Assembly (NCBI GenBank): GCA_017403125.1
Contig: JAFQOR010000010.1
Coordinates: 1 to 64,000 of the forward strand
Reading direction: 5' to 3'
Length of the DNA stretch: 64,000 nt
DNA from: Alistipes sp.
GTDB lineage: Bacteria; Bacteroidota; Bacteroidia; Bacteroidales; Rikenellaceae
A program made the translations under genes and the position numbers. Under the pieces are notes generated by a model. It searched no databases. It was given only the letters and a program-made list of their open reading frames with translations, and was not told where the DNA came from. This document shows, one piece after another, positions 1-64,000 of this stretch; the stretch's first letter is position 1, and each line of letters starts with the position of its first letter.

Positions 1-51
1 AAATGAGTGCTGTTCGCCATCCTTCAGTTTTGAAAACTTCCACATTTCCAT
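1..51 (-). CDS. 5' end of a gene running off the left edge (possibly a sigma-70-like protein)
   Basis: Reading leftward from ATG at 51 gives an open frame MEMWKFSKLKDGEQHSF that reaches the window edge without a stop. The pattern of an aromatic/basic helix followed by K-D-G-E-Q-x-S-F resembles the first helix of Bacteroidetes ECF sigma factors, but 17 residues cannot settle this. A -7-like box lies upstream at 107-114 on the same strand, which supports a real gene start. A second in-frame ATG at 45 is an alternative start. Confidence 0.35.
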   Translation of the reverse strand, partial: MEMWKFSKLKDGEQHSF

Positions 52-106
52 TTTAGGATATCGAAAACACTTTCAATATGTCTGCTACTTTATCCAAATA
101 GCACTA

Positions 107-114
107 CAAAATTA
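107..114 (-). promoter_or_regulatory. Bacteroidetes -7 box for the left-edge gene
   Basis: On the minus strand this reads TAATTTTG, a full match to TAnnTTTG. It would place a transcript start near 103, about 50 bases before the ATG at 51. No convincing TTTG -33 box was seen. The rest of 115-238 holds no gene I can support. Confidence 0.35.
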
Positions 115-238
115 AAAATAATTTTCGAAACGAACAACACTTTTCGGGGGGACATTGCATGAAGAGATACGAAAATCGCCCTCCGCAAGCATGCGAAAGG
201 CGAAATTATAGTGTTAATTCTCGGGGGATATTCGAAAC

Positions 239-1732
239 CTACTTTTCTGCCGTGGGCTGTGGCTTATTCACAAACCTATCGACCACAGCAGCACATGCCG
301 CATCGCCCGTAATGTTGAGCGTCGTGCGTATCATATCGAAGATACGGTCGAGGGCGTAGAAGAGGGGAAGTCCTTCGAGAGGTATGCCCGCAGCAACCAA
401 CACCGCTGCAACGAGGAGCGTAGGACCGGGGACCCCCGCTTGACCAATAGCGCCCAACGTGCACACAACAGCAATAGATATATACTCGCCCATGCCAAGC
501 TCTATGCCATAGAACTGTGCGAAGAAGACGGCAAGCAGGGCGTAGTAGATGGCGTTACCCGACATGTTGATTGTAGCACCCAACGGAAGCACAAAGCCCG
601 ATGTATGCTTCGAGATACCCATCTCTGTGCACGCCTCCATATTCACCGGAAGTGTAGCAAGTGACGATGCCGTAGAGAACGATACCACCTGTGGCTTAAT
701 CATAGCGCGGAAGTAGGTGCGCAACGGCACCTTCGAGAACAGATATATGGTAAGAGGGTAGAGACCCAGACCTATGATAGCCACAGCCAAGAGGTCGAGC
801 CACAAGACATTGGCAACCTGCATAAGGATATCGAAACCAAACGTGCCCGCAGCGTCGGCAATAAGACCGAAGACACCGAATGGCGCAACGTACATAACCT
901 TGCTAATGCACCATATAAGTGCCTCCAAAATCACATTCAGACCACCCACGACCTTGCGGCGCTTCTCTGCCGCGAGTGCCGACACGCCAAAGCCGAAGAA
1001 GAGCCCAAAGATAATGATTTGCAGAATGTCACCATTTGCCAATGCCCGTATCGGATTGTCGGGAATCATGCCGATGATAGTATCCCAGAAGCCCATGGGT
1101 GGCACGTTTGTCGTAATCTTTGCAGAGTCGAAACGCTCAATCTCGCCATCGACAACGGCAACAACCGACACCATATAATCGCTTCCCGATGCGAGATTTT
1201 CGATAGCTATATGCTCGGCATCGAAATCAATAGCGGTGCCCGTATTCAGGATATAGTTATCGGTAGGAGCAGCCTCCGACGCCGAATATACGACCCACGA
1301 TGCCGACGCAGCCTCGCCCTCGTCGAAAGCGAACTCTATCGTCTGCTCACCTATATTGCGAATGTCAATCTCCGGAGCGCCCTCGTTTTGGGCAATCTGG
1401 GCATTTATCTTGTCCCTGTCTATACCCGCCCCCGGCTCGAATACTATGCCGAGCAACAGCGCCAAACTCACCGATATAACTGTGGTAATGAGCATGTATC
1501 CAATGCTTATGCCACCAACCAGACCTGCCGACTTTGTCTCGCCGAGCGCCGCAGCACCGCTGATGATAGACACCAATACAAGAGGCACGACAAGCATCTT
1601 GATAAGCTGAATAAAGAGGTCGCCAAGTGGCTTGAACATAGCAGCCTCCGGACCCATAGCAACGCCCACGACAACACCTATAAGCATTGCGATGATAATC
1701 CAAAATCCTACATTTTTAAGTAATCGTCTCAT
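239..1732 (-). CDS. Dicarboxylate/amino acid:cation symporter with an inserted Fn3-like domain
   Basis: A member of the DAACS/SDF family of inner-membrane Na+- or H+-coupled symporters for C4-dicarboxylates or glutamate/aspartate. The transmembrane core is visible at both ends: residues 1-100 hold the first helices, and the C-terminal half holds the substrate and cation region, including NMSGNAIY in place of the usual NMDGTALY-type motif. At 497 residues it is about 70 longer than typical bacterial relatives. The excess lies at about 121-211, between the third helix (ending FEPGAGI) and WDTIIGMIPDNP, and looks like a beta-rich fibronectin type III-like domain. That loop faces the outside in known structures. 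The gene stands alone and its substrate cannot be told from sequence. Confidence 0.9.
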   Translation of the reverse strand: MRRLLKNVGFWIIIAMLIGVVVGVAMGPEAAMFKPLGDLFIQLIKMLVVPLVLVSIISGAAALGETKSAGLVGGISIGYMLITTVISVSLALLLGIVFEPGAGIDRDKINAQIAQNEGAPEIDIRNIGEQTIEFAFDEGEAASASWVVYSASEAAPTDNYILNTGTAIDFDAEHIAIENLASGSDYMVSVVAVVDGEIERFDSAKITTNVPPMGFWDTIIGMIPDNPIRALANGDILQIIIFGLFFGFGVSALAAEKRRKVVGGLNVILEALIWCISKVMYVAPFGVFGLIADAAGTFGFDILMQVANVLWLDLLAVAIIGLGLYPLTIYLFSKVPLRTYFRAMIKPQVVSFSTASSLATLPVNMEACTEMGISKHTSGFVLPLGATINMSGNAIYYALLAVFFAQFYGIELGMGEYISIAVVCTLGAIGQAGVPGPTLLVAAVLVAAGIPLEGLPLFYALDRIFDMIRTTLNITGDAACAAVVDRFVNKPQPTAEK

Positions 1733-1837
1733 CTATCTCGCAAAATTAAATTTATACAAAGTTAGTAATTTGTTCCATATATACAAAAACGTATGCCAAA
1801 TATTCGCTACAATATGCTATTGTATCGATATTTTTTG

Positions 1838-1845
1838 TATCTTTG
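1838..1845 (+). promoter_or_regulatory. -7 box TATCTTTG of the sirtuin gene
   Basis: A perfect TAnnTTTG match. It covers the TTG at 1843 that would extend the reading frame upstream, so transcription should start near 1850. The ATG at 1864 is therefore the real start. Confidence 0.6.
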
Positions 1846-1863
1846 AAGAAACATTATGTCGAT

Positions 1864-2565
1864 ATGAGACCACGAATTGTTGTATTCACAGGTGCGGGAG
1901 TGAGCGCCGATAGCGGCATCTCGACCTTCCGCGACTCCGACGGACTTTGGGCAAACTATCGCATCGAAGATGTATGCACCCCCGAAGCCTTGCGTTATAA
2001 CCGCCAGCAAGTTATAGAGTTCTACAATATGCGGCGCAGAGAGTCGCTTACCAAGGAGCCAAACGACGGACACCTCGCCATTGCAAAGATGGAGGAGTGG
2101 GCAGACGTAAGGGTCGTAACCCAAAATGTGGATAACCTCCACGAACGTGCCGGCTCGACACACGTAACACATCTGCATGGCGAACTTATGAAGCTTCGCT
2201 CGGAGCTAAACCCCAACCTTATATACGATGTTGAAGAGGTTGAGCAACAGCTTGATGCACGAGCCGAAGATGGAGCATTGTTGCGCCCGCATATCGTCTT
2301 TTTCGGAGAGTCAGTTCCCATGTTCGAGGCGGCATGTGAGATTGTAGCTACCGCCGAGATTCTTATCGTTGTTGGCACCTCGTTGGCGGTATATCCGGCG
2401 GCCTCGCTTGTGCACTACGTGCGTCGCGACGTACCAATCTATCTTGTCGATCCCGGCAACCCCGACACACGACTGATTCGCAACCCGCTGACACATATCC
2501 GCGAGCGTGGTGCCATTGGTGTACCACAACTCATAGAGCAGCTTCGCAATGAGTTTTCGAAGTAG
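1864..2565 (+). CDS. NAD-dependent protein deacylase, Sir2 family (zinc-less class III type)
   Basis: Cytosolic sirtuin, 233 residues, removing acyl groups from lysines with NAD+. Visible motifs are GAGVSADSGI (NAD binding), TQNVDNLHERAG (catalytic core) and HLHGE with the catalytic His. The motif FYNMRR supplies the Tyr-x-x-Arg pair that class III enzymes such as E. coli CobB use to bind succinyl- or malonyl-lysine. The usual four zinc-binding cysteines are absent: the region after the catalytic His has KLRSELNPNL and no Cys pair. This variant is familiar in other bacterial sirtuins. The last 17 bases overlap the next gene, suggesting translational coupling. Confidence 0.9.
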   Translation: MRPRIVVFTGAGVSADSGISTFRDSDGLWANYRIEDVCTPEALRYNRQQVIEFYNMRRRESLTKEPNDGHLAIAKMEEWADVRVVTQNVDNLHERAGSTHVTHLHGELMKLRSELNPNLIYDVEEVEQQLDARAEDGALLRPHIVFFGESVPMFEAACEIVATAEILIVVGTSLAVYPAASLVHYVRRDVPIYLVDPGNPDTRLIRNPLTHIRERGAIGVPQLIEQLRNEFSK

Positions 2566-3067
2566 AATATCGCAACGCGCTACCAAGCTCCTCGACTTCT
2601 GCCGCGATGGTGGCTACAACAAAGAGATAGCCATACTTGTGGATATGGGTCGTCACTCGGGACTGAATCGATTTGTTGTGTGGAGTTTTGGCACGCAGCG
2701 TCCTATTATGGTGTGCCCCGTAAGCCATGGCAGCGGCTCCGCAAAGTCGCATCAACGCTCGGCACATGCCCGCTTCTCGAACGATGAAGGCACGCATCTA
2801 TCCTCTTTGGGGCGCACGCTTATCGCCGAACGCTACGAGGGACGCTATGGAGTGGCATATAGGTTAGATGGCTTGGACAAAACGAACTCAAACCTTCGCT
2901 CACGCTGTGTGGTGCTCCATGGTTGGAAACAGACGACATCGTTTCCGATATACCCCCTCGCTACGGTGGGTAGTTTCGGCTGCCCGGTGCTGTCACGCAA
3001 GATGCTCGCACGAGTGGATAGGATTCTGCAAGATCATAGCAGGGTAGTGATGGAGATATTCGAATAG
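2549..3067 (+). CDS. Murein L,D-transpeptidase catalytic domain protein (YkuD_2-like), no signal peptide
   Basis: The 172-residue protein matches the Bacteroidetes 'murein L,D-transpeptidase catalytic domain family' pattern. A conserved HGSG lies in the first half, FSN followed by SSLG in the middle, then YRLDGLD, VVLHGW (catalytic His) and GSFGCPVLS (catalytic Cys). Relatives usually carry an export signal, but none is visible here because the protein starts directly with basic helical sequence. It may therefore act in the cytoplasm, or the family role may have changed. It overlaps the sirtuin gene by 17 bases and is surely co-transcribed. The catalytic residues are intact, so it is not obviously decayed. 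Confidence 0.75.
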   Translation: MSFRSRISQRATKLLDFCRDGGYNKEIAILVDMGRHSGLNRFVVWSFGTQRPIMVCPVSHGSGSAKSHQRSAHARFSNDEGTHLSSLGRTLIAERYEGRYGVAYRLDGLDKTNSNLRSRCVVLHGWKQTTSFPIYPLATVGSFGCPVLSRKMLARVDRILQDHSRVVMEIFE

Positions 3068-3089
3068 CAAAGAAATATTCAATTAAGAA

Positions 3090-3127
3090 GTAGGGAGTCT
3101 AACGAATTAAATCGCTAAACTCCCTAC
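3090..3127. terminator. Hairpin between converging genes
   Basis: GTAGGGAGT (3090-3098) pairs with ACTCCCTAC (3119-3127), with a 20-base A/T-rich loop. It sits between the ends of the L,D-transpeptidase gene and the oppositely oriented meaB, so it may end transcription in both directions. There is no long T run. Confidence 0.55.
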
Positions 3128-3159
3128 ACTCTTTAACTTTGCAAACTCGCCCGCTGCCA

Positions 3160-4266
3160 CTACTTGAAATAGAGGTCAAGAAGCTCCTTGGCTGCAATAA
3201 ACGAGGACAGCTTTGCATCCAATACTCGCTGCTCGACATCGGCAATCTTCGCCTCGATTTCCGGGTCGTTATAGAAGCTGCTCTTCAACGTCTCGTTGAT
3301 AGTCTCGTACATCCAATACTTATTTTGGCGATTACGATTCGAGGTGAAATAGCCGTTGAGTTCGACATGTTCGAGATACTTCTCGACACCCTGCCATACC
3401 TCCTCCAATCCGGTGCCCATGTGCGATGAACAGGTATATACCTGCGGACGCCACTCCGACTCCGACAAGGGGAAGAGGTGCAACGCTCCCTGATACTGCG
3501 CCTTGGCAAGCTCGGCGCGTGTTATATTCTCGCCATCGGCCTTGGTGATAACCATCATATCTGCCATCTCCATGATACCACGTTTGATGCCTTGCAACTC
3601 ATCACCGGCACCCGATATTTGAAGCATCATAAACATATCGACCATAGAGTGTACCGCGGTTTCGGACTGACCTACACCCACCGTCTCGATGAAGATTACG
3701 TCGAAACCCGCAGCCTCGCACAACACAATCGTTTCGCGCGTCTTACGCGCCACACCTCCCAACGAGCCCGCCGAAGGTGAGGGGCGCACAAAGATGTCGG
3801 GGTTGTGGCAGATGCTCTCCATACGAGTCTTATCTCCCAGAATCGAACCACCGCTACGCTCCGAGCTGGGGTCGATAGCAAGCACCGCAAGCTTGTGATG
3901 CAGCGCCGTGACCATGTTGCCTATCGCCTCTATAAAACTCGACTTGCCTGCACCCGGCACACCCGTAATACCGATACGCACCGAACGACCAGAGTGGGGC
4001 AGGCAGCGCTCGATAATCTCCTGTGCTTGGGCATAATGCGCCGGATTGTTGCTCTCGATAAGGGTTATCGCTTGGGCAAGAATTGTAATGTTGCCTGCAA
4101 GTATGCCCTCGACATACTCGTCTGTAGAAATAACCCTGCGTTTGCGACGCACAAAATTGGGATTTACAACGGGCTTATCCTCGACGCCCTCGGTTACGTT
4201 CAATGCACTATCGTGGTGCATATCGAGGTACTCTTTCTCGTAGTGTTCTATCTTCGTAAATGACAT
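3160..4266 (-). CDS. meaB: Methylmalonyl-CoA mutase-associated GTPase MeaB
   Basis: A 368-residue SIMIBI-class GTPase of the ArgK/MeaB family, which loads and protects the adenosylcobalamin cofactor of methylmalonyl-CoA mutase. The Walker A GVPGAGKSS is at about residues 102-110, the switch motif ETVGVGQSE is in the middle, and ITKADGEN supplies the guanine-specificity motif. The N terminus (first ~45 residues) is a basic extension. It lies 13 bases after a thioredoxin-like gene and is divergent from the mce-mmd operon, consistent with a role in propionate formation. The mutase itself is not in this window. Confidence 0.95.
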   Translation of the reverse strand: MSFTKIEHYEKEYLDMHHDSALNVTEGVEDKPVVNPNFVRRKRRVISTDEYVEGILAGNITILAQAITLIESNNPAHYAQAQEIIERCLPHSGRSVRIGITGVPGAGKSSFIEAIGNMVTALHHKLAVLAIDPSSERSGGSILGDKTRMESICHNPDIFVRPSPSAGSLGGVARKTRETIVLCEAAGFDVIFIETVGVGQSETAVHSMVDMFMMLQISGAGDELQGIKRGIMEMADMMVITKADGENITRAELAKAQYQGALHLFPLSESEWRPQVYTCSSHMGTGLEEVWQGVEKYLEHVELNGYFTSNRNRQNKYWMYETINETLKSSFYNDPEIEAKIADVEQRVLDAKLSSFIAAKELLDLYFK

Positions 4267-4279
4267 CTCTATCTGTGTA

Positions 4280-4771
4280 TTATTTTAGTGTCGTTTTAAG
4301 TAATTCATCGTTGAGCTGACCAACCGTGCCAAACCATAGGATTTTGCGCGTAGAGGTGCGGTATATGATGCCAAATGGCACATACTTTATATCGAACACT
4401 TCGTATGTTCGATAGTCGTTGTCGTATGCTACGATTGTTTTGTCGTCGGCAAATTCAAGTAGCATCTCTGTTGCATCACCCTCTGATTCGGGTGTTATGA
4501 GCACCGTGAGCATATCGTCCGGATAGAGGCTCGAAAGCCCTTTGAAGGTGGCAATAGACTCGATACATGGAGCAGACTTCGAGTGCACAAACATCAAGCA
4601 GACGTAGTTGCTTGTTGCTGCTCGCTGCTCGACATCTATATCCGACACAACGTTGATGGCGGGAATCTTCTCGCCCAAACGCAGACTCTGCGCCTCGCTG
4701 CTTGTTATCGATGCCACGAACAGAAGCAGCAACACCGAGCAATATCTAACAATTTGTCGTTTCAAAGCCAT
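4280..4771 (-). CDS. Exported thioredoxin-fold protein lacking the CxxC pair
   Basis: 163 residues beginning with a signal peptide (about 1-27, ending SEAQ). The body looks like an AhpC/TSA or TlpA-type thioredoxin fold: LGEKIPAINV at the start, VCLMFVHSKSAPCIES where the redox motif should be, and VPFGIIYRTSTRKI where the cis-Pro loop should be. Only one cysteine remains at the active site, so dithiol oxidoreductase activity is unlikely; a one-Cys peroxidase-like or binding role is possible. It precedes meaB by 13 bases on the same strand, probably as one transcript. The functional link to MeaB is unclear. Confidence 0.7.
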   Translation of the reverse strand: MALKRQIVRYCSVLLLLFVASITSSEAQSLRLGEKIPAINVVSDIDVEQRAATSNYVCLMFVHSKSAPCIESIATFKGLSSLYPDDMLTVLITPESEGDATEMLLEFADDKTIVAYDNDYRTYEVFDIKYVPFGIIYRTSTRKILWFGTVGQLNDELLKTTLK

Positions 4772-4947
4772 GTAGGTAGCAAATATTTTTGCGAAGTTAA
4801 TAACTTTTTTCGTAAAACCAATCGTTTATCGGCATCAAAAAAGATATTATGCAACAAAATAGGCAAGAAGTGATAAAAAACACAGGGGCGTTGAAAAATT
4901 CATCAAAAAAAGAGGTCAAAATATTTCGCCGTTTCAAAAAGATGAAG

Positions 4948-4955
4948 TACCTTTG
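4948..4955 (+). promoter_or_regulatory. -7 box TACCTTTG of the mce-mmd operon
   Basis: A perfect TAnnTTTG match, 77 bases ahead of the mce start. Weak TTTC-like sequence lies about 20 bp upstream. It implies an untranslated leader of about 70 bases. Confidence 0.6.
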
Positions 4956-5031
4956 GATGATTTTTTGGATTAACGATTGAAAACGAAACTACAAACAAAT
5001 ATTAAGTTAAACTTTATAAAAACTAAACACT

Positions 5032-5442
5032 ATGAAAGTATCACACATTGAGCATCTCGGCATCGCCGTTAACAGCTTGGAGGAGGCAATTCCCTACTGG
5101 GAGAATGTATTGGGTTTGAAGTGCTACGCCATTGAGGAGGTAGCAGACCAGAAGGTAAAGACCGCGTTCTTCATGTTGGGTCAGACCAAGATTGAGCTTT
5201 TGGAGCCCACTTCACCCGAATCGACCATCGCAAAGTATATCGAGAACAAGGGTGTCGGCATCCACCACATGGCTCTTGCTTGTGAGAATATCGAGGAGCA
5301 GCTCGCCGACGCCGAGGCACATGGCATCCGTCTTATCGACAAGACTCCCCGCAAGGGTGCAGAGGGCTTGACTATTGCGTTCCTTCACCCCAAATCAACA
5401 CAGGGTATCCTAACCGAGCTCTGCGAGAACAAGAACAAATAG
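5032..5442 (+). CDS. mce: Methylmalonyl-CoA epimerase
   Basis: 136 residues of the vicinal oxygen chelate (VOC) superfamily. It interconverts (S)- and (R)-methylmalonyl-CoA using a divalent metal. The two beta-alpha-beta-beta-beta modules are visible: the first begins SHIEHLGIAV with the first metal His, and the second carries VGIHHMALA. The late ILTELCE supplies the terminal metal-binding Glu. Length matches the family. It is the first gene of an operon with the decarboxylase subunits, so its product feeds MmdA directly. Confidence 0.96.
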   Translation: MKVSHIEHLGIAVNSLEEAIPYWENVLGLKCYAIEEVADQKVKTAFFMLGQTKIELLEPTSPESTIAKYIENKGVGIHHMALACENIEEQLADAEAHGIRLIDKTPRKGAEGLTIAFLHPKSTQGILTELCENKNK

Positions 5443-5488
5443 TTCGACACTAAACATAACGATTATCAATAAATAACAAAAAATCACT

Positions 5489-7051
5489 ATGAGCGAAATT
5501 CAGAAAGCGATTGAGAAGTTGATGGACAACCGTCAAACAGCTCGCATGGGCGGCGGTCAGAAGGCCATTGACAAGCAGCACGAGAAGGGCAAATATACAG
5601 CTCGTGAGCGTATCGCAATGTTGTTGGACGAGGGTAGCTTCGAGGAGTTTGACATGTTCGTTACTCACCGCTGCTACGACTTCGGCATGGATGCAAAGCA
5701 TACCTTTGGTGATGGCGTTGTAACCGGTTATGGTACCATAGCAGGCCGCTTGGTTTACGTATTTGCACAGGATTTCACCGTTACAGCAGGTTCGTTGTCT
5801 ATCTCTTTGGCAGACAAGATTTGCAAGGTTATGGACATGGCTGTACGCAATGGTGCTCCCTGCATCGGTCTTAACGACTCGGGTGGTGCACGTATCCAGG
5901 AGGGTGTAAACGCCTTGGCAGGTTATGCCAACATCTTCCAGCGCAACGTGATGGCTTCGGGTGTTATCCCCCAGATTTCGGCTATCTTCGGCCCTTGCGC
6001 AGGTGGTGCTGTATATTCACCCGCTTTAACCGACTTCATCATCATGCGTCGCGAGACATCTAATATGTTCCTCACAGGCCCGAAGGTTGTAAAGACCGTT
6101 ACCGGCGAGGACGTAACACAGGAGCAGCTTGGTGGTGCTAACATGCACACTACGAAGTCGGGTGTTGCACAGTTCGCAGTAGATTCAGAGGAGGAGGGTT
6201 TGAAACTCATCCGCGATCTTCTCTCGTACATGCCCCAGAACTATACGGCTTTGGTTCCCGACCAGCCTTGCACCGACGATATTGCACGCAAGGAGGATAT
6301 CCTCAATGAGATTATCCCCGACAACCCCAACAAGCCCTACGACATGATGGAGGTTATCAAGGCTATTGTCGATAATGGCGAGTTCTTGGAGTCGGCAGCA
6401 GCTTATGCAAAGAATATCATCACAGGTTTTGCTCGTTTCAATGGTCAGAGTGTAGGTATCATTGCCAACCAGCCCAAATTTATGGCAGGTGTGTTGGATA
6501 TCAACGCCAGCCGCAAGGCAGCTCGCTTCGTACGCTTCTGCGACGCGTTCAACATTCCGTTGGTAACGTTGGTTGATGTCCCCGGCTTCTTGCCCGGTAC
6601 AGCACAGGAGTATGGTGGCGTTATTACCCACGGTGCAAAGCTTCTCTTCGCATATTGCGAGGCTACGGTTCCCAAGGTTACGGTTACATTGCGCAAGGCC
6701 TACGGTGGTGCATACATCGTGATGTCTTCGAAGCACATCCGTGGCGACGTGAACTACGCATGGCCCACTGCCGAGATTGCCGTTATGGGTGCAAGTGGTG
6801 CAGTCGAGGTATTGCATGCCAAGGCTTTGGCTGCCTTCGAGAACAAGGAGGACAAGGCAAAGTTCGTAGCAGAGAAGGAGCAGGAGTACCGCGACAAGTT
6901 CTCGAACCCGTACAATGCAGCTCGTTATGGCTACATCGACGACGTTATCGAGCCTCGCAACACTCGTTTCCGCGTAATCCGCGCTTTGGAGTCGTTGCGC
7001 AACAAGCGTTTGGAGAATCCTGCAAAGCGTCATAACAATATTCCGTTGTAA
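5489..7051 (+). CDS. mmdA: Methylmalonyl-CoA decarboxylase alpha subunit / acyl-CoA carboxyltransferase
   Basis: A 520-residue carboxyltransferase with tandem N- and C-terminal crotonase-fold domains. It moves the carboxyl group of methylmalonyl-CoA to biotin, releasing propionyl-CoA. Family motifs include [11 protein letters not shown] in the first half and [16 protein letters not shown] followed by [14 protein letters not shown] in the second. The setting (OadG-like, biotin carrier and membrane beta subunit downstream) points to Na+-coupled decarboxylation rather than ATP-driven propionyl-CoA carboxylation, because no biotin carboxylase is encoded nearby. Codon use is strongly biased, as in a highly expressed gene. 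Confidence 0.95.
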
Positions 7052-7073
7052 TCATTAAACACAGAGGTAAGTT

Positions 7074-7394
7074 ATGATGATGCTTTCAGTAAGTTGGGGT
7101 AATGCGGCAATGATTGCTCTCATCAGTTTCGTGCTGGTGTTCTTAACGCTCGTACTTCTTATCTACGTATTGAAACTCTTTGGAGTTATCTTTGCCGAGA
7201 AGAAGAAGACTGTGTCACAGAGCGTTGCCGTAGCTTCTGAATCTGACGGTATCAGCGACGAAGAGGTGGCAGCCATTGCTATGGCTGTCAATCTCTTCTT
7301 CAACCGCCACGATGAGGAGAGCGACGTATTGACCTTCCGCCAGAACCACGACGTTTCGGCATGGCAGGTGCGTAATATTCATAAACAGCTATAA
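7074..7394 (+). CDS. OadG-family decarboxylase subunit
   Basis: 106 residues. One membrane helix occupies about residues 12-42, followed by a charged cytosolic segment with KKK and an amphipathic tail. This matches the OadG/MmdD-type small subunit that helps assemble Na+-pumping decarboxylases by bridging alpha and beta subunits. It starts 22 bases after mmdA and is followed closely by the biotin carrier gene. Sequence conservation is low in this family, so placement relies on topology and position. Confidence 0.8.
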   Translation: MMMLSVSWGNAAMIALISFVLVFLTLVLLIYVLKLFGVIFAEKKKTVSQSVAVASESDGISDEEVAAIAMAVNLFFNRHDEESDVLTFRQNHDVSAWQVRNIHKQL

Positions 7395-7430
7395 TAAAAT
7401 CCAAACGCGATTTAATAAAGATTAGAAATT

Positions 7431-7862
7431 ATGCAGAAGTTCAAATTCAATATTAACGGCAAGGGCTACGAGGCTATTGTAGAGGAGACCGACCGCAATG
7501 TAGCGCGTGTTGAACTTAATGGCAAGAGTTACACCGTTCAGGTAGAGAAGGAGGAGGCTATTGTATCTCCCAAGATTGCCGCTGTTAAACCCTCGTCGAG
7601 CTCGGCTGCCGATTTTGTTGATGCTCCCGCACAGCCCCTCACTGGCAATGCAGGCTCAATCAAGTCACCGCTTCCTGGTAGCGTAGCCAAGGTTAAGGTT
7701 AAGGAGGGTCAGGCAGTAAATGCAGGTGAGGTTCTTATGACCATCGAGGCTATGAAGATGGAGAACGAGATTATGGCCCCCGCAGCAGGCAAGGTTAAGA
7801 AGATCTACGTATCGGAGGGTAAGGCTGTGCAGCAGGGCGAGGCTCTTATCGATTTGGAGTAG
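7431..7862 (+). CDS. mmdC: Biotin carrier subunit of methylmalonyl-CoA decarboxylase
   Basis: 143 residues. The C-terminal 75 form a biotinyl/lipoyl domain with the biotinylation motif [10 protein letters not shown] Ser/Ala/Pro-rich linker (about 50-70) joins it to an N-terminal beta-rich region. Biotin on the Lys of AMKM carries CO2 from MmdA to the membrane subunit. It lies between the OadG-like and beta-subunit genes in the same operon. Confidence 0.93.
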
Positions 7863-7884
7863 TACTAACTCTTTAACAAAAAAA

Positions 7885-9237
7885 ATGATGAAGAGTATAA
7901 AACTATTTATGATGCTGCTCATGTCGGCATTCATCCTCACTACCGGCTCAACAAAGGCTATGGCTGCGGAGGAGAAGAGTGCAACAGATATTCGCAGCGA
8001 GATGATTGACCAAAACTTTGATGTGGGCAAAACCATAGAGAAGTTTGTTGATGAGACGGGTTTTGCCCGTATGGCAGGTGATGTCACCAACCCCACAGGT
8101 CCCAAAGCATTGCAGAATGAGTCGGACTGGAAGAATGCAGTGATGATTTGCATCTCGTTCCTGCTTCTCTTCTTGGCAATTGTTAAGAAGTATGAGCCAC
8201 TGTTGCTTATGCCTATTGCCTTTGGTATGTTGCTCACAAACCTTCCCGGTGCCGAGATGTTCCACGCAGGACTTTTCGAAGGCGGACATGTGCATTGGAG
8301 TGCCTTTTCCGATGGCGGAGCAGGTCTTTTAGACTATCTCTACCTCGGTGTTAAGTTAGGCATCTATCCATGCTTGATTTTCATTGGCGTTGGTGCCATG
8401 ACCGACTTTGGTCCGCTGATTGCTAACCCCAAGAGCTTGTTGCTTGGCGCAGCTGCACAGTTGGGTATCTTTGCGACATTCATTGGTGCGTTGGCATTGG
8501 GCTTCAACTACATGGAGGCAGGTTCTATTGGTATCATCGGTGGTGCTGATGGTCCTACATCTATTTACCTCACCTCGAAGCTCGCTCCGGATTTGCTCGG
8601 TCCTATCGCTGTTGCGGCATATTCATATATGGCATTGGTTCCCGTCATCCAGCCTCCTATCATGAAGATGCTTACGACGGATGCAGAGCGTAAGATTGAG
8701 ATGAAGCAGTTGCGTTCGGTATCGCAGAAGGAGAAGATTATCTTCCCCATCGTAATTACCGTTGTTATCGCATTGCTTCTGCCCTCGGCAGCTCCGCTTA
8801 TCGGTTGTTTGATGTTGGGTAATCTTATGAAGGAGTGCGGTGTTACGGAGCGTCTTTCGAAGACTGTTCAGAACGAGTTGATGAACATCGTAACCATCTT
8901 CCTCGGTATCTCGGTAGGTGCTACGGCTACGGCAGCCAACTTCCTCAATTTCGAGACTCTTGGCATCCTTGCATTGGGTATCATAGCATTCTCGTTTGGT
9001 TCGGGTTCGGGTGTCGTGCTTGCCAAGATTATGAATAAGTTCTCGAAGGAGAAGATCAATCCGCTTATTGGTTCGGCTGGTGTATCGGCTGTGCCTATGG
9101 CTGCACGTGTTTCGCAGACCGTGGGTCAGAAGTACAACCCCGGCAACTTCTTGTTGATGCACGCCATGGGCCCCAATGTGGCTGGTGTTATCGGCTCGGC
9201 AGTTGCAGCAGGTATTCTTCTCTCGTTCCTCGGATAG
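7885..9237 (+). CDS. mmdB: Na+-translocating decarboxylase beta subunit
   Basis: A 450-residue polytopic membrane protein of the OadB/MmdB/GcdB family. It decarboxylates carboxybiotin and exports Na+. Conserved motifs include [21 protein letters not shown] and [16 protein letters not shown]. Compared with classical OadB, the N terminus carries an extra hydrophobic segment (residues 1-27) and a soluble stretch to about residue 88 before the first core helix, a form common in Bacteroidetes. It is the last gene of the operon and is followed by a hairpin terminator. Confidence 0.93.
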
Positions 9238-9257
9238 AGTTGCAAACCTGAATTTAG

Positions 9258-9300
9258 AACAAGGGTACTCCGCAAAATGCAGGGTACCCTTGTTGTTTTC
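9258..9300 (+). terminator. Rho-independent terminator of the mce-mmd operon
   Basis: AACAAGGGTAC (9258-9268) pairs with GTACCCTTGTT (9284-9294). The hairpin is followed by GTTTTC. It lies 20 bases after the mmdB stop. Confidence 0.8.
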
Positions 9301-9334
9301 TTATATGCGCACAAATTAGACCTATAACATCTTA

Positions 9335-10114
9335 TCACTCCTTCGCGTCGCAATGTGGGCAGCGGTGATGTTCGCCCAGTACGGTGTGGGGGATGTTGCC
9401 GTGCGATATTATCTGTATGGGGCAGTTGTAGTTTAGCAGCTGCTCCTCTGTTATTATGTTCGAGTCGTGGCGGTGTACGTGACGATTTACGCAAACGATG
9501 CTCTTCACGACGCTCGATATTGTACCTATGTCGTGCGATACCATGACTATTGCCATGCGCTCGGCAAGGTGGTGAAGCATGGCATAGAGCTCGTTCTCGA
9601 AGCGATTATCTACAAAGTTCGTGGGCTCGTCGAGCACCAACATTCCGGGCTCGGATATCACAGCACGACAGAGCATAACACGTTGTAGCTGTCCCCCGGA
9701 TAGTTCGCCTATGGCGCGATTCGAGAGCTCGGCAAGCGACATGCGCTCCAAAAGTTCATCCACACGACGTCTATCATCCTTGTTATATCTCGAAAATAGG
9801 GTATGTTTCGCCTGCAATCCCGACATAACAACCTCGCGCACCGATATCGGAAACGTCTTATCGAACGATGATAGCTGCGGTAGGTAGCCTATATGTACTC
9901 GTTTCCCGCGCATCAGTTTCGGGGCAATCTCAATGCTTCCGCTATATGGGACTACACCCATCAGCGCCTTAACGAGCGAGCTCTTACCACCTCCGTTGGG
10001 CCCGATTATACCCAAAAAGTCGTCGGCATAGATATCCAAATCGACATGTTCGAGTGCCGTGACACTATCGTATTGCACTCCAAGGTCGCGTATTTTAACT
10101 ATTCGCTCTCTCAT
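9335..10114 (-). CDS. Zinc/manganese ABC transporter ATP-binding protein, ZnuC-like
   Basis: 259 residues. Walker A is GPNGGGKSS, the ABC signature LSGGQLQRV, and Walker B MLVLDEPTN. The C terminus carries a His/Cys-rich tail with GEHHRCPHCDAKE, likely a metal-binding sensor. I chose ATG at 10114 over a TTG at 10126 because it then follows the znuA stop by 2 bases. It energises uptake of Zn2+ or Mn2+ with the binding protein encoded just upstream. No membrane permease gene (ZnuB) is adjacent, since the next gene is mmdB on the other strand. Confidence 0.88.
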   Translation of the reverse strand: MRERIVKIRDLGVQYDSVTALEHVDLDIYADDFLGIIGPNGGGKSSLVKALMGVVPYSGSIEIAPKLMRGKRVHIGYLPQLSSFDKTFPISVREVVMSGLQAKHTLFSRYNKDDRRRVDELLERMSLAELSNRAIGELSGGQLQRVMLCRAVISEPGMLVLDEPTNFVDNRFENELYAMLHHLAERMAIVMVSHDIGTISSVVKSIVCVNRHVHRHDSNIITEEQLLNYNCPIQIISHGNIPHTVLGEHHRCPHCDAKE

Positions 10115-10116
10115 CG

Positions 10117-10968
10117 TTAGCGACAAATTATATCCGTTATACGAGCTATCTCGGCAATTATATCCTCACACAAAGGGTCCGTCACCACAATCTCGGCACC
10201 ACACTCCTCTGCAATCGAGCGCACCTTATCCTCGCTATATTGCGGTTGGAGCAAAATTGCGCCTATGCCGTTGCTCTTTGCTCGCTCAACGAGCGTCGTA
10301 AGTTGTCGTGGCGAGGGCTCCTTGCCGTCGTGCTCAATTGCAATCTGTTCGATGCCATAGTCACGGGCATAGTAGGTGTAGGCGGGATGGTATATCATCA
10401 TCACACGAAGCGCCGCATCGTCGATGCGCGATGCACAATACCTATCCAACTCGGCAATGCGCTGTTGCAGTTTGTCTGCGGCAACGTCATATTTTGTTGA
10501 GTCGGGATATTCGCGCATGATGCAATCTCTTACGTTATCCACCATTGTCATCAACGCCTTGGGCGATGTCCAGATATGGGGGTCGATGCCATGTGCGTGG
10601 CCGTGTGAGTGGTGATGGTGCGAACAACTACCCGCCATAAGTTCGACTCCTTCGCACAAATTCACAACCTTGGTCTGCTCCGCCACACGCCCTACAAGAC
10701 TCTGCTCGAAGTCGATAAGACCTGTCTGAAAGAGAAGATGAGAGTCCGAAAGCTCGGCAATCTGCTTTGCCGTAGGCTCAAACGTCTCGGGGCTTGCGCC
10801 CTGCGGCACGAGAATACGTACTTCAAAGTCGCCGCACGTAATCTCCTCTACGATTGACTTTAATGGTGTTATTGACACATATATCGTCGCATCCTGCTTG
10901 CTACTCTCTGTCATGTTGCACGATGCGCACAGTGCGCTAAATAGAAAAAACGCTACTACTCTTAACAT
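10117..10968 (-). CDS. Zinc ABC transporter substrate-binding lipoprotein, ZnuA-like
   Basis: 283 residues. I start at ATG 10968, where MLRVVAFFLFSALCASC gives a lipoprotein signal; the longer open frame upstream has no such signal and contains the promoter box. The His-rich loop HHHHSHGHAHG in the middle is typical of Zn2+-binding ZnuA proteins. The flanking pattern (VPQGASPETFEPTAKQ, then YHPAYTYYARDYG, then VTDPL) matches cluster A-I binding proteins. It is the first gene of a two-gene operon with znuC. Zur-type control is likely from family knowledge, but I see no clear operator. Confidence 0.9.
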   Translation of the reverse strand: MLRVVAFFLFSALCASCNMTESSKQDATIYVSITPLKSIVEEITCGDFEVRILVPQGASPETFEPTAKQIAELSDSHLLFQTGLIDFEQSLVGRVAEQTKVVNLCEGVELMAGSCSHHHHSHGHAHGIDPHIWTSPKALMTMVDNVRDCIMREYPDSTKYDVAADKLQQRIAELDRYCASRIDDAALRVMMIYHPAYTYYARDYGIEQIAIEHDGKEPSPRQLTTLVERAKSNGIGAILLQPQYSEDKVRSIAEECGAEIVVTDPLCEDIIAEIARITDIICR

Positions 10969-10988
10969 ATAATTACTTAAATTTGTGA

Positions 10989-10996
10989 CAAAGATA
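10989..10996 (-). promoter_or_regulatory. -7 box TATCTTTG of the znuA-znuC operon
   Basis: A perfect TAnnTTTG match on the minus strand, 20 bases before the chosen znuA ATG. The leader would be short. It supports the ATG at 10968. Confidence 0.55.
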
Positions 10997-11085
10997 TAAA
11001 AAAGTGTGCACAAATGTTGATTTTTCAATGTTTTTTTCCGATATTTGCGCCAGAACTTAAAACTACATTTATAATATATTAAACC

Positions 11086-12270
11086 ATGATTAAGAACGTT
11101 ACCGAAAAAATAGTATATATCGGCGTCGATGACACCGATATTGACCTCTTCGAAAGCCAATATTTGGTGCCCAATGGCGTATCATACAACTCATACCTGA
11201 TACTCGACGAGAAGGTTGCCATTATGGATACCGTTGATAAGCGCAAGGCGGAGGAGTGGTTACAGAATTTGGATACAGCTCTCGACGGTCGTAAGCCCGA
11301 CTACCTTGTCGTACAGCACCTCGAACCCGACCATGCAGGTAGCATTGCCATGGTTATGGAGAAGTATCCCGAGATGGAGGTCGTAGCATCGGACAAGGCC
11401 GTAAAGATGATGCCCCAATTCTTCAACGAGACGAAGTTCGAGGGCAGAGTTATGGGTGTTAAGGAGGGTGGCACACTATCACTTGGCGGACGCACACTGC
11501 ACTTTGCCATGGCGCCCATGGTACACTGGCCCGAGGTTATGGTAACCTACGATAGTCTGGATAAAGTTCTCTTCTCGGCCGACGGCTTTGGCAAGTTCGG
11601 AGCCTTGTCGCACGACGAAGAGTGGATTGGCGAAGCACGTCGCTACTATATCAACATTTGCGGCAAATATGGCGCTCCCGTACAGGCGCTGTTGAAGAAA
11701 GCTGCCACGCTCGACATAGCCATAATATGTCCGTTGCATGGTCCGGTACTTACCGAGAACCTCGGCTACTACATCGGCTTATACGATACGTGGAGCAGCT
11801 ACCGCCCCGAGAGCGAGGGTGTACTCGTAGCCTACGCATCTATTCATGGTAATACGGCAGAGGTGGCACATAAGTTCGCCGAGATTCTGCGTGCCAAGGG
11901 CGCCAAGGAGGTTGTCGTAAGAGATTTGAGCCGTAGCGATATGGCGCAGGTTGTTGATGATGCCTTCCGTTTGAGCCGCATGGTTGTGGCGGCAGCATCC
12001 TACGACTCTGACGTCTTTCCTCCGATGCACGACTTCTTGCACCACCTTGCATTGAAGGGCTACACCAAGCGTCGTATAGGTATCATAGAGAATGGCTCGT
12101 GGGCTCCTTCGGCAGGACGCGCCATGCGTAACATCATCGACCGTTTCAAGGATGTGTCTATCATTGAGCCTATGGTTACCATACTTTCGCGCATGAAGCC
12201 CAGCGACATTAGTGCACTCGAAGCGTTGGCAGACGATGTATTGGCATCTACCTGCGAGCGTTGCATATAG
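11086..12270 (+). CDS. Flavodiiron protein (FprA-type A flavoprotein)
   Basis: 394 residues: a metallo-beta-lactamase-like diiron domain (about 1-245) followed by a flavodoxin domain (about 250-390). The iron-binding motif HLEPDHAGS and later ligands VHWPE, SADGFG and CPLHGP are present. The FMN-binding loop is YASIHGNTAEVA. These cytosolic enzymes reduce O2 to water or NO to N2O in anaerobes. There is no C-terminal rubredoxin or flavin-reductase extension, so an external donor is needed. Divergent from znuA, with a weak -7 box GATATTTG at 11040-11047. Confidence 0.93.
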   Translation: MIKNVTEKIVYIGVDDTDIDLFESQYLVPNGVSYNSYLILDEKVAIMDTVDKRKAEEWLQNLDTALDGRKPDYLVVQHLEPDHAGSIAMVMEKYPEMEVVASDKAVKMMPQFFNETKFEGRVMGVKEGGTLSLGGRTLHFAMAPMVHWPEVMVTYDSLDKVLFSADGFGKFGALSHDEEWIGEARRYYINICGKYGAPVQALLKKAATLDIAIICPLHGPVLTENLGYYIGLYDTWSSYRPESEGVLVAYASIHGNTAEVAHKFAEILRAKGAKEVVVRDLSRSDMAQVVDDAFRLSRMVVAAASYDSDVFPPMHDFLHHLALKGYTKRRIGIIENGSWAPSAGRAMRNIIDRFKDVSIIEPMVTILSRMKPSDISALEALADDVLASTCERCI

Positions 12271-12295
12271 CAGGTCACAGTCAGCGATATAGCAG

Positions 12296-12325
12296 CAACA
12301 GCCACGGTGTATGCCGTGGCTGTTG
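12296..12325. terminator. Strong hairpin after the flavodiiron gene
   Basis: CAACAGCCACGG (12296-12307) pairs perfectly with CCGTGGCTGTTG (12314-12325) around a 6-base loop. TCATATTTTA follows. It lies between converging genes and may serve both. Confidence 0.8.
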
Positions 12326-12391
12326 TCATATTTTACCTATATTACTACGGAGATATGGCTCGTCAAAACACACTCCGCGGAGAGCAGCTGC

Positions 12392-13954
12392 CTACTGTAT
12401 AAAGATTTGGAACAACAGCGGCGTGAATGACGGTATCTCGGTCGAGGTCGTCGTCGTGGTTATCGTTTCGTCCTCCATATCCGAATAGTCGTAGTTGTAG
12501 CCGTAGTAGTAGGGATTATAACCGTAGTATCCCATGTTATACATGTTACCATAACCATATCCATAGTAACTATTCATGTAGTTCATGTAGTTATAGTACT
12601 GCATATAGTCGTAGTAGGCGTTATTATTCGACGTTGTTGTCGTGTCGTTCACACCGGTTTGTCCCGACATGCCATAGGCATAGGTCGAAACCGTGAGTAT
12701 CGATGCCCACTGTCCGATACGCAACGTGGGAATAGCGTAGTTCCACGACAATACAAAGTTATTCTCCATGGGGTCTTTGGTGTGAAATGTTAGTGCCGTA
12801 CCAGCACTCTCCACTTCGCCATAGACAATCTCCTTAACCTCATCGATATTCGTATCAACAACAAAGCCGTCGAGCATACGACATATATACCACAAGCTGA
12901 CCGTAGATTTCGAAACCACCGAGTCTGCCTCCAAGATAGCATCCTGTGCCAAACCCTCACCAAAGCGCTCTACAAGAGCCTGATTTATACGGTTATCGAT
13001 GTCCGCAAGCGACTGTGTGCCATATATTTTACCCTTGTTATAATCGGTTTGGTTTGGATACATCATCGTGTCGATGCCAATAGCATCGTAGTTAAACGAC
13101 TGACGTGCCGGCGAATATGAGTAATTCACATAGAGCTGTGCCAAGGTGTCAATAGGCTGGTGCCAACGTCCGTCATAAAACTCCAATGGGCGCGTATCCA
13201 GAGGCTCGTCACCCGCATCCTCGCCATTGCGCGTGACGCTGCGACGTCGGATATTCGTCTTCTCTGCCTCATCCTCCACATCGCTCTTATGTTCGTCGCA
13301 CAAACCTCCGTTAATCTCTGCGAAGCTATTTACGTGGTTGCCCTCATAAGCTACGGGGTTGGCAATATGACCATAGAGCGTCATATCAACACACATAGGT
13401 TTGTTGCCACTCAACGCATACTGACCTTCGTAACCGCCATCACCCGACGAGCCACTCTCGCCCGCAACCACCGACGATGGCAGCCACAAGCGAAGCTTTG
13501 TGCCGTAGCGCACCTCAAACTCCTCGCCATCGATATTCAGTTTGTTGAAGATTGCCAAGTATGTACCCTCCATGAGTGTGTGGTTATCCACTCCACTGAA
13601 ACGGAACAAGGGAACGTAGTGGGTGTGGGGGGTATATGTTCCGAGCTGTGTTGCGAGGTCGCTGCTTCGCGTTTCGCAAACGTTGCCACGCAAGTCGCGC
13701 GCCGTAAAGTCATACCATACCCACGCATCCTTACCTACGAGCGATGTCGAGTCGGCACATCCCTCGTCCAGCACTTCGACATAGTAGCCGCCCTCCTCCT
13801 GATAGTTGTCGAGTAGGTCGGGTCTATTCTTCTCTATCCACGCTTTGAGCGATATTTGCTCCACCTCCTCGAAGGTCATCTGTGGCTCCTTAACACACGA
13901 CATGGCGACAACAAGTGCCGTCATCAGACATATTATGCGTGCTATACTCTTCAT
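12392..13954 (-). CDS. Tandem FKBP-like lipoprotein with a Tyr/Asn/Gly-rich loop
   Basis: 520 residues from ATG 13954, giving the lipoprotein signal MKSIARIICLMTALVVAMSC. Two FKBP-like units can be traced. The first has VWYDFTARDLRGNV and later YGTKLRLWLPSS. The second has a beta-rich stretch leading to GQWASILTVSTYAYGMSGQ and ends IPSFTPLLFQIFIQ, which resembles the last FKBP strand. Between AYG and IPSF, where FKBPs have the 80s loop, lies a ~60-residue insert made almost wholly of Tyr, Asn, Gly and Met. The active-site aromatics of true prolyl isomerases are not clearly kept, so catalysis is doubtful. It follows the smaller FKBP lipoprotein gene by 20 bases. Confidence 0.65.
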   Translation of the reverse strand: MKSIARIICLMTALVVAMSCVKEPQMTFEEVEQISLKAWIEKNRPDLLDNYQEEGGYYVEVLDEGCADSTSLVGKDAWVWYDFTARDLRGNVCETRSSDLATQLGTYTPHTHYVPLFRFSGVDNHTLMEGTYLAIFNKLNIDGEEFEVRYGTKLRLWLPSSVVAGESGSSGDGGYEGQYALSGNKPMCVDMTLYGHIANPVAYEGNHVNSFAEINGGLCDEHKSDVEDEAEKTNIRRRSVTRNGEDAGDEPLDTRPLEFYDGRWHQPIDTLAQLYVNYSYSPARQSFNYDAIGIDTMMYPNQTDYNKGKIYGTQSLADIDNRINQALVERFGEGLAQDAILEADSVVSKSTVSLWYICRMLDGFVVDTNIDEVKEIVYGEVESAGTALTFHTKDPMENNFVLSWNYAIPTLRIGQWASILTVSTYAYGMSGQTGVNDTTTTSNNNAYYDYMQYYNYMNYMNSYYGYGYGNMYNMGYYGYNPYYYGYNYDYSDMEDETITTTTTSTEIPSFTPLLFQIFIQ

Positions 13955-13974
13955 ACTTTTTTTGCTTCGTTTAC

Positions 13975-14592
13975 TTATTCTACGCCTACAACATCTATAT
14001 ACCACACTACCGCAGACTTACTCGGCACCATGCCTATATACTGCTTGCCGTATGCCATCTCGTAGGTCATATATATCTCCATTTTGTCACCCTCGCGGCA
14101 ACCAATCAGCGCCGTTTCCAATCCCTCGACAACCTCGCTATCGCCCATAACAATCCTATAAGGGTCGGTGGTCCACTCATACTCCGTATTTAGGCCCTCT
14201 GCCTTAAGTATATCCAGCGTTGCCTGGTCGTTCGTAGCATATATTGCACTATTGTTGGGCTTGCCGCTCGTAAAGATATATGCCGTATATACGATATCTA
14301 CGCTACTTCCCCACACAATTTCGTCGCGCGCATCGCGCCCCTCATCATAGTAGGTAGAGATGTAGCGAAAGAGGTCAATGCCCCATTGTGTGTAGAACGG
14401 AGGATTGGCTTCGAGCGATGCCGAGAGCTCCGATTCGGGAATCAGTTTTGGCTGATGTGAGCCTTTGAGATAGGTTTGAATACCATTCTGTTGCTGTGTA
14501 AGAATCGTATCGGCATCGTTGTTGCACGATGCGACAAGCATCGCGGCACAGGCCACGAATACGCTTCGCACTATATTACTCACTCTATACAT
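13975..14592 (-). CDS. FKBP-type peptidyl-prolyl isomerase-like lipoprotein
   Basis: 205 residues with a lipoprotein signal ending AAMLVASC. The FKBP fold is recognisable in the C-terminal half: VDIVYTAYIFTSGK, then EVVEGLETALIGCREGDKM, then MTYEMAYG and a final strand SAVVWYIDVVGVE. FKBPs catalyse prolyl cis-trans isomerisation; here the protein would sit in the periplasm or outer membrane. The loop before the last strand is VPSKSA rather than the usual IPPNA. It heads a two-gene operon with the larger FKBP-like lipoprotein. Confidence 0.78.
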   Translation of the reverse strand: MYRVSNIVRSVFVACAAMLVASCNNDADTILTQQQNGIQTYLKGSHQPKLIPESELSASLEANPPFYTQWGIDLFRYISTYYDEGRDARDEIVWGSSVDIVYTAYIFTSGKPNNSAIYATNDQATLDILKAEGLNTEYEWTTDPYRIVMGDSEVVEGLETALIGCREGDKMEIYMTYEMAYGKQYIGMVPSKSAVVWYIDVVGVE

Positions 14593-14664
14593 ATAATATA
14601 TAATCGTGCAAATTTAATAATTATTTTGTAACCACAGCTCTTTATTCAAAAAAAAGCATTCAGC

Positions 14665-15258
14665 CTACATTCGTTTGAGCGCAGCGCGCACCGCCTCCTC
14701 GACACCTATCTGGGGTGTCTCCTTGAAGATTGCCGCAACAACCTTTTCGGATGCACTCTTCTGGAAGCCAAGCATAGATAGTGCCGCAAGAGCCTCGTCA
14801 TAGGCATCGTTGCGTGGTGCGCCACTTGTTCGCGCTATCATCATATCGCTCGCACCAAGCTCCAACATCTTGCCCGACAGCTCAACGATAATCTTTTGTG
14901 CCGTCTTCAACCCCAGACCCTTCACGTTTTTCAGCAATACGGCGTTCTCCGTGGCTATTATATTCTGCAACTCCTGCGCCGTATATGTCGAGAGTATCAC
15001 ACGCGCCGTGTTTCCCCCCACACCCGACACACTTATAAGCATACGGAACAGCTCGCGTTCGACCTTTGTCGAGAACCCAAATAGCGTCTGTTGGTCCTCG
15101 CGAACTACAAAGTGAACATAGAGTTTCGCCTCCGCAGCATGCTCTATGTCGGAGTAAGTTTTCAGAGATATGTTCAGAAAATAGCCTACGCCTGCCGCCT
15201 CAATTACGGCATATGTCGATGTTGCCTCGGCTACCTTACCCGATATATATTCGTACAT
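14665..15258 (-). CDS. ruvA: Holliday junction branch migration protein RuvA
   Basis: 197 residues starting MYEYISGKVAE at ATG 15258; upstream in-frame codons are AT-rich and contain the promoter. N-terminal OB domain (to about 63), central helix-hairpin-helix pair with SGVGGNTA and VKGLGLKTAQKIIVEL, and a C-terminal RuvB-binding three-helix domain (DEALAALSMLGF). RuvA tetramers bind four-way junctions and recruit RuvB. ruvB is elsewhere in this window (45838), so the usual ruvAB pairing is split, as in many Bacteroidetes. Confidence 0.96.
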   Translation of the reverse strand: MYEYISGKVAEATSTYAVIEAAGVGYFLNISLKTYSDIEHAAEAKLYVHFVVREDQQTLFGFSTKVERELFRMLISVSGVGGNTARVILSTYTAQELQNIIATENAVLLKNVKGLGLKTAQKIIVELSGKMLELGASDMMIARTSGAPRNDAYDEALAALSMLGFQKSASEKVVAAIFKETPQIGVEEAVRAALKRM

Positions 15259-15284
15259 TACACTAAAATATTTTATAATTTTTA

Positions 15285-15292
15285 CAAAAGTA
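15285..15292 (-). promoter_or_regulatory. -7 box TACTTTTG of ruvA
   Basis: Perfect TAnnTTTG match on the minus strand, 26 bases before the ruvA ATG. It sits 12 bp from the opposite-facing box at 15305-15312, so ruvA and the OmpH-like gene are fired back to back. Confidence 0.6.
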
Positions 15293-15304
15293 AATAAAAT
15301 TTTG

Positions 15305-15312
15305 TATCTTTG
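15305..15312 (+). promoter_or_regulatory. -7 box TATCTTTG of the OmpH-like gene
   Basis: Perfect TAnnTTTG match, 44 bases ahead of the ATG at 15357. Together with the ruvA box it forms a compact divergent promoter. Confidence 0.6.
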
Positions 15313-15356
15313 TATTTCGAATTTGATTTTATAACTAAAATTAAGCATAATTGAGA

Positions 15357-16058
15357 ATGAAAAAGTCGTTTATGTTCGCACTTGCCGCAGCTTCGATGAT
15401 GGTGGCATGTGGTGGCTCGGATAAGGCAGAGGGTAACAATGCCGAGGCTACGGAGGTTGCATCGGCAACTACAAATACTATTGCCGCTACCGATAACTAC
15501 ATCACAAGTGGCGAGTTGGTATTTGTCGATGTTCTTGACGTTATGAATCGTAGCAAGCTCTACGCCGACGAGTTTGCAGCTTTGGAGCAGAAGGTAACAG
15601 CCTTCCAGCAGAAGGCATACAACTTGCAGCAGGGTTGGGCCGAGAAGGAGCAGAAGTTGGCTACCGACTACAACAAGTTGCAGGAGGAGGCAACCAAGAT
15701 ACAGGAGAAATACGATAGTCGCTTGATGACATCGTTGGAGTATCAGAACAAGATGACCGAGATTCAGAACAAGGGCAACAACTTGCAGCAGCAGATTACC
15801 ACCTTCGAGAGCGAGGTGCAGGCAAACTCACAGGTAATGGCACAGGAGGAGCAGCAGCTCAACGAGGAGCAGGTGGTGTTGATGAACAAGTTTAGCGACC
15901 TCATGAATCGCGCTATCGAGGATATCAACAGCGACAAGCGTTACAAGATGATTGTTACGAAGGATGCTGTCTTGGACGCTGCCGAGGAGCTCAACATTTC
16001 AAACCTTGTATTAAGCAGGGTAGATGAGCTTTACGCTGCCGACAAGGCTGCCGAATAG
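15357..16058 (+). CDS. OmpH/Skp-like lipoprotein
   Basis: 233 residues from ATG 15357 (a TTG six bases upstream is less likely). The signal MKKSFMFALAAASMMVACGG ends in a lipobox Cys. The body is a long coiled coil (about 85-200) bracketed by beta strands FVDVLDVMN and YKMIVTKDAVLDA, the Skp/OmpH jellyfish layout. Skp chaperones carry unfolded outer-membrane proteins across the periplasm; this one is lipid-anchored. The gene is monocistronic with a strong terminator. Confidence 0.88.
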   Translation: MKKSFMFALAAASMMVACGGSDKAEGNNAEATEVASATTNTIAATDNYITSGELVFVDVLDVMNRSKLYADEFAALEQKVTAFQQKAYNLQQGWAEKEQKLATDYNKLQEEATKIQEKYDSRLMTSLEYQNKMTEIQNKGNNLQQQITTFESEVQANSQVMAQEEQQLNEEQVVLMNKFSDLMNRAIEDINSDKRYKMIVTKDAVLDAAEELNISNLVLSRVDELYAADKAAE

Positions 16059-16075
16059 GCGAATAATCAAGATTT

Positions 16076-16110
16076 GCCGGCTTGCGATTTGCAAGTCGGC
16101 ATTTTTTTTT
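16076..16110 (+). terminator. Rho-independent terminator after the OmpH-like gene
   Basis: GCCGGCTTGC (16076-16085) pairs with GCAAGTCGGC (16091-16100) with one G-T, followed by a run of nine T. A textbook terminator. Confidence 0.92.
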
Positions 16111-16162
16111 CTATTTTCGCGTCGTTAAACGAAACATGGCAATACCGTAACCCAAGTCAAAT

Positions 16163-16969
16163 ATGGGATTCATACCTATTACATTTATCGATCTTATCGA
16201 TATTACGCTGGTGGCAATACTCCTCTTCGCCTTCTATCGCGCGATGAAGGGTACGAGTGCCACAATCATCGTCACCGGAATACTTATCGTGTATTTGATA
16301 TGGATTCTTGTTACGACCTTCAATCTGGTACTCTTCTCCACGATTATAGAACAGATATTGAGTGTGGGTATCATCGCCATACTCATCATCTTCCAGCCCG
16401 AGATTCGACACATGTTGCAGCTCATAGGTCGCCAGCGAGAGAGATTCGGCTTCTTAACCTACATCTTCAATCTTCGTAACCGCAAATCCGACGAGGGTAT
16501 CGACCTTCAACCTATCGTTACGGCATGTCAGGAGATGGGCGAGCAGAAGGTCGGCGCGCTTATTATCATCAAGCAGTCCAACGACTTGGGCATCATCACC
16601 GAGAGCGGTATTACAATCGATGCCAAGGTATCCACGCCGTTGCTCGAAAACATATTTTTCAAGAATGCACCGTTGCACGATGGCGCCGTAATCATCAACG
16701 GTAATAGGGTAGTTGCAGCCAAGTGTGTTCTTCCAACCACACGCCAAGAGGTCCCCAAGTCATATGGCATGCGCCATCGCGCAGCACTCGGCATGAGCGA
16801 GGTATCCGATGCCATCATCATCGCCGTATCGGAGGAGACAGGAGGCATATCTCTTGCTCACGACTCACGCATCAAGCGTAATATCGAGCCTCAAAAGCTC
16901 GCACAGTCCATACGCCAGATGATGCGCGCCAACGATCGTCGCCGCGAGCAGGAGGAGAAGCAGAAGTAG
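16163..16969 (+). CDS. cdaA: Diadenylate cyclase (c-di-AMP synthase) CdaA
   Basis: 268 residues. Three membrane helices in the first ~80 residues are followed by a DAC (DisA_N) domain. The catalytic DGA is at 173-175 and RHR at 204-206, both intact. It makes cyclic di-AMP from two ATP at the inner membrane. No CdaR regulator is adjacent, which is normal in Bacteroidetes. The C terminus is a short basic/acidic tail. Downstream the gene-poor repeat region begins. Confidence 0.95.
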   Translation: MGFIPITFIDLIDITLVAILLFAFYRAMKGTSATIIVTGILIVYLIWILVTTFNLVLFSTIIEQILSVGIIAILIIFQPEIRHMLQLIGRQRERFGFLTYIFNLRNRKSDEGIDLQPIVTACQEMGEQKVGALIIIKQSNDLGIITESGITIDAKVSTPLLENIFFKNAPLHDGAVIINGNRVVAAKCVLPTTRQEVPKSYGMRHRAALGMSEVSDAIIIAVSEETGGISLAHDSRIKRNIEPQKLAQSIRQMMRANDRRREQEEKQK

Positions 16970-16996
16970 CACGACTTGTTTAGGGGCTTTGGCTGC

Positions 16997-17056
16997 CAAA
17001 GAGTAGCCAAAGAGTAGCAGAAGGGTAGTTAAAGGGTCGCGAAAGGGTAGTGAAAA
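16997..17056. repeat. G/A-rich degenerate microrepeats
   Basis: About five imperfect units with a period of 10-12 bp, of the form AAAGAGTAGC or AAAGGGTAGT. The same kind of array occurs at 48966-49010, 54919-54962 and 61257-61300, always just past the 3' end of a gene. Its role is unknown. Confidence 0.6.
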
Positions 17057-17073
17057 GATGTAGCTGTTAAGAA

Positions 17074-17148
17074 AGGCTATGCTTTCGCCATCGGAGTACG
17101 CATGTGCCAACAACCGGCAGCGCACCGTCAAGTGGTATTGCCACGCCA
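17074..17148 (+). repeat. 75-bp dispersed repeat, copy 1
   Basis: Matches 18384-18458 over 75 bp with two differences by eye (both C/T). It begins AGGCTATGCTTT and ends ATTGCCACGCCA. It lies in the gap between cdaA and the gene at 17381; the rest of 16970-17230 shows no gene I can support. Confidence 0.85.
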
Positions 17149-17233
17149 AAGCAAATGCTGCAATGATAAAACTAACACATAGCATCACTCGTAAGGTATA
17201 AACAATATCCTCTCCGGAAAAAAGTGTGATGCA

Positions 17234-17265
17234 TTTGAAAAATTCAAAAAGTTTTGCTATTTTTG
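17234..17265 (+). promoter_or_regulatory. Consensus Bacteroidetes promoter for the gene at 17381
   Basis: TTTG (17234-17237), 20-bp spacer, TATTTTTG (17258-17265). The leader would be about 110 bases and contains a possible hairpin: GAGATTCT (17300-17307) can pair with AGAATCTC (17338-17345). Confidence 0.75.
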
Positions 17266-17380
17266 TAGAAATAAATCTACGTCAACAATAGCCCTTAATG
17301 AGATTCTGACTACTTGATGATGTAAAGCTGAATTTATAGAATCTCTCTTAATAAGTTTAACCCAATTAAAGTATCAATTT

Positions 17381-18211
17381 ATGAAGAAATTATTTTTGCT
17401 ATTGGCGCTAATTTGTTGTACAAACATCGTTTTTGCACAGTACAAAGTTGGTGATGTCTATGAGAAGGGTGGAGTAAAAGGTGTTATTTTCTATGTAGAT
17501 CAGTCGGGAGATCAAGCTCTTGCTATCACTGTTTCCGAGAAAGATAATATTGATAAGTGGTATCAGATGCAGGAGGAGGTTAAGTTAATGAATAAAGCTG
17601 CAAAGAAGGTGTATAAAAATGAGATGAAGGAAGTTGAAAACTCCATGAAAACTTATTTTGAAGAATTAGCCTCATCCACGAGTGATTATGGCGCTGATAA
17701 TATGAAAGTTATTAAAGAGTATTGCACCAAGCACAATATAGACATGAATAAGTATTTCCCCACATTTGTTTGGGCAGAGTCATTAGGCGAAGGCTGGTTT
17801 ATTCCCGGCACCTACGAAGCTGATTTATATGCTGAGTATATTGCATTTGGCGTCGGCAAGAGCAATTACAAAGGAACAAACAAGAAAGATATAACTAATA
17901 AGTATGATAGGTTAAATTCAGAGCTTAAATCAAACAATGGGTATGAGAACTTGAATTTACCTGTCAGAATAACCACCTCGTCAATTGGTCGCAATTCTAT
18001 GGACATATATGGAGTAAAGGCGTCGTCATGGTGTATATACAAGAGCCTTGAGTTAAGAGAAGATCAGGCTAGCGTCGCAGGTTTTTCATTTCGTTCCGAT
18101 TGCTATTATGACATAGATGCGTATAGACCTATAATGGGTATGGGTACTTGGGTGTCTTATTGCAATGTTGCAGTTTGTGTCGTAAGCATAACGGAGACTA
18201 ATCTCGAATAA
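17381..18211 (+). CDS. Secreted protein of unknown function, DUF1566/Lcl-like
   Basis: 276 residues with a signal peptide ending NIVFAQ. The opening YKVGDVYEKGGVKGVIFYVD and the later GEGWFIPGTYEADLY resemble the DUF1566/Lcl C-terminal type of secreted domain, in which a conserved 'W-x-(I/L)-P' follows a Gly-rich turn. Between them is a Lys/Glu-rich helical stretch (about 55-115). The function is unknown. Base composition is more A/T-rich than the flanking core genes, suggesting an acquired gene. It has its own consensus promoter and terminator. Confidence 0.7.
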   Translation: MKKLFLLLALICCTNIVFAQYKVGDVYEKGGVKGVIFYVDQSGDQALAITVSEKDNIDKWYQMQEEVKLMNKAAKKVYKNEMKEVENSMKTYFEELASSTSDYGADNMKVIKEYCTKHNIDMNKYFPTFVWAESLGEGWFIPGTYEADLYAEYIAFGVGKSNYKGTNKKDITNKYDRLNSELKSNNGYENLNLPVRITTSSIGRNSMDIYGVKASSWCIYKSLELREDQASVAGFSFRSDCYYDIDAYRPIMGMGTWVSYCNVAVCVVSITETNLE

Positions 18212-18220
18212 GAATAGAAC

Positions 18221-18255
18221 AACCCCAAAAGTTTAAGCAAAAAACTTTTGGGGTT
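18221..18255 (+). terminator. Rho-independent terminator after the 17381 gene
   Basis: AACCCCAAAAGTTT (18221-18234) pairs with AAACTTTTGGGGTT (18242-18255), followed by ATTTTTAT. The inner arm sequence is shared with the terminator at 19531-19564. Confidence 0.88.
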
Positions 18256-18383
18256 ATTTTTATGCTATGATACAAAAGTGGGGCTTGGAACAAAACAATA
18301 ACAATCACCTATATCAAAGGCGTTGCTGGCAAAGATAGAGAGAGTGTGTGTGTAGATAAAGGGCGCAAGTGAGCCATCCCGGG

Positions 18384-18458
18384 AGGCTATGCTTTTGCCA
18401 TCGGAGTACGCATGTGCCAACAACCGGCAGCGCACCGTCAAGTGGCATTGCCACGCCA
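18384..18458 (+). repeat. 75-bp dispersed repeat, copy 2
   Basis: The direct partner of 17074-17148, 1,310 bp away. The two copies bracket the 17381 gene and its promoter, so recombination between them could delete that gene. Confidence 0.85.
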
Positions 18459-18558
18459 TTACAACGCCCTGCAATCAACCAAACCGTTCCGTCGTTGAAG
18501 TATCCCCCCAAAAAAAAGTTTGGATAAAAAAACCTTTTGGTGCTCTTCACATGTGTGC

Positions 18559-18578
18559 GGGTATTATTTTTAATACCC
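18559..18578. repeat. Palindrome GGGTATTATTTTTAATACCC, copy 1
   Basis: A perfect 7-bp stem around a 6-base A/T loop, flanked by C and G. Identical cores occur at 48775, 61463 and 63397. Confidence 0.85.
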
Positions 18579-18787
18579 GTGTCACAATAAGATAACGGTG
18601 CCGAAGAGTGTGGGCTTGTGTGCAGCACAGTCGTTGCCGGGCGTCCAAAGAAAAGACCACAAAAATCATATTCCGCACAGCTAATCACGTGCTAACATCC
18701 CGTACCAACCGTGATGCCTAATCTCCTAAAAATTACCTACCTCATAGGCGATAAAATGTTTTTTTGTTATAAATGCTAAAAAAATAT

Positions 18788-18795
18788 TATTTTTG
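18788..18795 (+). promoter_or_regulatory. -7 box TATTTTTG of the lipoprotein gene
   Basis: Perfect TAnnTTTG match 75 bases before the ATG at 18871, inside the conserved cassette. The inverted copy has a near match at the same place. Confidence 0.5.
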
Positions 18796-18870
18796 TTTGC
18801 GAACTCCGATTTTTTTTTTCTAACTTGCGTATGACATAAATTTTATCATCCATAAAAACATAGTAGGTTT

Positions 18871-19500
18871 ATGAGAAAATTAACTATTTTAGCTATGTGT
18901 ATCGTAGCGATGGCATGTAGCAAAACGGAGGACAGAATTGATTTGGTGGATATAGATAATCTCAATACCGAGAACATTGGCAATTTTGTTAGTGCCAAAG
19001 AGTTAGACAAGGAGGCGATTGCCGAACTTATCACAACAAAAGCTCTGGTTATTGATAAGATATTCAGATATCTCGAAAGAGATAATAAGTGGGACGACTA
19101 CACATATGTGCCTGGAAATACAACTATACATGGCATAACATTCGATGGTAATGAATCCACAATCATTCATGCGTGTGCGAATATACCCTACGAAGTATGC
19201 GAAGGTCCCCAAGAGGAGAAAAGTGTGGCTCGTTACGATGCCGAGACATGCACGCTCTATTTCCAGAGCCACTACTACGACTATGAGTATAGCGCAACGG
19301 TCATCTACTACGATGGCGAAAAGATTTTATTCCACGGTGTACTTCCCATAAGCGACGCCATAAGTACAAACTATCCCGATGCCAACCTGCATCGCTATGT
19401 TTGCCGATTCAGCGAAGAGTCGGCGCAAGAGTGGATAGATAAGGTTCTTGCCGAGTTAGAAGAGGAGCACCAGTATTGCCGTGGCGAAAAAGCAGAGTAG
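18871..19500 (+). CDS. Lipoprotein of unknown function, paralogue of 47853-48476
   Basis: 209 residues with lipoprotein signal MRKLTILAMCIVAMACSK. The mature part has no domain I can name. It is acidic, Cys-poor and ends in a charged helix. It aligns along its whole length with the protein encoded at 47853-48476. Shared points are N-T-E-N-I-x after the lipobox, E-A-(I/V)-A-E, Y-x-x-E-Y-x-A-T-V-(I/V)-Y-(Y/F)-D-G-E, G-V-L-P and E-W-(I/V). The signal-peptide DNA is nearly identical while the mature part has diverged strongly. A more distant relative may lie at 56759. A terminator follows. Confidence 0.75.
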   Translation: MRKLTILAMCIVAMACSKTEDRIDLVDIDNLNTENIGNFVSAKELDKEAIAELITTKALVIDKIFRYLERDNKWDDYTYVPGNTTIHGITFDGNESTIIHACANIPYEVCEGPQEEKSVARYDAETCTLYFQSHYYDYEYSATVIYYDGEKILFHGVLPISDAISTNYPDANLHRYVCRFSEESAQEWIDKVLAELEEEHQYCRGEKAE

Positions 19501-19530
19501 GGCAATACACATCCTACAAAACAAACAATA

Positions 19531-19564
19531 CAACCCCAAAAGTATCCTACGACTTTTGGGGTTG
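19531..19564. terminator. Terminator between the lipoprotein gene and udk
   Basis: CAACCCCAAAAGT (19531-19543) pairs with ACTTTTGGGGTTG (19552-19564), then TTCTCTATTTG. It lies between converging genes and may serve both strands. Confidence 0.82.
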
Positions 19565-19619
19565 TTCTCTATTTGCTGATACAATATTGAGCAAAGTATC
19601 TTTTGGTGCTATGCACTTA

Positions 19620-20243
19620 CTACGCCTTATCCTCGATAAGCAAACGTATATTCTTGATAAGCATATCCACAGCCACCGAGTTGAAGCCGCCCTCGGGGAT
19701 GATGACATCGGCATACTTCTTCGACGGCTCGACAAACTCCTCGTGCATGGGCTTCACCGTAGTGGTATATTGCTCGATGACCGACTGCATGGTGCGTCCG
19801 CGCTCGCAGACGTCACGCAAGATGCGACGTGCAAGGCGCAGGTCGGCATCGGTATCTACAAAGACCTTGATATCCATCAAATCACGAAGCTCCTTGTGCT
19901 CAAAAATCAGGATGCCATCAACGATGATGACGCGCGAGGGCTTGACTACTACCGTATCGTTCGTACGGTTATGCTCGACGAACGAATATACAGGGTGCTT
20001 GATAGGTACATTGCTCTTCAATGCGCGAATATGCTCCACAAGCATATCGGTGTCAAAAGCCGCAGGGTGGTCATAGTTTAGCTTGGTGCGCTCCTCGTAG
20101 GTAAGCTCGGGGTGCGCCTTGTAGTAGAAGTCGTGGCATAGCGTCGCCACGTCGTCGTTACAGAAGGCATCCTGCAAACGCTTTACGAGGGTCGATTTTC
20201 CGGAACCCGTGCCTCCGGCAACTCCAATAACAGTAACTTTCAT
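19620..20243 (-). CDS. udk: Uridine kinase
   Basis: 207 residues from ATG 20243 (MKVTVIGVAGG). P-loop GGTGSGKST at residues ~10-18, substrate motif DHPAAFDTD and lid region RRILRD-x-x-E-R-G-R are all present. It phosphorylates uridine and cytidine in pyrimidine salvage. The start was trimmed from a longer frame with no family similarity. It follows gyrB on the same strand by about 50 bases and may be co-transcribed. Confidence 0.95.
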   Translation of the reverse strand: MKVTVIGVAGGTGSGKSTLVKRLQDAFCNDDVATLCHDFYYKAHPELTYEERTKLNYDHPAAFDTDMLVEHIRALKSNVPIKHPVYSFVEHNRTNDTVVVKPSRVIIVDGILIFEHKELRDLMDIKVFVDTDADLRLARRILRDVCERGRTMQSVIEQYTTTVKPMHEEFVEPSKKYADVIIPEGGFNSVAVDMLIKNIRLLIEDKA

Positions 20244-20294
20244 GGCTTGAAATATTATTATAAGGGGTTGCGCCCAAAGCACAACCCCATACTT

Positions 20295-22262
<1,968 letters not shown>

Positions 22263-22456
22263 TCAAATTTATATTTACAATATAAAACGCACAAAGTTAC
22301 GAAATACAATTCAAAATTCAAAATTAAAAACAGGTTATTTTACCAATAATTTCTACTCACTCTTCCACCCCAAGAAATGGCCATTTCACTTCATCTGTGA
22401 ACTATGCTCTTTCGTCGCCCGCATTATACCATTCGGACAAAAAAAAGATTGATACT

Positions 22457-22488
22457 GTTGCACTTTTAATCGAAAATATTTAATTTTG
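22457..22488 (+). promoter_or_regulatory. Promoter of the HAD gene, giving a very short leader
   Basis: GTTG (22457-22460), 20-bp spacer, TAATTTTG (22481-22488). Transcription should start at about 22493, 1-3 bases from the ATG at 22495, so the mRNA may be leaderless. Apart from this, 22257-22456 shows nothing I can support. Confidence 0.55.
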
Positions 22489-22494
22489 TACGAT

Positions 22495-23106
22495 ATGAAA
22501 AGAGTCAGTAATATTGTCTTCGACTTGGGTGGTGTGGTATTCGCACGCGACCCACGAAAGTTCGAACCCGAATTTATAAAATTTTTCTCGTATATCCTAC
22601 TCCCCAAAATACCAAAATTCTGGGAGGATTACGACCGTGGCATTGTTAGCTATGACGAGGTAATAACATCCCTCGCCGAATACAACTCGTGCGACAAAGA
22701 GCTTGCCGAAAGCAACCTCCGCCGATCGATACTCACGCAAGAGCCTATTACGGCTACCGCACAGCTGATAGCAGAGCTAAAACAGGCTAAATATAAACTT
22801 TATGTGCTGTCAAATATGTCGTTGGAGTTCATAGAGTTTTTGCGCAAACAGGATGTGTATTGCAATTTCGACGGCGAGGTGGTTTCATGCGAAGAGCACG
22901 TCGTGAAGCCCGAGCCCGAAATCTATCGTCGCCTAATAGAGCGCTACGGCCTAAATGCCGAGGAGACACTCTTTATCGACGACCGCAAAGAGAATGTCGA
23001 GGCGGCCATTGCCATGGGGTGGCAGGGGTTTCACTTCGACCACCGCAACCCGGCAAAGAGTTGCGAAGAGTTAGGCAAACTACTGCTGCAAGCTACACAG
23101 GAGTAA
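22495..23106 (+). CDS. HAD-superfamily phosphatase
   Basis: 203 residues from ATG 22495. HAD motifs: I is VFDLGGVVFARD (a D-x-G form seen in the HAD-IA/YihX-type group), II is VLSNMS, the conserved Lys is in VKPEPEIY, and III/IV is FIDDRKENVEAA. The cap is a small helical insert after motif I. Such proteins hydrolyse sugar phosphates or similar small molecules; the substrate is not predictable. It lies 25 bases before malQ, perhaps in one transcript, which would fit sugar-phosphate metabolism. Confidence 0.88.
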   Translation: MKRVSNIVFDLGGVVFARDPRKFEPEFIKFFSYILLPKIPKFWEDYDRGIVSYDEVITSLAEYNSCDKELAESNLRRSILTQEPITATAQLIAELKQAKYKLYVLSNMSLEFIEFLRKQDVYCNFDGEVVSCEEHVVKPEPEIYRRLIERYGLNAEETLFIDDRKENVEAAIAMGWQGFHFDHRNPAKSCEELGKLLLQATQE

Positions 23107-23131
23107 CAACCAAATAACACATACTTATATT

Positions 23132-25585
23132 ATGACACTAAATTTGAGATTGGAGTATCAGACAGCATATGGCGAAGAGTTATATGTGGTTCTTGGCTCG
23201 GAGAAGAGCAAGCGTCATCCGATGCAGTACATCGGCAATGGCACTTGGGAGGCGAGGGTAAAACTTGCTGCTTCGAGCGACATAGCCTATCGATACGAAC
23301 TAAGCTCGGGCGACACCGTTATTCGTCGCGAGTGGGGCGGCGAACACCGCCTTATGCTCGATGGCAAGAGCGAGAATATCATCGTACTCGATCATTGGCA
23401 CGACATGCCTTTCGACCGTTCGTTCCGCTCGTCGATGTTCACCGACGGCGTATTTGCACGCGCCAAGAGAAAGAAGGCACAGCCCGCAGCCGAGGGCTAC
23501 ATCGTTATTCGTGCCGAGATTCCCGTAGTACGCACCACCCAACATGTAGTCTTGGTTGGCGATGGCAAGGCACTGGGCAACTGGGATGTAGCCAAGGGTG
23601 TTGTAATGAGTGATGCCGAAGCTACGTTGTGGAGCGCACGTATTAAGTATCCCAAGGAGGGCTTCGCCTATAAGTTCGTAATCGTAGATAGCCAGAGTGG
23701 CTCGGTTGTGGCTTGGCAGTCGGGCGACAACTACTATTACAACTGCGCCGTAGGCAAGGATAAGGCCATTGTTATCGATGGCTTACGCCCCCGCTTCGAC
23801 ATGGCTGCATGGCGCGGTGCCGGCGTTGCCATCCCCGTATTCTCGCTGCGCTCGGAATCGAGCTTTGGCGTAGGCGAGTTCAACGATATTCGCCTAATGG
23901 TAGATTGGGCAGCGGCTACGGGTCAGTCAATTATACAGATTCTGCCCATCAACGACACAACGATGACGGGAACATGGCAGGACTCATACCCCTACAACGC
24001 CAACTCGACATTCGCACTACACCCTCAATTCTTACACCTGCCCGATGTAGGCACATTGAAGGATAAGAGCGAAATGGAGCGTTTCGAGGCGCTCGGCAAG
24101 GAGCTTAACGCTCTGCCTATGATTGACTACGAGAAGGTAAACAATGCCAAGGCAGAGTATCTTCATGCAATATATGCACAGGAGGGCAAAAAGACGTTGG
24201 CCTCAAAGGAGTTCAAGACATTCATGGCTGCCAACGAGGAGTGGTTGCGTCCTTATGCCGTATTCTGCGCACTTCGCGACAAGAAGCACACACCCAACTT
24301 CGAGGAGTGGGGCAGCATGGCAAAGTATAGCAAGGCAAAGGCCGCAAAATATGAGAAGGAGAATGCAGCAGAGGTCGCATATCACTACTTTGTACAGTTC
24401 CACCTCTCGCGTCAGTTGCGCGCCGTTCGCGACTATGCACACTCGAAGGGTGTAGTTCTCAAAGGCGATATACCTATTGGCATATCACGCACAAGTGTCG
24501 ATGCGTGGGTATATCCCGAGCTCTTTAATATGGACTCATCTGCCGGTGCTCCACCCGATGACTTCTCGGTTATGGGACAGAATTGGGGTTTCCCCACCTA
24601 CAACTGGGCAAAGATGTCGGAGGATGGCTACGCATGGTGGAAGGCTCGCTTCGTGAAGATGGCAGAGTACTTCGACGCATACCGCATCGACCACATTTTG
24701 GGCTTCTTCCGCATTTGGGAGATTCCGCTCAACGCAGTAAACGCATTGCTCGGCCGCTTCAACCCCGCTTTACCATACAGCTACGACGAGATAGCATCCT
24801 ATGGCTTCCGCTTCGAAAGCTGGCACGTAGGCGACATATCGCAGACCGACAACATGCTCTTCGTCGAGGATAAAATCCAGAAGGGCAAGTTCCATCCGCG
24901 CATCTCGGCACACTCTACCGACTGCTATCGATGGCTTGCCGACGACCAAAAGGAGGCATACAACCGTCTCTACGACGACTTCTTCTATCGCCGTCACAAC
25001 GAGTTCTGGAAGCACGAAGCATTGCGCAAGCTACCCCCGCTTATCGAATCCACAGGCATGTTGGTTTGCGGCGAGGACCTCGGCATGATTCCCGACTGCG
25101 TACCTTCGGTAATGTCGGGCGAGCAGATACTATCGCTCGAAATCCAGCGCATGCCCAAGGATCCCAAGGTGGAGTTTGGCTCGACCTACGACTACCCATA
25201 TCTGTCGATTTGCACAACCGGCACCCACGATATGAACCCGTTGCGCGCATGGTGGGAGGAGGATAGAGGCGTAACACAACGCTTCTATAACCAGATACTT
25301 GGTGCATGGGGCGAAGCTCCCTACTTCTGCGAGCCATGGATTTGTGAGCAGGTGGTGTCTATGCATCTCAAATCACCTGCTATGCTCACCATTCTGCCGT
25401 GGCAGGATTGGGTTGCTATGGATGGATCGTTGCGTCGCGAGAATCCCAACGACGAGCGTATCAACGTCCCCGCCAACTCGCGCCACTATTGGAGATACCG
25501 CATGCACATGACTCTCGAGGAGCTTCTCGAAGCCGAGAATCTCAACAACATGATTCGACACAAGATTGCCGAGTCGGGAAGATAA
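23132..25585 (+). CDS. malQ: 4-alpha-glucanotransferase with N-terminal starch-binding domains
   Basis: 817 residues. Two CBM20-like starch-binding modules occupy roughly 1-110 and 120-235 (the second has VVLVGDGKALGNWD). The GH77 catalytic domain follows (about 245-810). Catalytic-region motifs include FDAYRIDHILGFFR, a CGEDLGMIPD with the acid/base Glu, and TGTHDMNPLRAWWEED. It transfers glucan chains between maltooligosaccharides in the cytosol, as part of glycogen and starch use. This large two-CBM20 form is related to plant DPE2 and common in Bacteroidetes. Confidence 0.95.
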   Translation: MTLNLRLEYQTAYGEELYVVLGSEKSKRHPMQYIGNGTWEARVKLAASSDIAYRYELSSGDTVIRREWGGEHRLMLDGKSENIIVLDHWHDMPFDRSFRSSMFTDGVFARAKRKKAQPAAEGYIVIRAEIPVVRTTQHVVLVGDGKALGNWDVAKGVVMSDAEATLWSARIKYPKEGFAYKFVIVDSQSGSVVAWQSGDNYYYNCAVGKDKAIVIDGLRPRFDMAAWRGAGVAIPVFSLRSESSFGVGEFNDIRLMVDWAAATGQSIIQILPINDTTMTGTWQDSYPYNANSTFALHPQFLHLPDVGTLKDKSEMERFEALGKELNALPMIDYEKVNNAKAEYLHAIYAQEGKKTLASKEFKTFMAANEEWLRPYAVFCALRDKKHTPNFEEWGSMAKYSKAKAAKYEKENAAEVAYHYFVQFHLSRQLRAVRDYAHSKGVVLKGDIPIGISRTSVDAWVYPELFNMDSSAGAPPDDFSVMGQNWGFPTYNWAKMSEDGYAWWKARFVKMAEYFDAYRIDHILGFFRIWEIPLNAVNALLGRFNPALPYSYDEIASYGFRFESWHVGDISQTDNMLFVEDKIQKGKFHPRISAHSTDCYRWLADDQKEAYNRLYDDFFYRRHNEFWKHEALRKLPPLIESTGMLVCGEDLGMIPDCVPSVMSGEQILSLEIQRMPKDPKVEFGSTYDYPYLSICTTGTHDMNPLRAWWEEDRGVTQRFYNQILGAWGEAPYFCEPWICEQVVSMHLKSPAMLTILPWQDWVAMDGSLRRENPNDERINVPANSRHYWRYRMHMTLEELLEAENLNNMIRHKIAESGR

Positions 25586-25857
25586 ATTAGGGTTTATCGC
25601 ATAACGCCGCAGAGGGTTGTAGCCACATAGGGTTGCAGCCCTCTGTCAATTTCCAAAGCCGACCGACAGAGCGCTTATCGCACAAACTCAATCGTATTAA
25701 AAAGTAGATTATTTTTGCAAAACAGCGCTTGCGTTTCCACAAAATATTGTATATTTGCAAGGCTAAATATTGTAAAAGCGGGGATAGAGGGTTAAAAACT
25801 CTGTATTTTTGCCATAAAACAGCGAAAGGCGCAGGCATAAGCTGCACCTTTCGAGTG

Positions 25858-25929
25858 TGACTCCGAAAGGATTCGAACCTTCATCGTAAGAACCGGAATC
25901 TTAAATTCTATCCATTGAACTACGGAGCC
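25858..25929 (-). tRNA. tRNA-Arg (anticodon CCG)
   Basis: 72 bases fold as a complete cloverleaf. The acceptor stem is GGCTCCG/CGGAGTC with one G-T, the D arm GTTC/GAAT, the anticodon stem TAAGA/TCTTA around loop TTCCGGT, and the T arm GAAGG/CCTTT with loop TTCGAAT. The anticodon CCG reads CGG. CCA is not encoded. It stands alone between malQ and the regulator gene; 25586-25857 otherwise shows no gene I can support. Confidence 0.95.
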
Positions 25930-26019
25930 GTTGCGCAAAGGTAAAACTTTTTTTTTAATTTCGTCACCCCGACAGTTGAAAGAGCCAAATTAAACACAAC
26001 CGCAAACTAATATTTGACG

Positions 26020-26655
26020 ATGACTAACAAATACGCAAATTGGGAGCGTTTGGCAAGTGTTATAGAGTGGGCGAATATGACCACAAACTACTTTGCGCTA
26101 CATATAGGTCTCACGCGTGGCGAGAACCTCTACCACATCAAACGTGGCAACTACGGCATCTCGCACGACCTCGCCGACCGCATCGTCGCAGCATTTCCCG
26201 AGATTGATCGCACATGGCTGCTTACGGGCGTAGGGTGCATGCTCAAATCCGAGATTCAGGATAATGTCCTCATCCCTTACTACCCGATGGAGGCCGAGAG
26301 CTACCTGCCGAATTTCAGCCAGTACGACAACAAGGGGCATGCACACCTCCCCTTTGCGTGCAATTGCGACATAGCCATTCGTTCGTTGTCGCGCGCCATG
26401 GCAGAGCCGCAGTGCGCTGCCACCGAGCTCTTCTTGAAGCGCGTCGAGGTAGAGGATATGGTACAGGGCAACGAGTATGTAGTCATAACGAATAAGGATG
26501 TATTATGGCGTAAGATACGCACCGTCGCCAACGACGACACACAGTGGCGACTCGTAGCCCGCAACCGCGAGGAGTACGACGATATAAACATCCGCAAGGA
26601 TGACATCAAGGAGGCGTGGCGAGTTATCGCCAAGATGGCAATTATGGCAAGCTAA
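26020..26655 (+). CDS. Helix-turn-helix regulator with S24/LexA-like C-terminal domain
   Basis: 211 residues from ATG 26020. The N-terminal ~65 residues form an HTH (TNYFALHIGLTRGENLYHIKRG) followed by RIVAAFPEIDRTWLLTG, typical of Bacteroidetes phage-repressor-like proteins. The C-terminal half has VEDMVQGNEYVVITNK and RKIRT, typical of an S24 peptidase-like dimerisation fold. The catalytic Ser/Lys pair is not obvious. No phage genes are nearby, so it is probably a resident regulator. It is 18 bases from lgt and may share its transcript. Confidence 0.8.
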   Translation: MTNKYANWERLASVIEWANMTTNYFALHIGLTRGENLYHIKRGNYGISHDLADRIVAAFPEIDRTWLLTGVGCMLKSEIQDNVLIPYYPMEAESYLPNFSQYDNKGHAHLPFACNCDIAIRSLSRAMAEPQCAATELFLKRVEVEDMVQGNEYVVITNKDVLWRKIRTVANDDTQWRLVARNREEYDDINIRKDDIKEAWRVIAKMAIMAS

Positions 26656-26673
26656 AAGAGAGAGAGAACGATT

Positions 26674-27612
26674 ATGGATATTTTAAGTGTTGTATGGCAG
26701 TGGGACCCCGTCTTTATCGAGATAGGAGGCATCGAAATCAGGTGGTATGGTTTGATGTGGGCAATAGGCATTTTGCTCGCCGAACGAATCGTATGGCATG
26801 TGTGTAAGCATGAGGGGCTACCACGTCGCACTGTCGATTCGGCATTCTTGTGGGTTGTGCTCGGCACATTTATCGGCGCGCGTGTCGGACACTGCCTATT
26901 CTACGAGCCCGAGGTCTATCTTCCCGAGCCATGGCGCATACTCACCGACATTCGTGATGGCGGCATGGCAAGCCACGGCGCCACCATTGGTATCATAGTC
27001 GGCATCATAGGATTCACGCGACGCAACCACCTGCCCTTTATTTGGGGTTTGGACCGCATCGCAATTGTCGCCCCGTTAAGTGGCGCTATAATACGCTTTG
27101 GCAACCTCTTCAATTCGGAGATTGTAGGCAAGGCTACCGACTCGGCACTTGGATTTCAATTTGTGCGTCACGATAATCCGGCAGCTTTCAACGCCTACAA
27201 TGGCGATGTACCTGCATCGATACTCGCCGAGATACCTGCACGCCACCCGGCACAACTTTACGAAGCACTATGTTACCTGCTTACTTTTGCGGTGATACTA
27301 TGGCTCTACTACCGCAAAGATTTAGGTCGTCGTCGCCCGGGTTTACTCTTTGGCGTAGCCATGATTGGCATCTTCCTCACGCGATTCTTCATAGAGTTCA
27401 TCAAGGAGCGTCAGGTCGATTTCGAATCGGCAATGTCACTCGATATGGGTCAATGGCTAAGTTTGCCGTTCATCGTTTTGGGCGTATATATGATTTATCG
27501 CGCTATGCGCCGCCCAGCGATTGGCGACATCGATGCCGTTGCAGCATATGCCAACAAGATGTACGAAGCGGAGGATAAGAAAAAGCAAAAGAGGAATGGT
27601 AGGCGAGGTTAG
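26674..27612 (+). CDS. lgt: Prolipoprotein diacylglyceryl transferase
   Basis: 312 residues with about seven membrane helices. It transfers diacylglycerol from phosphatidylglycerol to the lipobox Cys. Visible motifs: EIRWYGLMWAIGI near the start, GGMASHGATIGIIVG with the essential His-Gly, and the Lgt signature GAIIRFGNLFNSEIVG. The C terminus has a Lys/Arg-rich extension of about 30 residues. It overlaps the next gene by 17 bases, so the two are translationally coupled. Confidence 0.95.
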   Translation: MDILSVVWQWDPVFIEIGGIEIRWYGLMWAIGILLAERIVWHVCKHEGLPRRTVDSAFLWVVLGTFIGARVGHCLFYEPEVYLPEPWRILTDIRDGGMASHGATIGIIVGIIGFTRRNHLPFIWGLDRIAIVAPLSGAIIRFGNLFNSEIVGKATDSALGFQFVRHDNPAAFNAYNGDVPASILAEIPARHPAQLYEALCYLLTFAVILWLYYRKDLGRRRPGLLFGVAMIGIFLTRFFIEFIKERQVDFESAMSLDMGQWLSLPFIVLGVYMIYRAMRRPAIGDIDAVAAYANKMYEAEDKKKQKRNGRRG

Positions 27613-28519
27613 TAAAATCATATATAACACCCTTATTGCTCACCGCGCAGTAACTCTTCCGGGCGTGGGCACACTCACTATTGTGCAACGTTCGGCATCA
27701 ATGCGCAGCAAGAGAGAGGTTGTTGCACCACACTTTGCTATCGAGTTTTCGTCGCGAGAGTTTGGCGTATCGTTGGTCGATGCCATAAGTTGGGTAACAG
27801 ACTTCTCAACAAAAGATGCGGAGGAGATCTATACTCGATGGTTAGACAAGGTAAGAGATGGTAACAAGCTATCTATTTGCGACATAGGCACACTCAACAA
27901 CAAGACTTTTGTCGCAGAAAAGAGCCTTCTTGCGCAACTAAACTCCGATAGCAATAGGGTGATAAAACTCCCCAAACGAGGCAGGCGATGGCTCTACATT
28001 GCAACCATTATTCTCCTTGCAATCGTAGCCACGGGCGTAGTATTCCTCCTTGCGGTGCCCAGCAACGAAGTGGGGATGGATAGGGTAGTAGAGGAGGAGA
28101 GCTCTAAACCGATGCAAACCCCAGAATCGGTCGATAATACCTTAAACGTAGAGGATAATTCCATAACCCCCGAAACCACAATCATTGCAGAAGCCGAGAG
28201 CGTTGTTGAGACAAATATAAACAGCGAGGATACGGCGACCGAGGAGACGCCGATTGTTTCCGGGGTATGGAGCGATAATCCCGATATCAGACATTGGGTC
28301 GTTGCTGGCAGCTACTCCACCGAGGCAAATGCTAATCGAGCATTAGACAAGATTTGCAAGCAGCATCCAGACATCCATTGCGAACAATTTAAGTTAGGTA
28401 AAATGTTCGCCATAGCTGTGTATGGTAGCACCAAAATAGACGAGTGCGAAGAGTTTATGCGAGCAGAGAAAAATAGACTTGGCGCACTGTGGATACACAC
28501 TCCAAAAAGATTTAAGTAG
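27596..28519 (+). CDS. HU-CCDC81-like and SPOR domain membrane protein
   Basis: 307 residues from ATG 27596. The N-terminal ~125 residues resemble the bacterial HU-CCDC81 pair (VSKIIYNTLIAHRAVTLPGVGTL, then CDIGTLNNKTFVAE). One membrane helix follows at ~140-165, then an acidic linker, then a C-terminal SPOR domain (HWVVAGSYSTEANANRAL). SPOR domains bind denuded peptidoglycan at division sites; the HU-like part sits in the cytosol. This layout is characteristic of Bacteroidetes and suggests a cell-division or envelope role. It starts inside the end of lgt. Confidence 0.85.
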   Translation: MVGEVSKIIYNTLIAHRAVTLPGVGTLTIVQRSASMRSKREVVAPHFAIEFSSREFGVSLVDAISWVTDFSTKDAEEIYTRWLDKVRDGNKLSICDIGTLNNKTFVAEKSLLAQLNSDSNRVIKLPKRGRRWLYIATIILLAIVATGVVFLLAVPSNEVGMDRVVEEESSKPMQTPESVDNTLNVEDNSITPETTIIAEAESVVETNINSEDTATEETPIVSGVWSDNPDIRHWVVAGSYSTEANANRALDKICKQHPDIHCEQFKLGKMFAIAVYGSTKIDECEEFMRAEKNRLGALWIHTPKRFK

Positions 28520-28530
28520 CAACACCTAAT

Positions 28531-29010
28531 ATGCTATCATCAAGATTGATATCAGTCATCGATAAACTATATGTTTATCCGTTTCGCAACATCCTTTCGC
28601 GCGAAATGTTCGGCTATGGCGTGTGTGGTGTAACAAACATGATACTCGATGCAGTGTGGTACTTTATCATTTACCACTACGTTGTTGCCGAGCGCTATGT
28701 AGATATCGATTTTGTGGTGATTTCGCCGCATATAATGTCGCTTATCATTGTCTTTCCCATTACGTTCTTCACAGGCTTCTGGCTAAATCGCTACGTGGCA
28801 TTCCGTGCCACATCCGAGCGTAGTGGACGACAACTTTTGCGCTATGCGCTATCGGTTATTGGGGCTATCGTTTTGAACTATGTTTTCATGAAGTTCTTTG
28901 TTGAGCATATAGGCATCTGGCCCACGCCATCTAAAATTATAACAACTGCAGTATCAACCATATATAGTTTCATTGCTGCAAAATACTTCACATTCCGCAA
29001 GTCAATTTGA
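28531..29010 (+). CDS. GtrA-family membrane protein
   Basis: 159 residues with four predicted membrane helices. The opening FGYGVCGVTNMILDAVWYF and the later FWLNRYVAFRA and AKYFTFRKS match the GtrA family, which helps flip undecaprenyl-linked sugars for cell-envelope glycosylation. It follows the SPOR gene by 11 bases and ends that operon. Confidence 0.9.
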   Translation: MLSSRLISVIDKLYVYPFRNILSREMFGYGVCGVTNMILDAVWYFIIYHYVVAERYVDIDFVVISPHIMSLIIVFPITFFTGFWLNRYVAFRATSERSGRQLLRYALSVIGAIVLNYVFMKFFVEHIGIWPTPSKIITTAVSTIYSFIAAKYFTFRKSI

Positions 29011-29174
29011 CAAAAAAATCACTCATTTAATTCGCCAAGCTGATTAACAAGTTAATACAAACTGTTGTTTGGTTATGAATGAAAACGAATTACTTGAGGA
29101 GATAAATTAAGTCGCGTAGCAAACTTTGTGCATAATGATTTCATGATGCAAAAAAGCAATAATAACTTTACATC

Positions 29175-29276
29175 ATGATGGTTATTGATATCATATTCGT
29201 AGTTGTATGTATAGGTGTTTTATTTGCGCTTATCTATACACTGCACCAAATTGCTGAATGGTTTAATCGCCACTGA
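29175..29276 (+). CDS. Possible 33-residue single-helix membrane peptide
   Basis: ATG at 29175 opens a frame of 33 codons ending TGA at 29274-29276. The product starts MMVIDIIFVVVCIGVLFALI and ends IAEWFNRH: a hydrophobic helix then an amphipathic, basic-aromatic tail. A near -7 box (TAACTTTA at about 29163-29170) is too close to use with this ATG. The resemblance of its tail to that of the peptide at 29558 is the main support. Could be chance. Confidence 0.4.
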   Translation: MMVIDIIFVVVCIGVLFALIYTLHQIAEWFNRH

Positions 29277-29378
29277 TTAAAATTGTTATAAAATATTCAT
29301 TGTTTTTGCGGCACCTGTTAAGATGCTTTTATCGATTGATTGCAGATATAAAAAATTGCAGATGGCGATTATAGGCGT

Positions 29379-29519
29379 ATGAGACAAGAGTACAATGAGT
29401 ACTATAATAAATTTATGGAATTAGTCGATGATTATACTTATGATTCCAAGCGCTCTCATGACCCCGATAATTTGACATCGTCTAATCTTTTGGAGTCTCT
29501 CGTTAAATTGGTCAAATAA
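29379..29519 (+). CDS. Possible 46-residue soluble peptide
   Basis: ATG 29379 to TAA 29519. The product begins MRQEYNEYYNKFMELVDDYT, is rich in Tyr, Asp and Glu, and ends NLLESLVKLVK. It lies between the two membrane micro-ORFs. No homologue is recognised. Confidence 0.3.
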   Translation: MRQEYNEYYNKFMELVDDYTYDSKRSHDPDNLTSSNLLESLVKLVK

Positions 29520-29521
29520 AA

Positions 29522-29553
29522 TTTGGAATATTTGATATTATTATCTATATTTG
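29522..29553 (+). promoter_or_regulatory. Consensus promoter inside the micro-ORF region
   Basis: TTTG (29522-29525), 20-bp spacer, TATATTTG (29546-29553): an excellent Bacteroidetes match. Transcription would begin at about 29557-29560, exactly at the ATG of the 28-codon frame, implying a leaderless message or a non-coding RNA running right. The rest of 29011-29738 shows nothing further. Confidence 0.6.
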
Positions 29554-29557
29554 TATT

Positions 29558-29644
29558 ATGTTAATAGAAATTGCGTTACTTATTGTTCTATGGGCATTGG
29601 TGAGAATGTTACTTGCTATCGCCGATTATTATAATCGTAAATAG
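29558..29644 (+). CDS. Possible 28-residue membrane peptide
   Basis: ATG 29558 to TAG 29644. The product starts MLIEIALLIVLWALVRMLLA and ends IADYYNRK, a hydrophobic helix with a basic-aromatic tail like the peptide at 29175 (EWFNRH). It sits immediately after a consensus promoter. Too short for statistical support. Confidence 0.35.
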   Translation: MLIEIALLIVLWALVRMLLAIADYYNRK

Positions 29645-29738
29645 TGATTGATGTACAATTTAACATAATATAAATATTACGACAAATAGATGTTTTCGAT
29701 ATTAGGCGGGGACAATTCAACATATGCGCACAAATACG

Positions 29739-30476
29739 TTAGAAATTAAGAAGTCTGTATTTTTTGCGCGTTGCGTCAATAGATATAATCTCCTCGAAAT
29801 GCCACCACTCCCTGCGATATGGCACCAAGCCCGCCTCGCACATCACCTCCAACAGCAAGATGCGATTGTGTGCAGCTTCGAAAGTAATAACACCAGAGAG
29901 AGCCAAAGAATTTACATATTCACGATAAACGTCAATCGTGCGCGTGGTTATATCGTCGGTATCAGGCGTACCCTTTACGGCAGCTGCATCCGAAAAATCA
30001 TCAAACCCTGCCCCCATATCCAATGGCGTTCCATCAGCATGTGCTATGGTTAAGTCCACAGCCACACCATAGTTATGACGTCCGCCTCGACTTCCATCAG
30101 CCACAAAGTTCTGAAACGGTGTGCCTTCAACAATAGATCGCATATAACGCTGTACGCTGATGGGTCGCGCAGCATCATATATAAGCAAGGTATATTCCGG
30201 ATAGCGCGATTTCAACAGTCGCTGTGCCTCGACAACACGCTCAGCAAACGACTCTTCGAGATAGGCTCGCTCCAAATCCAAATACATGTCTTCGCCAACA
30301 AAGTTATCTGTTGTTGAATACTTCAACTCAACCAAAATTTCATCGTCCAACATCTCGATATCAACCAAGCCATACTCTTTCATTAAGGCATCAAAATCAG
30401 TTTGATTTTCGATAGTTTGAGAATAACAGCATAGAGATAGAATCATGCTGAATATTAGCAGTATAAGACTCTTCAT
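29739..30476 (-). CDS. Exported D-alanyl-D-alanine dipeptidase (VanX/DdpX type)
   Basis: 245 residues from ATG 30476, giving the signal MKSLILLIFSMILSLCCYSQ. It belongs to the M15D zinc dipeptidases: the zinc motif GGRHNYGVAVDLT (S/G-x-H-x-x-G-x-A-x-D) and REWWHFE (E-x-x-H) are intact. These cleave D-Ala-D-Ala, here in the periplasm, for cell-wall recycling. Length fits. It is the last of three minus-strand genes beginning at 31163. No vanHA genes are nearby, so vancomycin resistance is not implied. Confidence 0.9.
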   Translation of the reverse strand: MKSLILLIFSMILSLCCYSQTIENQTDFDALMKEYGLVDIEMLDDEILVELKYSTTDNFVGEDMYLDLERAYLEESFAERVVEAQRLLKSRYPEYTLLIYDAARPISVQRYMRSIVEGTPFQNFVADGSRGGRHNYGVAVDLTIAHADGTPLDMGAGFDDFSDAAAVKGTPDTDDITTRTIDVYREYVNSLALSGVITFEAAHNRILLLEVMCEAGLVPYRREWWHFEEIISIDATRKKYRLLNF

Positions 30477-30497
30477 TTGTAAAACATATTTAGGCAT

Positions 30498-30941
30498 TTA
30501 ACGTCTTGGTACGGGAAACGACAGAGTGCGAGCATCACGATAGCCAATCGGGCTGTTGTTCCACGGCATGTAGTTATATGCCGAGCCATTGCTTATAGTA
30601 ATAGATGCCTTTCCCGACGAGCCAAAATTTAGCCTTAGAGAGTTGTAATCCGTAAATTTTGGCACAACTACCCTAACCGCCGGCATCGTTGCACTCTCCT
30701 GCCACAACAACCTATCGAGATGTGAGGGTGGAATGACGAATGTGATCCCATAAGGACGCCACGCACGAATGTTGAAATCGACATCCGGAAGATAGTGATG
30801 CGGAGCAATGTCGGCATAACGGCGTAACACCTCCATAGCGGGATCATCGGTGTTTATCTGCACCTCTACCCCACCTTCTGGCTCTTGTGCGCTCGCACAA
30901 AATGCAACGACCGAGAGGATAAACAAGGTGATATAACGCAT
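30498..30941 (-). CDS. Secreted protein of unknown function
   Basis: 147 residues with signal MRYITLFILSVVAFCASAQ. The mature part is Pro/Tyr-rich and beta-like, with VQINTDDPAMEVLRRYADIAPHHYLP and a C-terminal Asn/Ser-rich segment ending FPVPRR. I do not recognise a family. It lies 21 bases before the dipeptidase gene and 6 bases after the DUF2007 gene, so it is certainly part of that operon. Confidence 0.75.
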   Translation of the reverse strand: MRYITLFILSVVAFCASAQEPEGGVEVQINTDDPAMEVLRRYADIAPHHYLPDVDFNIRAWRPYGITFVIPPSHLDRLLWQESATMPAVRVVVPKFTDYNSLRLNFGSSGKASITISNGSAYNYMPWNNSPIGYRDARTLSFPVPRR

Positions 30942-30947
30942 AACAAG

Positions 30948-31163
30948 CTACTCAATATCAAGCAATTTTCGAGCTTTATCGACATCCTCTGCCATAACCA
31001 TAAGTCTTACGGGGAAAGCTACGGCACAATATATCGCCGACATATATTCGCCATGAAGATCGCAGTAGATACCGGCATCGTCCAATACGGACTTGGCTAT
31101 TTCGGCCATGGCAGTGTTGTCATAAACCTGCAACACGACCAACGAATTTGAAGTTGAATCCAT
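30948..31163 (-). CDS. DUF2007-like putative signal-transducing protein
   Basis: 71 residues from ATG 31163. The pattern LVVLQVYDNTAMAEIAKSVLDDAGI, then AVAFPVRLMV and a terminal AEDVDKARKLLD, matches the small DUF2007 (PII-like ferredoxin fold) proteins. The role of the family is unknown. First gene of the DUF2007 / secreted protein / dipeptidase operon; the start was chosen for fit to the family length. Confidence 0.8.
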   Translation of the reverse strand: MDSTSNSLVVLQVYDNTAMAEIAKSVLDDAGIYCDLHGEYMSAIYCAVAFPVRLMVMAEDVDKARKLLDIE

Positions 31164-31246
31164 AACTTTGAGTATTTTGGTAAAATTACGTCTTTTTAGT
31201 TGAAAATGCAATCATCGTACTACTTTTTTTCAAAAAAAATTATTGT

Positions 31247-31254
31247 TATATTTG
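31247..31254 (+). promoter_or_regulatory. -7 box TATATTTG of dnaE
   Basis: Perfect TAnnTTTG match 32 bases before the dnaE ATG. Confidence 0.6.
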
Positions 31255-31286
31255 TACGCTGAAAAGGTATATGGTAGAGTAATAGT

Positions 31287-34200
31287 ATGCACCCATTTGT
31301 ACACCTACATGTTCACAGTCAATATTCGCTGTTAGATGGTCAGGCAAGCATCCAGAAACTTGTCGATAAGGCCATAGCTGACGGCATGCCCGGCATTGCT
31401 CTTACCGACCACGGCAACATGTTTGGTGTCAAGGAGTTCTTCAACTATGTGGGCAAGAAAAACTCGGAGCGCAAGAATAAGTTAAAGAGCCAAAAAGCAC
31501 TTGTCGAGCGTCTCGAAAATGGTACAGCTACCGAGGAGGAGATGGGCGACGATGCGGATGCCGCCTTGGCAAATGCGCGTGCTGCGTTGGATGCACTCCC
31601 CAAGACCGAGTTTAAGGGCATTATCGGATGCGAAGTATATGTAGCACGCAGACGCCTCTATAACAAGGAGGGCAAGGAGGATCAGAGTGGCTACCACCTC
31701 ATACTTCTTGCTAAAAACATGACGGGATACAAGAACCTGATTAAGATTGTTTCGAAGGGCTATACCGAGGGATTCTATATGCGTCCACGTACCGACCGTG
31801 TGGAGTTGGAGAAGTATTCCGAGGGTCTGATATGCTGTTCGGCATGTCTTGGTGGCGAGATTCCACGCCTTATTCGTGCCGACAAGTTCGACGAGGCCGA
31901 GGAGGCTATAAAGTGGCACCAACGAATCTTTGGCGACGACTACTACCTCGAGCTTCAATTGCACAAGGCAACTACCGAGAGAGCAAACCACGAAGCATAC
32001 ACCGAGCAGCTCAAAGTAAACGAGCACCTACTGCGATATGCCGAGAAGTTGGGCGTGAAACTCGTTTGTACTAACGACGTTCACTTCGTTGACGAGGAGC
32101 ATGCCGAGGCACACGACCGACTGATATGCCTTGGCACAGGCAGGGATCTTGACGACCCGAAGCGCATGCTCTACTCGAAGCAGGAGTGGATGAAGACCAC
32201 GGCAGAGATGAACGAGTTGTTCAGCTTTGTTCCCGAGGCACTGACAAATACCATTGAGGTGTGCAATAAGGTAGAGAGCTACTCTATCGACCATGCCCCT
32301 ATCATGCCTACGTTTGCCATTCCCGAGGAGTTTGGCACCGAGGAGAGCTACCGCCAGAAGTATTCGGAGCGCGACATATTCGACGAGTTTACGCGCGACG
32401 AGAATGGTAATGTGGTGATGTCGGAGGAGGATGCGGCAAAGAAGATTGAGAAGCTCGGTGGGTACGACAAACTATACCGCATCAAACTCGAAGCCGACTA
32501 CCTCGCCAAGCTCGCTATGGATGGCGCCAAGAAGCGCTATGGCGAGAATATCGACGAGGAGACCACTACCCGACTGCGCTTCGAGCTACATATCATGAAG
32601 ACTATGGGTTTCCCCGGCTACTTCCTTATCGTGCAGGACTTCATCCGCGCAGCACGCGAGGAGTTGGATGTGTCGGTGGGCCCGGGACGTGGCTCCGCCG
32701 CAGGCTCGGCAGTAGCCTACTGTCTGGGAATAACACAGATAGACCCAATAAAATATGATCTTCTGTTCGAGCGTTTCCTCAATCCCGACCGCATTTCGTT
32801 GCCCGATATCGATATAGACTTCGACGATGATGGTCGTGGACGAGTACTGAATTGGGTTACGCAGAAGTATGGCAAAGAGAAGGTAGCACACATCATCACC
32901 TATGGCACCATGGCTACGAAGATGGCGTTGAAGGATGTTGCACGTGTGCAGAAGCTGCCTTTGTCACAAGCCAACCAGTTGTGCAAGTGGGTGCCGGACC
33001 GTATTCAGGACCCCAACGACAAGGATAAGCAGCTGAAAATAAACCTCAAAAACGCCATCATGGCTGTTCCGGAGTTGAAGGCTGCCGAGGAGTCCGACGA
33101 CCCCATAATGCGCGATACAATAAAGTATGCGAAGATGTTGGAGGGCAATGTGCGAGGCACGGGTGTTCACGCTTGCGGCACAATCATATGTCGCGACGAC
33201 ATCACCGATTGGGTTCCGGTGAGCACCGCCGACGACAAGGAGACGGGCGAGAAGATGCTGGTTACTCAATACGAAGGCTCGGTAATCGAAGATACGGGAC
33301 TTATAAAGATGGATTTCCTTGGTCTGAAAACCCTATCAATTATCAAGGATGCCGTCGAGACAGTGAAGCTATCGCATGGCATAGAGATAGACATTGACAA
33401 CATACCTATCGACGACGAGAAGACCTACAAACTTTATTGCGATGGCCGCACAATCGGCACATTCCAATTCGAGTCGCCGGGCATGCAGAAGTATTTGAGA
33501 GAGTTGCAGCCCTCGACCTTCGAGGACCTTATAGCCATGAATGCCCTCTATCGTCCGGGCCCCATGGACTACATACCCGACTTTATCGACCGCAAGCATG
33601 GTCGCAAGCCTATCGAGTACGACATTCCCGTCATGGAACGCTACTTGAAGGATACCTACGGCATTACCGTATATCAGGAGCAGGTCATGCTTTTGTCGCG
33701 TCTGCTCGGCAACTTCACACGAGGCGAATCGGACACCCTGCGCAAGGCGATGGGTAAGAAGATTAAATCGAAGCTGGATGAGTTGAAGCCCAAGTTCATT
33801 GCCGGCGGCAAGTCGAACGGTCACGACGAGAAGGTGTTGGAGAAGATTTGGGGCGATTGGGAGAAGTTTGCGTCATACGCCTTCAACAAGTCGCACGCCA
33901 CTTGCTATTCGTGGGTTGCATACCAGACGGCCTACATCAAGGCACACTACCCCTCGGAGTACATGGCAACCGTATTGAGTCGCAACCTTAACGACATCAA
34001 GCAGGTTACTGCATACATGAACGAGTGTAAGAGCCTTGGCATTGCGGTACTTGGGCCCGACATCAACGAGTCAATGATAAAGTTCTCGACCAACAAGGAT
34101 GGCAACATACGCTTCGGTCTTGCTGCTATCAAGGGTGTTGGTGAGGCAGCTGCCGAGTCGATTGTTCGCGAACGCCGAGAGAACGGAGCCTTTACCTCGA

Positions 34201-35123
34201 TATATGACTTTATGTCGAGAGTAAACTACTCGGTCGTAAATCGCAAGTGCTTGGAGAATATCGGATATGCCGGAGGTTTCGACTCGCTTATCGATTTCAA
34301 TCGTTCACGTCTGTTCGCAACGGATCAGAACGAGATAAACTTCATTGAGCTCCTTGCTCGCTATGGTCAGCGCATACAACAAGAGCGTAGCAATGCGCAG
34401 CAGAGCCTTTTTGGCATGGATAGTAGCAGCACCGAGGATATACAGAAGCCGCGAGTGCCCGACGCAGAGGATTGGAGTAACATAGCTGTTCTGAACAAGG
34501 AGCGCGAGATGACAGGTCTCTACCTATCGTCGCACCCGCTCGATAAGTTCCAATTCATATTGAACAAGCTGTGTCAGGTTAAGTTAGGTGACCTCACGAA
34601 TCTCACACCCTACAACGGACGCGAGATTGCCGTTGCCGGCATCGTAACAGCTGTTACGCCACTCTCGACCAAAGATGGTCGCCGCTACGCGCGTTTCGTC
34701 TTGGAGGACTACAACACCAATCACGAGTTTACGCTATTTAGCAAGGACTACGAACGCTTCGGCATGCTCATTGCCGAAAACAACTTCTTGTTCATCAAGG
34801 GTCGCGTGCAGCCACGCCCCTACCGTGAACCTATGGAGTTGGAGTTGAAGATTGTGTCGATACAACACTTGGCAGAGATAGCCGAGAACATATCGTCGAT
34901 ACGCATCGAATTAAGCATCAACGATGTATGTTCAACGATGACCGACATGCTTGTGGAGAGGGCTACCGCCTCGCCCGGCACAACACTGTTGCAGTTTATG
35001 ATACATGACTTCAACGATGATGTAAAGGTTAAGCTAACCTCAAAGAGGTTTCGTGTTGCGCCAACCACCGATTTGATGAATTTTTTGGAGAGTAACGAAC
35101 TAAACTATTATATAAACATTTAA
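31287..35123 (+). CDS. dnaE: DNA polymerase III alpha subunit
   Basis: 1,278 residues. An N-terminal PHP domain (FVHLHVHSQYSLLDG, LTDHGNMFG) is followed by the C-family polymerase core with GPGRGSAAGS and the catalytic PDIDIDFDDDGR, then a tandem HhH and an OB fold near the C terminus (IAVAGIVTAVT). It is the replicative polymerase. Near residues 65-95 there is a charged insert within the PHP domain, usual in Bacteroidetes. It is followed by trxA 21 bases later. Confidence 0.97.
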   Translation: MHPFVHLHVHSQYSLLDGQASIQKLVDKAIADGMPGIALTDHGNMFGVKEFFNYVGKKNSERKNKLKSQKALVERLENGTATEEEMGDDADAALANARAALDALPKTEFKGIIGCEVYVARRRLYNKEGKEDQSGYHLILLAKNMTGYKNLIKIVSKGYTEGFYMRPRTDRVELEKYSEGLICCSACLGGEIPRLIRADKFDEAEEAIKWHQRIFGDDYYLELQLHKATTERANHEAYTEQLKVNEHLLRYAEKLGVKLVCTNDVHFVDEEHAEAHDRLICLGTGRDLDDPKRMLYSKQEWMKTTAEMNELFSFVPEALTNTIEVCNKVESYSIDHAPIMPTFAIPEEFGTEESYRQKYSERDIFDEFTRDENGNVVMSEEDAAKKIEKLGGYDKLYRIKLEADYLAKLAMDGAKKRYGENIDEETTTRLRFELHIMKTMGFPGYFLIVQDFIRAAREELDVSVGPGRGSAAGSAVAYCLGITQIDPIKYDLLFERFLNPDRISLPDIDIDFDDDGRGRVLNWVTQKYGKEKVAHIITYGTMATKMALKDVARVQKLPLSQANQLCKWVPDRIQDPNDKDKQLKINLKNAIMAVPELKAAEESDDPIMRDTIKYAKMLEGNVRGTGVHACGTIICRDDITDWVPVSTADDKETGEKMLVTQYEGSVIEDTGLIKMDFLGLKTLSIIKDAVETVKLSHGIEIDIDNIPIDDEKTYKLYCDGRTIGTFQFESPGMQKYLRELQPSTFEDLIAMNALYRPGPMDYIPDFIDRKHGRKPIEYDIPVMERYLKDTYGITVYQEQVMLLSRLLGNFTRGESDTLRKAMGKKIKSKLDELKPKFIAGGKSNGHDEKVLEKIWGDWEKFASYAFNKSHATCYSWVAYQTAYIKAHYPSEYMATVLSRNLNDIKQVTAYMNECKSLGIAVLGPDINESMIKFSTNKDGNIRFGLAAIKGVGEAAAESIVRERRENGAFTSIYDFMSRVNYSVVNRKCLENIGYAGGFDSLIDFNRSRLFATDQNEINFIELLARYGQRIQQERSNAQQSLFGMDSSSTEDIQKPRVPDAEDWSNIAVLNKEREMTGLYLSSHPLDKFQFILNKLCQVKLGDLTNLTPYNGREIAVAGIVTAVTPLSTKDGRRYARFVLEDYNTNHEFTLFSKDYERFGMLIAENNFLFIKGRVQPRPYREPMELELKIVSIQHLAEIAENISSIRIELSINDVCSTMTDMLVERATASPGTTLLQFMIHDFNDDVKVKLTSKRFRVAPTTDLMNFLESNELNYYINI

Positions 35124-35144
35124 CCTAATAAAACACTTATTATT

Positions 35145-35459
35145 ATGGCATTGAAAATCACAAATGAAAACTATGCAGAGGTAATGGGCAAGGGTTTGCC
35201 CGTTGTTATCGATTTTTGGGCTACATGGTGCGGTCCCTGCCGCATGATTGCCCCTATTATTGAGGAGCTCGCCGAGGAGTATGACGGCAAGGTTCTTATC
35301 GGCAAGTGCGACGTTGAGGAGGGTGACGAGGTTGCTCCCCAGTATATGGTTCGCAACGTACCCACCATCATCTTCATCAAGGATGGCAAGCAGGTAGATA
35401 AGCTTGTAGGTGCAGCTTCAAAGGATCAGATTAAGGCAAAAGTTGAGGCCTTGCTCTAA
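35145..35459 (+). CDS. trxA: Thioredoxin
   Basis: 104 residues, standard length. The active site WATWCGPCRM, the cis-Pro loop VRNVPTIIFIKDG and the buried Asp in VIDFWA are intact. A cytosolic disulfide reductase. It directly follows dnaE and may be co-transcribed. Confidence 0.97.
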   Translation: MALKITNENYAEVMGKGLPVVIDFWATWCGPCRMIAPIIEELAEEYDGKVLIGKCDVEEGDEVAPQYMVRNVPTIIFIKDGKQVDKLVGAASKDQIKAKVEALL

Positions 35460-35490
35460 TTCCTCATTTCACGCGTAAAGTTTCAAAGAG

Positions 35491-35519
35491 CGCCCACTCG
35501 GTATCTGCCGGGTGGGCGT
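35491..35519 (+). terminator. Hairpin after trxA
   Basis: CGCCCACTCGG pairs with CCGGGTGGGCG (one T-G) around TATCTG. The T run is poor (TCTCATATTG), so efficiency is uncertain. Confidence 0.6.
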
Positions 35520-35568
35520 CTCATATTGTTACATATTGTCACTCGCCTTGCTCCTCTCCAAATACAAA

Positions 35569-35599
35569 CAACCCCGACGGCACTCTACCATCGGGGTTG
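35569..35599 (-). terminator. Terminator of the nuclease/TonB operon
   Basis: CAACCCCGA (35569-35577) pairs with TCGGGGTTG (35591-35599), extended by two more pairs after a mismatch. On the minus strand it is followed by TTTGTATTTGG. It lies 28 bases past the end of the last gene of the operon. Confidence 0.75.
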
Positions 35600-35626
35600 T
35601 AAAAATGCATCTTCAGCGACAGCCTA

Positions 35627-36952
35627 CTACATACCCGTCTCGCCCTCCTCGTCAATCCATGGTACGGTCTTCATATCGTCGGTCGTGAGAAGCGCAACCT
35701 CCTCATCCGAAAGCAACGCCGACTCACCATCCATAAACTCTATGTCATCCAACGAGTTGATGGTAAGCTGATACGAAGCATAGTCATCGGCATTACCCGC
35801 ATAGCTCGACTTCTGGGCATAGATACCATAGATGGCCGTGATTGTTGCCTCAGCCTTATCCTTGCAGACATTCGTACGTGCAAAGCGCGCGTAGCCGCTC
35901 GAACGGAGTGCATAGACACCATCTGCCGAGCATACCGTAGCGTTAGGATTATAGGTGAAGAGCACCGAGCCATAGAGGCTACGACCCGTAATCTCCTCCT
36001 TGAATGCCCAATGATACCAACCCTTCGACACCGTAGGACGCGGGTCGGTATAGAGCCAGCTGGGATAGATATTATCAAACGAACCACTCTTCATTGCAGG
36101 ATTGGTGTAGGTTGCAATATTACCCTCCTCGTCGAACGTAATATCGCCATTAGCATCATACACCGGAGCAGGGACACCGGCATAGCGACACTGCAAACCT
36201 TCGAAGCGCATCAAACGACCGAACATGAGCTCGCGACGAAGCATCGTAAACTTCTCGCCTGTGCTGCTTGTGAACTCCACACTCTCACTCGGCGAAAATA
36301 CCTCATCATAGTTCTCGGGAGTAACGGTGATGATATCTACCGACGGAGCATAGCGCAACCACTGATCGAACTCGCCAACTACAAGTTCGTCACCACGACC
36401 GGCAAACACGTGGCGATCGATGACCTCCTGCAACTCGATATTCGAGTTAGCATAGTACTTATGTTCACCAGCTTTGTTATACGACTCCGAGGGAGCACCA
36501 CCCAACGATAGCATCATGCGGTAGTTACCCAAATAGAGTCCCGTAAGACGCACATAAACCCATGAGCCATACTTATAGCGAAGGCCCACGTTGTTGTTCA
36601 GTTTCAGCTCGATACCCGTAGTTTCGTCCTGGATATAGAGCGACTTGTAGATGTTACCGGCATCGTCATTCGACGTTACCTTACCCTTGATATATACATC
36701 GCGGCCCTCGAATATATCCTCTCCGATGAGCATATACTTCGTATTTGACCAGCCGCTATTTACGCCCGTATTGCTGATAGGACCAAAGGCATGCTTCAAC
36801 TCGGCGATAGATATATGCTCCGCCTCGGGGAACATCTCCTCGAAGGTCTGATCATCCATCACCTCACGCGGAGCTACCAACTCATGCTCCTCATAACAAC
36901 CAATCGTTAGAAGAGCTACGGCGATAAGTGAAAATATTCTTGTAAGTTTCAT
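35627..36952 (-). CDS. DUF5689 (OB-fold) surface lipoprotein
   Basis: 441 residues with lipoprotein signal MKLTRIFSLIAVALLTIGC. After a linker, residues ~45-240 show the DUF5689 pattern: ISIAELKHAF, DVYIKGKVTSNDDAGN, SLYIQDETTGIELKLN and GSWVYVRLTGLYLGNY. This is an OB-like domain of Bacteroidetes surface proteins, and OB folds often bind nucleic acid or sugar. The C-terminal ~200 residues have no recognised domain. It is the last gene of the five-gene operon, directly after the TonB-dependent receptor, where a receptor-associated binding lipoprotein would be expected in place of SusD. Confidence 0.82.
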   Translation of the reverse strand: MKLTRIFSLIAVALLTIGCYEEHELVAPREVMDDQTFEEMFPEAEHISIAELKHAFGPISNTGVNSGWSNTKYMLIGEDIFEGRDVYIKGKVTSNDDAGNIYKSLYIQDETTGIELKLNNNVGLRYKYGSWVYVRLTGLYLGNYRMMLSLGGAPSESYNKAGEHKYYANSNIELQEVIDRHVFAGRGDELVVGEFDQWLRYAPSVDIITVTPENYDEVFSPSESVEFTSSTGEKFTMLRRELMFGRLMRFEGLQCRYAGVPAPVYDANGDITFDEEGNIATYTNPAMKSGSFDNIYPSWLYTDPRPTVSKGWYHWAFKEEITGRSLYGSVLFTYNPNATVCSADGVYALRSSGYARFARTNVCKDKAEATITAIYGIYAQKSSYAGNADDYASYQLTINSLDDIEFMDGESALLSDEEVALLTTDDMKTVPWIDEEGETGM

Positions 36953-36971
36953 ATTTTTATTCGTCTATCTG

Positions 36972-39914
36972 TTAGAAACGGAAGTAAATATTCAGGTAGT
37001 AATTCAAGCCATTCATGTAGAAATACTTTGAATCGAAACGAGAATAGGTCGTAGGCTTCTGAATAATCGAAAATCCCTCCTCGGCATTGGGGAAGATAAT
37101 GGGATCCGAAATCTTATTCAGACGCATCTGCTCGTAACCACCCGTACGTATCGTCTGGTTGTTGAGTATGTTATTCACTTGGAGACTGAAACCGAGTGTA
37201 TATTTATACTTGATATACCAGTTCTTGCCAATGCTTGCACTCAACGTAAAGGCATGACCCAACTCCTCCTGCTGACGAATCTCATCAATGATACCTACAA
37301 CATAGGCCTTCTGACGACCCGACTCCAAGTTCTGGAAGTCGTAGATACGCATAAGCTCCTGTGCAAGGTATTGTGTACGATACATCGGATTCATAGAGAG
37401 ATATAGGCGATCGTAGTAGTTGAAATCAACCGATGCAAACCAGTTCTTCGGACCACGGAAGTTAAGACCTACGTTGATGGCCGTTTGAGGTGTGCTCTCT
37501 ACCTTCAAGTTCTTATACTTAACTACACTATTTACGATATCCGTAGCCGAGTTATCAATCATCTGCGTAAACTGCGGATTCGACGTATAGATGTAGTCAC
37601 CATAGCTTACTGCACCATTCAGTGACAAGCCCCAAGCGATAGGAATATTCAAGCCAAGCTCAACACCCATATATCGCTTATCGATACCCGACATTGCAAA
37701 GTTGGTAAACGAGCTCTGTGTATCGTCGTAGAACGAGATAACCTTCGACTGATCCATCATCTTGGTATAGTATGCCGAGATACGTGCACGCATCCACGAG
37801 GTGCACAAGTTATAGGTCAAATCAACACCATAAATCTTCTCGGGTTTCAAACCGGGAGTAATCTGGTTACGCGTACGCGCCGAGACAAAGGCATTATTGA
37901 ACGTAGGAGCGTTCTGCATAATCGTACCATTGAGTTCCAGCGAGTGAGCACCCGAGAACTGATAAACCAAGTTAGCCTTAACCTTATATGTTAGATGGTT
38001 AATCTTCTCCGAGTCGCCCAACGAGGTCTTACCACGATTGTTGCCGGCATTCTCGTTGAGGAACAAACCCTTCTCCCAGAGGCCCTCACGCCACATATTC
38101 GAGAAGCCTACCTCGGCACCGATATTTGCAGTGAAGCCACCTGCCGAAATCTCGTAAACGCCCCACAACTGACCTTGACGCACGTGCGCATAGTAGTCGT
38201 AGCCATACTTATCTCCCTCACGAACAGCTTGTGGGTGTCCATGGGCATTGTAGTAAGCCATGTTGTTCTGGTACGAAATCTGGTCGTTACCAAAGTCGCG
38301 CTCTGCAAACTTGTCGATATCCAACCAATAGTCGCCACCCAGCAAGTCCTTAACCTCGCTATAATACTCCGTGCGGTTGATACGAGTTCGAAGACCCACT
38401 GTAAGCTTCGAGCCACCACGGAACACATGATTGAGCTGTGCTGCAAAGTTATAGTCAATCTGGTCGGTATGACGCTCCTCGATCATTGCCGCAGAGCGGT
38501 GTCCATCGCCATATATCTGATTAACTTCACCATTGTAGTTATCGCGAATCAACCCATCGAAGTCGATATAGCCATCCCAATTCTGGGTGTACTCCATATA
38601 CTTCATGAAGTCGGTTTCGAGTTCGGTTTCAGAGAACACGGGCGACTTATCGTTCATCTCTGCAAACTTATTAAGCAGCGTACGACGCTCCAAGCGGTCG
38701 CCATAGTATGATGGTAACTTACGGTAGTAGTCGGGACGGGGATCCTCGCCCTTATACCATGTTAGAGCCGAGTAACCATTAAAACCGAAGCGTACCGACG
38801 TAGCTACCGAGAGCGACGTGTTATCCGAAATCTGCCAGTTGTAGTTAAGCATCGCAATAGGCTCGTGCATACGTCTTACACGTGCATTGCGCTCCTTGCC
38901 ATTCTGCAAACCCACATTAGGGTTGTAGTAGTTGTCACCCCACAGGTCGTAAGCCTCCTGTGTAGATGCCTGCTGGGCACCTCGTGTTGTGGGGGCACCA
39001 AGGATTGTTGCCGAGAGGCGATGACGCGAATTAAAAATCTTCTCGGCAGAGGCAAAGTAACCATAGGCATTGTAATAAACGCCATCTACATAACCTGCAC
39101 CTCCCTGACGTGTCGAGAACGAGAAGCCATACGACCAGCCGTTATCCAATGCACCCGACGCATAGCTCACCATCACACGATAGCGATAGAGCTGTGTCGA
39201 ATTTACGACGCTGGCGCGGAAACCCTTACGCAACTGCGATGCACGAGCATTGATATTCGTAGTACCGGCAACACCGCCCAAGCCATAGTCCGACATCTGC
39301 AAGCCCGAGGTATTCTCCTGATTACGTGTTGCGTCGTTCAAACCGCTCCACAACGACCAGGGGCCATAGCTCGTAAGGGCATCGTTGAAACGGATACCGT
39401 TAAGATATACATCCTGATACTGTGAATCGTAACCACGTACGTTAAAACGCATCTCCGAGAAGCGATACGATGCAATGTTGTTGAATACATCCTTCGATGC
39501 CGACAACGACGTAGGCATAGCCTGCGAATCACCGGCACTCTCGACATCGGTGTCGAGCTCGGCGAATGCCGAGTCGTCGATAGTCATCATCGTCGAAGGA
39601 ACCATAACCACCTGCTGCATGTCGTGCACCATCTCCTTGACACGCACCATAAGTGTAAGATTCTCGAAGTCCATAGCCTCGAACGTCACCTCATACTGTC
39701 CCGCTTCAAGACCTTCGATACAAAACTCTCCATTGTCGTTGGTCGTTGTTTGAATTTCAACGCCTGCGACCGAGATTGACACTCCGCCGATTGGCTCGCG
39801 ACCATCACGCGACACCACCGTACCGCGCATACCACCGATGCTGACTTGCGCATCTTGGGCATACGATGCAAAGGCGAGGAGTGTACAAACAAACGTTAGT
39901 AAAAATCTCTTCAT
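36972..39914 (-). CDS. TonB-dependent receptor with carboxypeptidase-like N-terminal domain
   Basis: 980 residues: signal peptide (ends FASYAQ), a CarboxypepD_reg-like beta domain (about 28-110, GTVVSRDGREPIGGVSISV), the plug (about 130-240, SEMRFNVRGYDSQYQDVYLNG), and a 22-strand barrel ending YYLNIYFRF with terminal Phe. It would import a ligand across the outer membrane with TonB energy. No SusD gene is adjacent. Neighbouring genes encode two secreted nucleases and OB-fold lipoproteins, suggesting nucleic-acid fragments as cargo (inference). 17 bases separate it from the upstream nuclease gene and 19 from the downstream lipoprotein gene. Confidence 0.92.
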   Translation of the reverse strand: MKRFLLTFVCTLLAFASYAQDAQVSIGGMRGTVVSRDGREPIGGVSISVAGVEIQTTTNDNGEFCIEGLEAGQYEVTFEAMDFENLTLMVRVKEMVHDMQQVVMVPSTMMTIDDSAFAELDTDVESAGDSQAMPTSLSASKDVFNNIASYRFSEMRFNVRGYDSQYQDVYLNGIRFNDALTSYGPWSLWSGLNDATRNQENTSGLQMSDYGLGGVAGTTNINARASQLRKGFRASVVNSTQLYRYRVMVSYASGALDNGWSYGFSFSTRQGGAGYVDGVYYNAYGYFASAEKIFNSRHRLSATILGAPTTRGAQQASTQEAYDLWGDNYYNPNVGLQNGKERNARVRRMHEPIAMLNYNWQISDNTSLSVATSVRFGFNGYSALTWYKGEDPRPDYYRKLPSYYGDRLERRTLLNKFAEMNDKSPVFSETELETDFMKYMEYTQNWDGYIDFDGLIRDNYNGEVNQIYGDGHRSAAMIEERHTDQIDYNFAAQLNHVFRGGSKLTVGLRTRINRTEYYSEVKDLLGGDYWLDIDKFAERDFGNDQISYQNNMAYYNAHGHPQAVREGDKYGYDYYAHVRQGQLWGVYEISAGGFTANIGAEVGFSNMWREGLWEKGLFLNENAGNNRGKTSLGDSEKINHLTYKVKANLVYQFSGAHSLELNGTIMQNAPTFNNAFVSARTRNQITPGLKPEKIYGVDLTYNLCTSWMRARISAYYTKMMDQSKVISFYDDTQSSFTNFAMSGIDKRYMGVELGLNIPIAWGLSLNGAVSYGDYIYTSNPQFTQMIDNSATDIVNSVVKYKNLKVESTPQTAINVGLNFRGPKNWFASVDFNYYDRLYLSMNPMYRTQYLAQELMRIYDFQNLESGRQKAYVVGIIDEIRQQEELGHAFTLSASIGKNWYIKYKYTLGFSLQVNNILNNQTIRTGGYEQMRLNKISDPIIFPNAEEGFSIIQKPTTYSRFDSKYFYMNGLNYYLNIYFRF

Positions 39915-39931
39915 AAGGTATCTATTAAGTT

Positions 39932-40969
39932 CTATTTACTTATGTATATATATACGGGGAAGTGGTCACTGAAACCATTCTGGAAGTTGTTGGTCACGAA
40001 CGTACGCAACGGATAACCCTTATACTGTCCCTCCTGTTGGAACATGTAGGGGCGATGAAAGATGTTACCCCAGAACTTATTACCGCTACCCTTGACCAAA
40101 TGGAGCTTACCCTCCTCGTCATTTATCAGGTTCTCCGTAACGCAAATGTTGTCGAAGAGGTTCCACATATCCTGATATGCCAACGTTCCGTGTCCTGCGC
40201 GAAGCATCTGGTTGAAGGGGTTGAAGAAGTCGCCCTTCTCCAAATCCTTTGTCTTACCCTTTGCGCCCATCGTCTCCACAATGCTGCTATCGGTAGCATC
40301 GTCGTTGAAGTCGCCCATCACGATAACCTTCGTTGCGGGATTCTCTGCCAACAGCGAGTCCTTGATAGCGCGAATCTGCGAAGCACAGGCATCGCGCTTG
40401 AACTGCGAAGCCTCCTTACCGCCCAGACGCGATGGCCAGTGCGACACAAGGAAGTAGAATGGCTCATCCTCGATTGTTCCCCACATCACCACGAAGTCAC
40501 GTGTGCGGAAGTCGGGCAACTCTGCTACTTCGAGCTTGATATTCTCCGAGCCCTGCAACTTGAACACGTCGGCACGATAGAGAAAGGCTACATCAACGCC
40601 ACGAGCATCGGGCGAATCGTAGTGACAGATGCGGTAGTTGGCACCTGCAAGCTTGGGCTGTGACACCAAATCCTCCAATACCGAGCGATTTTCAATCTCC
40701 GATACACCGATAACAATCGGATAGTCGCGCTGAATAGCAGCAATATCGAAGAGCACACGCTCGATGTTCGAGAGTTTCTTCTGGTACTTAATCTCGTTCC
40801 ACTGCTTCACACCGTCGGGCGTAAACTCCTCGTCGTGGGTCTCCGGATCGTCATAGATATCGAAGAGGTTTTCGAGATTCCAGAATGCTACCATGTATGG
40901 CTTATCCTGTGCAGAGGCAGAAGCCACCATCAGGAGCATAATAGGTAGAATCAACAGTAATCGTTTCAT
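39932..40969 (-). CDS. Secreted endonuclease/exonuclease/phosphatase-family protein
   Basis: 345 residues with signal MKRLLLILPIMLLMVASASA. The DNase I-like fold is evident in order: FWNLENLFD, SEIENRSV with the metal Glu, SHWPSR, GDFNDDATD, and SDHFPVY at the end. The catalytic residues Glu, His and the Asp-x-Asn pair are intact. It probably cuts DNA or RNA, or removes phosphates, in the periplasm or outside the cell. It lies in the operon between the DRGH nuclease and the TonB receptor. Confidence 0.9.
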   Translation of the reverse strand: MKRLLLILPIMLLMVASASAQDKPYMVAFWNLENLFDIYDDPETHDEEFTPDGVKQWNEIKYQKKLSNIERVLFDIAAIQRDYPIVIGVSEIENRSVLEDLVSQPKLAGANYRICHYDSPDARGVDVAFLYRADVFKLQGSENIKLEVAELPDFRTRDFVVMWGTIEDEPFYFLVSHWPSRLGGKEASQFKRDACASQIRAIKDSLLAENPATKVIVMGDFNDDATDSSIVETMGAKGKTKDLEKGDFFNPFNQMLRAGHGTLAYQDMWNLFDNICVTENLINDEEGKLHLVKGSGNKFWGNIFHRPYMFQQEGQYKGYPLRTFVTNNFQNGFSDHFPVYIYISK

Positions 40970-41020
40970 AGTTTTATAATTTGTTTTGAATTTTGTTTTT
41001 CATTCTTTGCAGGTTATCAA

Positions 41021-42244
41021 CTAATTTATTCCCCATAGAGATGGAGTGTAGTTGCCCTTTACCTCCTCCTCAATCGAGTCGTCAATCATCGGGAAGAACT
41101 CGAAGCCGACAAACTCCTCCAACTCGCTAACGCTTATGCAGTGCGACTGCGTAAGCGAGGTATTCTCGCCCGTATTGGCATGCTCGAACCAAAAGGCAAT
41201 AGCGCGCAACTCCGAAGCATCCTTGACCTCGTCTATCGTCATGCCCGTATTACCCTTGCTCGTGCGCAACAGCGCCTTATAGTAGTGTGTAGGTGTAGGA
41301 CATACGTTATTTGACCTATCGGTTGTCTCGGAATCTATCGACGAGTGGTGCGCACCACCAAAATATGCACCTGTAACCACATAGAGCGTATCTGCACAAG
41401 TGTTGTTACGCACCTTTGCCTCTGCCGTAGCCCACAACTTCTGGTTGAAGTTTGCCTGCTGCGGAGTCATATTTGTCGAGTAGAACGTCTGGTCCATCAT
41501 CTGCTGCGAGCACTTTCTATCAGCCGCCGGAATCTGATGACCGCGGTCATACCAACCTCTGTACGAGCCAATACCCAAGTTTGCTTGCGACGAGGTGCTT
41601 ACCGTGGGGTCATATCCAAAGCTGCTATTATCTCTATCTCCGCTACCCGACGTATGCGTACGATGCAGCGGATAGGCTACCCACAACGATGCTCTGTTCG
41701 ACGGGTCGAAACAGAAGGTATAGTTTCGGGCGTTGAAGTTTATGCCCAGCTGCCCATAGTGCGTATTATAGACGTAGTTGCCATCGATGCGACAAACGGG
41801 GAGCTCTGCCCATGCGCGCTCAAAAGCTATGGTCTTGTCGTAACTCTGCTGTGTGAAGCTACCCCTAAAACTCTTGCCATCGCCGAACTTTACCTCGACA
41901 TCGGCACTGCGCTCAACGCCCGAGGTATTTTTCGAGAAGTAGATGTAGATGACCTTATCGGTTGTCGCCATCGTATCCGAGACAGACTGCTCTTTGTTCG
42001 AGAAGTATGCCCAATCGCCCTCCGATTTGACCGTTGCCGTGTACGTTGTACCCTGTTGTGCTTTAAGCACCACAGCGCAATTCGTAGTTGAGCCCTTAAT
42101 GTCAGTCACAGGTATCGAAGCACTATTCTCCACTACCTCCACCTTTATTTCGTCACATCCCGACACAACAAATGCTGCGCACGACGCAACAACGGTCACA
42201 AACGCACGCATAGCACCACTAACTACCCTATCAATGTTATTCAT
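41021..42244 (-). CDS. DNA/RNA non-specific endonuclease lipoprotein with BACON-like domain
   Basis: 407 residues. A lipoprotein-type signal ends FVVSGC (a start at the inner Met 12 is also possible). Residues ~35-140 look like a BACON-type beta-sandwich. The nuclease domain follows with the signature DRGHQIPAADR, where His is the general base, and the metal Asn region STNMTPQQANFNQKLW. This is the NucA/Serratia-type beta-beta-alpha-metal fold, which degrades DNA and RNA without sequence preference. Anchored on the cell surface it would supply oligonucleotides to the TonB receptor encoded downstream. Confidence 0.9.
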   Translation of the reverse strand: MNNIDRVVSGAMRAFVTVVASCAAFVVSGCDEIKVEVVENSASIPVTDIKGSTTNCAVVLKAQQGTTYTATVKSEGDWAYFSNKEQSVSDTMATTDKVIYIYFSKNTSGVERSADVEVKFGDGKSFRGSFTQQSYDKTIAFERAWAELPVCRIDGNYVYNTHYGQLGINFNARNYTFCFDPSNRASLWVAYPLHRTHTSGSGDRDNSSFGYDPTVSTSSQANLGIGSYRGWYDRGHQIPAADRKCSQQMMDQTFYSTNMTPQQANFNQKLWATAEAKVRNNTCADTLYVVTGAYFGGAHHSSIDSETTDRSNNVCPTPTHYYKALLRTSKGNTGMTIDEVKDASELRAIAFWFEHANTGENTSLTQSHCISVSELEEFVGFEFFPMIDDSIEEEVKGNYTPSLWGIN

Positions 42245-42278
42245 TCAACTTAAAAAAAATAGATATTTAGAACAAATC

Positions 42279-42321
42279 CCTTTCGCCATTCCGGGTAGTT
42301 GCCTACCCGGAACATTTGCGA
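42279..42321. promoter_or_regulatory. Intergenic stem-loop inside the nuclease operon
   Basis: TTCCGGGTAG (42287-42296) pairs perfectly with CTACCCGGAA (42301-42310). An outer helix TTTCGC/GCGAAA extends it after small bulges. It lies between the large lipoprotein gene and the endonuclease gene. No T run directly follows; on the minus strand T8 comes about 20 bases later. It may protect the upstream mRNA end or partly terminate. Confidence 0.7.
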
Positions 42322-42333
42322 AAGAGAGATAAT

Positions 42334-45300
42334 TTATTCGAGGCTTACACCTGCCAAAATTACTCGTGTAGCACCACTTACCGTACTCATCGTGATTGTA
42401 GATGTTGCAGTAAGACCTGTGAGATTTACGCTATAAAAATCGGTTGTCTCATCAAGTGTAATGGTGTAAGGAGCGTTGTTAGCCGCACCGGCATTAGACG
42501 TAAGTTCAATTGTGGTTACCTCGTTTCCATCTACCGAGATGGCGATTTTACCCGACTTGCCATTCCATGCAACACCATAGAACGACAAGGTCTTATCGCC
42601 TGTCACATTTACGGGTGCCGATGTAAGTGTTCCAATAACAGAACTTGTTCCAAACTTAATCACCTCGCAGTTTTCGCCGTTGATGGTTGCGCTCTGCAAA
42701 TAGACCTTTTGGGTTTCATCAACTGTGCTGGTGAAAATAGACTGTGATGCAAACTTGCCATCGGGATCTATCTCGGGAGCCTCACCCGCAATGTGCGATA
42801 CATAGATAGCATTCTTGCCTTGGGGAGTTCCATTATGCGATGTGCGTACCGTACGGAGAGTAACCGTATCGCCAACCTTCAAGCCCGACTCTGCCCAGTA
42901 CTTCTCAACACCCTCGGGGCTGCACAAACCATATATATACACCTCGGCTGTATCATCCTTGAGATAGAAGTTACCATAGGTGGTATTGGCTACAGAGGTG
43001 ATAACACCCGTAAGCTCATATACGGTATCATCCTCGGCCGCCGCCAAGAACTCGGCAATAGTTACCTTCTTCACATCACCCGGAGTAGGCTCGGGCTCGG
43101 GCTCCGGATCGGGAGTGGGATTCTCACTCGCAGTGAAGCGCTCACCTGTCAAGCCGGCATAGTCCGACGCCTGGGCAAAGATAATCTGCATATTGCCATT
43201 GTTGATTGACGAGATACCCTTGATAGTACCCGAACCCTGCGCAACAGTCTCGGCACCATAAGTTGCATACTTCGACGAGAACACAATGAAGTTGTTACCA
43301 TTTGCATCCTCCATATTGATGCTTGTGTGACTATCGCTTGTTGACCAAGTCTTTGCAAGGTCGGCAGCAACAACCTGAACACCCTCCAAAGCGATATACT
43401 GACCCTCATACTTATTTGCAAGGAAGTCGGCCATGCTTACGGTCTTGGCAGCAATGGTGTTACCCGTCGAAAGAACAGTAACCTTATCGTTTGCCACGCC
43501 ACTAACCTGAACAGCACCGCTATATTCGCCAAGAGTACAACCCGTGAGGTCAATCTCCACCTTCGAGCCATAAGCGAAGCTATGGTCAGCATTGAAGCGC
43601 AACTGCAAACCACCTGTCTCATCCTGAACATACATACCCTTCTTCGAAGTAAGGTTGTTCAAATCCATGTTCGAAATGACATAACCCTCGATTACGGCGC
43701 TGATAGATGCACCCTGACCCAATGCCAATACCTCGGCAATGGTAGCCTTCTCGCCGGGAGTAGGCTCGGGTGTAGGCTCCACCACGATAGGCTCGTCGGT
43801 AAGTTTTACACCACATACAACAAGACGAGGCGCATTCGACTCATAAGTGGTAAGCTCGAAGTTGGGATCTGACGAGAACTCGATAGTAGAATTTTCAGTA
43901 AGACCCGTAAGCTTTACAGAGTAGTGATCGCTATCGGCAAACTTCAACGAAGCGAAAGGGATAGTACCTGCAACGGTTGTATTTGCAGCCACAGGCTGTG
44001 ACTGTGTAGCACCACCATCGATGCGATAGTAGAGCGAAATGTTGCTACTGCCGTTCCATGCAGCAGCATAGAAGTTGAGATACTTGTCGCCCGACACACC
44101 AATAGCAGCCGATGTGAAGCGACCTGTCTGCTTACCCTTACCGAGTTTAACGCCTGTTACCGCGCTACCATCGATAGTTGTTCCATTGAGTGTATATGCA
44201 GCATTGGTGCTATCATCGGCAGAACATACGAAGGGAGCATCTGATGCATAAGGACCCTCTGCCGGCTCTGGCGTAGGCTCCTCGCCGCCGCCCTCACCGG
44301 GAACGTGCGAAATGTAGGTTGCATTTGTCATCTGGGGTGAGCCGTTGTACGATGAGCGAGGACCATAGATAGTGATGGTATCGCCCTTCTTCAAACCGGC
44401 AGCAGCCCACTGTGTCTTGGCCACACCATCGGGAGTAAGCAGACCATATACATATACGGTACCTGTTGCATCCGTAATATCGAAGTTGCCATAAACCTCA
44501 TTAGCTACACGCGTAATCTCACCCGTAAGTTTGTAGAGTGTTGCATCTTCTGCAGCCTCCAAAAATTCAGCAACGGTTACCTCCTCCATATCGGGCAATA
44601 CGGCCTCTGTGGGAAGCGTAATCTGCTGGCCACCATTACCTGTTGCAAGTTTCGCATCGTCGATACGATATACGCTGGCAACGCTTGCCGTAAACTTGAC
44701 ATACAACGTGCTGGGAACCTCGGTCAAAGTGAAGTCTGCGGTAGCCACGTTCCACTTACCATCTGTCGTACCTGCAAAGTTATATTCAAGTTCGACCCAT
44801 GCCTGACCATTCTTCGAAACATATACCTTGAACTCGTCAGTTGAGAACTTGCTATCGCCATCCTGTGCGTACTTCACACCTCCGAATGAGAGTGTAAGGT
44901 TGTTCTGATTTGATTCAAGAGCGATACCGTTAATCTGGAAAAATGCAGAGCGACCAAAGAAGATGTTGTTGAGACCCGAACCTGCATAGTCAGAGTAGGT
45001 GCCATTCGACGGTGTGGTTGGACGTACCGACGCACCCGAACCCGAGTATGTTACGTTTGCAGCAGCGTCACCGGTAGCATTTGCAAACTGGGGGAACTCA
45101 TCGATGAAGGGATACGAAGTACCCTCACTACCATAAGTCTTTGTAGCCTCCTCGCCATCGAAGTTGTCGTAATACAAATCCTTTGCCTCTACGGCAGGCT
45201 TCTCGTCAGCCGACTGCGACACGGTGATACGCTTTGTATCCCAACCCGGACCCCACTCCGGATGCACAGAGCTAACCTTGATTGTTGCCTGACGCAACAC

Positions 45301-45588
45301 GCCGGTATCGTTCATAGGAACCGAAACCGAAATCACGCCATTTCCGTTACCCGACTGTGGAGTAACCGTAATCCAATCAGCATCGCCGGCATCAACTACC
45401 CAACCGGCATTAGCCGTAACCTCGACACTCTTGGTCCCCTCCGCATTCGAGAAGGTCAAAGACTTTGTCGAGAGCTCAACCGTAGGATTCGAAACCTCCG
45501 GCTCATCTGTTTCGCACGCTACAAAGCCAACTGCGAGAGCAGCCACCATTGCATAGGCGAACATCGACTTAAAAAGTTTTTTTGCCAT
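42334..45588 (-). CDS. Large BACON/OB-fold surface lipoprotein with internal duplication
   Basis: 1,084 residues; signal ends AVGFVAC. In order: a BACON domain (about 35-125), a jelly-roll/choice-of-anchor-like module (140-315), OB-fold 1 (about 335-428), jelly-roll 1 (445-600), a DUF5689 OB domain (about 620-820), a Pro/Glu-rich linker, OB-fold 2 (about 845-938) and jelly-roll 2 (950-1084). OB 1 and OB 2 are clear repeats (VTVAEFLEAAEDATLY versus VTIAEFLAAAEDDTVY), and the jelly-rolls also match. Pro-rich PTPEPTP-type linkers separate the units. It is probably the surface binder of the operon's substrate. First gene of the operon. Confidence 0.85.
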   Translation of the reverse strand: MAKKLFKSMFAYAMVAALAVGFVACETDEPEVSNPTVELSTKSLTFSNAEGTKSVEVTANAGWVVDAGDADWITVTPQSGNGNGVISVSVPMNDTGVLRQATIKVSSVHPEWGPGWDTKRITVSQSADEKPAVEAKDLYYDNFDGEEATKTYGSEGTSYPFIDEFPQFANATGDAAANVTYSGSGASVRPTTPSNGTYSDYAGSGLNNIFFGRSAFFQINGIALESNQNNLTLSFGGVKYAQDGDSKFSTDEFKVYVSKNGQAWVELEYNFAGTTDGKWNVATADFTLTEVPSTLYVKFTASVASVYRIDDAKLATGNGGQQITLPTEAVLPDMEEVTVAEFLEAAEDATLYKLTGEITRVANEVYGNFDITDATGTVYVYGLLTPDGVAKTQWAAAGLKKGDTITIYGPRSSYNGSPQMTNATYISHVPGEGGGEEPTPEPAEGPYASDAPFVCSADDSTNAAYTLNGTTIDGSAVTGVKLGKGKQTGRFTSAAIGVSGDKYLNFYAAAWNGSSNISLYYRIDGGATQSQPVAANTTVAGTIPFASLKFADSDHYSVKLTGLTENSTIEFSSDPNFELTTYESNAPRLVVCGVKLTDEPIVVEPTPEPTPGEKATIAEVLALGQGASISAVIEGYVISNMDLNNLTSKKGMYVQDETGGLQLRFNADHSFAYGSKVEIDLTGCTLGEYSGAVQVSGVANDKVTVLSTGNTIAAKTVSMADFLANKYEGQYIALEGVQVVAADLAKTWSTSDSHTSINMEDANGNNFIVFSSKYATYGAETVAQGSGTIKGISSINNGNMQIIFAQASDYAGLTGERFTASENPTPDPEPEPEPTPGDVKKVTIAEFLAAAEDDTVYELTGVITSVANTTYGNFYLKDDTAEVYIYGLCSPEGVEKYWAESGLKVGDTVTLRTVRTSHNGTPQGKNAIYVSHIAGEAPEIDPDGKFASQSIFTSTVDETQKVYLQSATINGENCEVIKFGTSSVIGTLTSAPVNVTGDKTLSFYGVAWNGKSGKIAISVDGNEVTTIELTSNAGAANNAPYTITLDETTDFYSVNLTGLTATSTITMSTVSGATRVILAGVSLE

Positions 45589-45650
45589 AATGTGTTTTTT
45601 AAGTTAATAAAACTATAATTGTGTTGTGCTATATTCACAATTTCACGTGA

Positions 45651-45658
45651 CAAATATA
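45651..45658 (-). promoter_or_regulatory. -7 box TATATTTG of the nuclease/TonB operon
   Basis: Perfect TAnnTTTG on the minus strand, 62 bases before the first ATG (45588). No clear -33 TTTG. Confidence 0.6.
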
Positions 45659-45805
45659 CAACGAAATTTATAAACGCCGAAATAATTGTACCACGAATAA
45701 CCGAAATTTCATATTTATGTATTTTTTTGCAACTATCACTACGTGATTAGTCCCTAATTGCGTTTTGCATTTGCAGCGAGTATTGCACTTTTCGAGTAAA
45801 AATCG

Positions 45806-45813
45806 TATATTTG
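45806..45813 (+). promoter_or_regulatory. -7 box TATATTTG of ruvB
   Basis: Perfect match with ATTG 20 bp upstream (45782-45785). It overlaps a TTG (45811) that would extend the frame, so the ATG at 45838 is the start. Confidence 0.65.
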
Positions 45814-45837
45814 CATTTTAGAAACATTCTTCTTATT

Positions 45838-46854
45838 ATGGGAGTTGATAGAAACATGCGAAACATCGAGAGCGACAAGGAGTTCGAGAACCGTATTCGA
45901 CCGCAACAGTTGCAATACTTTTCGGGTCAGGACAAGATTGTTGCCAACCTCAAAATATTCATCAAGGCGGCCCTGATGCGTGGCGACTCGCTCGACCACG
46001 TTCTTCTGCACGGCCCTCCGGGACTTGGCAAGACAACTCTTGCCAACATCATCGCCAACGAGATGGGGGCACAACTAAAAGTGACCTCGGGACCCGTTCT
46101 CGACAAGCCCGGCGACTTGGCGGGATTGCTCACCAACCTCAATCCGGGCGACATCCTCTTTATCGACGAGATACACCGTTTAAGCCCCATCGTCGAGGAG
46201 TATCTCTACTCGGCTATGGAGGACTACAAGATAGATATTGTCCTGGACAAGGGTCCCGCAGCACGCTCGATACAGATTGAATTGGCGCCATTTACGCTTG
46301 TGGGAGCTACCACACGCAGCGGTCTTCTCACATCGCCCTTGCGCGCACGTTTCGGCATAACCTGCCACTTGGAGTACTACGACGCAAAGGTGCTCTCGGG
46401 CATCGTCAAGCGCTCGGCATCCATCCTCGACATCTCTATCGACGACGATGCTTCGCTCGAAATTGCGTTGCGCTCACGTGGCACACCACGTATTGCCAAT
46501 GCACTACTGCGTCGCGTACGCGACTTTGCGATGGTCGAGGGCGAGGGTCATATCGACATAGACATCACGCGCATAGCACTCTCGGCACTCAACATCGATG
46601 CTCGTGGTTTGGATCAGATGGACAACAAGATTCTGGCAACTATCATCGAGAAGTTTAACGGAGGCCCCGTGGGTCTTAACACCGTAGCAACAGCCGTAAG
46701 TGAGGAGGCGGGCACCATCGAGGAGGTCTATGAGCCATTCTTGATTAAGGAGGGTTTTTTGAAACGCACGCCACGTGGCAGAGAGGCTACCGAGCTTGCC
46801 TACAAGCACCTCGGCTACGCCTATGGCAACAACGATGAGCAGTCTTTATTCTAA
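45838..46854 (+). CDS. ruvB: Holliday junction branch migration ATPase RuvB
   Basis: 338 residues from ATG 45838. Walker [12 protein letters not shown], Walker [11 protein letters not shown], sensor 1 GATTRSG, and the C-terminal winged helix with GPVGLNTVA and TPRGREAT. It is the hexameric motor that moves Holliday junctions with RuvA. It is separate from ruvA (14665) and precedes an unrelated acyltransferase gene by 12 bases. Confidence 0.97.
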
Positions 46855-46866
46855 AAAAAGACACTC

Positions 46867-47754
46867 ATGATAGAGTTTGTATCAAAAAACAGGACCTATC
46901 TAATGGGCATAGCCATGATATTGGTCGTTATATACCATGCATTTAGCTGCGTATATAATCCTATCGGGGTTCTCAACATTGGGTATGTAGGCGTTGATAT
47001 ATTTCTATTTTTGTCAGGCTTCGGATTAGCCTCTTCGTTTGAGAAGAACAAAATATCACACTTCTACAAAAACCGCTTTACACGTATTTACCCAATATAT
47101 TTCATAGGGGTATTGACCACATATCTCATTATGTGCCACAAAGTTTGGGGCATCGACGATTTGTTATATAATCTATCGTCGTTAGGCTTCTACACCGAAG
47201 GCGGCACCCAGCGTTATGATTGGTACTTGGAGAGTCTGTTTACGCTCTATCTACTCTTCCCCGCATTTTACTACTTCTCAAAACTGAAATACGTAGCCCT
47301 ATCATTGCTATTTGTCGCCACGGCTGTTGTGCTTTATGCGTTTGATGTGCCTTGGTGGTACGATTGCCTAATAGCAAGATTGCCCATATTCCTCTACGGC
47401 ATAATGTTTGCCAAGTGCCATAAATCGGCAAAACACATTGGTTTATTGGGACTTATACTCTATATTCCCTGTCGTCTATATGTGTCGCATTTTTTAGCAT
47501 CATCGCTACTCGTTATCGCCATCATATACCTATCATGGCACTATATGGGGCGACTAAAATCATCTGTAAGAAATGCAATAGATATTGTTGGCAAACACAC
47601 ATTGGAGATATACATAGCCAATCTCTATATATGTTGGGGCGTTCAGATATATACCCTGAACATGACCGAAAAAATTGCGTTATACATCATTGTTCAAGCT
47701 GTTGGCGCATACCTGATAATAAAATTAAATAAATATATAACGAGATGGCTATAA
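46867..47754 (+). CDS. Acyltransferase 3-family membrane protein
   Basis: 295 residues with about nine to ten membrane helices. The opening RTYLMGIAMILVVIYHAF supplies the conserved early His, and GVDIFLFLSGFGLASSF followed by RIYPIYF is typical of acyltransferase family 3. These enzymes O-acylate surface sugars or peptidoglycan; the acceptor is unknown. It follows ruvB and ends at a perfect hairpin terminator. The gene is more A/T-rich than ruvB and could be acquired. Confidence 0.85.
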   Translation: MIEFVSKNRTYLMGIAMILVVIYHAFSCVYNPIGVLNIGYVGVDIFLFLSGFGLASSFEKNKISHFYKNRFTRIYPIYFIGVLTTYLIMCHKVWGIDDLLYNLSSLGFYTEGGTQRYDWYLESLFTLYLLFPAFYYFSKLKYVALSLLFVATAVVLYAFDVPWWYDCLIARLPIFLYGIMFAKCHKSAKHIGLLGLILYIPCRLYVSHFLASSLLVIAIIYLSWHYMGRLKSSVRNAIDIVGKHTLEIYIANLYICWGVQIYTLNMTEKIALYIIVQAVGAYLIIKLNKYITRWL

Positions 47755-47758
47755 GATA

Positions 47759-47787
47759 AATAAAGGAGTGCAGTGCACTCCTTTATT
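47759..47787. terminator. Bidirectional terminator after the acyltransferase gene
   Basis: AATAAAGGAGTG (47759-47770) pairs with CACTCCTTTATT (47776-47787) around CAGTG. A/T pairs at the base give a T-rich 3' arm in both directions. Confidence 0.85.
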
Positions 47788-47852
47788 CAACTTGGATTAT
47801 CTGTTTCGCGATACTATTTTGCTTATGAGAATCTAACCGCCAATCACCCAAC

Positions 47853-48476
47853 TCATTCGTCTTTGTGGCAATCCTTATGCTCTTCGGCAATCTTTTGTCG
47901 AAGTTTTTCCACCCACTCATCCACGGGCTCGTCGCTAAATACGCCTACGTATCTACAAAGATGCTTCTCCGGATAATTATCGCTCCACGCATCACTATGA
48001 GGTAACACGCCCTCAAACACAACTATCTCACCATCGAAATATACAACCGTCGCACCATACTCATGGTCGTAACAGCTACTATCGAAATATATAGTGGTTG
48101 TCTCTTTGTCGAAGCGGACATCCTCTACACGCTCATGCAACTCTCCACATAGCCCCGTAGTAATATTATAAGGCTCACAATAACTAATCCAACTATTGCC
48201 ATCAAGTCTAAATCCATGATAGATGGCTCCATAACCACCGCTACTCCAAAGTCGCCTATCACTCCACTCATTTTGACTGTACATGTATATATAGGTCTCT
48301 TCAATCAATAATAGTTTCGTTGTCAATGACTCCGCCACAGCCTCTCTATCGAAATCATTTCTAACCTTAGCTATATTTTCTGTATTAACACCCTCTAATG
48401 TAATAAACGTCAGTTCGTCCGTTTTGCTACATGCCATCGCTACGATGCACATAGTTAAAATAGTTAATTTTTTCAT
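47853..48476 (-). CDS. Lipoprotein of unknown function, paralogue of 18871-19500
   Basis: 207 residues from ATG 48476, giving MKKLTILTMCIVAMACSK. The longer frame upstream runs through the repeat and is rejected. The protein aligns with that of 18871 over its full length (see that entry) with the leader most conserved. The mature part is acidic and ends in EEHKDCHKD. The gene, its promoter region and 400 bp upstream are an inverted copy of the cassette at 18469-19500, about 29 kb away. Function unknown. Confidence 0.75.
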   Translation of the reverse strand: MKKLTILTMCIVAMACSKTDELTFITLEGVNTENIAKVRNDFDREAVAESLTTKLLLIEETYIYMYSQNEWSDRRLWSSGGYGAIYHGFRLDGNSWISYCEPYNITTGLCGELHERVEDVRFDKETTTIYFDSSCYDHEYGATVVYFDGEIVVFEGVLPHSDAWSDNYPEKHLCRYVGVFSDEPVDEWVEKLRQKIAEEHKDCHKDE

Positions 48477-48882
48477 AAGCCTAGATGTTTTATGGGGTTG
48501 ATAAAATCCATCACGAGCGCAATGTAAAAAAAAATTAGATTTTGCAAACAAAATAATACTTTTTTTTCGCATTTGTGATAAAAAAAAACATCGTGCTGCC
48601 TATAAATCGGGTAATTTTTAGGAGATTAGGCATCGCGATTGGTATGGGATGTTAGCACGTGATTGGCTGTGCGGAATATGATTTTTGTGGTCTTTTCTTT
48701 GGACGCCCGGCAACGACTGTGCTGCACACAAGCCCCCAATCTTCCGCACTATTACTATTATCATTTTGTGACACGGGTATTAAAAATAATACCCACACAC
48801 ATGTGAAGAGCACCAAAAGTTTTTTATCCAACCTTTTTTTGGGGGGGGTACTTCAATGACGGAACGGTTTGGTTGATTGCAG
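48477..48882 (-). repeat. Upstream half of the lipoprotein cassette, copy B (inverted)
   Basis: Matches the reverse complement of 18469-18870 with small indels. It includes a run of seven or more G at 48841, the palindrome at 48775, and the block containing CACGTGATTGGCTGTGCGGA. Confidence 0.85.
48775..48794. repeat. Palindrome GGGTATTAAAAATAATACCC, copy 2
   Basis: Same core as 18559-18578, at the matching place in the inverted cassette. Confidence 0.85.
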
Positions 48883-48965
48883 AGCATTGCAAAGGCACGG
48901 CAGAGCAGCTTGATTGGTGGCACAAAAGCCTCCTTGATGATGCGTCGCTTGGGGCGGGCTTACGC

Positions 48966-49010
48966 CCTTTTACTACTCTTTACTACCCTTTCGCTACCCT
49001 TTTCGCCCTT
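48966..49010. repeat. G/A-rich degenerate microrepeats (complement shown)
   Basis: TACTACTCTTTACTACCCTT-type sequence, the complement of the array at 16997. It lies past the 3' end of the alcohol dehydrogenase gene. The rest of 48883-49082 shows nothing I can support. Confidence 0.55.
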
Positions 49011-49082
49011 CCTATGAAACAGCAGCGCAGCGCGACTATCGGAAGTCGCACTGCGCAATAGACACTTGGCGGCATCTGCCCC

Positions 49083-50252
49083 TTACAGACACATCTCGTA
49101 GATTCGCTCAACATCCTCGGGCGTGAGCGTCTTGAAGCCGCGAATATCGCCATAGCGACACGCCTTGCGCGCCATCTCCTTGAAGTCTTCGCGCTTGATA
49201 CCCACCTCCGTAAAGGTGCTCTGCAAGCCCAGGGTCTTGAAGAAGAAGTCCGACAGACGTTGAATACTCTGCTTGGCGATAGTCATAGGCTCCTGATTTG
49301 CATCGATGCCAAAGACGTTTACGCCAAACGATACATATTTTTCGACATTTGTCTCGTCCAGACAGTACTCCATCCATCGCGGTGTAAGTATCGCCAAACC
49401 AAGACCATGCGTTATATCATACACGGCCGAGAGCTCGTGCTCCATAGGGTGGCAACTCCACGCCTTCTTCTTGCCGCCATTTATGAAGCCGTTGATAGCC
49501 CACGACGAGGTCCACATAAGGTTGGCACGCGCCTCGTAGTTCTCGGGCTCGGCAATAGCGATTGGAGCGTAGCGCACAACAGTTTTGAGCATGCCCTCCA
49601 TAAAGCAGTCGAGCATGTAGAGGTCCTTGTTCATATTGAAATATACCTCCATGATATGCGACATGATATCCGCCGCACCACACGCCGTTTGGTAGGCACT
49701 GACGCTATACGTGAGCGTAGGGTCGAGGAACGACACCTTGGGCAACAAGGGCTGTGCCAAGCGTCCCAACTTATCCTGCGTAGCTAAATTACTGATTACG
49801 CCACCCGAGTCCATCTCCGAGCCTGTTGCCGAGAGCGTGAGTATTGTCACCAATGGCAATGCGCGCTCGATGGGCTTGGCATTGGCACCGAAGAACTCCC
49901 ACGGGTCATGCTCGACACATGCACCCGCCGCCATAAACTTCGTGGCATCAATGGTAGAGCCGCCACCAACAGCGAGCAAAACGTCAATATTGTGCTCCTT
50001 GCACATCTTGACACCCTCTCTTACCGACTCAATGCGCGGATTTGGCTCGATGCCCGACAACTCGAACACCTCCATGCCTGCTTTATGTAACACCTCTATA
50101 ACATTATCATACAGACCTATACGCTTGATTGAGCCACCGCCATAGGTCAGCAATACCCTATTGCCATACTTTTTTAGCTCCTCGCCCAAATGCGACAACT
50201 GATTCTCGCCAAAATATACCTTGACAGGTATATCATATATAAAACTGTTCAT
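49083..50252 (-). CDS. Iron-containing alcohol dehydrogenase (BDH/YqhD-like)
   Basis: 389 residues, group III. The NAD(P)-binding motif is GGGSTIDATKF. The metal ligands lie in AADIMSHIMEVYF and in HPMEHELSAVYDITHGLGLA. It reduces aldehydes such as butyraldehyde or other short chains in the cytosol, a redox outlet for fermentation. The sequence is closest in pattern to butanol dehydrogenase BdhA. It lies 46 bases after the receptor-like gene on the same strand; whether it belongs to that operon functionally is doubtful. Confidence 0.92.
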   Translation of the reverse strand: MNSFIYDIPVKVYFGENQLSHLGEELKKYGNRVLLTYGGGSIKRIGLYDNVIEVLHKAGMEVFELSGIEPNPRIESVREGVKMCKEHNIDVLLAVGGGSTIDATKFMAAGACVEHDPWEFFGANAKPIERALPLVTILTLSATGSEMDSGGVISNLATQDKLGRLAQPLLPKVSFLDPTLTYSVSAYQTACGAADIMSHIMEVYFNMNKDLYMLDCFMEGMLKTVVRYAPIAIAEPENYEARANLMWTSSWAINGFINGGKKKAWSCHPMEHELSAVYDITHGLGLAILTPRWMEYCLDETNVEKYVSFGVNVFGIDANQEPMTIAKQSIQRLSDFFFKTLGLQSTFTEVGIKREDFKEMARKACRYGDIRGFKTLTPEDVERIYEMCL

Positions 50253-50298
50253 GGAATAATATTTTAATTTAAGCTAATTTACACCTTCATATCGCCCG

Positions 50299-51723
50299 CT
50301 ACCACGACGACAACTCCGAGAAGTCGAGATAGCACTTATCGCCGCGTACCATAACCCTGTTGTCGCGAATCTTTGCATCCACATCTACATCAAGCCTACG
50401 GAGCAACTCCACCGTACCCTCCGGAACGACATACTCCATATCGCCGCCTCTGCTATCGAGTTTGGCGTGCTTGCTATACGCTATGAAGTAGAGAAACATA
50501 GGTTTCGAGCAGTATATCTCGCCGCCATCTGCCTCGCGTCGATAGACGCTCATAGGCATAGCGCCGACATTATCCATATAGTGACGACTTGCCAAAATGA
50601 TATACGGCTCGTCGGAGTGCGAAATCTTCATAAAGTGTGCACACTTTTCGGGCGATAGGTTCTCGCTACCGAGTATCTTCTCGTAGGCATTGCGCGTACC
50701 ACTCGAAATAGATGTAGAGAAGACCCTTATCGAGTCGTTATGCTCCATAAACTCGCGTAACTCATCGACCGAAATTCTCTGCTCTTCGAGATTTTCACGA
50801 CTGAAATGACGCCTTACGAGAGCATCATCCTTGGCATAGACAACCAATGTATCGAGTCCCAAAGGCACCGACACGATACAGTCGTCGCCACTGCGCAGAC
50901 CTATATCATACATATTCGCCGAGTCCGCCGAGATTGCCACCGTGAAATAACGTTTGTCATTGCCCTGTGCCTCCTCCACCAAGATAGGCCATGCCACACC
51001 GCTGGGCAGGGGTAGATAGTCGGCATTGGGCAGAGCCTTGACATCCACGCCATACTCGTGCGCTATATACCTCTCGGCAGAGCCACCTCCGATGATTAAC
51101 AGCTCTCGCTCGTGTCCTACACGTGCATCATTTGCGGGTCGCGACAGCAACAGATACAACATCATGCCACATGCTGCCAACAACACCAATAGCACCATAG
51201 TCACCCACCTCACGCGACGCAACGTGGCGACCAGCGCACCTCGCTTCGACGAGGCTTGCGCGGCGCATATATCGTAAATCGTACGACGCAACACGCCCTT
51301 GACTTTGAGCACCAGGTCAAAGTCATTGACATAGTTTATGTAGTACTCCTTGGTGAGCCCCTTAAATAGTCCATCGACATAGGCCTCCTCGGGGCTCTTG
51401 ACCTCACCACGACGAAAGAAGACATAGATGTAGGGGTATCCACGCTCTTGGCGACACTTCATGGCATGCACATACTCCTGCTCGGTCTTCTCGCCAATGC
51501 AACCATCGAGCACAAAGAGCACTATATCAGCATCGTTGGATATAAAGTCGTCGAAATCGTCTTGAAGAATGGTCGATAGATTGTCATAAGAGGAGATATT
51601 GACACATATATCTTGCTTCATGCGAGCATACTCGGTAGTCATATCATTTGCCAACGCCTTGATACTTTTGCGCTGCTCGTCAAGATTCTTTGCTCCGGCT
51701 ACAAATATCGATATCCTCTTCAT
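50299..51723 (-). CDS. TIR/DUF4062-like, membrane helix, phosphate-binding-protein-like receptor
   Basis: 474 residues. Residues 1-150 form an alpha/beta domain beginning RISIFVAGAKNLDEQRKSIK, with ADIVLFVLDGCIGEKTEQEY at about 65-84. This resembles DUF4062/TIR-like Rossmannoid domains, where such Glu residues can be catalytic. A single helix (173-194) preceded by RRVRW places the N terminus in the cytosol. Residues ~205-440 resemble a PstS-type periplasmic binding protein: LLIIGGGSA at the start and SSGTR at 340-344, like the phosphate-binding loop. No relative with this whole architecture is known to me. Its neighbours upstream are a small secreted helical protein, two RyR-domain proteins and a sigma factor. 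Confidence 0.6.
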   Translation of the reverse strand: MKRISIFVAGAKNLDEQRKSIKALANDMTTEYARMKQDICVNISSYDNLSTILQDDFDDFISNDADIVLFVLDGCIGEKTEQEYVHAMKCRQERGYPYIYVFFRRGEVKSPEEAYVDGLFKGLTKEYYINYVNDFDLVLKVKGVLRRTIYDICAAQASSKRGALVATLRRVRWVTMVLLVLLAACGMMLYLLLSRPANDARVGHERELLIIGGGSAERYIAHEYGVDVKALPNADYLPLPSGVAWPILVEEAQGNDKRYFTVAISADSANMYDIGLRSGDDCIVSVPLGLDTLVVYAKDDALVRRHFSRENLEEQRISVDELREFMEHNDSIRVFSTSISSGTRNAYEKILGSENLSPEKCAHFMKISHSDEPYIILASRHYMDNVGAMPMSVYRREADGGEIYCSKPMFLYFIAYSKHAKLDSRGGDMEYVVPEGTVELLRRLDVDVDAKIRDNRVMVRGDKCYLDFSELSSW

Positions 51724-51830
51724 CTTCGAAACAATTAGCCGTTAAACGGCACATAACACTTCATCTGCAAATATCGCAAAAATTATCTATATATGCAATA
51801 CCCACAGTACATATAGTGCTATTTGAGAGC

Positions 51831-52199
51831 CTATTGCCTCCTCGATGCCTTCTCGGTAGCCTCTGCTGCCCAATCCAAATACATCGCAGCCTTCTCTTGC
51901 GACTTGACAGCATATCCTACATAGAGCTCATACTTCTCCATCGCATCCTCCGCATATTTTGCATAGCTCTCTGCGCGGTCGATATTCCCATTTTTCGTAT
52001 AGTATGCCACATCGCGCTGATACTCCTCGGCACGTTTCAGATAGTATTCCGCCTCGCGCATATAGCTATCTGCCTGTGTCTTATGATACTCTGCCTCGCG
52101 ATAGTAGTCGCGCGCCTTGCGCATGTAGTAGTCGTCCTGCGCATGTGCCACCGACCCAAGCGCCATGACGGTGATAAATAGCAACAAAAATCTCTTCAT
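51831..52199 (-). CDS. Small exported helical protein
   Basis: 122 residues from ATG 52199, with signal MKRFLLLFITVMALGSVAHA. The mature protein is almost all helix: repeated R-E-A-E-Y-Y/H and K-A-x-x-Y blocks every 14 or so residues, rich in Tyr, Ala, Glu and Arg, suggesting a periplasmic coiled coil or TPR-like stack. No family is recognised. It lies 108 bases before the receptor gene and 45 after the RyR gene. Confidence 0.7.
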   Translation of the reverse strand: MKRFLLLFITVMALGSVAHAQDDYYMRKARDYYREAEYHKTQADSYMREAEYYLKRAEEYQRDVAYYTKNGNIDRAESYAKYAEDAMEKYELYVGYAVKSQEKAAMYLDWAAEATEKASRRQ

Positions 52200-52244
52200 A
52201 GTACACATCTATTTAGGTTGTACGAAAAATCACATACCCCTCGC

Positions 52245-52541
52245 CTACTCCTTGCTAATTTTGTAGCCGAGGCTACGTATGAGTCCCAACGTAGCCATGG
52301 CTGTTTTGCGGTCGTAGAGGCGCTCCTCCTCCGGGAGCTCGCTATATGGCACAAGACATGGATGCTGTTTCAGAGCATCGTTGCGTTCGGGACCATAGCT
52401 CCATCCCGCATCGAAACGTGCCTGTGCCCACTCGTCGTGCACCCTCTCGGCCATAACCTCCACCAAAGCCTTCAACTCCTCCGGCAGCTCGGCACCACCA
52501 TCGTCGAGGTGCATAGGTCTATACTCCATGCTCTGTTTCAT
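52245..52541 (-). CDS. Stand-alone RyR-domain protein
   Basis: 98 residues from ATG 52541 (a GTG at 52547 is also possible). Residues ~30-95 are a RyR domain: VHDEWAQARFDAGWSYGPER, then HPCLVPYSELPEEER and YDRKTAMATLGLIRSLGYKI. Bacterial RyR domains are known mostly from gene neighbourhoods of nucleotide-linked conflict or signalling systems and probably bind a ligand. It is a paralogue of the C-terminal domain of the protein encoded just upstream. Confidence 0.88.
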   Translation of the reverse strand: MKQSMEYRPMHLDDGGAELPEELKALVEVMAERVHDEWAQARFDAGWSYGPERNDALKQHPCLVPYSELPEEERLYDRKTAMATLGLIRSLGYKISKE

Positions 52542-52695
52542 ATCCACGAAAATCTAATCTTATACGGTTTTACCACGCCTACATATACAACGGTAAGAAT
52601 CCCAACTCTATTGTGCTGTTTACGGGTATCGTCACCCAAATTTCTTCATATCGTAGTTAGGGTTAGTTTGTTATAAGCGTTATATAAACTCTATT

Positions 52696-53697
52696 TTACC
52701 TCTTTGTTTTGACTATTTCGTATCCGAGTTTATACATCAACTTAATGGTCTGCATTGCCATCTCGCGATCATACTGCTTCTCGCTATCCTCAAGCTCGGC
52801 ATAGGGCACCAAGTCGGGTGTCTGCTTCAACGTATCGTTGCGCTCCGGTCCGTATGTCCACCCCTCGGCACGGCGGCTCTCCGCCCATATCTCGTGTGCA
52901 TTCTCGGCTATCGCCTCACGCAACTCGCAAATATCTGCCGAGAGCTCCACATCCGTAATATCTATCGGCTTGGGGTCATACTCCTTGTTATCGCGCGTGT
53001 TTGCCGCGACTATATAGTTCTCCGACACAGCCCACGCCTTTTGGAACTGCTGCAACGGATGCTTCACCGAATCGGCGATGTCGTTGGGGTCATAAAGCGT
53101 AACACTCTCCTCATCTATCGCAAGCACCACGACTACATGGTCGGGACGCTGACACTCCGTAGCCATAGCATCATATCCGGCAAGAAGATACTGATTGAGC
53201 GCAACAATAACATCGTCGCCCGCAGCCAAAGCTCGCTCGATATCGGCAACCGACGACTGATAGCGTCGTGTGACATAGAGTCCGTATCTCTCCAAATGAC
53301 GCCCTACGTTATGCAGCGCCGTACCTTCGCACTTCTGCCAATTGTTATCTACCGCAGCTTCGAGTATAGCCTCCTCGTCGAAGCCGATACCACGCCTACG
53401 CATAACATACTTTTCGCACTCCACACAACACAAATTGCTGTTGTCGCACTTTGCCGCCAGAGCGTCGATGGGCAATATTCTCACGCGACGCGACGTGGCC
53501 GACATAGCGCCAAGCATATTGAGATTAACCTCATCATCCACCTTGCGGGCAACCTGCATAATCTCACGCAGCTCCTCGTCGTGACCAAGAGCCTCGAAGA
53601 TGGCATCATACTCAGCCAATGTTGCCTCACCATCGAAATAGGCAGCCAGCACCTCGTCTGACACGCTAACCTTTTTACTACTCTTCTTCATCGTCAT
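52696..53697 (-). CDS. Anti-sigma-like / C39-like / RyR fusion protein
   Basis: 333 residues. Residues ~13-58 (SDEVLAAYFDGEATLAEYDA) resemble the N-terminal helices of anti-sigma factors. Residues ~75-235 resemble a C39/papain-like peptidase, with Cys90/91 in NLCCVECEKY, His187 in RPDHVVVVLAID and Asp203 in LYDPN. Residues 258-330 are a RyR domain (HEIWAESRRAEGWTYGPER). No membrane helix is seen, so it is cytosolic. The start overlaps the sigma gene by 20 bases, which fits a sigma/anti-sigma pair. Whether the peptidase site is active cannot be told. Confidence 0.75.
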   Translation of the reverse strand: MTMKKSSKKVSVSDEVLAAYFDGEATLAEYDAIFEALGHDEELREIMQVARKVDDEVNLNMLGAMSATSRRVRILPIDALAAKCDNSNLCCVECEKYVMRRRGIGFDEEAILEAAVDNNWQKCEGTALHNVGRHLERYGLYVTRRYQSSVADIERALAAGDDVIVALNQYLLAGYDAMATECQRPDHVVVVLAIDEESVTLYDPNDIADSVKHPLQQFQKAWAVSENYIVAANTRDNKEYDPKPIDITDVELSADICELREAIAENAHEIWAESRRAEGWTYGPERNDTLKQTPDLVPYAELEDSEKQYDREMAMQTIKLMYKLGYEIVKTKR

Positions 53698-54250
53698 CTA
53701 CTTTTTTAGCCTCTTTAAGTACTATGTCGGTAAGTTCCGTAATAGCACGTTTCTTAATATTATACAAATTACCAACCGTCACACCCAACTCTTTTGCGAC
53801 ATCCGCAGGGTCGGCATCCTGCAACACCAAACGCCTTAACGCATAGACCGACCTCTTGTTTGGCATAAGACTAAACGCCCGCTCTAAATCCATTGCAGCA
53901 TCGTTGCGACTCTCCTCGTCACAAATCTCGTCAGCTGTCGGTTTCCTATATTGAGGCTCGGAAGACCTATTTTCTATCATCCGACCACGTTTTGCTATAA
54001 AAAATCTGATCGCAACAATCTTCAACCACTGAAACAGAGAGCTTCTACCCTCATATTGTCGCAGACGTCGCGCATCATCCTCCAAGAGGTAGATATACAA
54101 TTCGCTCACAAACTCATCATAATCCACCTCGTAGGAGAATACATTGTTGATAATACTCTTGAAGAGCGGACGACAATCCTCAAAGAAGAATTTTTGCGTC
54201 ACCTCCCCATCACGAGCAATCAATCTCTCTACAATCTCTTTTGCTTCCAT
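53678..54250 (-). CDS. Sigma-70-family RNA polymerase sigma factor
   Basis: 190 residues. Region 2-like sequence is DYDEFVSELYIYLLEDDARR and SSLFQWLKIVAIRFFIAKRG. Region 4-like sequence is RAFSLMPNKRSVYALRRLVL, then ADPADVAKELGVTVGNLYNIKKRA. It is an ECF-type factor with a longer linker than usual. It is first in the operon with the anti-sigma-like/RyR protein. It could control its own operon; I do not see a clear -7 box TAnnTTTG upstream, consistent with an alternative promoter type. Positions 54251-54500 show no gene. Confidence 0.85.
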   Translation of the reverse strand: MEAKEIVERLIARDGEVTQKFFFEDCRPLFKSIINNVFSYEVDYDEFVSELYIYLLEDDARRLRQYEGRSSLFQWLKIVAIRFFIAKRGRMIENRSSEPQYRKPTADEICDEESRNDAAMDLERAFSLMPNKRSVYALRRLVLQDADPADVAKELGVTVGNLYNIKKRAITELTDIVLKEAKKVDDDEEE

Positions 54251-54500
54251 TAACTATATTGGGTTATAATTTCACTATCCACATAGCACCACCTACGCAC
54301 AACGCGCAGCTACACGCCATGACGGCATAAACAGACTTCTATACGCAAATGTACAAAAAAGTTCTTATATATCAGCTTACATCTCCATATATTTCGCACA
54401 GCCCCTAAAAAAGTGAAAAATTATTTTAGATACAAATGTTTATCATACAGAGATTTAGAAACTGCACCCAATAAAAGATTCAAAAAAAGAGCATGAAAAT

Positions 54501-54531
54501 TTTGCTAATAAGAAAATAATACCTACATTTG
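54501..54531 (+). promoter_or_regulatory. Consensus promoter of tRNA-Leu
   Basis: TTTG (54501-54504), 19-bp spacer, TACATTTG (54524-54531). The start would be at about 54536, 20 bases before the mature tRNA. Confidence 0.8.
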
Positions 54532-54555
54532 CACACCAAATCAGAGAAATCTGAT

Positions 54556-54639
54556 GCCCAGATGGCGGAATCGGTAGACGCGCTGGTCTCAAACACCAGT
54601 AGGTTCACCCCTGTGCCGGTTCGACCCCGGCTCTGGGTA
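54556..54639 (+). tRNA. tRNA-Leu (anticodon CAA)
   Basis: 84 bases with the long variable arm of class II tRNAs. The acceptor stem GCCCAGA pairs with TCTGGGT, the anticodon stem CTGGT/ACCAG encloses loop CTCAAAC, and the T arm contains GGTTCGACCCC. The anticodon CAA reads TTG. CCA is not encoded. Confidence 0.95.
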
Positions 54640-54644
54640 CGAGG

Positions 54645-54676
54645 AGAGAAGTTCGAGAGAACTTCTCTTTTTTTTG
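54645..54676 (+). terminator. Terminator of tRNA-Leu
   Basis: AGAGAAGTTC (54645-54654) pairs with GAACTTCTCT (54659-54668), followed by a run of T. Confidence 0.92.
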
Positions 54677-54691
54677 CTTGGCTCTATGGAT

Positions 54692-54796
54692 GTTGGCGAG
54701 GGACTATGTCCCTACGCTGATGAGATTAGATTACATTGCGTGCAAGCTCGCTCGATGCTAATCTCCTCAGCGCTCGCCTACGGCATGCTCGCCAAC
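54692..54796. repeat. Nested inverted repeat after tRNA-Leu
   Basis: GTTGGCGAG (54692-54700) matches CTCGCCAAC (54788-54796). Inside it GCTGATGAGATTAG (54716-54729) matches CTAATCTCCTCAGC (54758-54771) with one mismatch, and GGGAC/GTCCC forms a further small hairpin. No coding frame is convincing; it may be a structured RNA or a small element. The remainder of 54797-54918 shows nothing. Confidence 0.55.
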
Positions 54797-54918
54797 TATC
54801 ACTCCCCCGCATTGCCGCAGTACTCACCTTTTGGAGCGGTTGCGCGGATGGAATAAGAGTTTAGGAATGTTAAAGCGTTCAAGAATTTCGTGAGTCGAGA
54901 ACGCCCCACTTTTTACAA

Positions 54919-54962
54919 CCCCTTCTCAACTCTTTTGCTACTTTTTCTCTACCCTTTCTCGC
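54919..54962. repeat. G/A-rich degenerate microrepeats (complement shown)
   Basis: Units of the form CTCTTTTGCTACTTTTTCTC, related to the arrays at 16997, 48966 and 61257. It lies beyond the end of panD. Confidence 0.45.
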
Positions 54963-54987
54963 AGTATCCACGCGCGCCGACGCCCAC

Positions 54988-55023
54988 AAAAAAATCCCGA
55001 CAGACCATCACGATCTATCGGGA
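54988..55023 (-). terminator. Terminator of panC-panD
   Basis: On the minus strand TCCCGATAGA (55023-55014) pairs with TCTGTCGGGA (55004-54995) with one wobble, followed by seven T. Confidence 0.92.
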
Positions 55024-55049
55024 ATACTACACAGCGCGCCTCGCTCGCG

Positions 55050-55400
55050 TTACAGCAATCTGTTGGTGCGCTCGTCGGGGAATATAACCTTTGGCTGGAA
55101 GCTCTTTGCCTCCTCGAAATCCATAAAGCCATATCCCATGATTATCACAATGTCACCAACAGCCGTACGGCGTGCTGCCGCACCATTTAGGCAGATGCAA
55201 CCACTACCTCGCTCGCCCTTGATAACATATGTCTCGATGCGTTCGCCATTGTTGTTATTCACAATCTGCACCTTCTCGCCCTCGATAAGTCCTGCTGCAT
55301 CCATCAAATCCTCGTCGATGGTGATACTGCCAACGTAGTTTAGATTAGCCTCGGTGACACGCACACGATGAATCTTCGATTTAAGTCTCTCGATATACAT
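55050..55400 (-). CDS. panD: Aspartate 1-decarboxylase proenzyme
   Basis: 116 residues from ATG 55400 ([18 protein letters not shown]), the family length. The self-cleavage site is the Gly-Ser in NYVGSITID (Gly24-Ser25), which yields the pyruvoyl group. [12 protein letters not shown] is the substrate-binding region. It makes beta-alanine from aspartate for pantothenate. A longer upstream frame exists but lacks family similarity. It lies 19 bases after panC. Confidence 0.95.
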
Positions 55401-55419
55401 AGGTTTGGGTAGCTTCGTT

Positions 55420-56256
55420 TTACTTAATTCGGATATTGTCGATAAGTCGAATATCGCCAACTTGCACTGCTATACAGCCCTGTATGCGCTCCGACTCATC
55501 CCAACTCTCAACACGCTGCATGGTCAAGGCATCGACAGCCTCGAAATATATAGTCTTCAACAACGGATTCGAGTCTATGGTAGCCACAACCCACTGCGTA
55601 AGCTCGGCGGGGGTCATCGACTGCATATTCTCTGCCGACTGCGATATTGTAGCATATATGTGCGGAGCCGCCTTGCGGTGCTCGGGTGTGAGAAGTTCGT
55701 TGCGCGACGATAGCGCCAAGCCATCCTCGCCACGAACTATCGGACACTCAACGATATTGACATCGATATTGAGCTGACGCACCATAGCCTTAATCACTGC
55801 AATCTGCTGAAAATCCTTCTCGCCGAAGTAGGCGTTGTAGGGCTTAACAAGCTCGAAGAGGCGACTCACGACCTGTGCCACGCCATTGAAGTGACCGGGA
55901 CGTGTAGCGCCCTCCATAACCTTATCGACCATGCCGAAGTCGAAGATGCGCGTATCGGGCTCGGGATATATGTCCTCCACCGAGGGCATGAACACCACAT
56001 CGGCACCCGCAGCTTCCAACACAGCACAATCGGCCTCGGGGGTACGAGGATAGTTGCGAAGGTCATTCTTATCGTTAAACTGCGTAGGATTTACAAAAAC
56101 ACTTACGACAACCAAGTCGTTCTCGCGACGTGCACGCTCAACCAGCGAACGGTGTCCGGCGTGCAGAGCGCCCATCGTGGGCACAAAGCCGATACCCTCC
56201 TTCGGGCATCCAGCCAAAGCTGCTTCAAGTTCAGCTACTCTATTTACTACTTTCAT
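55420..56256 (-). CDS. panC: Pantothenate synthetase
   Basis: 278 residues from ATG 56256 ([16 protein letters not shown]). The nucleotide-binding motif is [10 protein letters not shown], the pantoate-binding region is [12 protein letters not shown], and the KMSKS-like loop is [11 protein letters not shown]. It joins pantoate and beta-alanine with ATP. With panD it forms a two-gene operon; panB is not in the window. Confidence 0.96.
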
Positions 56257-56277
56257 ACACTTATAGGAATGATGCGG

Positions 56278-56285
56278 CAAAGTTA
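56278..56285 (-). promoter_or_regulatory. -7 box TAACTTTG of panC-panD
   Basis: Perfect TAnnTTTG on the minus strand, 21 bases before the panC ATG. Between here and 56684 is about 400 bases where I see no gene; a 111-codon frame there has no family features. Confidence 0.55.
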
Positions 56286-56684
56286 CAAACTAAAATGGAG
56301 ATAACAAGTAAAGAGCATGAAAAATCGCTATCGCAGTCCAAAATTTCATATAATTGTTCCCTTTGTCCTGCCAATCCTTGCGCCAAGTGTGGCTTTTGGG
56401 AGATTTACAACAGGCTGGTGGCAAAGTTCCAGTCCCCTAAATTTCGTAAAATCTTTAACCCAAAAACTAATTTTGCCACGCCTAAAAACAAAACCACCAC
56501 ACGAACAACAGCAACCATCCCCGCCCAATCGCCTCTCTCCGAAAAAAAATATTTATCTTTATATTTTAGCCATATCACCCCACATCCAATTATCCAGACA
56601 ACCTCCACTGCCATTTCGAGTAGTGCAGTTTGAACAAATTCCTACTATTTAACATTTTACCCCAATAATAAATTACGCACAAAA

Positions 56685-56716
56685 TTTGCACAATTGCAAT
56701 TATTTGCTTATTTTTG
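56685..56716 (+). promoter_or_regulatory. Consensus promoter of the 56759 lipoprotein gene
   Basis: TTTG (56685-56688), 20-bp spacer, TATTTTTG (56709-56716). The leader would be about 40 bases. Confidence 0.75.
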
Positions 56717-56758
56717 TACATGGGCATTTGAATATCACCAAATTCTAAATCATGCACA

Positions 56759-57319
56759 ATGAAAAACATATACACATTTTTTGCAATCGCCTGCATAGGT
56801 TTGTGGGGATGCAACAAAGAGACTAACGGGTTGAAGGAGCCGAAAATGGCAGAGATAGCAACTATGATAAGCACACAAAATGGAACTTATGACGATGCCG
56901 AATTTCTGAACACGTTATGCAAGAATGCAATACTCCCGGCCCAACACTACATATATGTGGATGGCGATTGGGAGTTGATGAGCCCTATGCCCGACGGAGC
57001 ATCGTATGCTACATGTGTCGCTTTCGACAATGGTGTTGCACATCTATACACAGCCTCAAATGCAGAGCCCTCGTTTGGCATGGTCTATCTCACCTATGAG
57101 TATGAGTACGATGTCAAACAAAATACAATTACGTGGTACTACAACGATATATATCAAGGTGAATCTAAGATACAATACTTTGATAACTACACATTAGTTA
57201 TCGACGGAGCCTACCCCGTAGGATATGGCAGCACAAATAGTCGTTATATACTAAATTTCGATGCTGCCAAACGCGAAGAGTTGTTAAACAGCGGCATAGA
57301 GGAGTGGACAGGCGTTTAG
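56759..57319 (+). CDS. Lipoprotein of unknown function, possible distant relative of the 18871/47853 pair
   Basis: 186 residues with lipoprotein signal ending CIGLWGCNKE. The mature domain is beta-rich and Tyr-rich. Its C-terminal third (YDVKQNTITWYY, KIQYFDNYTLVIDGAYPV, RYILNFDAAKREEL) follows the same order of features as the two paralogous lipoproteins: Y/F-D-x-x-x-x-T, a later Y-F/Y-D, D/H-G-x-x-P, then R-Y-x-x-x-F. The resemblance is weak. No function can be given. Confidence 0.7.
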   Translation: MKNIYTFFAIACIGLWGCNKETNGLKEPKMAEIATMISTQNGTYDDAEFLNTLCKNAILPAQHYIYVDGDWELMSPMPDGASYATCVAFDNGVAHLYTASNAEPSFGMVYLTYEYEYDVKQNTITWYYNDIYQGESKIQYFDNYTLVIDGAYPVGYGSTNSRYILNFDAAKREELLNSGIEEWTGV

Positions 57320-57349
57320 GACGCTCACAGGCAGCAACCCCGCCTAAAA

Positions 57350-57390
57350 TAAAAGCAATCGAGGGCAGCCATATATGTTGGCTGCCCTCG
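57350..57390 (-). terminator. Hairpin between converging genes
   Basis: CGAGGGCAGCC (57360-57370) pairs with GGCTGCCCTCG (57380-57390). On the minus strand it is followed by ATTGCTTTTATTTTAG, so it most likely ends the gene at 57397; it may also serve the plus-strand gene. Confidence 0.8.
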
Positions 57391-57396
57391 GTAGTA

Positions 57397-57849
57397 CTAT
57401 ACCATCCCCACATGCGGGAACTCCGACATAGGATGATACCTACCCTCGGAGAGTTGATAGCAGTAGGTTTGCAGACCGTTTGTAAGTACCACATATCGGC
57501 AACCAAGCACCGAGTTGTAGCGCACCGCCTGGCGCAATACCATGTCGTCAATCTTTATCGTCGGCTCCTTGCACTCGACAACAACCAACGGACGTGCATC
57601 ATCTCCCAGGGCAACAATATCGGCACGCTGCATCTGTCCATTCATATTCACGGGATACTCCTCGACAATCTGCTGGGGCATAAAACCGCAGCACCCTACC
57701 ATATACTCCACAACATGCCTACGCACCCACTCTTCGGGCGTAAGTACCAACCATCGACCACGAACTGCATCGAAAACCTCGGTGCGTCCGTTTGCCGCAT
57801 GGCGGGCTTTAAGCCTAATAGGCGGAAAATTTAGCTTTGGTAGCGACAT
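57397..57849 (-). CDS. HsdR N-terminal-like nuclease-fold protein
   Basis: 150 residues from ATG 57849. It matches the small 'type I restriction enzyme R protein N terminus' (HSDR_N) proteins: RGRWLVLTPEEWVRRHVVEY, then a PD-(D/E)xK-like core RADIVALGDD...VVVECKEP with Asp and Glu-x-Lys intact, then QAVRYN and YVVLTNG. There are no hsdM or hsdS genes nearby, and this stand-alone form is common in Bacteroidetes, so it is probably not a restriction enzyme. The role is unknown. Confidence 0.85.
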   Translation of the reverse strand: MSLPKLNFPPIRLKARHAANGRTEVFDAVRGRWLVLTPEEWVRRHVVEYMVGCCGFMPQQIVEEYPVNMNGQMQRADIVALGDDARPLVVVECKEPTIKIDDMVLRQAVRYNSVLGCRYVVLTNGLQTYCYQLSEGRYHPMSEFPHVGMV

Positions 57850-57876
57850 TTGGTGTTGTCTTGTATAATAAATGTG

Positions 57877-57896
57877 TATATTTGTGCACAAATATA
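57877..57896. promoter_or_regulatory. Perfect 20-bp palindrome with two divergent -7 boxes
   Basis: TATATTTGTGCACAAATATA. The left half is a -7 box for the plus-strand gene at 57906 and the right half is a -7 box for the minus-strand gene at 57849, only 4 bp apart. The two promoters must exclude each other, or one regulator binds the palindrome. Confidence 0.65.
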
Positions 57897-57905
57897 ACAC
57901 AAATA

Positions 57906-58400
57906 ATGGAAACTAACACCACAATCGATATCGAGGCTCGCGTAGAGCGTGCACGCAACTACTTTCTCGCAGGATACAACTGCGCACAAGCCGTAGTCAT
58001 GACCTTCGACGACATCATTGGTTACGACATAGAGACACTCGCACGCATTGCCGCCCCCTTTGGCGGGGGCATGGGCCGCATGCGCGAGGTGTGCGGCACG
58101 GTTAGCGGCATGAGCCTTGTGGCAGGTGCCATATGCCCCTCCACCGACCCCAAAGATATGTTGCGCCGCAAGGAGAACTATGCCCTTGTGCAGCAATTTG
58201 CCGAGGCATTTCGCCGAGAGAATGGCGACATAGTATGTCGCAGGCTACTCGGCTTGGACGACACGACGGTAGCAAACGAGAGCGCCATGCCCTCGTCGCG
58301 CACTGCCGAATACTACCGCAAACGCCCTTGCGTTGAGTACGTAGCAACGGCAACGCGCATCGTAGCAGAGCACATCGCTCATAACGTAAACAAAGAGTAG
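57906..58400 (+). CDS. C_GCAxxG_C_C family redox protein
   Basis: 164 residues from ATG 57906. The family cysteines are in order: GYNCAQAV, then FGGGMGRMREVCGTVSG, then ICPS, a later Cys in VCRR, and RPCVEYV. Such proteins are small predicted redox or metal-binding proteins of anaerobes, sometimes selenoprotein relatives; the exact role is unknown. It lies 23 bases before the Ca2+-ATPase gene, perhaps in one operon. Confidence 0.88.
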   Translation: METNTTIDIEARVERARNYFLAGYNCAQAVVMTFDDIIGYDIETLARIAAPFGGGMGRMREVCGTVSGMSLVAGAICPSTDPKDMLRRKENYALVQQFAEAFRRENGDIVCRRLLGLDDTTVANESAMPSSRTAEYYRKRPCVEYVATATRIVAEHIAHNVNKE

Positions 58401-58423
58401 GAACACACATTATATCCGTGGAT

Positions 58424-61186
58424 ATGCAAAAGGAAAATAAGCCGTCAATTGAGTCAGCACTCCTATCGTCATCCGACGAGGTCATCAGCGGCAAGGGTAA
58501 AAACATTATCCCGCCACCGGAGCGCGAGCCCCTATGGAAGGCATATTTAGCAAAGTTCAAAGACCCGATAATCATTGTATTGTTGGTGGTCTTTATCTTC
58601 TCGGTAGCCGTTGCTCTCTACGATATATTTGTTGTAGGCAAGGGCCTGGAATTGTTGCTCGAACCTACGGGCGTGCTCGTAGCGTTGCTTCTTGCAACGG
58701 GCGTAGGCTTCATCTTCGAGGTTAAGGCCGGCAAAGAGTTCGACATATTAAATAAGGTAAAGGACTCGCGCCCCGTTAAGGTCTTGCGCCGCAAAGATAG
58801 CAACAGTCGCCCTGCAATCGAGAGTATCGAGAAGCAGGATGTTGTGGTTGGCGATATAGTGCGCTTGGAGGGTGGCGACGAGATTCCGGCGGACGGATAC
58901 CTTATTGAGGCTACGCACCTGCGCGTCGATGAGTCGAACTTTACGGGCGAGACCTACGCTAACAAGTATGCCGACGAGGCACAATTCGATGCTGATGCTA
59001 CATACCCTTCGAACTTCATGTTGCGCGGCGCAACCATCATCGAGGGTAATGCCCTGATGCGCGTATCGGCTGTCGGCAGCGACACCGAGGAGGGGCGTGG
59101 CGTAGCACGCGCCAGCGAGGGCAGCGACGTCGAAACGCCACTTAACCGACAGCTTGCCAAGCTCGGACATTGGATCTCGATTGCGAGTTTCATCATGGCG
59201 GCATGCATTGTCGTAGGGCGTGTTGTGGGCTTCCTCTTCTTCGACGACGTACCCATGGCAGACCGCAGTTTTATCGATATTGCCGAGTTTGCGCTGGGCT
59301 CGATAATGATTGCCGTTACACTTATCGTGGTTGCCGTGCCCGAGGGTCTTCCCATGAGCATCACCGTGAGCCTTGCATTGAGCATGCGACGGATGCTCAA
59401 AGAGAAGAGCTTGGTGCGTAAGCTCCACGCATGCGAAACCATGGGCGCAACAACAGTAATCTGCACCGACAAGACGGGCACGCTGACCAAAAACCGTATG
59501 ACCGTGATGGAGATGGAGTGTTGCGACGAGAGTATGATAGCCGACATCGAGACCAACATCGCCGTAAACTCCACTGCCGACCTTGCGCTCGACGACGAGG
59601 GCAAACTAACCGCCATAGGAAATCCAACCGAGGGAGCGCTGCTTATGTGGCTACATAGCCGCGAGCGCAGCCACGCAACGATTCGCGATAGCCACGCCAT
59701 AGTTGCACAGGAGCCCTTCTCTACCGAGACCAAGTTTATGGCAACCGAGGTTAAGGAGCTATCAACGGGTCGTCGCATGCGATACATCAAGGGTGCTCCG
59801 GAGATTATCATGGCAATGTGTCGAAGTATCGCCGGTGGCGTAACGCGCGAGCATATCGAGGCAAAGCTGCGAGACTATCAGGGTCGTGCCATGCGAACTT
59901 TGGGCTTTGCCATGCAACATATCAACGATGACGGCACGATGCAGGAGCTGTGCTTCGTGGGTATTGCAGGCATCGCTGACCCCATACGTGACGATGTGCG
60001 CGAGGCGATAGAGACATGTATGAACTCGGCAGGCGTCAGGGTTATCATCGTCACAGGCGACACTCCCGGCACAGCAACCGAGATTGGACGACAGATAGGA
60101 CTTATCAGCAGCACAGAGGAGGGTCAGGTTATTACCGGACCGGAGTTCGCAGCCCTCGGTGACGAGGAGGCGCGCGAGTTGCTACGTGGTCCCCAATTAA
60201 AGATTATAGCGCGAGCACGCCCCGACGACAAGGCGCGCCTCGTAATGCTCCTACAATCGAATGGTGAGGTAGTAGCTGTTACGGGCGATGGCACAAACGA
60301 TGCTCCGGCTCTATCGAAGGCACAGGTGGGTTTATCGATGGGTGATGGCACGTCGCGTGCAAAGGAGGCAAGCGACATAACAATCATCGACAACTCGTTT
60401 GCAAGCATCAACAAGGCTATAATGTGGGGGCGTTCGCTCTATCTGAACATCCGTCGCTTCATCATCTTCCAGATGACAATCAACCTATGCGCCTGTCTTA
60501 TAGTGCTTCTCGGAGCATTTATCGGCCTTGAATCGCCACTCACCGTAACACAGATGTTGTGGGTAAATCTCATCATGGACACGTTTGCCGCCATGGCACT
60601 CTCGTCACTTCCGGCAGACAGGGGCGTACTCAAAGATAAGCCCCGCAACCCGAATAGTCACATTATCAATCGCCAGATGTTGTACCGAATCATCGGTGGT
60701 GGCTTGATATTCTTTGTGCTTATGGTTGGCATATGGCAGTTGCTATGGCATACCAACATCGAGTCGGTATCGGACCTGCTCAATGGCGAGACAATACGCA
60801 TCTTCTTCGCCGAGATGTTCAGCTCATCTACCGCAAAGGCGCATTTGAGTGGCTACGAGATGGGCGTATTCTTCTCGATGTTTGTGATGTTGCAGTTGTG
60901 GAACTTGTTTAATGCCAAGTATTTCTGCACCGACCGCAGCCTTATTCAAGACATCATAGACCTATTCCGTGCACCTCACCGTGTGCGCGAATCATATAGC
61001 AAGTTTTTCATCCTGATTTTTGCCGTTATACTCCTCGGACAGATGGCAATCGTAAACTTTGCCAGCGACCTATTTAGCGTATCGCCGCTCCCCATGAGCG
61101 ATTGGTTGTGGCTGCTACTCATAACCTCGCCTGTGGTAATAATACCCGATATTATTCGCTTCGCCACCAACATGCGCAAGCAATAG
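58424..61186 (+). CDS. Calcium-translocating P-type ATPase (PMCA type)
   Basis: 920 residues from ATG 58424. It has N-terminal cation-ATPase helices, TGE in SNFTGETYAN, the ion-site motif VVAVPEGLPMSITVSLAL, the phosphorylation site ICTDKTGTLTKNRMT, and TGDGTNDAPALSKA, followed by the C-terminal membrane block with VNLIMDTFAAMALS. The PMCA-like arrangement predicts Ca2+ export from the cytosol. There is no calmodulin-binding tail. A hairpin follows the stop. Confidence 0.95.
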   Translation: MQKENKPSIESALLSSSDEVISGKGKNIIPPPEREPLWKAYLAKFKDPIIIVLLVVFIFSVAVALYDIFVVGKGLELLLEPTGVLVALLLATGVGFIFEVKAGKEFDILNKVKDSRPVKVLRRKDSNSRPAIESIEKQDVVVGDIVRLEGGDEIPADGYLIEATHLRVDESNFTGETYANKYADEAQFDADATYPSNFMLRGATIIEGNALMRVSAVGSDTEEGRGVARASEGSDVETPLNRQLAKLGHWISIASFIMAACIVVGRVVGFLFFDDVPMADRSFIDIAEFALGSIMIAVTLIVVAVPEGLPMSITVSLALSMRRMLKEKSLVRKLHACETMGATTVICTDKTGTLTKNRMTVMEMECCDESMIADIETNIAVNSTADLALDDEGKLTAIGNPTEGALLMWLHSRERSHATIRDSHAIVAQEPFSTETKFMATEVKELSTGRRMRYIKGAPEIIMAMCRSIAGGVTREHIEAKLRDYQGRAMRTLGFAMQHINDDGTMQELCFVGIAGIADPIRDDVREAIETCMNSAGVRVIIVTGDTPGTATEIGRQIGLISSTEEGQVITGPEFAALGDEEARELLRGPQLKIIARARPDDKARLVMLLQSNGEVVAVTGDGTNDAPALSKAQVGLSMGDGTSRAKEASDITIIDNSFASINKAIMWGRSLYLNIRRFIIFQMTINLCACLIVLLGAFIGLESPLTVTQMLWVNLIMDTFAAMALSSLPADRGVLKDKPRNPNSHIINRQMLYRIIGGGLIFFVLMVGIWQLLWHTNIESVSDLLNGETIRIFFAEMFSSSTAKAHLSGYEMGVFFSMFVMLQLWNLFNAKYFCTDRSLIQDIIDLFRAPHRVRESYSKFFILIFAVILLGQMAIVNFASDLFSVSPLPMSDWLWLLLITSPVVIIPDIIRFATNMRKQ

Positions 61187-61207
61187 GTGCGAACGCCGCA
61201 ACTTGAT

Positions 61208-61248
61208 AGGGGTTTATGGAGGCTCTTTCATGCCATCCATAAACCCCT
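61208..61248. terminator. Hairpin after the Ca2+-ATPase gene
   Basis: AGGGGTTTATGGA (61208-61220) pairs with TCCATAAACCCCT (61236-61248). No T run follows on the plus strand, so it may protect mRNA rather than terminate. Confidence 0.65.
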
Positions 61249-61256
61249 TATTCCGC

Positions 61257-61300
61257 AAAAAGAGTAGCCAAAAGGCAGCGAAAGAGTAGAGAAAGGGAGT
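61257..61300. repeat. G/A-rich degenerate microrepeats
   Basis: AAAAAGAGTAGCCAAAAGGC followed by further units ending AAAGGGAGTG. Fourth member of the family at 16997. Confidence 0.55.
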
Positions 61301-61383
61301 GAGTTTGCGTGTAAGTTCGGAGCGCACCAATCAAAGGGGTATTGCTCCGCCCCATCACCACACACACATCCGCCCCACCCACG

Positions 61384-61525
61384 ACACGGGTAGAAAAAAG
61401 TAAACCCACAACAAAAGAGGAAACTTCACCACACCCCACACACAGCGACCCCACAACCACACGGGTATTAAAAATAATACCCGCGTACAAAAAAACGCAG
61501 ACACGCCCCATCACACACACAGCCA
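61384..61525 (+). repeat. Left direct repeat flanking the S41 gene
   Basis: A cytosine-rich block sharing several stretches with 63334-63490: CACGGGTAGAAAAAAGTA, a 34-bp AAACCCACAACAAAAGAGGA-type stretch at 61402-61435 (one difference), the palindrome at 61463-61482, and CACGCCCCATCAC. The order of blocks differs partly between the copies. Positions 61526-61760 hold no other feature. Confidence 0.75.
61463..61482. repeat. Palindrome GGGTATTAAAAATAATACCC, copy 3
   Basis: Same core as 18559, 48775 and 63397. Confidence 0.85.
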
Positions 61526-61760
61526 TGCGAAAACTCTCTCAACTGAAAAAGTTTAGGTATTTTTTCAGTTAACTTGATTTGAAGGTTTTGTGATGTTATA
61601 TTGCTAATATGTGCAATAATCAACCTCATTATGGCGTTAAATTGGTGGTGTTCAAACTCCAATGTTATGAGAGCAACTATCAATATTTCAAATATCTTGT
61701 ACTTGGGATGGCTACGGAGTTTTCATATCTGTAATAAATAAGAGAAACAAACTGTTTAAT

Positions 61761-63224
61761 ATGAGGTGGTTATTATCGTTTAGTCTACTATTTTTCATAC
61801 AACCGATTCAAGCACAAACTGCCGTACAATCTCTTGATGTTGAGAGTATTAAGCAACGCTCTGTTGCCGTAAAAAATAGTGCTGCTGCCATCTGCGATCT
61901 TCGAACAATTCGTTGCGGGAGTTGGACCGACTTGCCCATTAGTAGTATTCATCCAACAATTGATTCGCTTCTGACCCCTACAATAAAAGAGGAACTACTT
62001 AAGCAGATAAACGCTCGTCATACCCAGTTGGGGAAGGATACTCTACTCACTGCAGATTTGTTTTATGTACTGCGCCCCTATATTGATTGGTTGCACGAAG
62101 TCGATCCACACTGTCGCATCGGTGCTAGAATACCCATCGATGCTCGTATCTACAAGACAAAGCGAGAGTTTATGAAAACTCGTCGAGCGCTTGGCTTCAA
62201 CCTGCTATGCGTTCAAGACTCGTTAGTTGTCAACACCTCGGTGAACAGGCTATTTCGCAAAGGCGATATGATTGTTTCGATCAATGGTATCAAACCATCC
62301 GAATTGATTGAATATAACTACTACGACCGCTACACAACACCAGCCGTTTTGCTGCAAAACTACTATTTTCAGCATCTTCCAGAGGTGTATACTGTTCAAC
62401 TTGTTCGTGGCAGTGAATTACTGACAATTACAACTGAAGGTATGCGCCACCAGAAGGCTGCCTCGTTGTTGGATATCGAGGAGTCGATGGATAAAAATAT
62501 CCGTATATACGAATCATCGCAAACCGGCTATATCGCACTACCCAAGTTCTCCTATTTCTACAATCCGAGAATTATCAAAGTTCTGCAATCGCATATTGCC
62601 AAGTTTAAGGCAAAAAACTGTAAAAATGTAATCCTTGATTTGAGATATAACTCGGGAGGTAGTGGATATATGTTCGACAAGCTATTATCATTGTTTATCA
62701 ACCGCCCAACAATCCCCTACCTGAAATCGCAAAAGTTGAGGGTATCTCCATATACCATAGAGGATTATGAATTTATCACAGAGGAGATGATAGGACAGAC
62801 CATCACGCTGCCAGATAGTTGTACGATAAAGACGATTGACCTTGATCCTGAATTGTATATAGGCGATGATATTCATGTATATATCCTAATGAGTAGAAAT
62901 ACATCCTCCATAGCAGCATCATTTTGTAATTTAATGCAATACAATGGTTCTGCTACTCTGGTCGGAGAACCACTTTGCCACAACGCTCTTCGTTATGGCG
63001 AGACTGTAACAGGGGAGATATGGCTATCCTCGCTGTTGTATGAAGCTTCTATTGCTACCACAGAATATGATGAATACTCCCTCGCTGTAGATGGGGTGCT
63101 AATGCCAGATATACCTATTCCATATATTGCGAAGGATTACCTCTCGGGACAGGATGCGATGTTAGATAAGCTGTTAGAAATTATTAAACATTATTCCCAA
63201 CAGCGTAACGGAGATTGGACCTGA
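61761..63224 (+). CDS. S41-family peptidase, 3' end replaced by a foreign fragment
   Basis: 487 residues with a signal ending PIQAQ. A PDZ-like region lies at ~150-240 (RKGDMIVSINGIKPSELIEY). The S41 (tail-specific protease) domain follows: SQTGYIALPKFSY, VILDLRYNSGG, and RNTSSIAASF with the probable catalytic Ser, then EPLCHN. It would cleave proteins in the periplasm. The last residues, after LLEIIKHYS, are read from an out-of-frame BspA-type leucine-rich-repeat remnant, so the natural C terminus was altered. The gene is A/T-richer than its neighbours and bracketed by repeats, a sign of transfer. Confidence 0.82.
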   Translation: MRWLLSFSLLFFIQPIQAQTAVQSLDVESIKQRSVAVKNSAAAICDLRTIRCGSWTDLPISSIHPTIDSLLTPTIKEELLKQINARHTQLGKDTLLTADLFYVLRPYIDWLHEVDPHCRIGARIPIDARIYKTKREFMKTRRALGFNLLCVQDSLVVNTSVNRLFRKGDMIVSINGIKPSELIEYNYYDRYTTPAVLLQNYYFQHLPEVYTVQLVRGSELLTITTEGMRHQKAASLLDIEESMDKNIRIYESSQTGYIALPKFSYFYNPRIIKVLQSHIAKFKAKNCKNVILDLRYNSGGSGYMFDKLLSLFINRPTIPYLKSQKLRVSPYTIEDYEFITEEMIGQTITLPDSCTIKTIDLDPELYIGDDIHVYILMSRNTSSIAASFCNLMQYNGSATLVGEPLCHNALRYGETVTGEIWLSSLLYEASIATTEYDEYSLAVDGVLMPDIPIPYIAKDYLSGQDAMLDKLLEIIKHYSQQRNGDWT

Positions 63225-63333
63225 TGCTTTCTCCGGTTGCGAAAACCTTAAAAGCATTACTATTCCTGAGAACGTAACAACGCTTGGAACGCGTGCTTTT
63301 TCTGGTTGCCATAACCTAAAAGAGGTGTATGGC
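63191..63333 (+). pseudogene. Remnant of a BspA-like leucine-rich-repeat gene
   Basis: In a different frame from the S41 gene, translation from 63191 gives IIPNSVTEIGPDAFSGCENL, then KSITIPENVTTLGTRAFSGC and HNLKEVYGKP: two BspA-type LRR units. No start codon or signal remains. The frame continues into the flanking repeat and stops inside the palindrome (TAA after GGGTAT). It overlaps the S41 gene's 3' end. Confidence 0.82.
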
Positions 63334-63490
63334 AAACCCACAACAAAAGAGGAAACTCCACCACACCACACACAACCACGTACCCAACAACCGCGCGGGT
63401 ATTAAAAATAATACCCGCGTAAAAAGACACAAACACGCCCCATCACCACACCACAAAACGCTCCACAATCGCACGGGTAGAAAAAAGTAG
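63334..63490 (+). repeat. Right direct repeat flanking the S41 gene
   Basis: Partner of 61384-61525, about 1.9 kb apart; see that entry. It runs into the terminator of the zinc-ribbon gene. Confidence 0.75.
63397..63416. repeat. Palindrome GGGTATTAAAAATAATACCC, copy 4
   Basis: Stem extended by CGC/GCG on both sides (63394-63419), the most stable of the four copies. Confidence 0.85.
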
Positions 63491-63520
63491 TACCATCACT
63501 GCAAAGTGATGGTACTACTT
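63478..63520 (-). terminator. Strong terminator of the zinc-ribbon gene
   Basis: A perfect 16-bp stem, 63485-63500 with 63505-63520, around GCAA. On the minus strand it is followed by six T. Confidence 0.93.
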
Positions 63521-63555
63521 TCTTGTGCGTTACGTCGTCTAACTCCGCGTCACGA

Positions 63556-64000
63556 CTACTCCGATACAAGGATACGACCGCAGTACTCGCAAACGATAAG
63601 TTTCTTACCCTGACGAATATCTACCTGACGCTGGGGAGGAATACGGTTGAAGCAACCGCCACAAGCATCACGTGTTACGGTAACAACAGCCAAGCCGTTG
63701 TGGACGTTGCTGCGAATACGGTTGTAGGCCGTGAGAAGACGCTCGTCGATAGGCTGCTTTGCCTTTTCGGCCTTTGCCACGAGGTCCGCAACCTGCTGTG
63801 CTGTCTCTGCCTCGATAGAATCCAACTCCTCTTTCTTCGCCTTATAGTCGATGTTACGCTCGGCAACACGCTCGTTCGTTTCGTCGATAAGAGCCTTCTT
63901 TGCCTTCATCGTTGCAGCATACTCCTTCAAACGCTTCTCGGCAAGCTCAATCTCCAACTCCTGATACTCAATCTCCTTGGTTATAGCATCATACTCGCGG
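63556..64000 (-). CDS. C4-type zinc-ribbon protein (5' part beyond the window)
   Basis: The open frame continues past the right edge (upstream residues REYDAITKEIEYQ precede LEIELAEKR), so the start is not in the window; the in-frame TTG at 63957 is internal. The visible 147 residues are a long coiled coil (Glu/Lys/Ala-rich) followed by a zinc ribbon: DACGGCFNRIPPQRQ and VCEYCGRIL. This matches the Bacteroidetes/general 'C4-type zinc ribbon' (zf-RING_7) family, with a suggested nucleic-acid-binding role. The function is not established. Confidence 0.9.
   Translation of the reverse strand, partial: REYDAITKEIEYQELEIELAEKRLKEYAATMKAKKALIDETNERVAERNIDYKAKKEELDSIEAETAQQVADLVAKAEKAKQPIDERLLTAYNRIRSNVHNGLAVVTVTRDACGGCFNRIPPQRQVDIRQGKKLIVCEYCGRILVSE

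What the first reader, a model, noticed from the sequence alone, without database searches (positions are those of the whole stretch)
50299..54250. Candidate undescribed signalling or defence locus: sigma factor, anti-sigma/C39-like/RyR, RyR, helical secreted protein, TIR-like/PBP receptor
Seen: five minus-strand genes in one run, with a 20-base overlap between sigma factor and anti-sigma-like gene. Known: bacterial RyR domains and TIR/DUF4062-like domains recur in nucleotide-linked conflict and signalling systems. Inference: the receptor senses an extracellular ligand, possibly phosphate-like, its cytosolic domain makes or handles a nucleotide signal that RyR domains read, and the sigma factor sets expression. 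I know of no described system with this set.
Basis: partly seen in the sequence, partly recalled or inferred. Interest (0 to 1): 0.85.

Follow-up and report, generated by a model that had tools for sequence, protein, structure and literature searches.

The report
Membrane TIR-like receptor with RyR readers
A run of five bacterial genes encodes a membrane protein predicted to join an outside small-molecule sensor to an inside NAD-cutting domain, next to two proteins with the ryanodine-receptor (RyR) domain that would likely read the resulting signal and release a gene-switching sigma factor; relatives of the membrane protein lie, in several other genomes, beside an RyR-bearing protein that is predicted to be an ion channel.

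Summary
The five genes are real and at the stated coordinates. Both RyR calls pass Pfam's cut-off. The small RyR protein keeps all four residues that bind cyclic ADP-ribose in phage RyDEP; the fused one keeps three. The receptor matches no profile, but its predicted fold is TIR-like (aa 3-153), then one membrane helix, then a PstS-type binding domain (aa 205-454). The putative catalytic Glu (E83) and the SGT motif are in 23 of 23 aligned relatives. Gene 2 is a C39-like cysteine-peptidase/RyR fusion with a likely anti-sigma segment; 13 of 13 homologues read have this sigma factor nearby, 11 overlapping. The whole five-gene set was not seen elsewhere, but parts recur together: 9 of 16 receptor loci carry an RyR protein or a predicted RCK channel ending in RyR (0 of 9 control loci), and four shorter receptor-like proteins lie in same-strand runs with that channel. 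I infer a modular receptor-to-RyR signalling system based on an NAD-derived nucleotide, feeding a sigma factor here and an ion channel elsewhere. No chemistry is shown. Ten full-text searches found no description of the combination; two 2026 preprints supply the enzyme and reader halves separately.

The parts
53678..54250 (-). ECF-type sigma factor, 190 aa
   Evidence: TIGR02937 44.1 bits (cut-off 42.9); no Pfam hit; homologues beside C39 genes
52696..53697 (-). C39-like cysteine peptidase fused to RyR, 333 aa, overlapping the sigma gene by 20 nt
   Evidence: PF02026 110.8 bits; PF13529 22.2 bits (cut-off 24); C90 and H187 in 13 of 13 family members read
53473..53697 (-). N-terminal segment (about aa 1-75), likely anti-sigma domain
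   Evidence: inferred from position and overlap; weak zf-HC2 in two relatives (16.7 and 16.3 bits, cut-off 22.2); H-x3-C-x2-C in 1 of 13 (L068); the window copy has no zinc motif
52711..52980 (-). RyR domain of the fusion
   Evidence: H268, W271, D310 kept, the H100-equivalent is T293
52245..52547 (-). stand-alone small RyR protein, 100 aa
   Evidence: PF02026 99.1 bits; H37, W40, H62, D79 have the spacing of RyDEP H75, W78, H100, D117
51831..52208 (-). small helical, probably exported protein, 125 aa
   Evidence: hydrophobic N-terminus; one homologue among the loci compared (43% identity), lying between sigma and C39 genes in L080; no database search was made for it
50299..51723 (-). receptor, 474 aa: TIR-like domain, one membrane helix, PstS-like domain
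   Evidence: AlphaFold2 pLDDT 85.9, pTM 0.57; fold matches
51265..51717 (-). TIR-like domain (aa 3-153), putative catalytic E83
51145..51234 (-). predicted membrane helix (about aa 164-193)
   Evidence: hydropathy peak aa 164-182; helix 134-193 in the model
50362..51111 (-). PstS-type periplasmic binding domain (aa 205-454)

Best explanation
The locus likely encodes a transmembrane signalling pathway: a receptor with a predicted PstS-like sensor outside and a predicted TIR-like NAD-consuming domain inside would make an ADP-ribose-type nucleotide, which the two RyR-domain proteins beside it would bind. Inferred steps: (1) a small, perhaps anionic, extracellular ligand binds the outer domain; (2) the TIR-like domains are brought together and E83 attacks NAD+; (3) the product binds the RyR domain fused to the C39-like peptidase, which otherwise holds the overlapping-gene sigma factor through its N-terminal segment, and the sigma factor is released, perhaps by the peptidase cutting its own anti-sigma segment; (4) the stand-alone RyR protein buffers or destroys the signal and so resets the pathway. 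In relatives the same kind of receptor, or the same TIR-like domain on a shorter membrane protein, sits beside a predicted RCK ion channel ending in an RyR domain, so the signal there would open or close a channel. Shown directly: the genes, the RyR domains and their residues, the gene linkages. Predicted: the folds. Untested: every chemical step.
For: RyR over cut-off twice. All four RyDEP ligand residues are in the window's small RyR and in 21 of 24 distinct small RyR proteins compared; in 37 of 37 channel homologues of alignment A5 and 15 of 16 of A4. RyDEP (PMC13232231; abstract, first of six parts, sections 4 and 5 read) binds 2' and 3'cADPR and holds ADPR in this pocket. Receptor fold TIR plus PstS, E83 in 23 of 23. 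Receptor beside RyR or channel genes in 9 of 16 loci against 0 of 9 control loci (Fisher P 0.006; negatives unchanged when every ORF was searched). Four 361-377 aa proteins with the same N-terminal domain and a membrane helix lie in same-strand runs with the channel: L069, L141, L142, L143; two of them were scanned and both have a CarboxypepD_reg match just under cut-off. Sigma-C39 linkage 13 of 13, overlapping in 11. Catalytic-type Cys and His 13 of 13. The channel model resembles GsuK, DMI1, CASTOR and MthK.
Confidence: 0.42

Rival explanations
1. The receptor is a killer rather than a messenger: its TIR-like domain would deplete NAD+ on infection or envelope damage (abortive defence), and the RyR proteins would bind ADP-ribose products or protect the cell, with the sigma factor only setting dose.
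For: DUF4062 NADases of the Swarozyc system act through abortive infection (PMC13174449, abstract). Some relatives lie near TIR genes and a large WD40-repeat protein (L051, L086).
Against: RyR domains with a full ligand-residue set on a predicted channel, and RyR fused to a sigma-linked protein, fit a read-out better than mere quenching. None of the five proteins matches PADLOC.
Confidence: 0.2
2. No NAD chemistry: the inner domain is a binding scaffold of the TIR/deoxyribosyltransferase fold, and the RyR domains sense an ordinary adenine nucleotide such as ATP; the set is an envelope or phosphate-status regulator.
For: DNPH1 and RCL fold matches; human RyR3 binds adenine-containing ligands at this site (PMC13232231, section 4); PstS-like outer domain; replaced His in most C39-RyR proteins of A3.
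Against: E83 in 23 of 23; the window's T-E-x-E-[F/Y]-x-x-A stretch around it also occurs in three of the nine DUF4062 proteins read here (L149, L151, L158).
Confidence: 0.2
3. The genes are neighbours in a mixed island: a sigma-C39-RyR switch and an unrelated receptor that happen to adjoin.
For: The five-gene set was not seen elsewhere; none of the 12 sigma-C39 loci outside the window holds the receptor, though three of those genomes (G248, G250, G254) carry one on another contig.
Against: Receptor-RyR linkage far above expectation, and the helical gene recurs with sigma-C39 in L080.
Confidence: 0.18

Closest known systems
Thoeris (TIR enzyme making cyclic ADP-ribose that switches on an effector)
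   Same: TIR-like fold with an invariant Glu, and neighbours with a domain able, in phage relatives, to bind cADPR isomers
   Different: the enzyme-like domain is tied to a membrane helix and a predicted outside sensor; the proposed readers are RyR domains on a sigma-linked peptidase or a channel; no ThsA-like protein among the five
Swarozyc / DUF4062 TIR-like NADases (PMC13174449)
   Same: TIR-like fold; T-E-x-E-[F/Y]-x-x-A stretch; two relatives of the receptor's N-terminal domain score just under Pfam's DUF4062 cut-off of 24.7 (L085:61-2577 23.0 bits; G021 23.1 bits)
   Different: no DUF4062 hit for the window protein; membrane helix and PstS-like domain in place of the portal-binding auxiliary domain
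Phage RyDEP RyR proteins (PMC13232231)
   Same: RyR domain with H, W, H, D at the same spacing in the small RyR protein
   Different: here in a bacterial run with a sigma factor and receptor, not a phage evasion gene; fused to a C39-like peptidase in one case
RCK channels GsuK, MthK, CASTOR/DMI1, BK
   Same: the companion protein of relatives models as N-terminal hydrophobic helices plus RCK-type domains
   Different: ends in an RyR domain; not present in the window
ECF sigma / anti-sigma pairs
   Same: overlapping sigma-partner gene order
   Different: partner has no predicted membrane helix and carries peptidase and RyR domains; no zinc anti-sigma motif in the window copy

Membership tests
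RyR domain (PF02026) | profile match over the curated cut-off | tested here: met
   110.8 and 99.1 bits against 27.4
RyR domain (PF02026) | RyDEP-type ligand residues H, W, H, D | tested here: inconclusive
   small RyR 4 of 4; C39-fused RyR 3 of 4, T for the second H
TIR domain | sequence profile match | tested here: not met
   no Pfam family and no relevant NCBIfam model for the receptor
TIR domain | TIR fold | tested here: met
DUF4062 / Swarozyc | PF13271 match | tested here: not met
   0 families for the receptor; 0 hits in the window's genome; hhalign probability 13% without and 88% with two bridging rows
DUF4062 / Swarozyc | conserved Glu | tested here: inconclusive
   E83 in 23 of 23; equivalence to E97 of KpSwz inferred, not aligned
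Thoeris | cADPR-making TIR plus a cADPR-activated effector | not testable with these tools
   needs biochemistry; PADLOC finds nothing in the five proteins
PstS-type binding protein | fold | tested here: met
PstS-type binding protein | phosphate binding | not testable with these tools
   SGT motif in 23 of 23; its match to PstS S139-G140-T141 is recalled
C39 peptidase | profile match | tested here: not met
   22.2 bits, cut-off 24; relatives L078, L080, L081 pass PF13529
C39 peptidase | Cys-His-Asp triad | tested here: met
   C90 13 of 13, H187 13 of 13, D203 10 of 13 (two N, one F); that these are the triad is inferred from the motif, not from a structure
ECF sigma factor | TIGR02937 over cut-off | tested here: met
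   44.1 against 42.9
zinc anti-sigma factor | zf-HC2 / H-x3-C-x2-C | tested here: not met
   absent in the window copy; pattern in 1 of 13 relatives; weak zf-HC2 hits in two

The most novel reading that the evidence does not exclude
A bacterial receptor that senses a molecule outside the cell and signals inside with an NAD-derived nucleotide, read by RyR domains that drive either a sigma factor or an RCK ion channel: a prokaryotic counterpart of RyR-domain control of channels, with interchangeable receptors and outputs.
Probability: 0.33. Interest if true: 0.93.

Novelty: new variant of a known kind. Interest (0 to 1): 0.73.

Why it matters
As far as I know, RyR domains encoded by bacteria themselves have no established job; in 2026 phage versions were reported to bind, and in one case cut, TIR-made signals. 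This locus suggests that bacteria wire such domains to transcription and, in relatives, to channels. If true, it links TIR-type enzymes to outside sensing and to membrane excitability, and it bears on the old question of whether cADPR acts on animal ryanodine receptors through this domain. Each step has a simple purified-protein test.

Tried and rejected
Profile search of the receptor N-domain alignment against PDB sequences gave only chance matches (three sequences, best E 0.014 to a GTP-binding protein), so the TIR assignment rests on fold and Glu conservation. A first hhalign run against DUF4062 used wrongly oriented rows and was discarded; the corrected run is.

Island insertion: nine PanC-PanD regions, taken from 13 same-family genomes, held only PanC and PanD of the 14 window proteins tried, so nothing can be said on whether the run is inserted.

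Two small lipoprotein-like genes either side of the run looked like paralogues, but the comparison is not significant (E 0.078). The promoter pattern TTTG-N17-23-TANNTTTG has 9 exact matches in the window against 1.24 expected, none inside 50299-54250 on either strand.

Conflict-system surveys listed were not opened.

Rows left out before counts: the 23-row receptor alignment A2 omits P0007, L095 (cut short) and L097 (lacks the TIR-like N-terminus); A3 holds the window and 24 of the 120 listed (2012 found) C39-RyR homologues; A5 holds 31 of the 120 listed (1310 found) channel homologues plus six locus proteins.
Full report
What is there. Five minus-strand genes from 54250 down to 50299: sigma factor; C39-like/RyR fusion, overlapping it by 20 nt; small RyR protein; small helical protein with a hydrophobic N-terminus; receptor. 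Gaps between the others are 148, 36 and 107 nt, and an iron alcohol dehydrogenase follows 46 nt after the receptor.

Profile tests. RyR passes twice (110.8 and 99.1 bits, cut-off 27.4). These are the only PF02026 hits in the window's genome. The sigma factor passes TIGR02937 narrowly. C39 falls just short, while three relatives pass. The receptor and the helical protein match no Pfam family at all. PADLOC finds nothing in the five.

RyR residues. RyDEP contacts its ligand through H75, W78, H100 and D117 (PMC13232231, section 4). The window's small RyR has H37, W40, H62, D79, the same spacing. Of 24 distinct small RyR proteins compared, 21 have H-W-H-D (one search counts 22 of 25 with one gene held twice); the misses are L094 twice with T and L067 with N. 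The C39-RyR family has T at the third place in 23 of 25 rows of A3, but of seven C39-RyR proteins read in loci three have H, three N and one (the window) T. The fused domain may therefore bind another or weaker ligand.

C39 protein and sigma factor. In a 247-genome sample of the order, the C39 part is found in 10 genomes including the window's, and all 10 have the sigma homologue nearby; with three more from receptor genomes (L114, L118, L120) it is 13 of 13, 11 overlapping by 8-38 nt, L081 with a 22-nt gap and L080 with two genes between (starts as called by a simple script, so overlap lengths are approximate). One of those two genes in L080 is the only homologue of the helical gene found. 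C90 and H187 are in 13 of 13 and D203 in 10 of 13, so peptidase activity is plausible. The anti-sigma role of the N-terminal segment is inferred from gene order; a zinc motif occurs in one relative only. A homology search found 2012 relatives, the 120 listed covering 96-100% of the protein, so this switch is common, unlike the receptor.

Linkage of receptor and RyR. In the 16 loci (chosen by receptor sequence alone) nine hold an RyR or channel gene: L083, L084, L085, L086, L087, L090, L091, L094, L096; seven do not: L082, L088, L089, L092, L093, L095, L097, also when every ORF is searched; L092, L093 and L095 are cut short. L090 and L096 are close kin. Nine PanC loci from other genomes gave 0, as did three loci of weak receptor hits, L048, L049 and L050. 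A rough density estimate gives 0.03 expected places; the channel count in it was made by eye, and the channel profile was seeded with five proteins, two of them (L091, L094) from these loci and one (L047) the same gene as in L096, so the tiny Poisson P value there should not be taken at face value. PF02026 occurs in 11 of the 16 genomes (one below the cut-off) against 25 of 247 in the order sample, the window's genome included. Relatedness was not corrected for.

Short receptors. The receptor alignment hit 13 of 247 genomes: two full-length (window, G245) and eleven partial. Four of the partial ones (G069, G086, G107, G207) are 361-377 aa proteins with the same N-terminus and a membrane helix, in same-strand runs with the channel (L141, L142, L069, L143). 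Two of them (L142, L143) were scanned against Pfam and carry a CarboxypepD_reg match just under cut-off (29.1 and 31.9, cut-off 32.3), a different outer part. The other seven partial hits (G021, G032, G163, G170, G181, G209, G239) have no channel hit on the same contig.

Wider setting. In L051 the C39-RyR gene is followed, by eye, by an M48-type peptidase, then a TIR protein (68.0 bits) with a SIR2-like match under cut-off and a large NTPase-like protein that was not scanned. TIR proteins also accompany receptor or sigma-C39 in L068, L083, L086 and L094, and M48 peptidases in L094 and L143. This resembles conflict systems, but does not show defence.

Literature. PMC13232231 (abstract, first of six parts, sections 4 and 5 read) and PMC13174449 (abstract and passages from a term search; 'RyR' and 'membrane' do not occur in its main text) supply the two halves. 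Ten searches found no paper on the combination among the listings seen.

Verdict. The best reading is a modular receptor-to-RyR pathway; the messenger is the weakest link.

Noticed in passing
L096:6829-8973 (also L047, L090, L091, L094, L141-L143): Widespread family of predicted RCK channels ending in an RyR domain; 1310 homologues found for one member (120 listed). None found in the window's genome.
   Followed up: partly
window 49083-50252: Iron-containing alcohol dehydrogenase 46 nt downstream on the same strand; could share the transcript. Its linkage to receptor genes elsewhere was not tested.
   Followed up: no
window 54501-54640: tRNA-Leu (caa) with a Bacteroidota-type promoter pattern just before it, divergent from the sigma gene.
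   Followed up: no
L051:7491-15596: Sigma factor, C39-RyR, an M48-like peptidase (by eye), a TIR protein with a weak SIR2 match and a large NTPase-like protein (by eye) in one same-strand run: looks like a conflict system using the same switch.
   Followed up: partly
L141-L143, L069: TIR-like membrane proteins of 361-377 aa with a different outer part, in same-strand runs with the RyR channel; TPR-type genes lie between in L141.
   Followed up: partly
window 57397-57900: By eye this small protein resembles the N-terminal domain of type I restriction HsdR proteins; not searched.
   Followed up: no
L185 (IMGVR_UViG_3300037124_000040): A viral contig encodes an RyR domain 53% identical to the one in the C39-RyR protein, possibly a RyDEP-like protein.
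   Followed up: no
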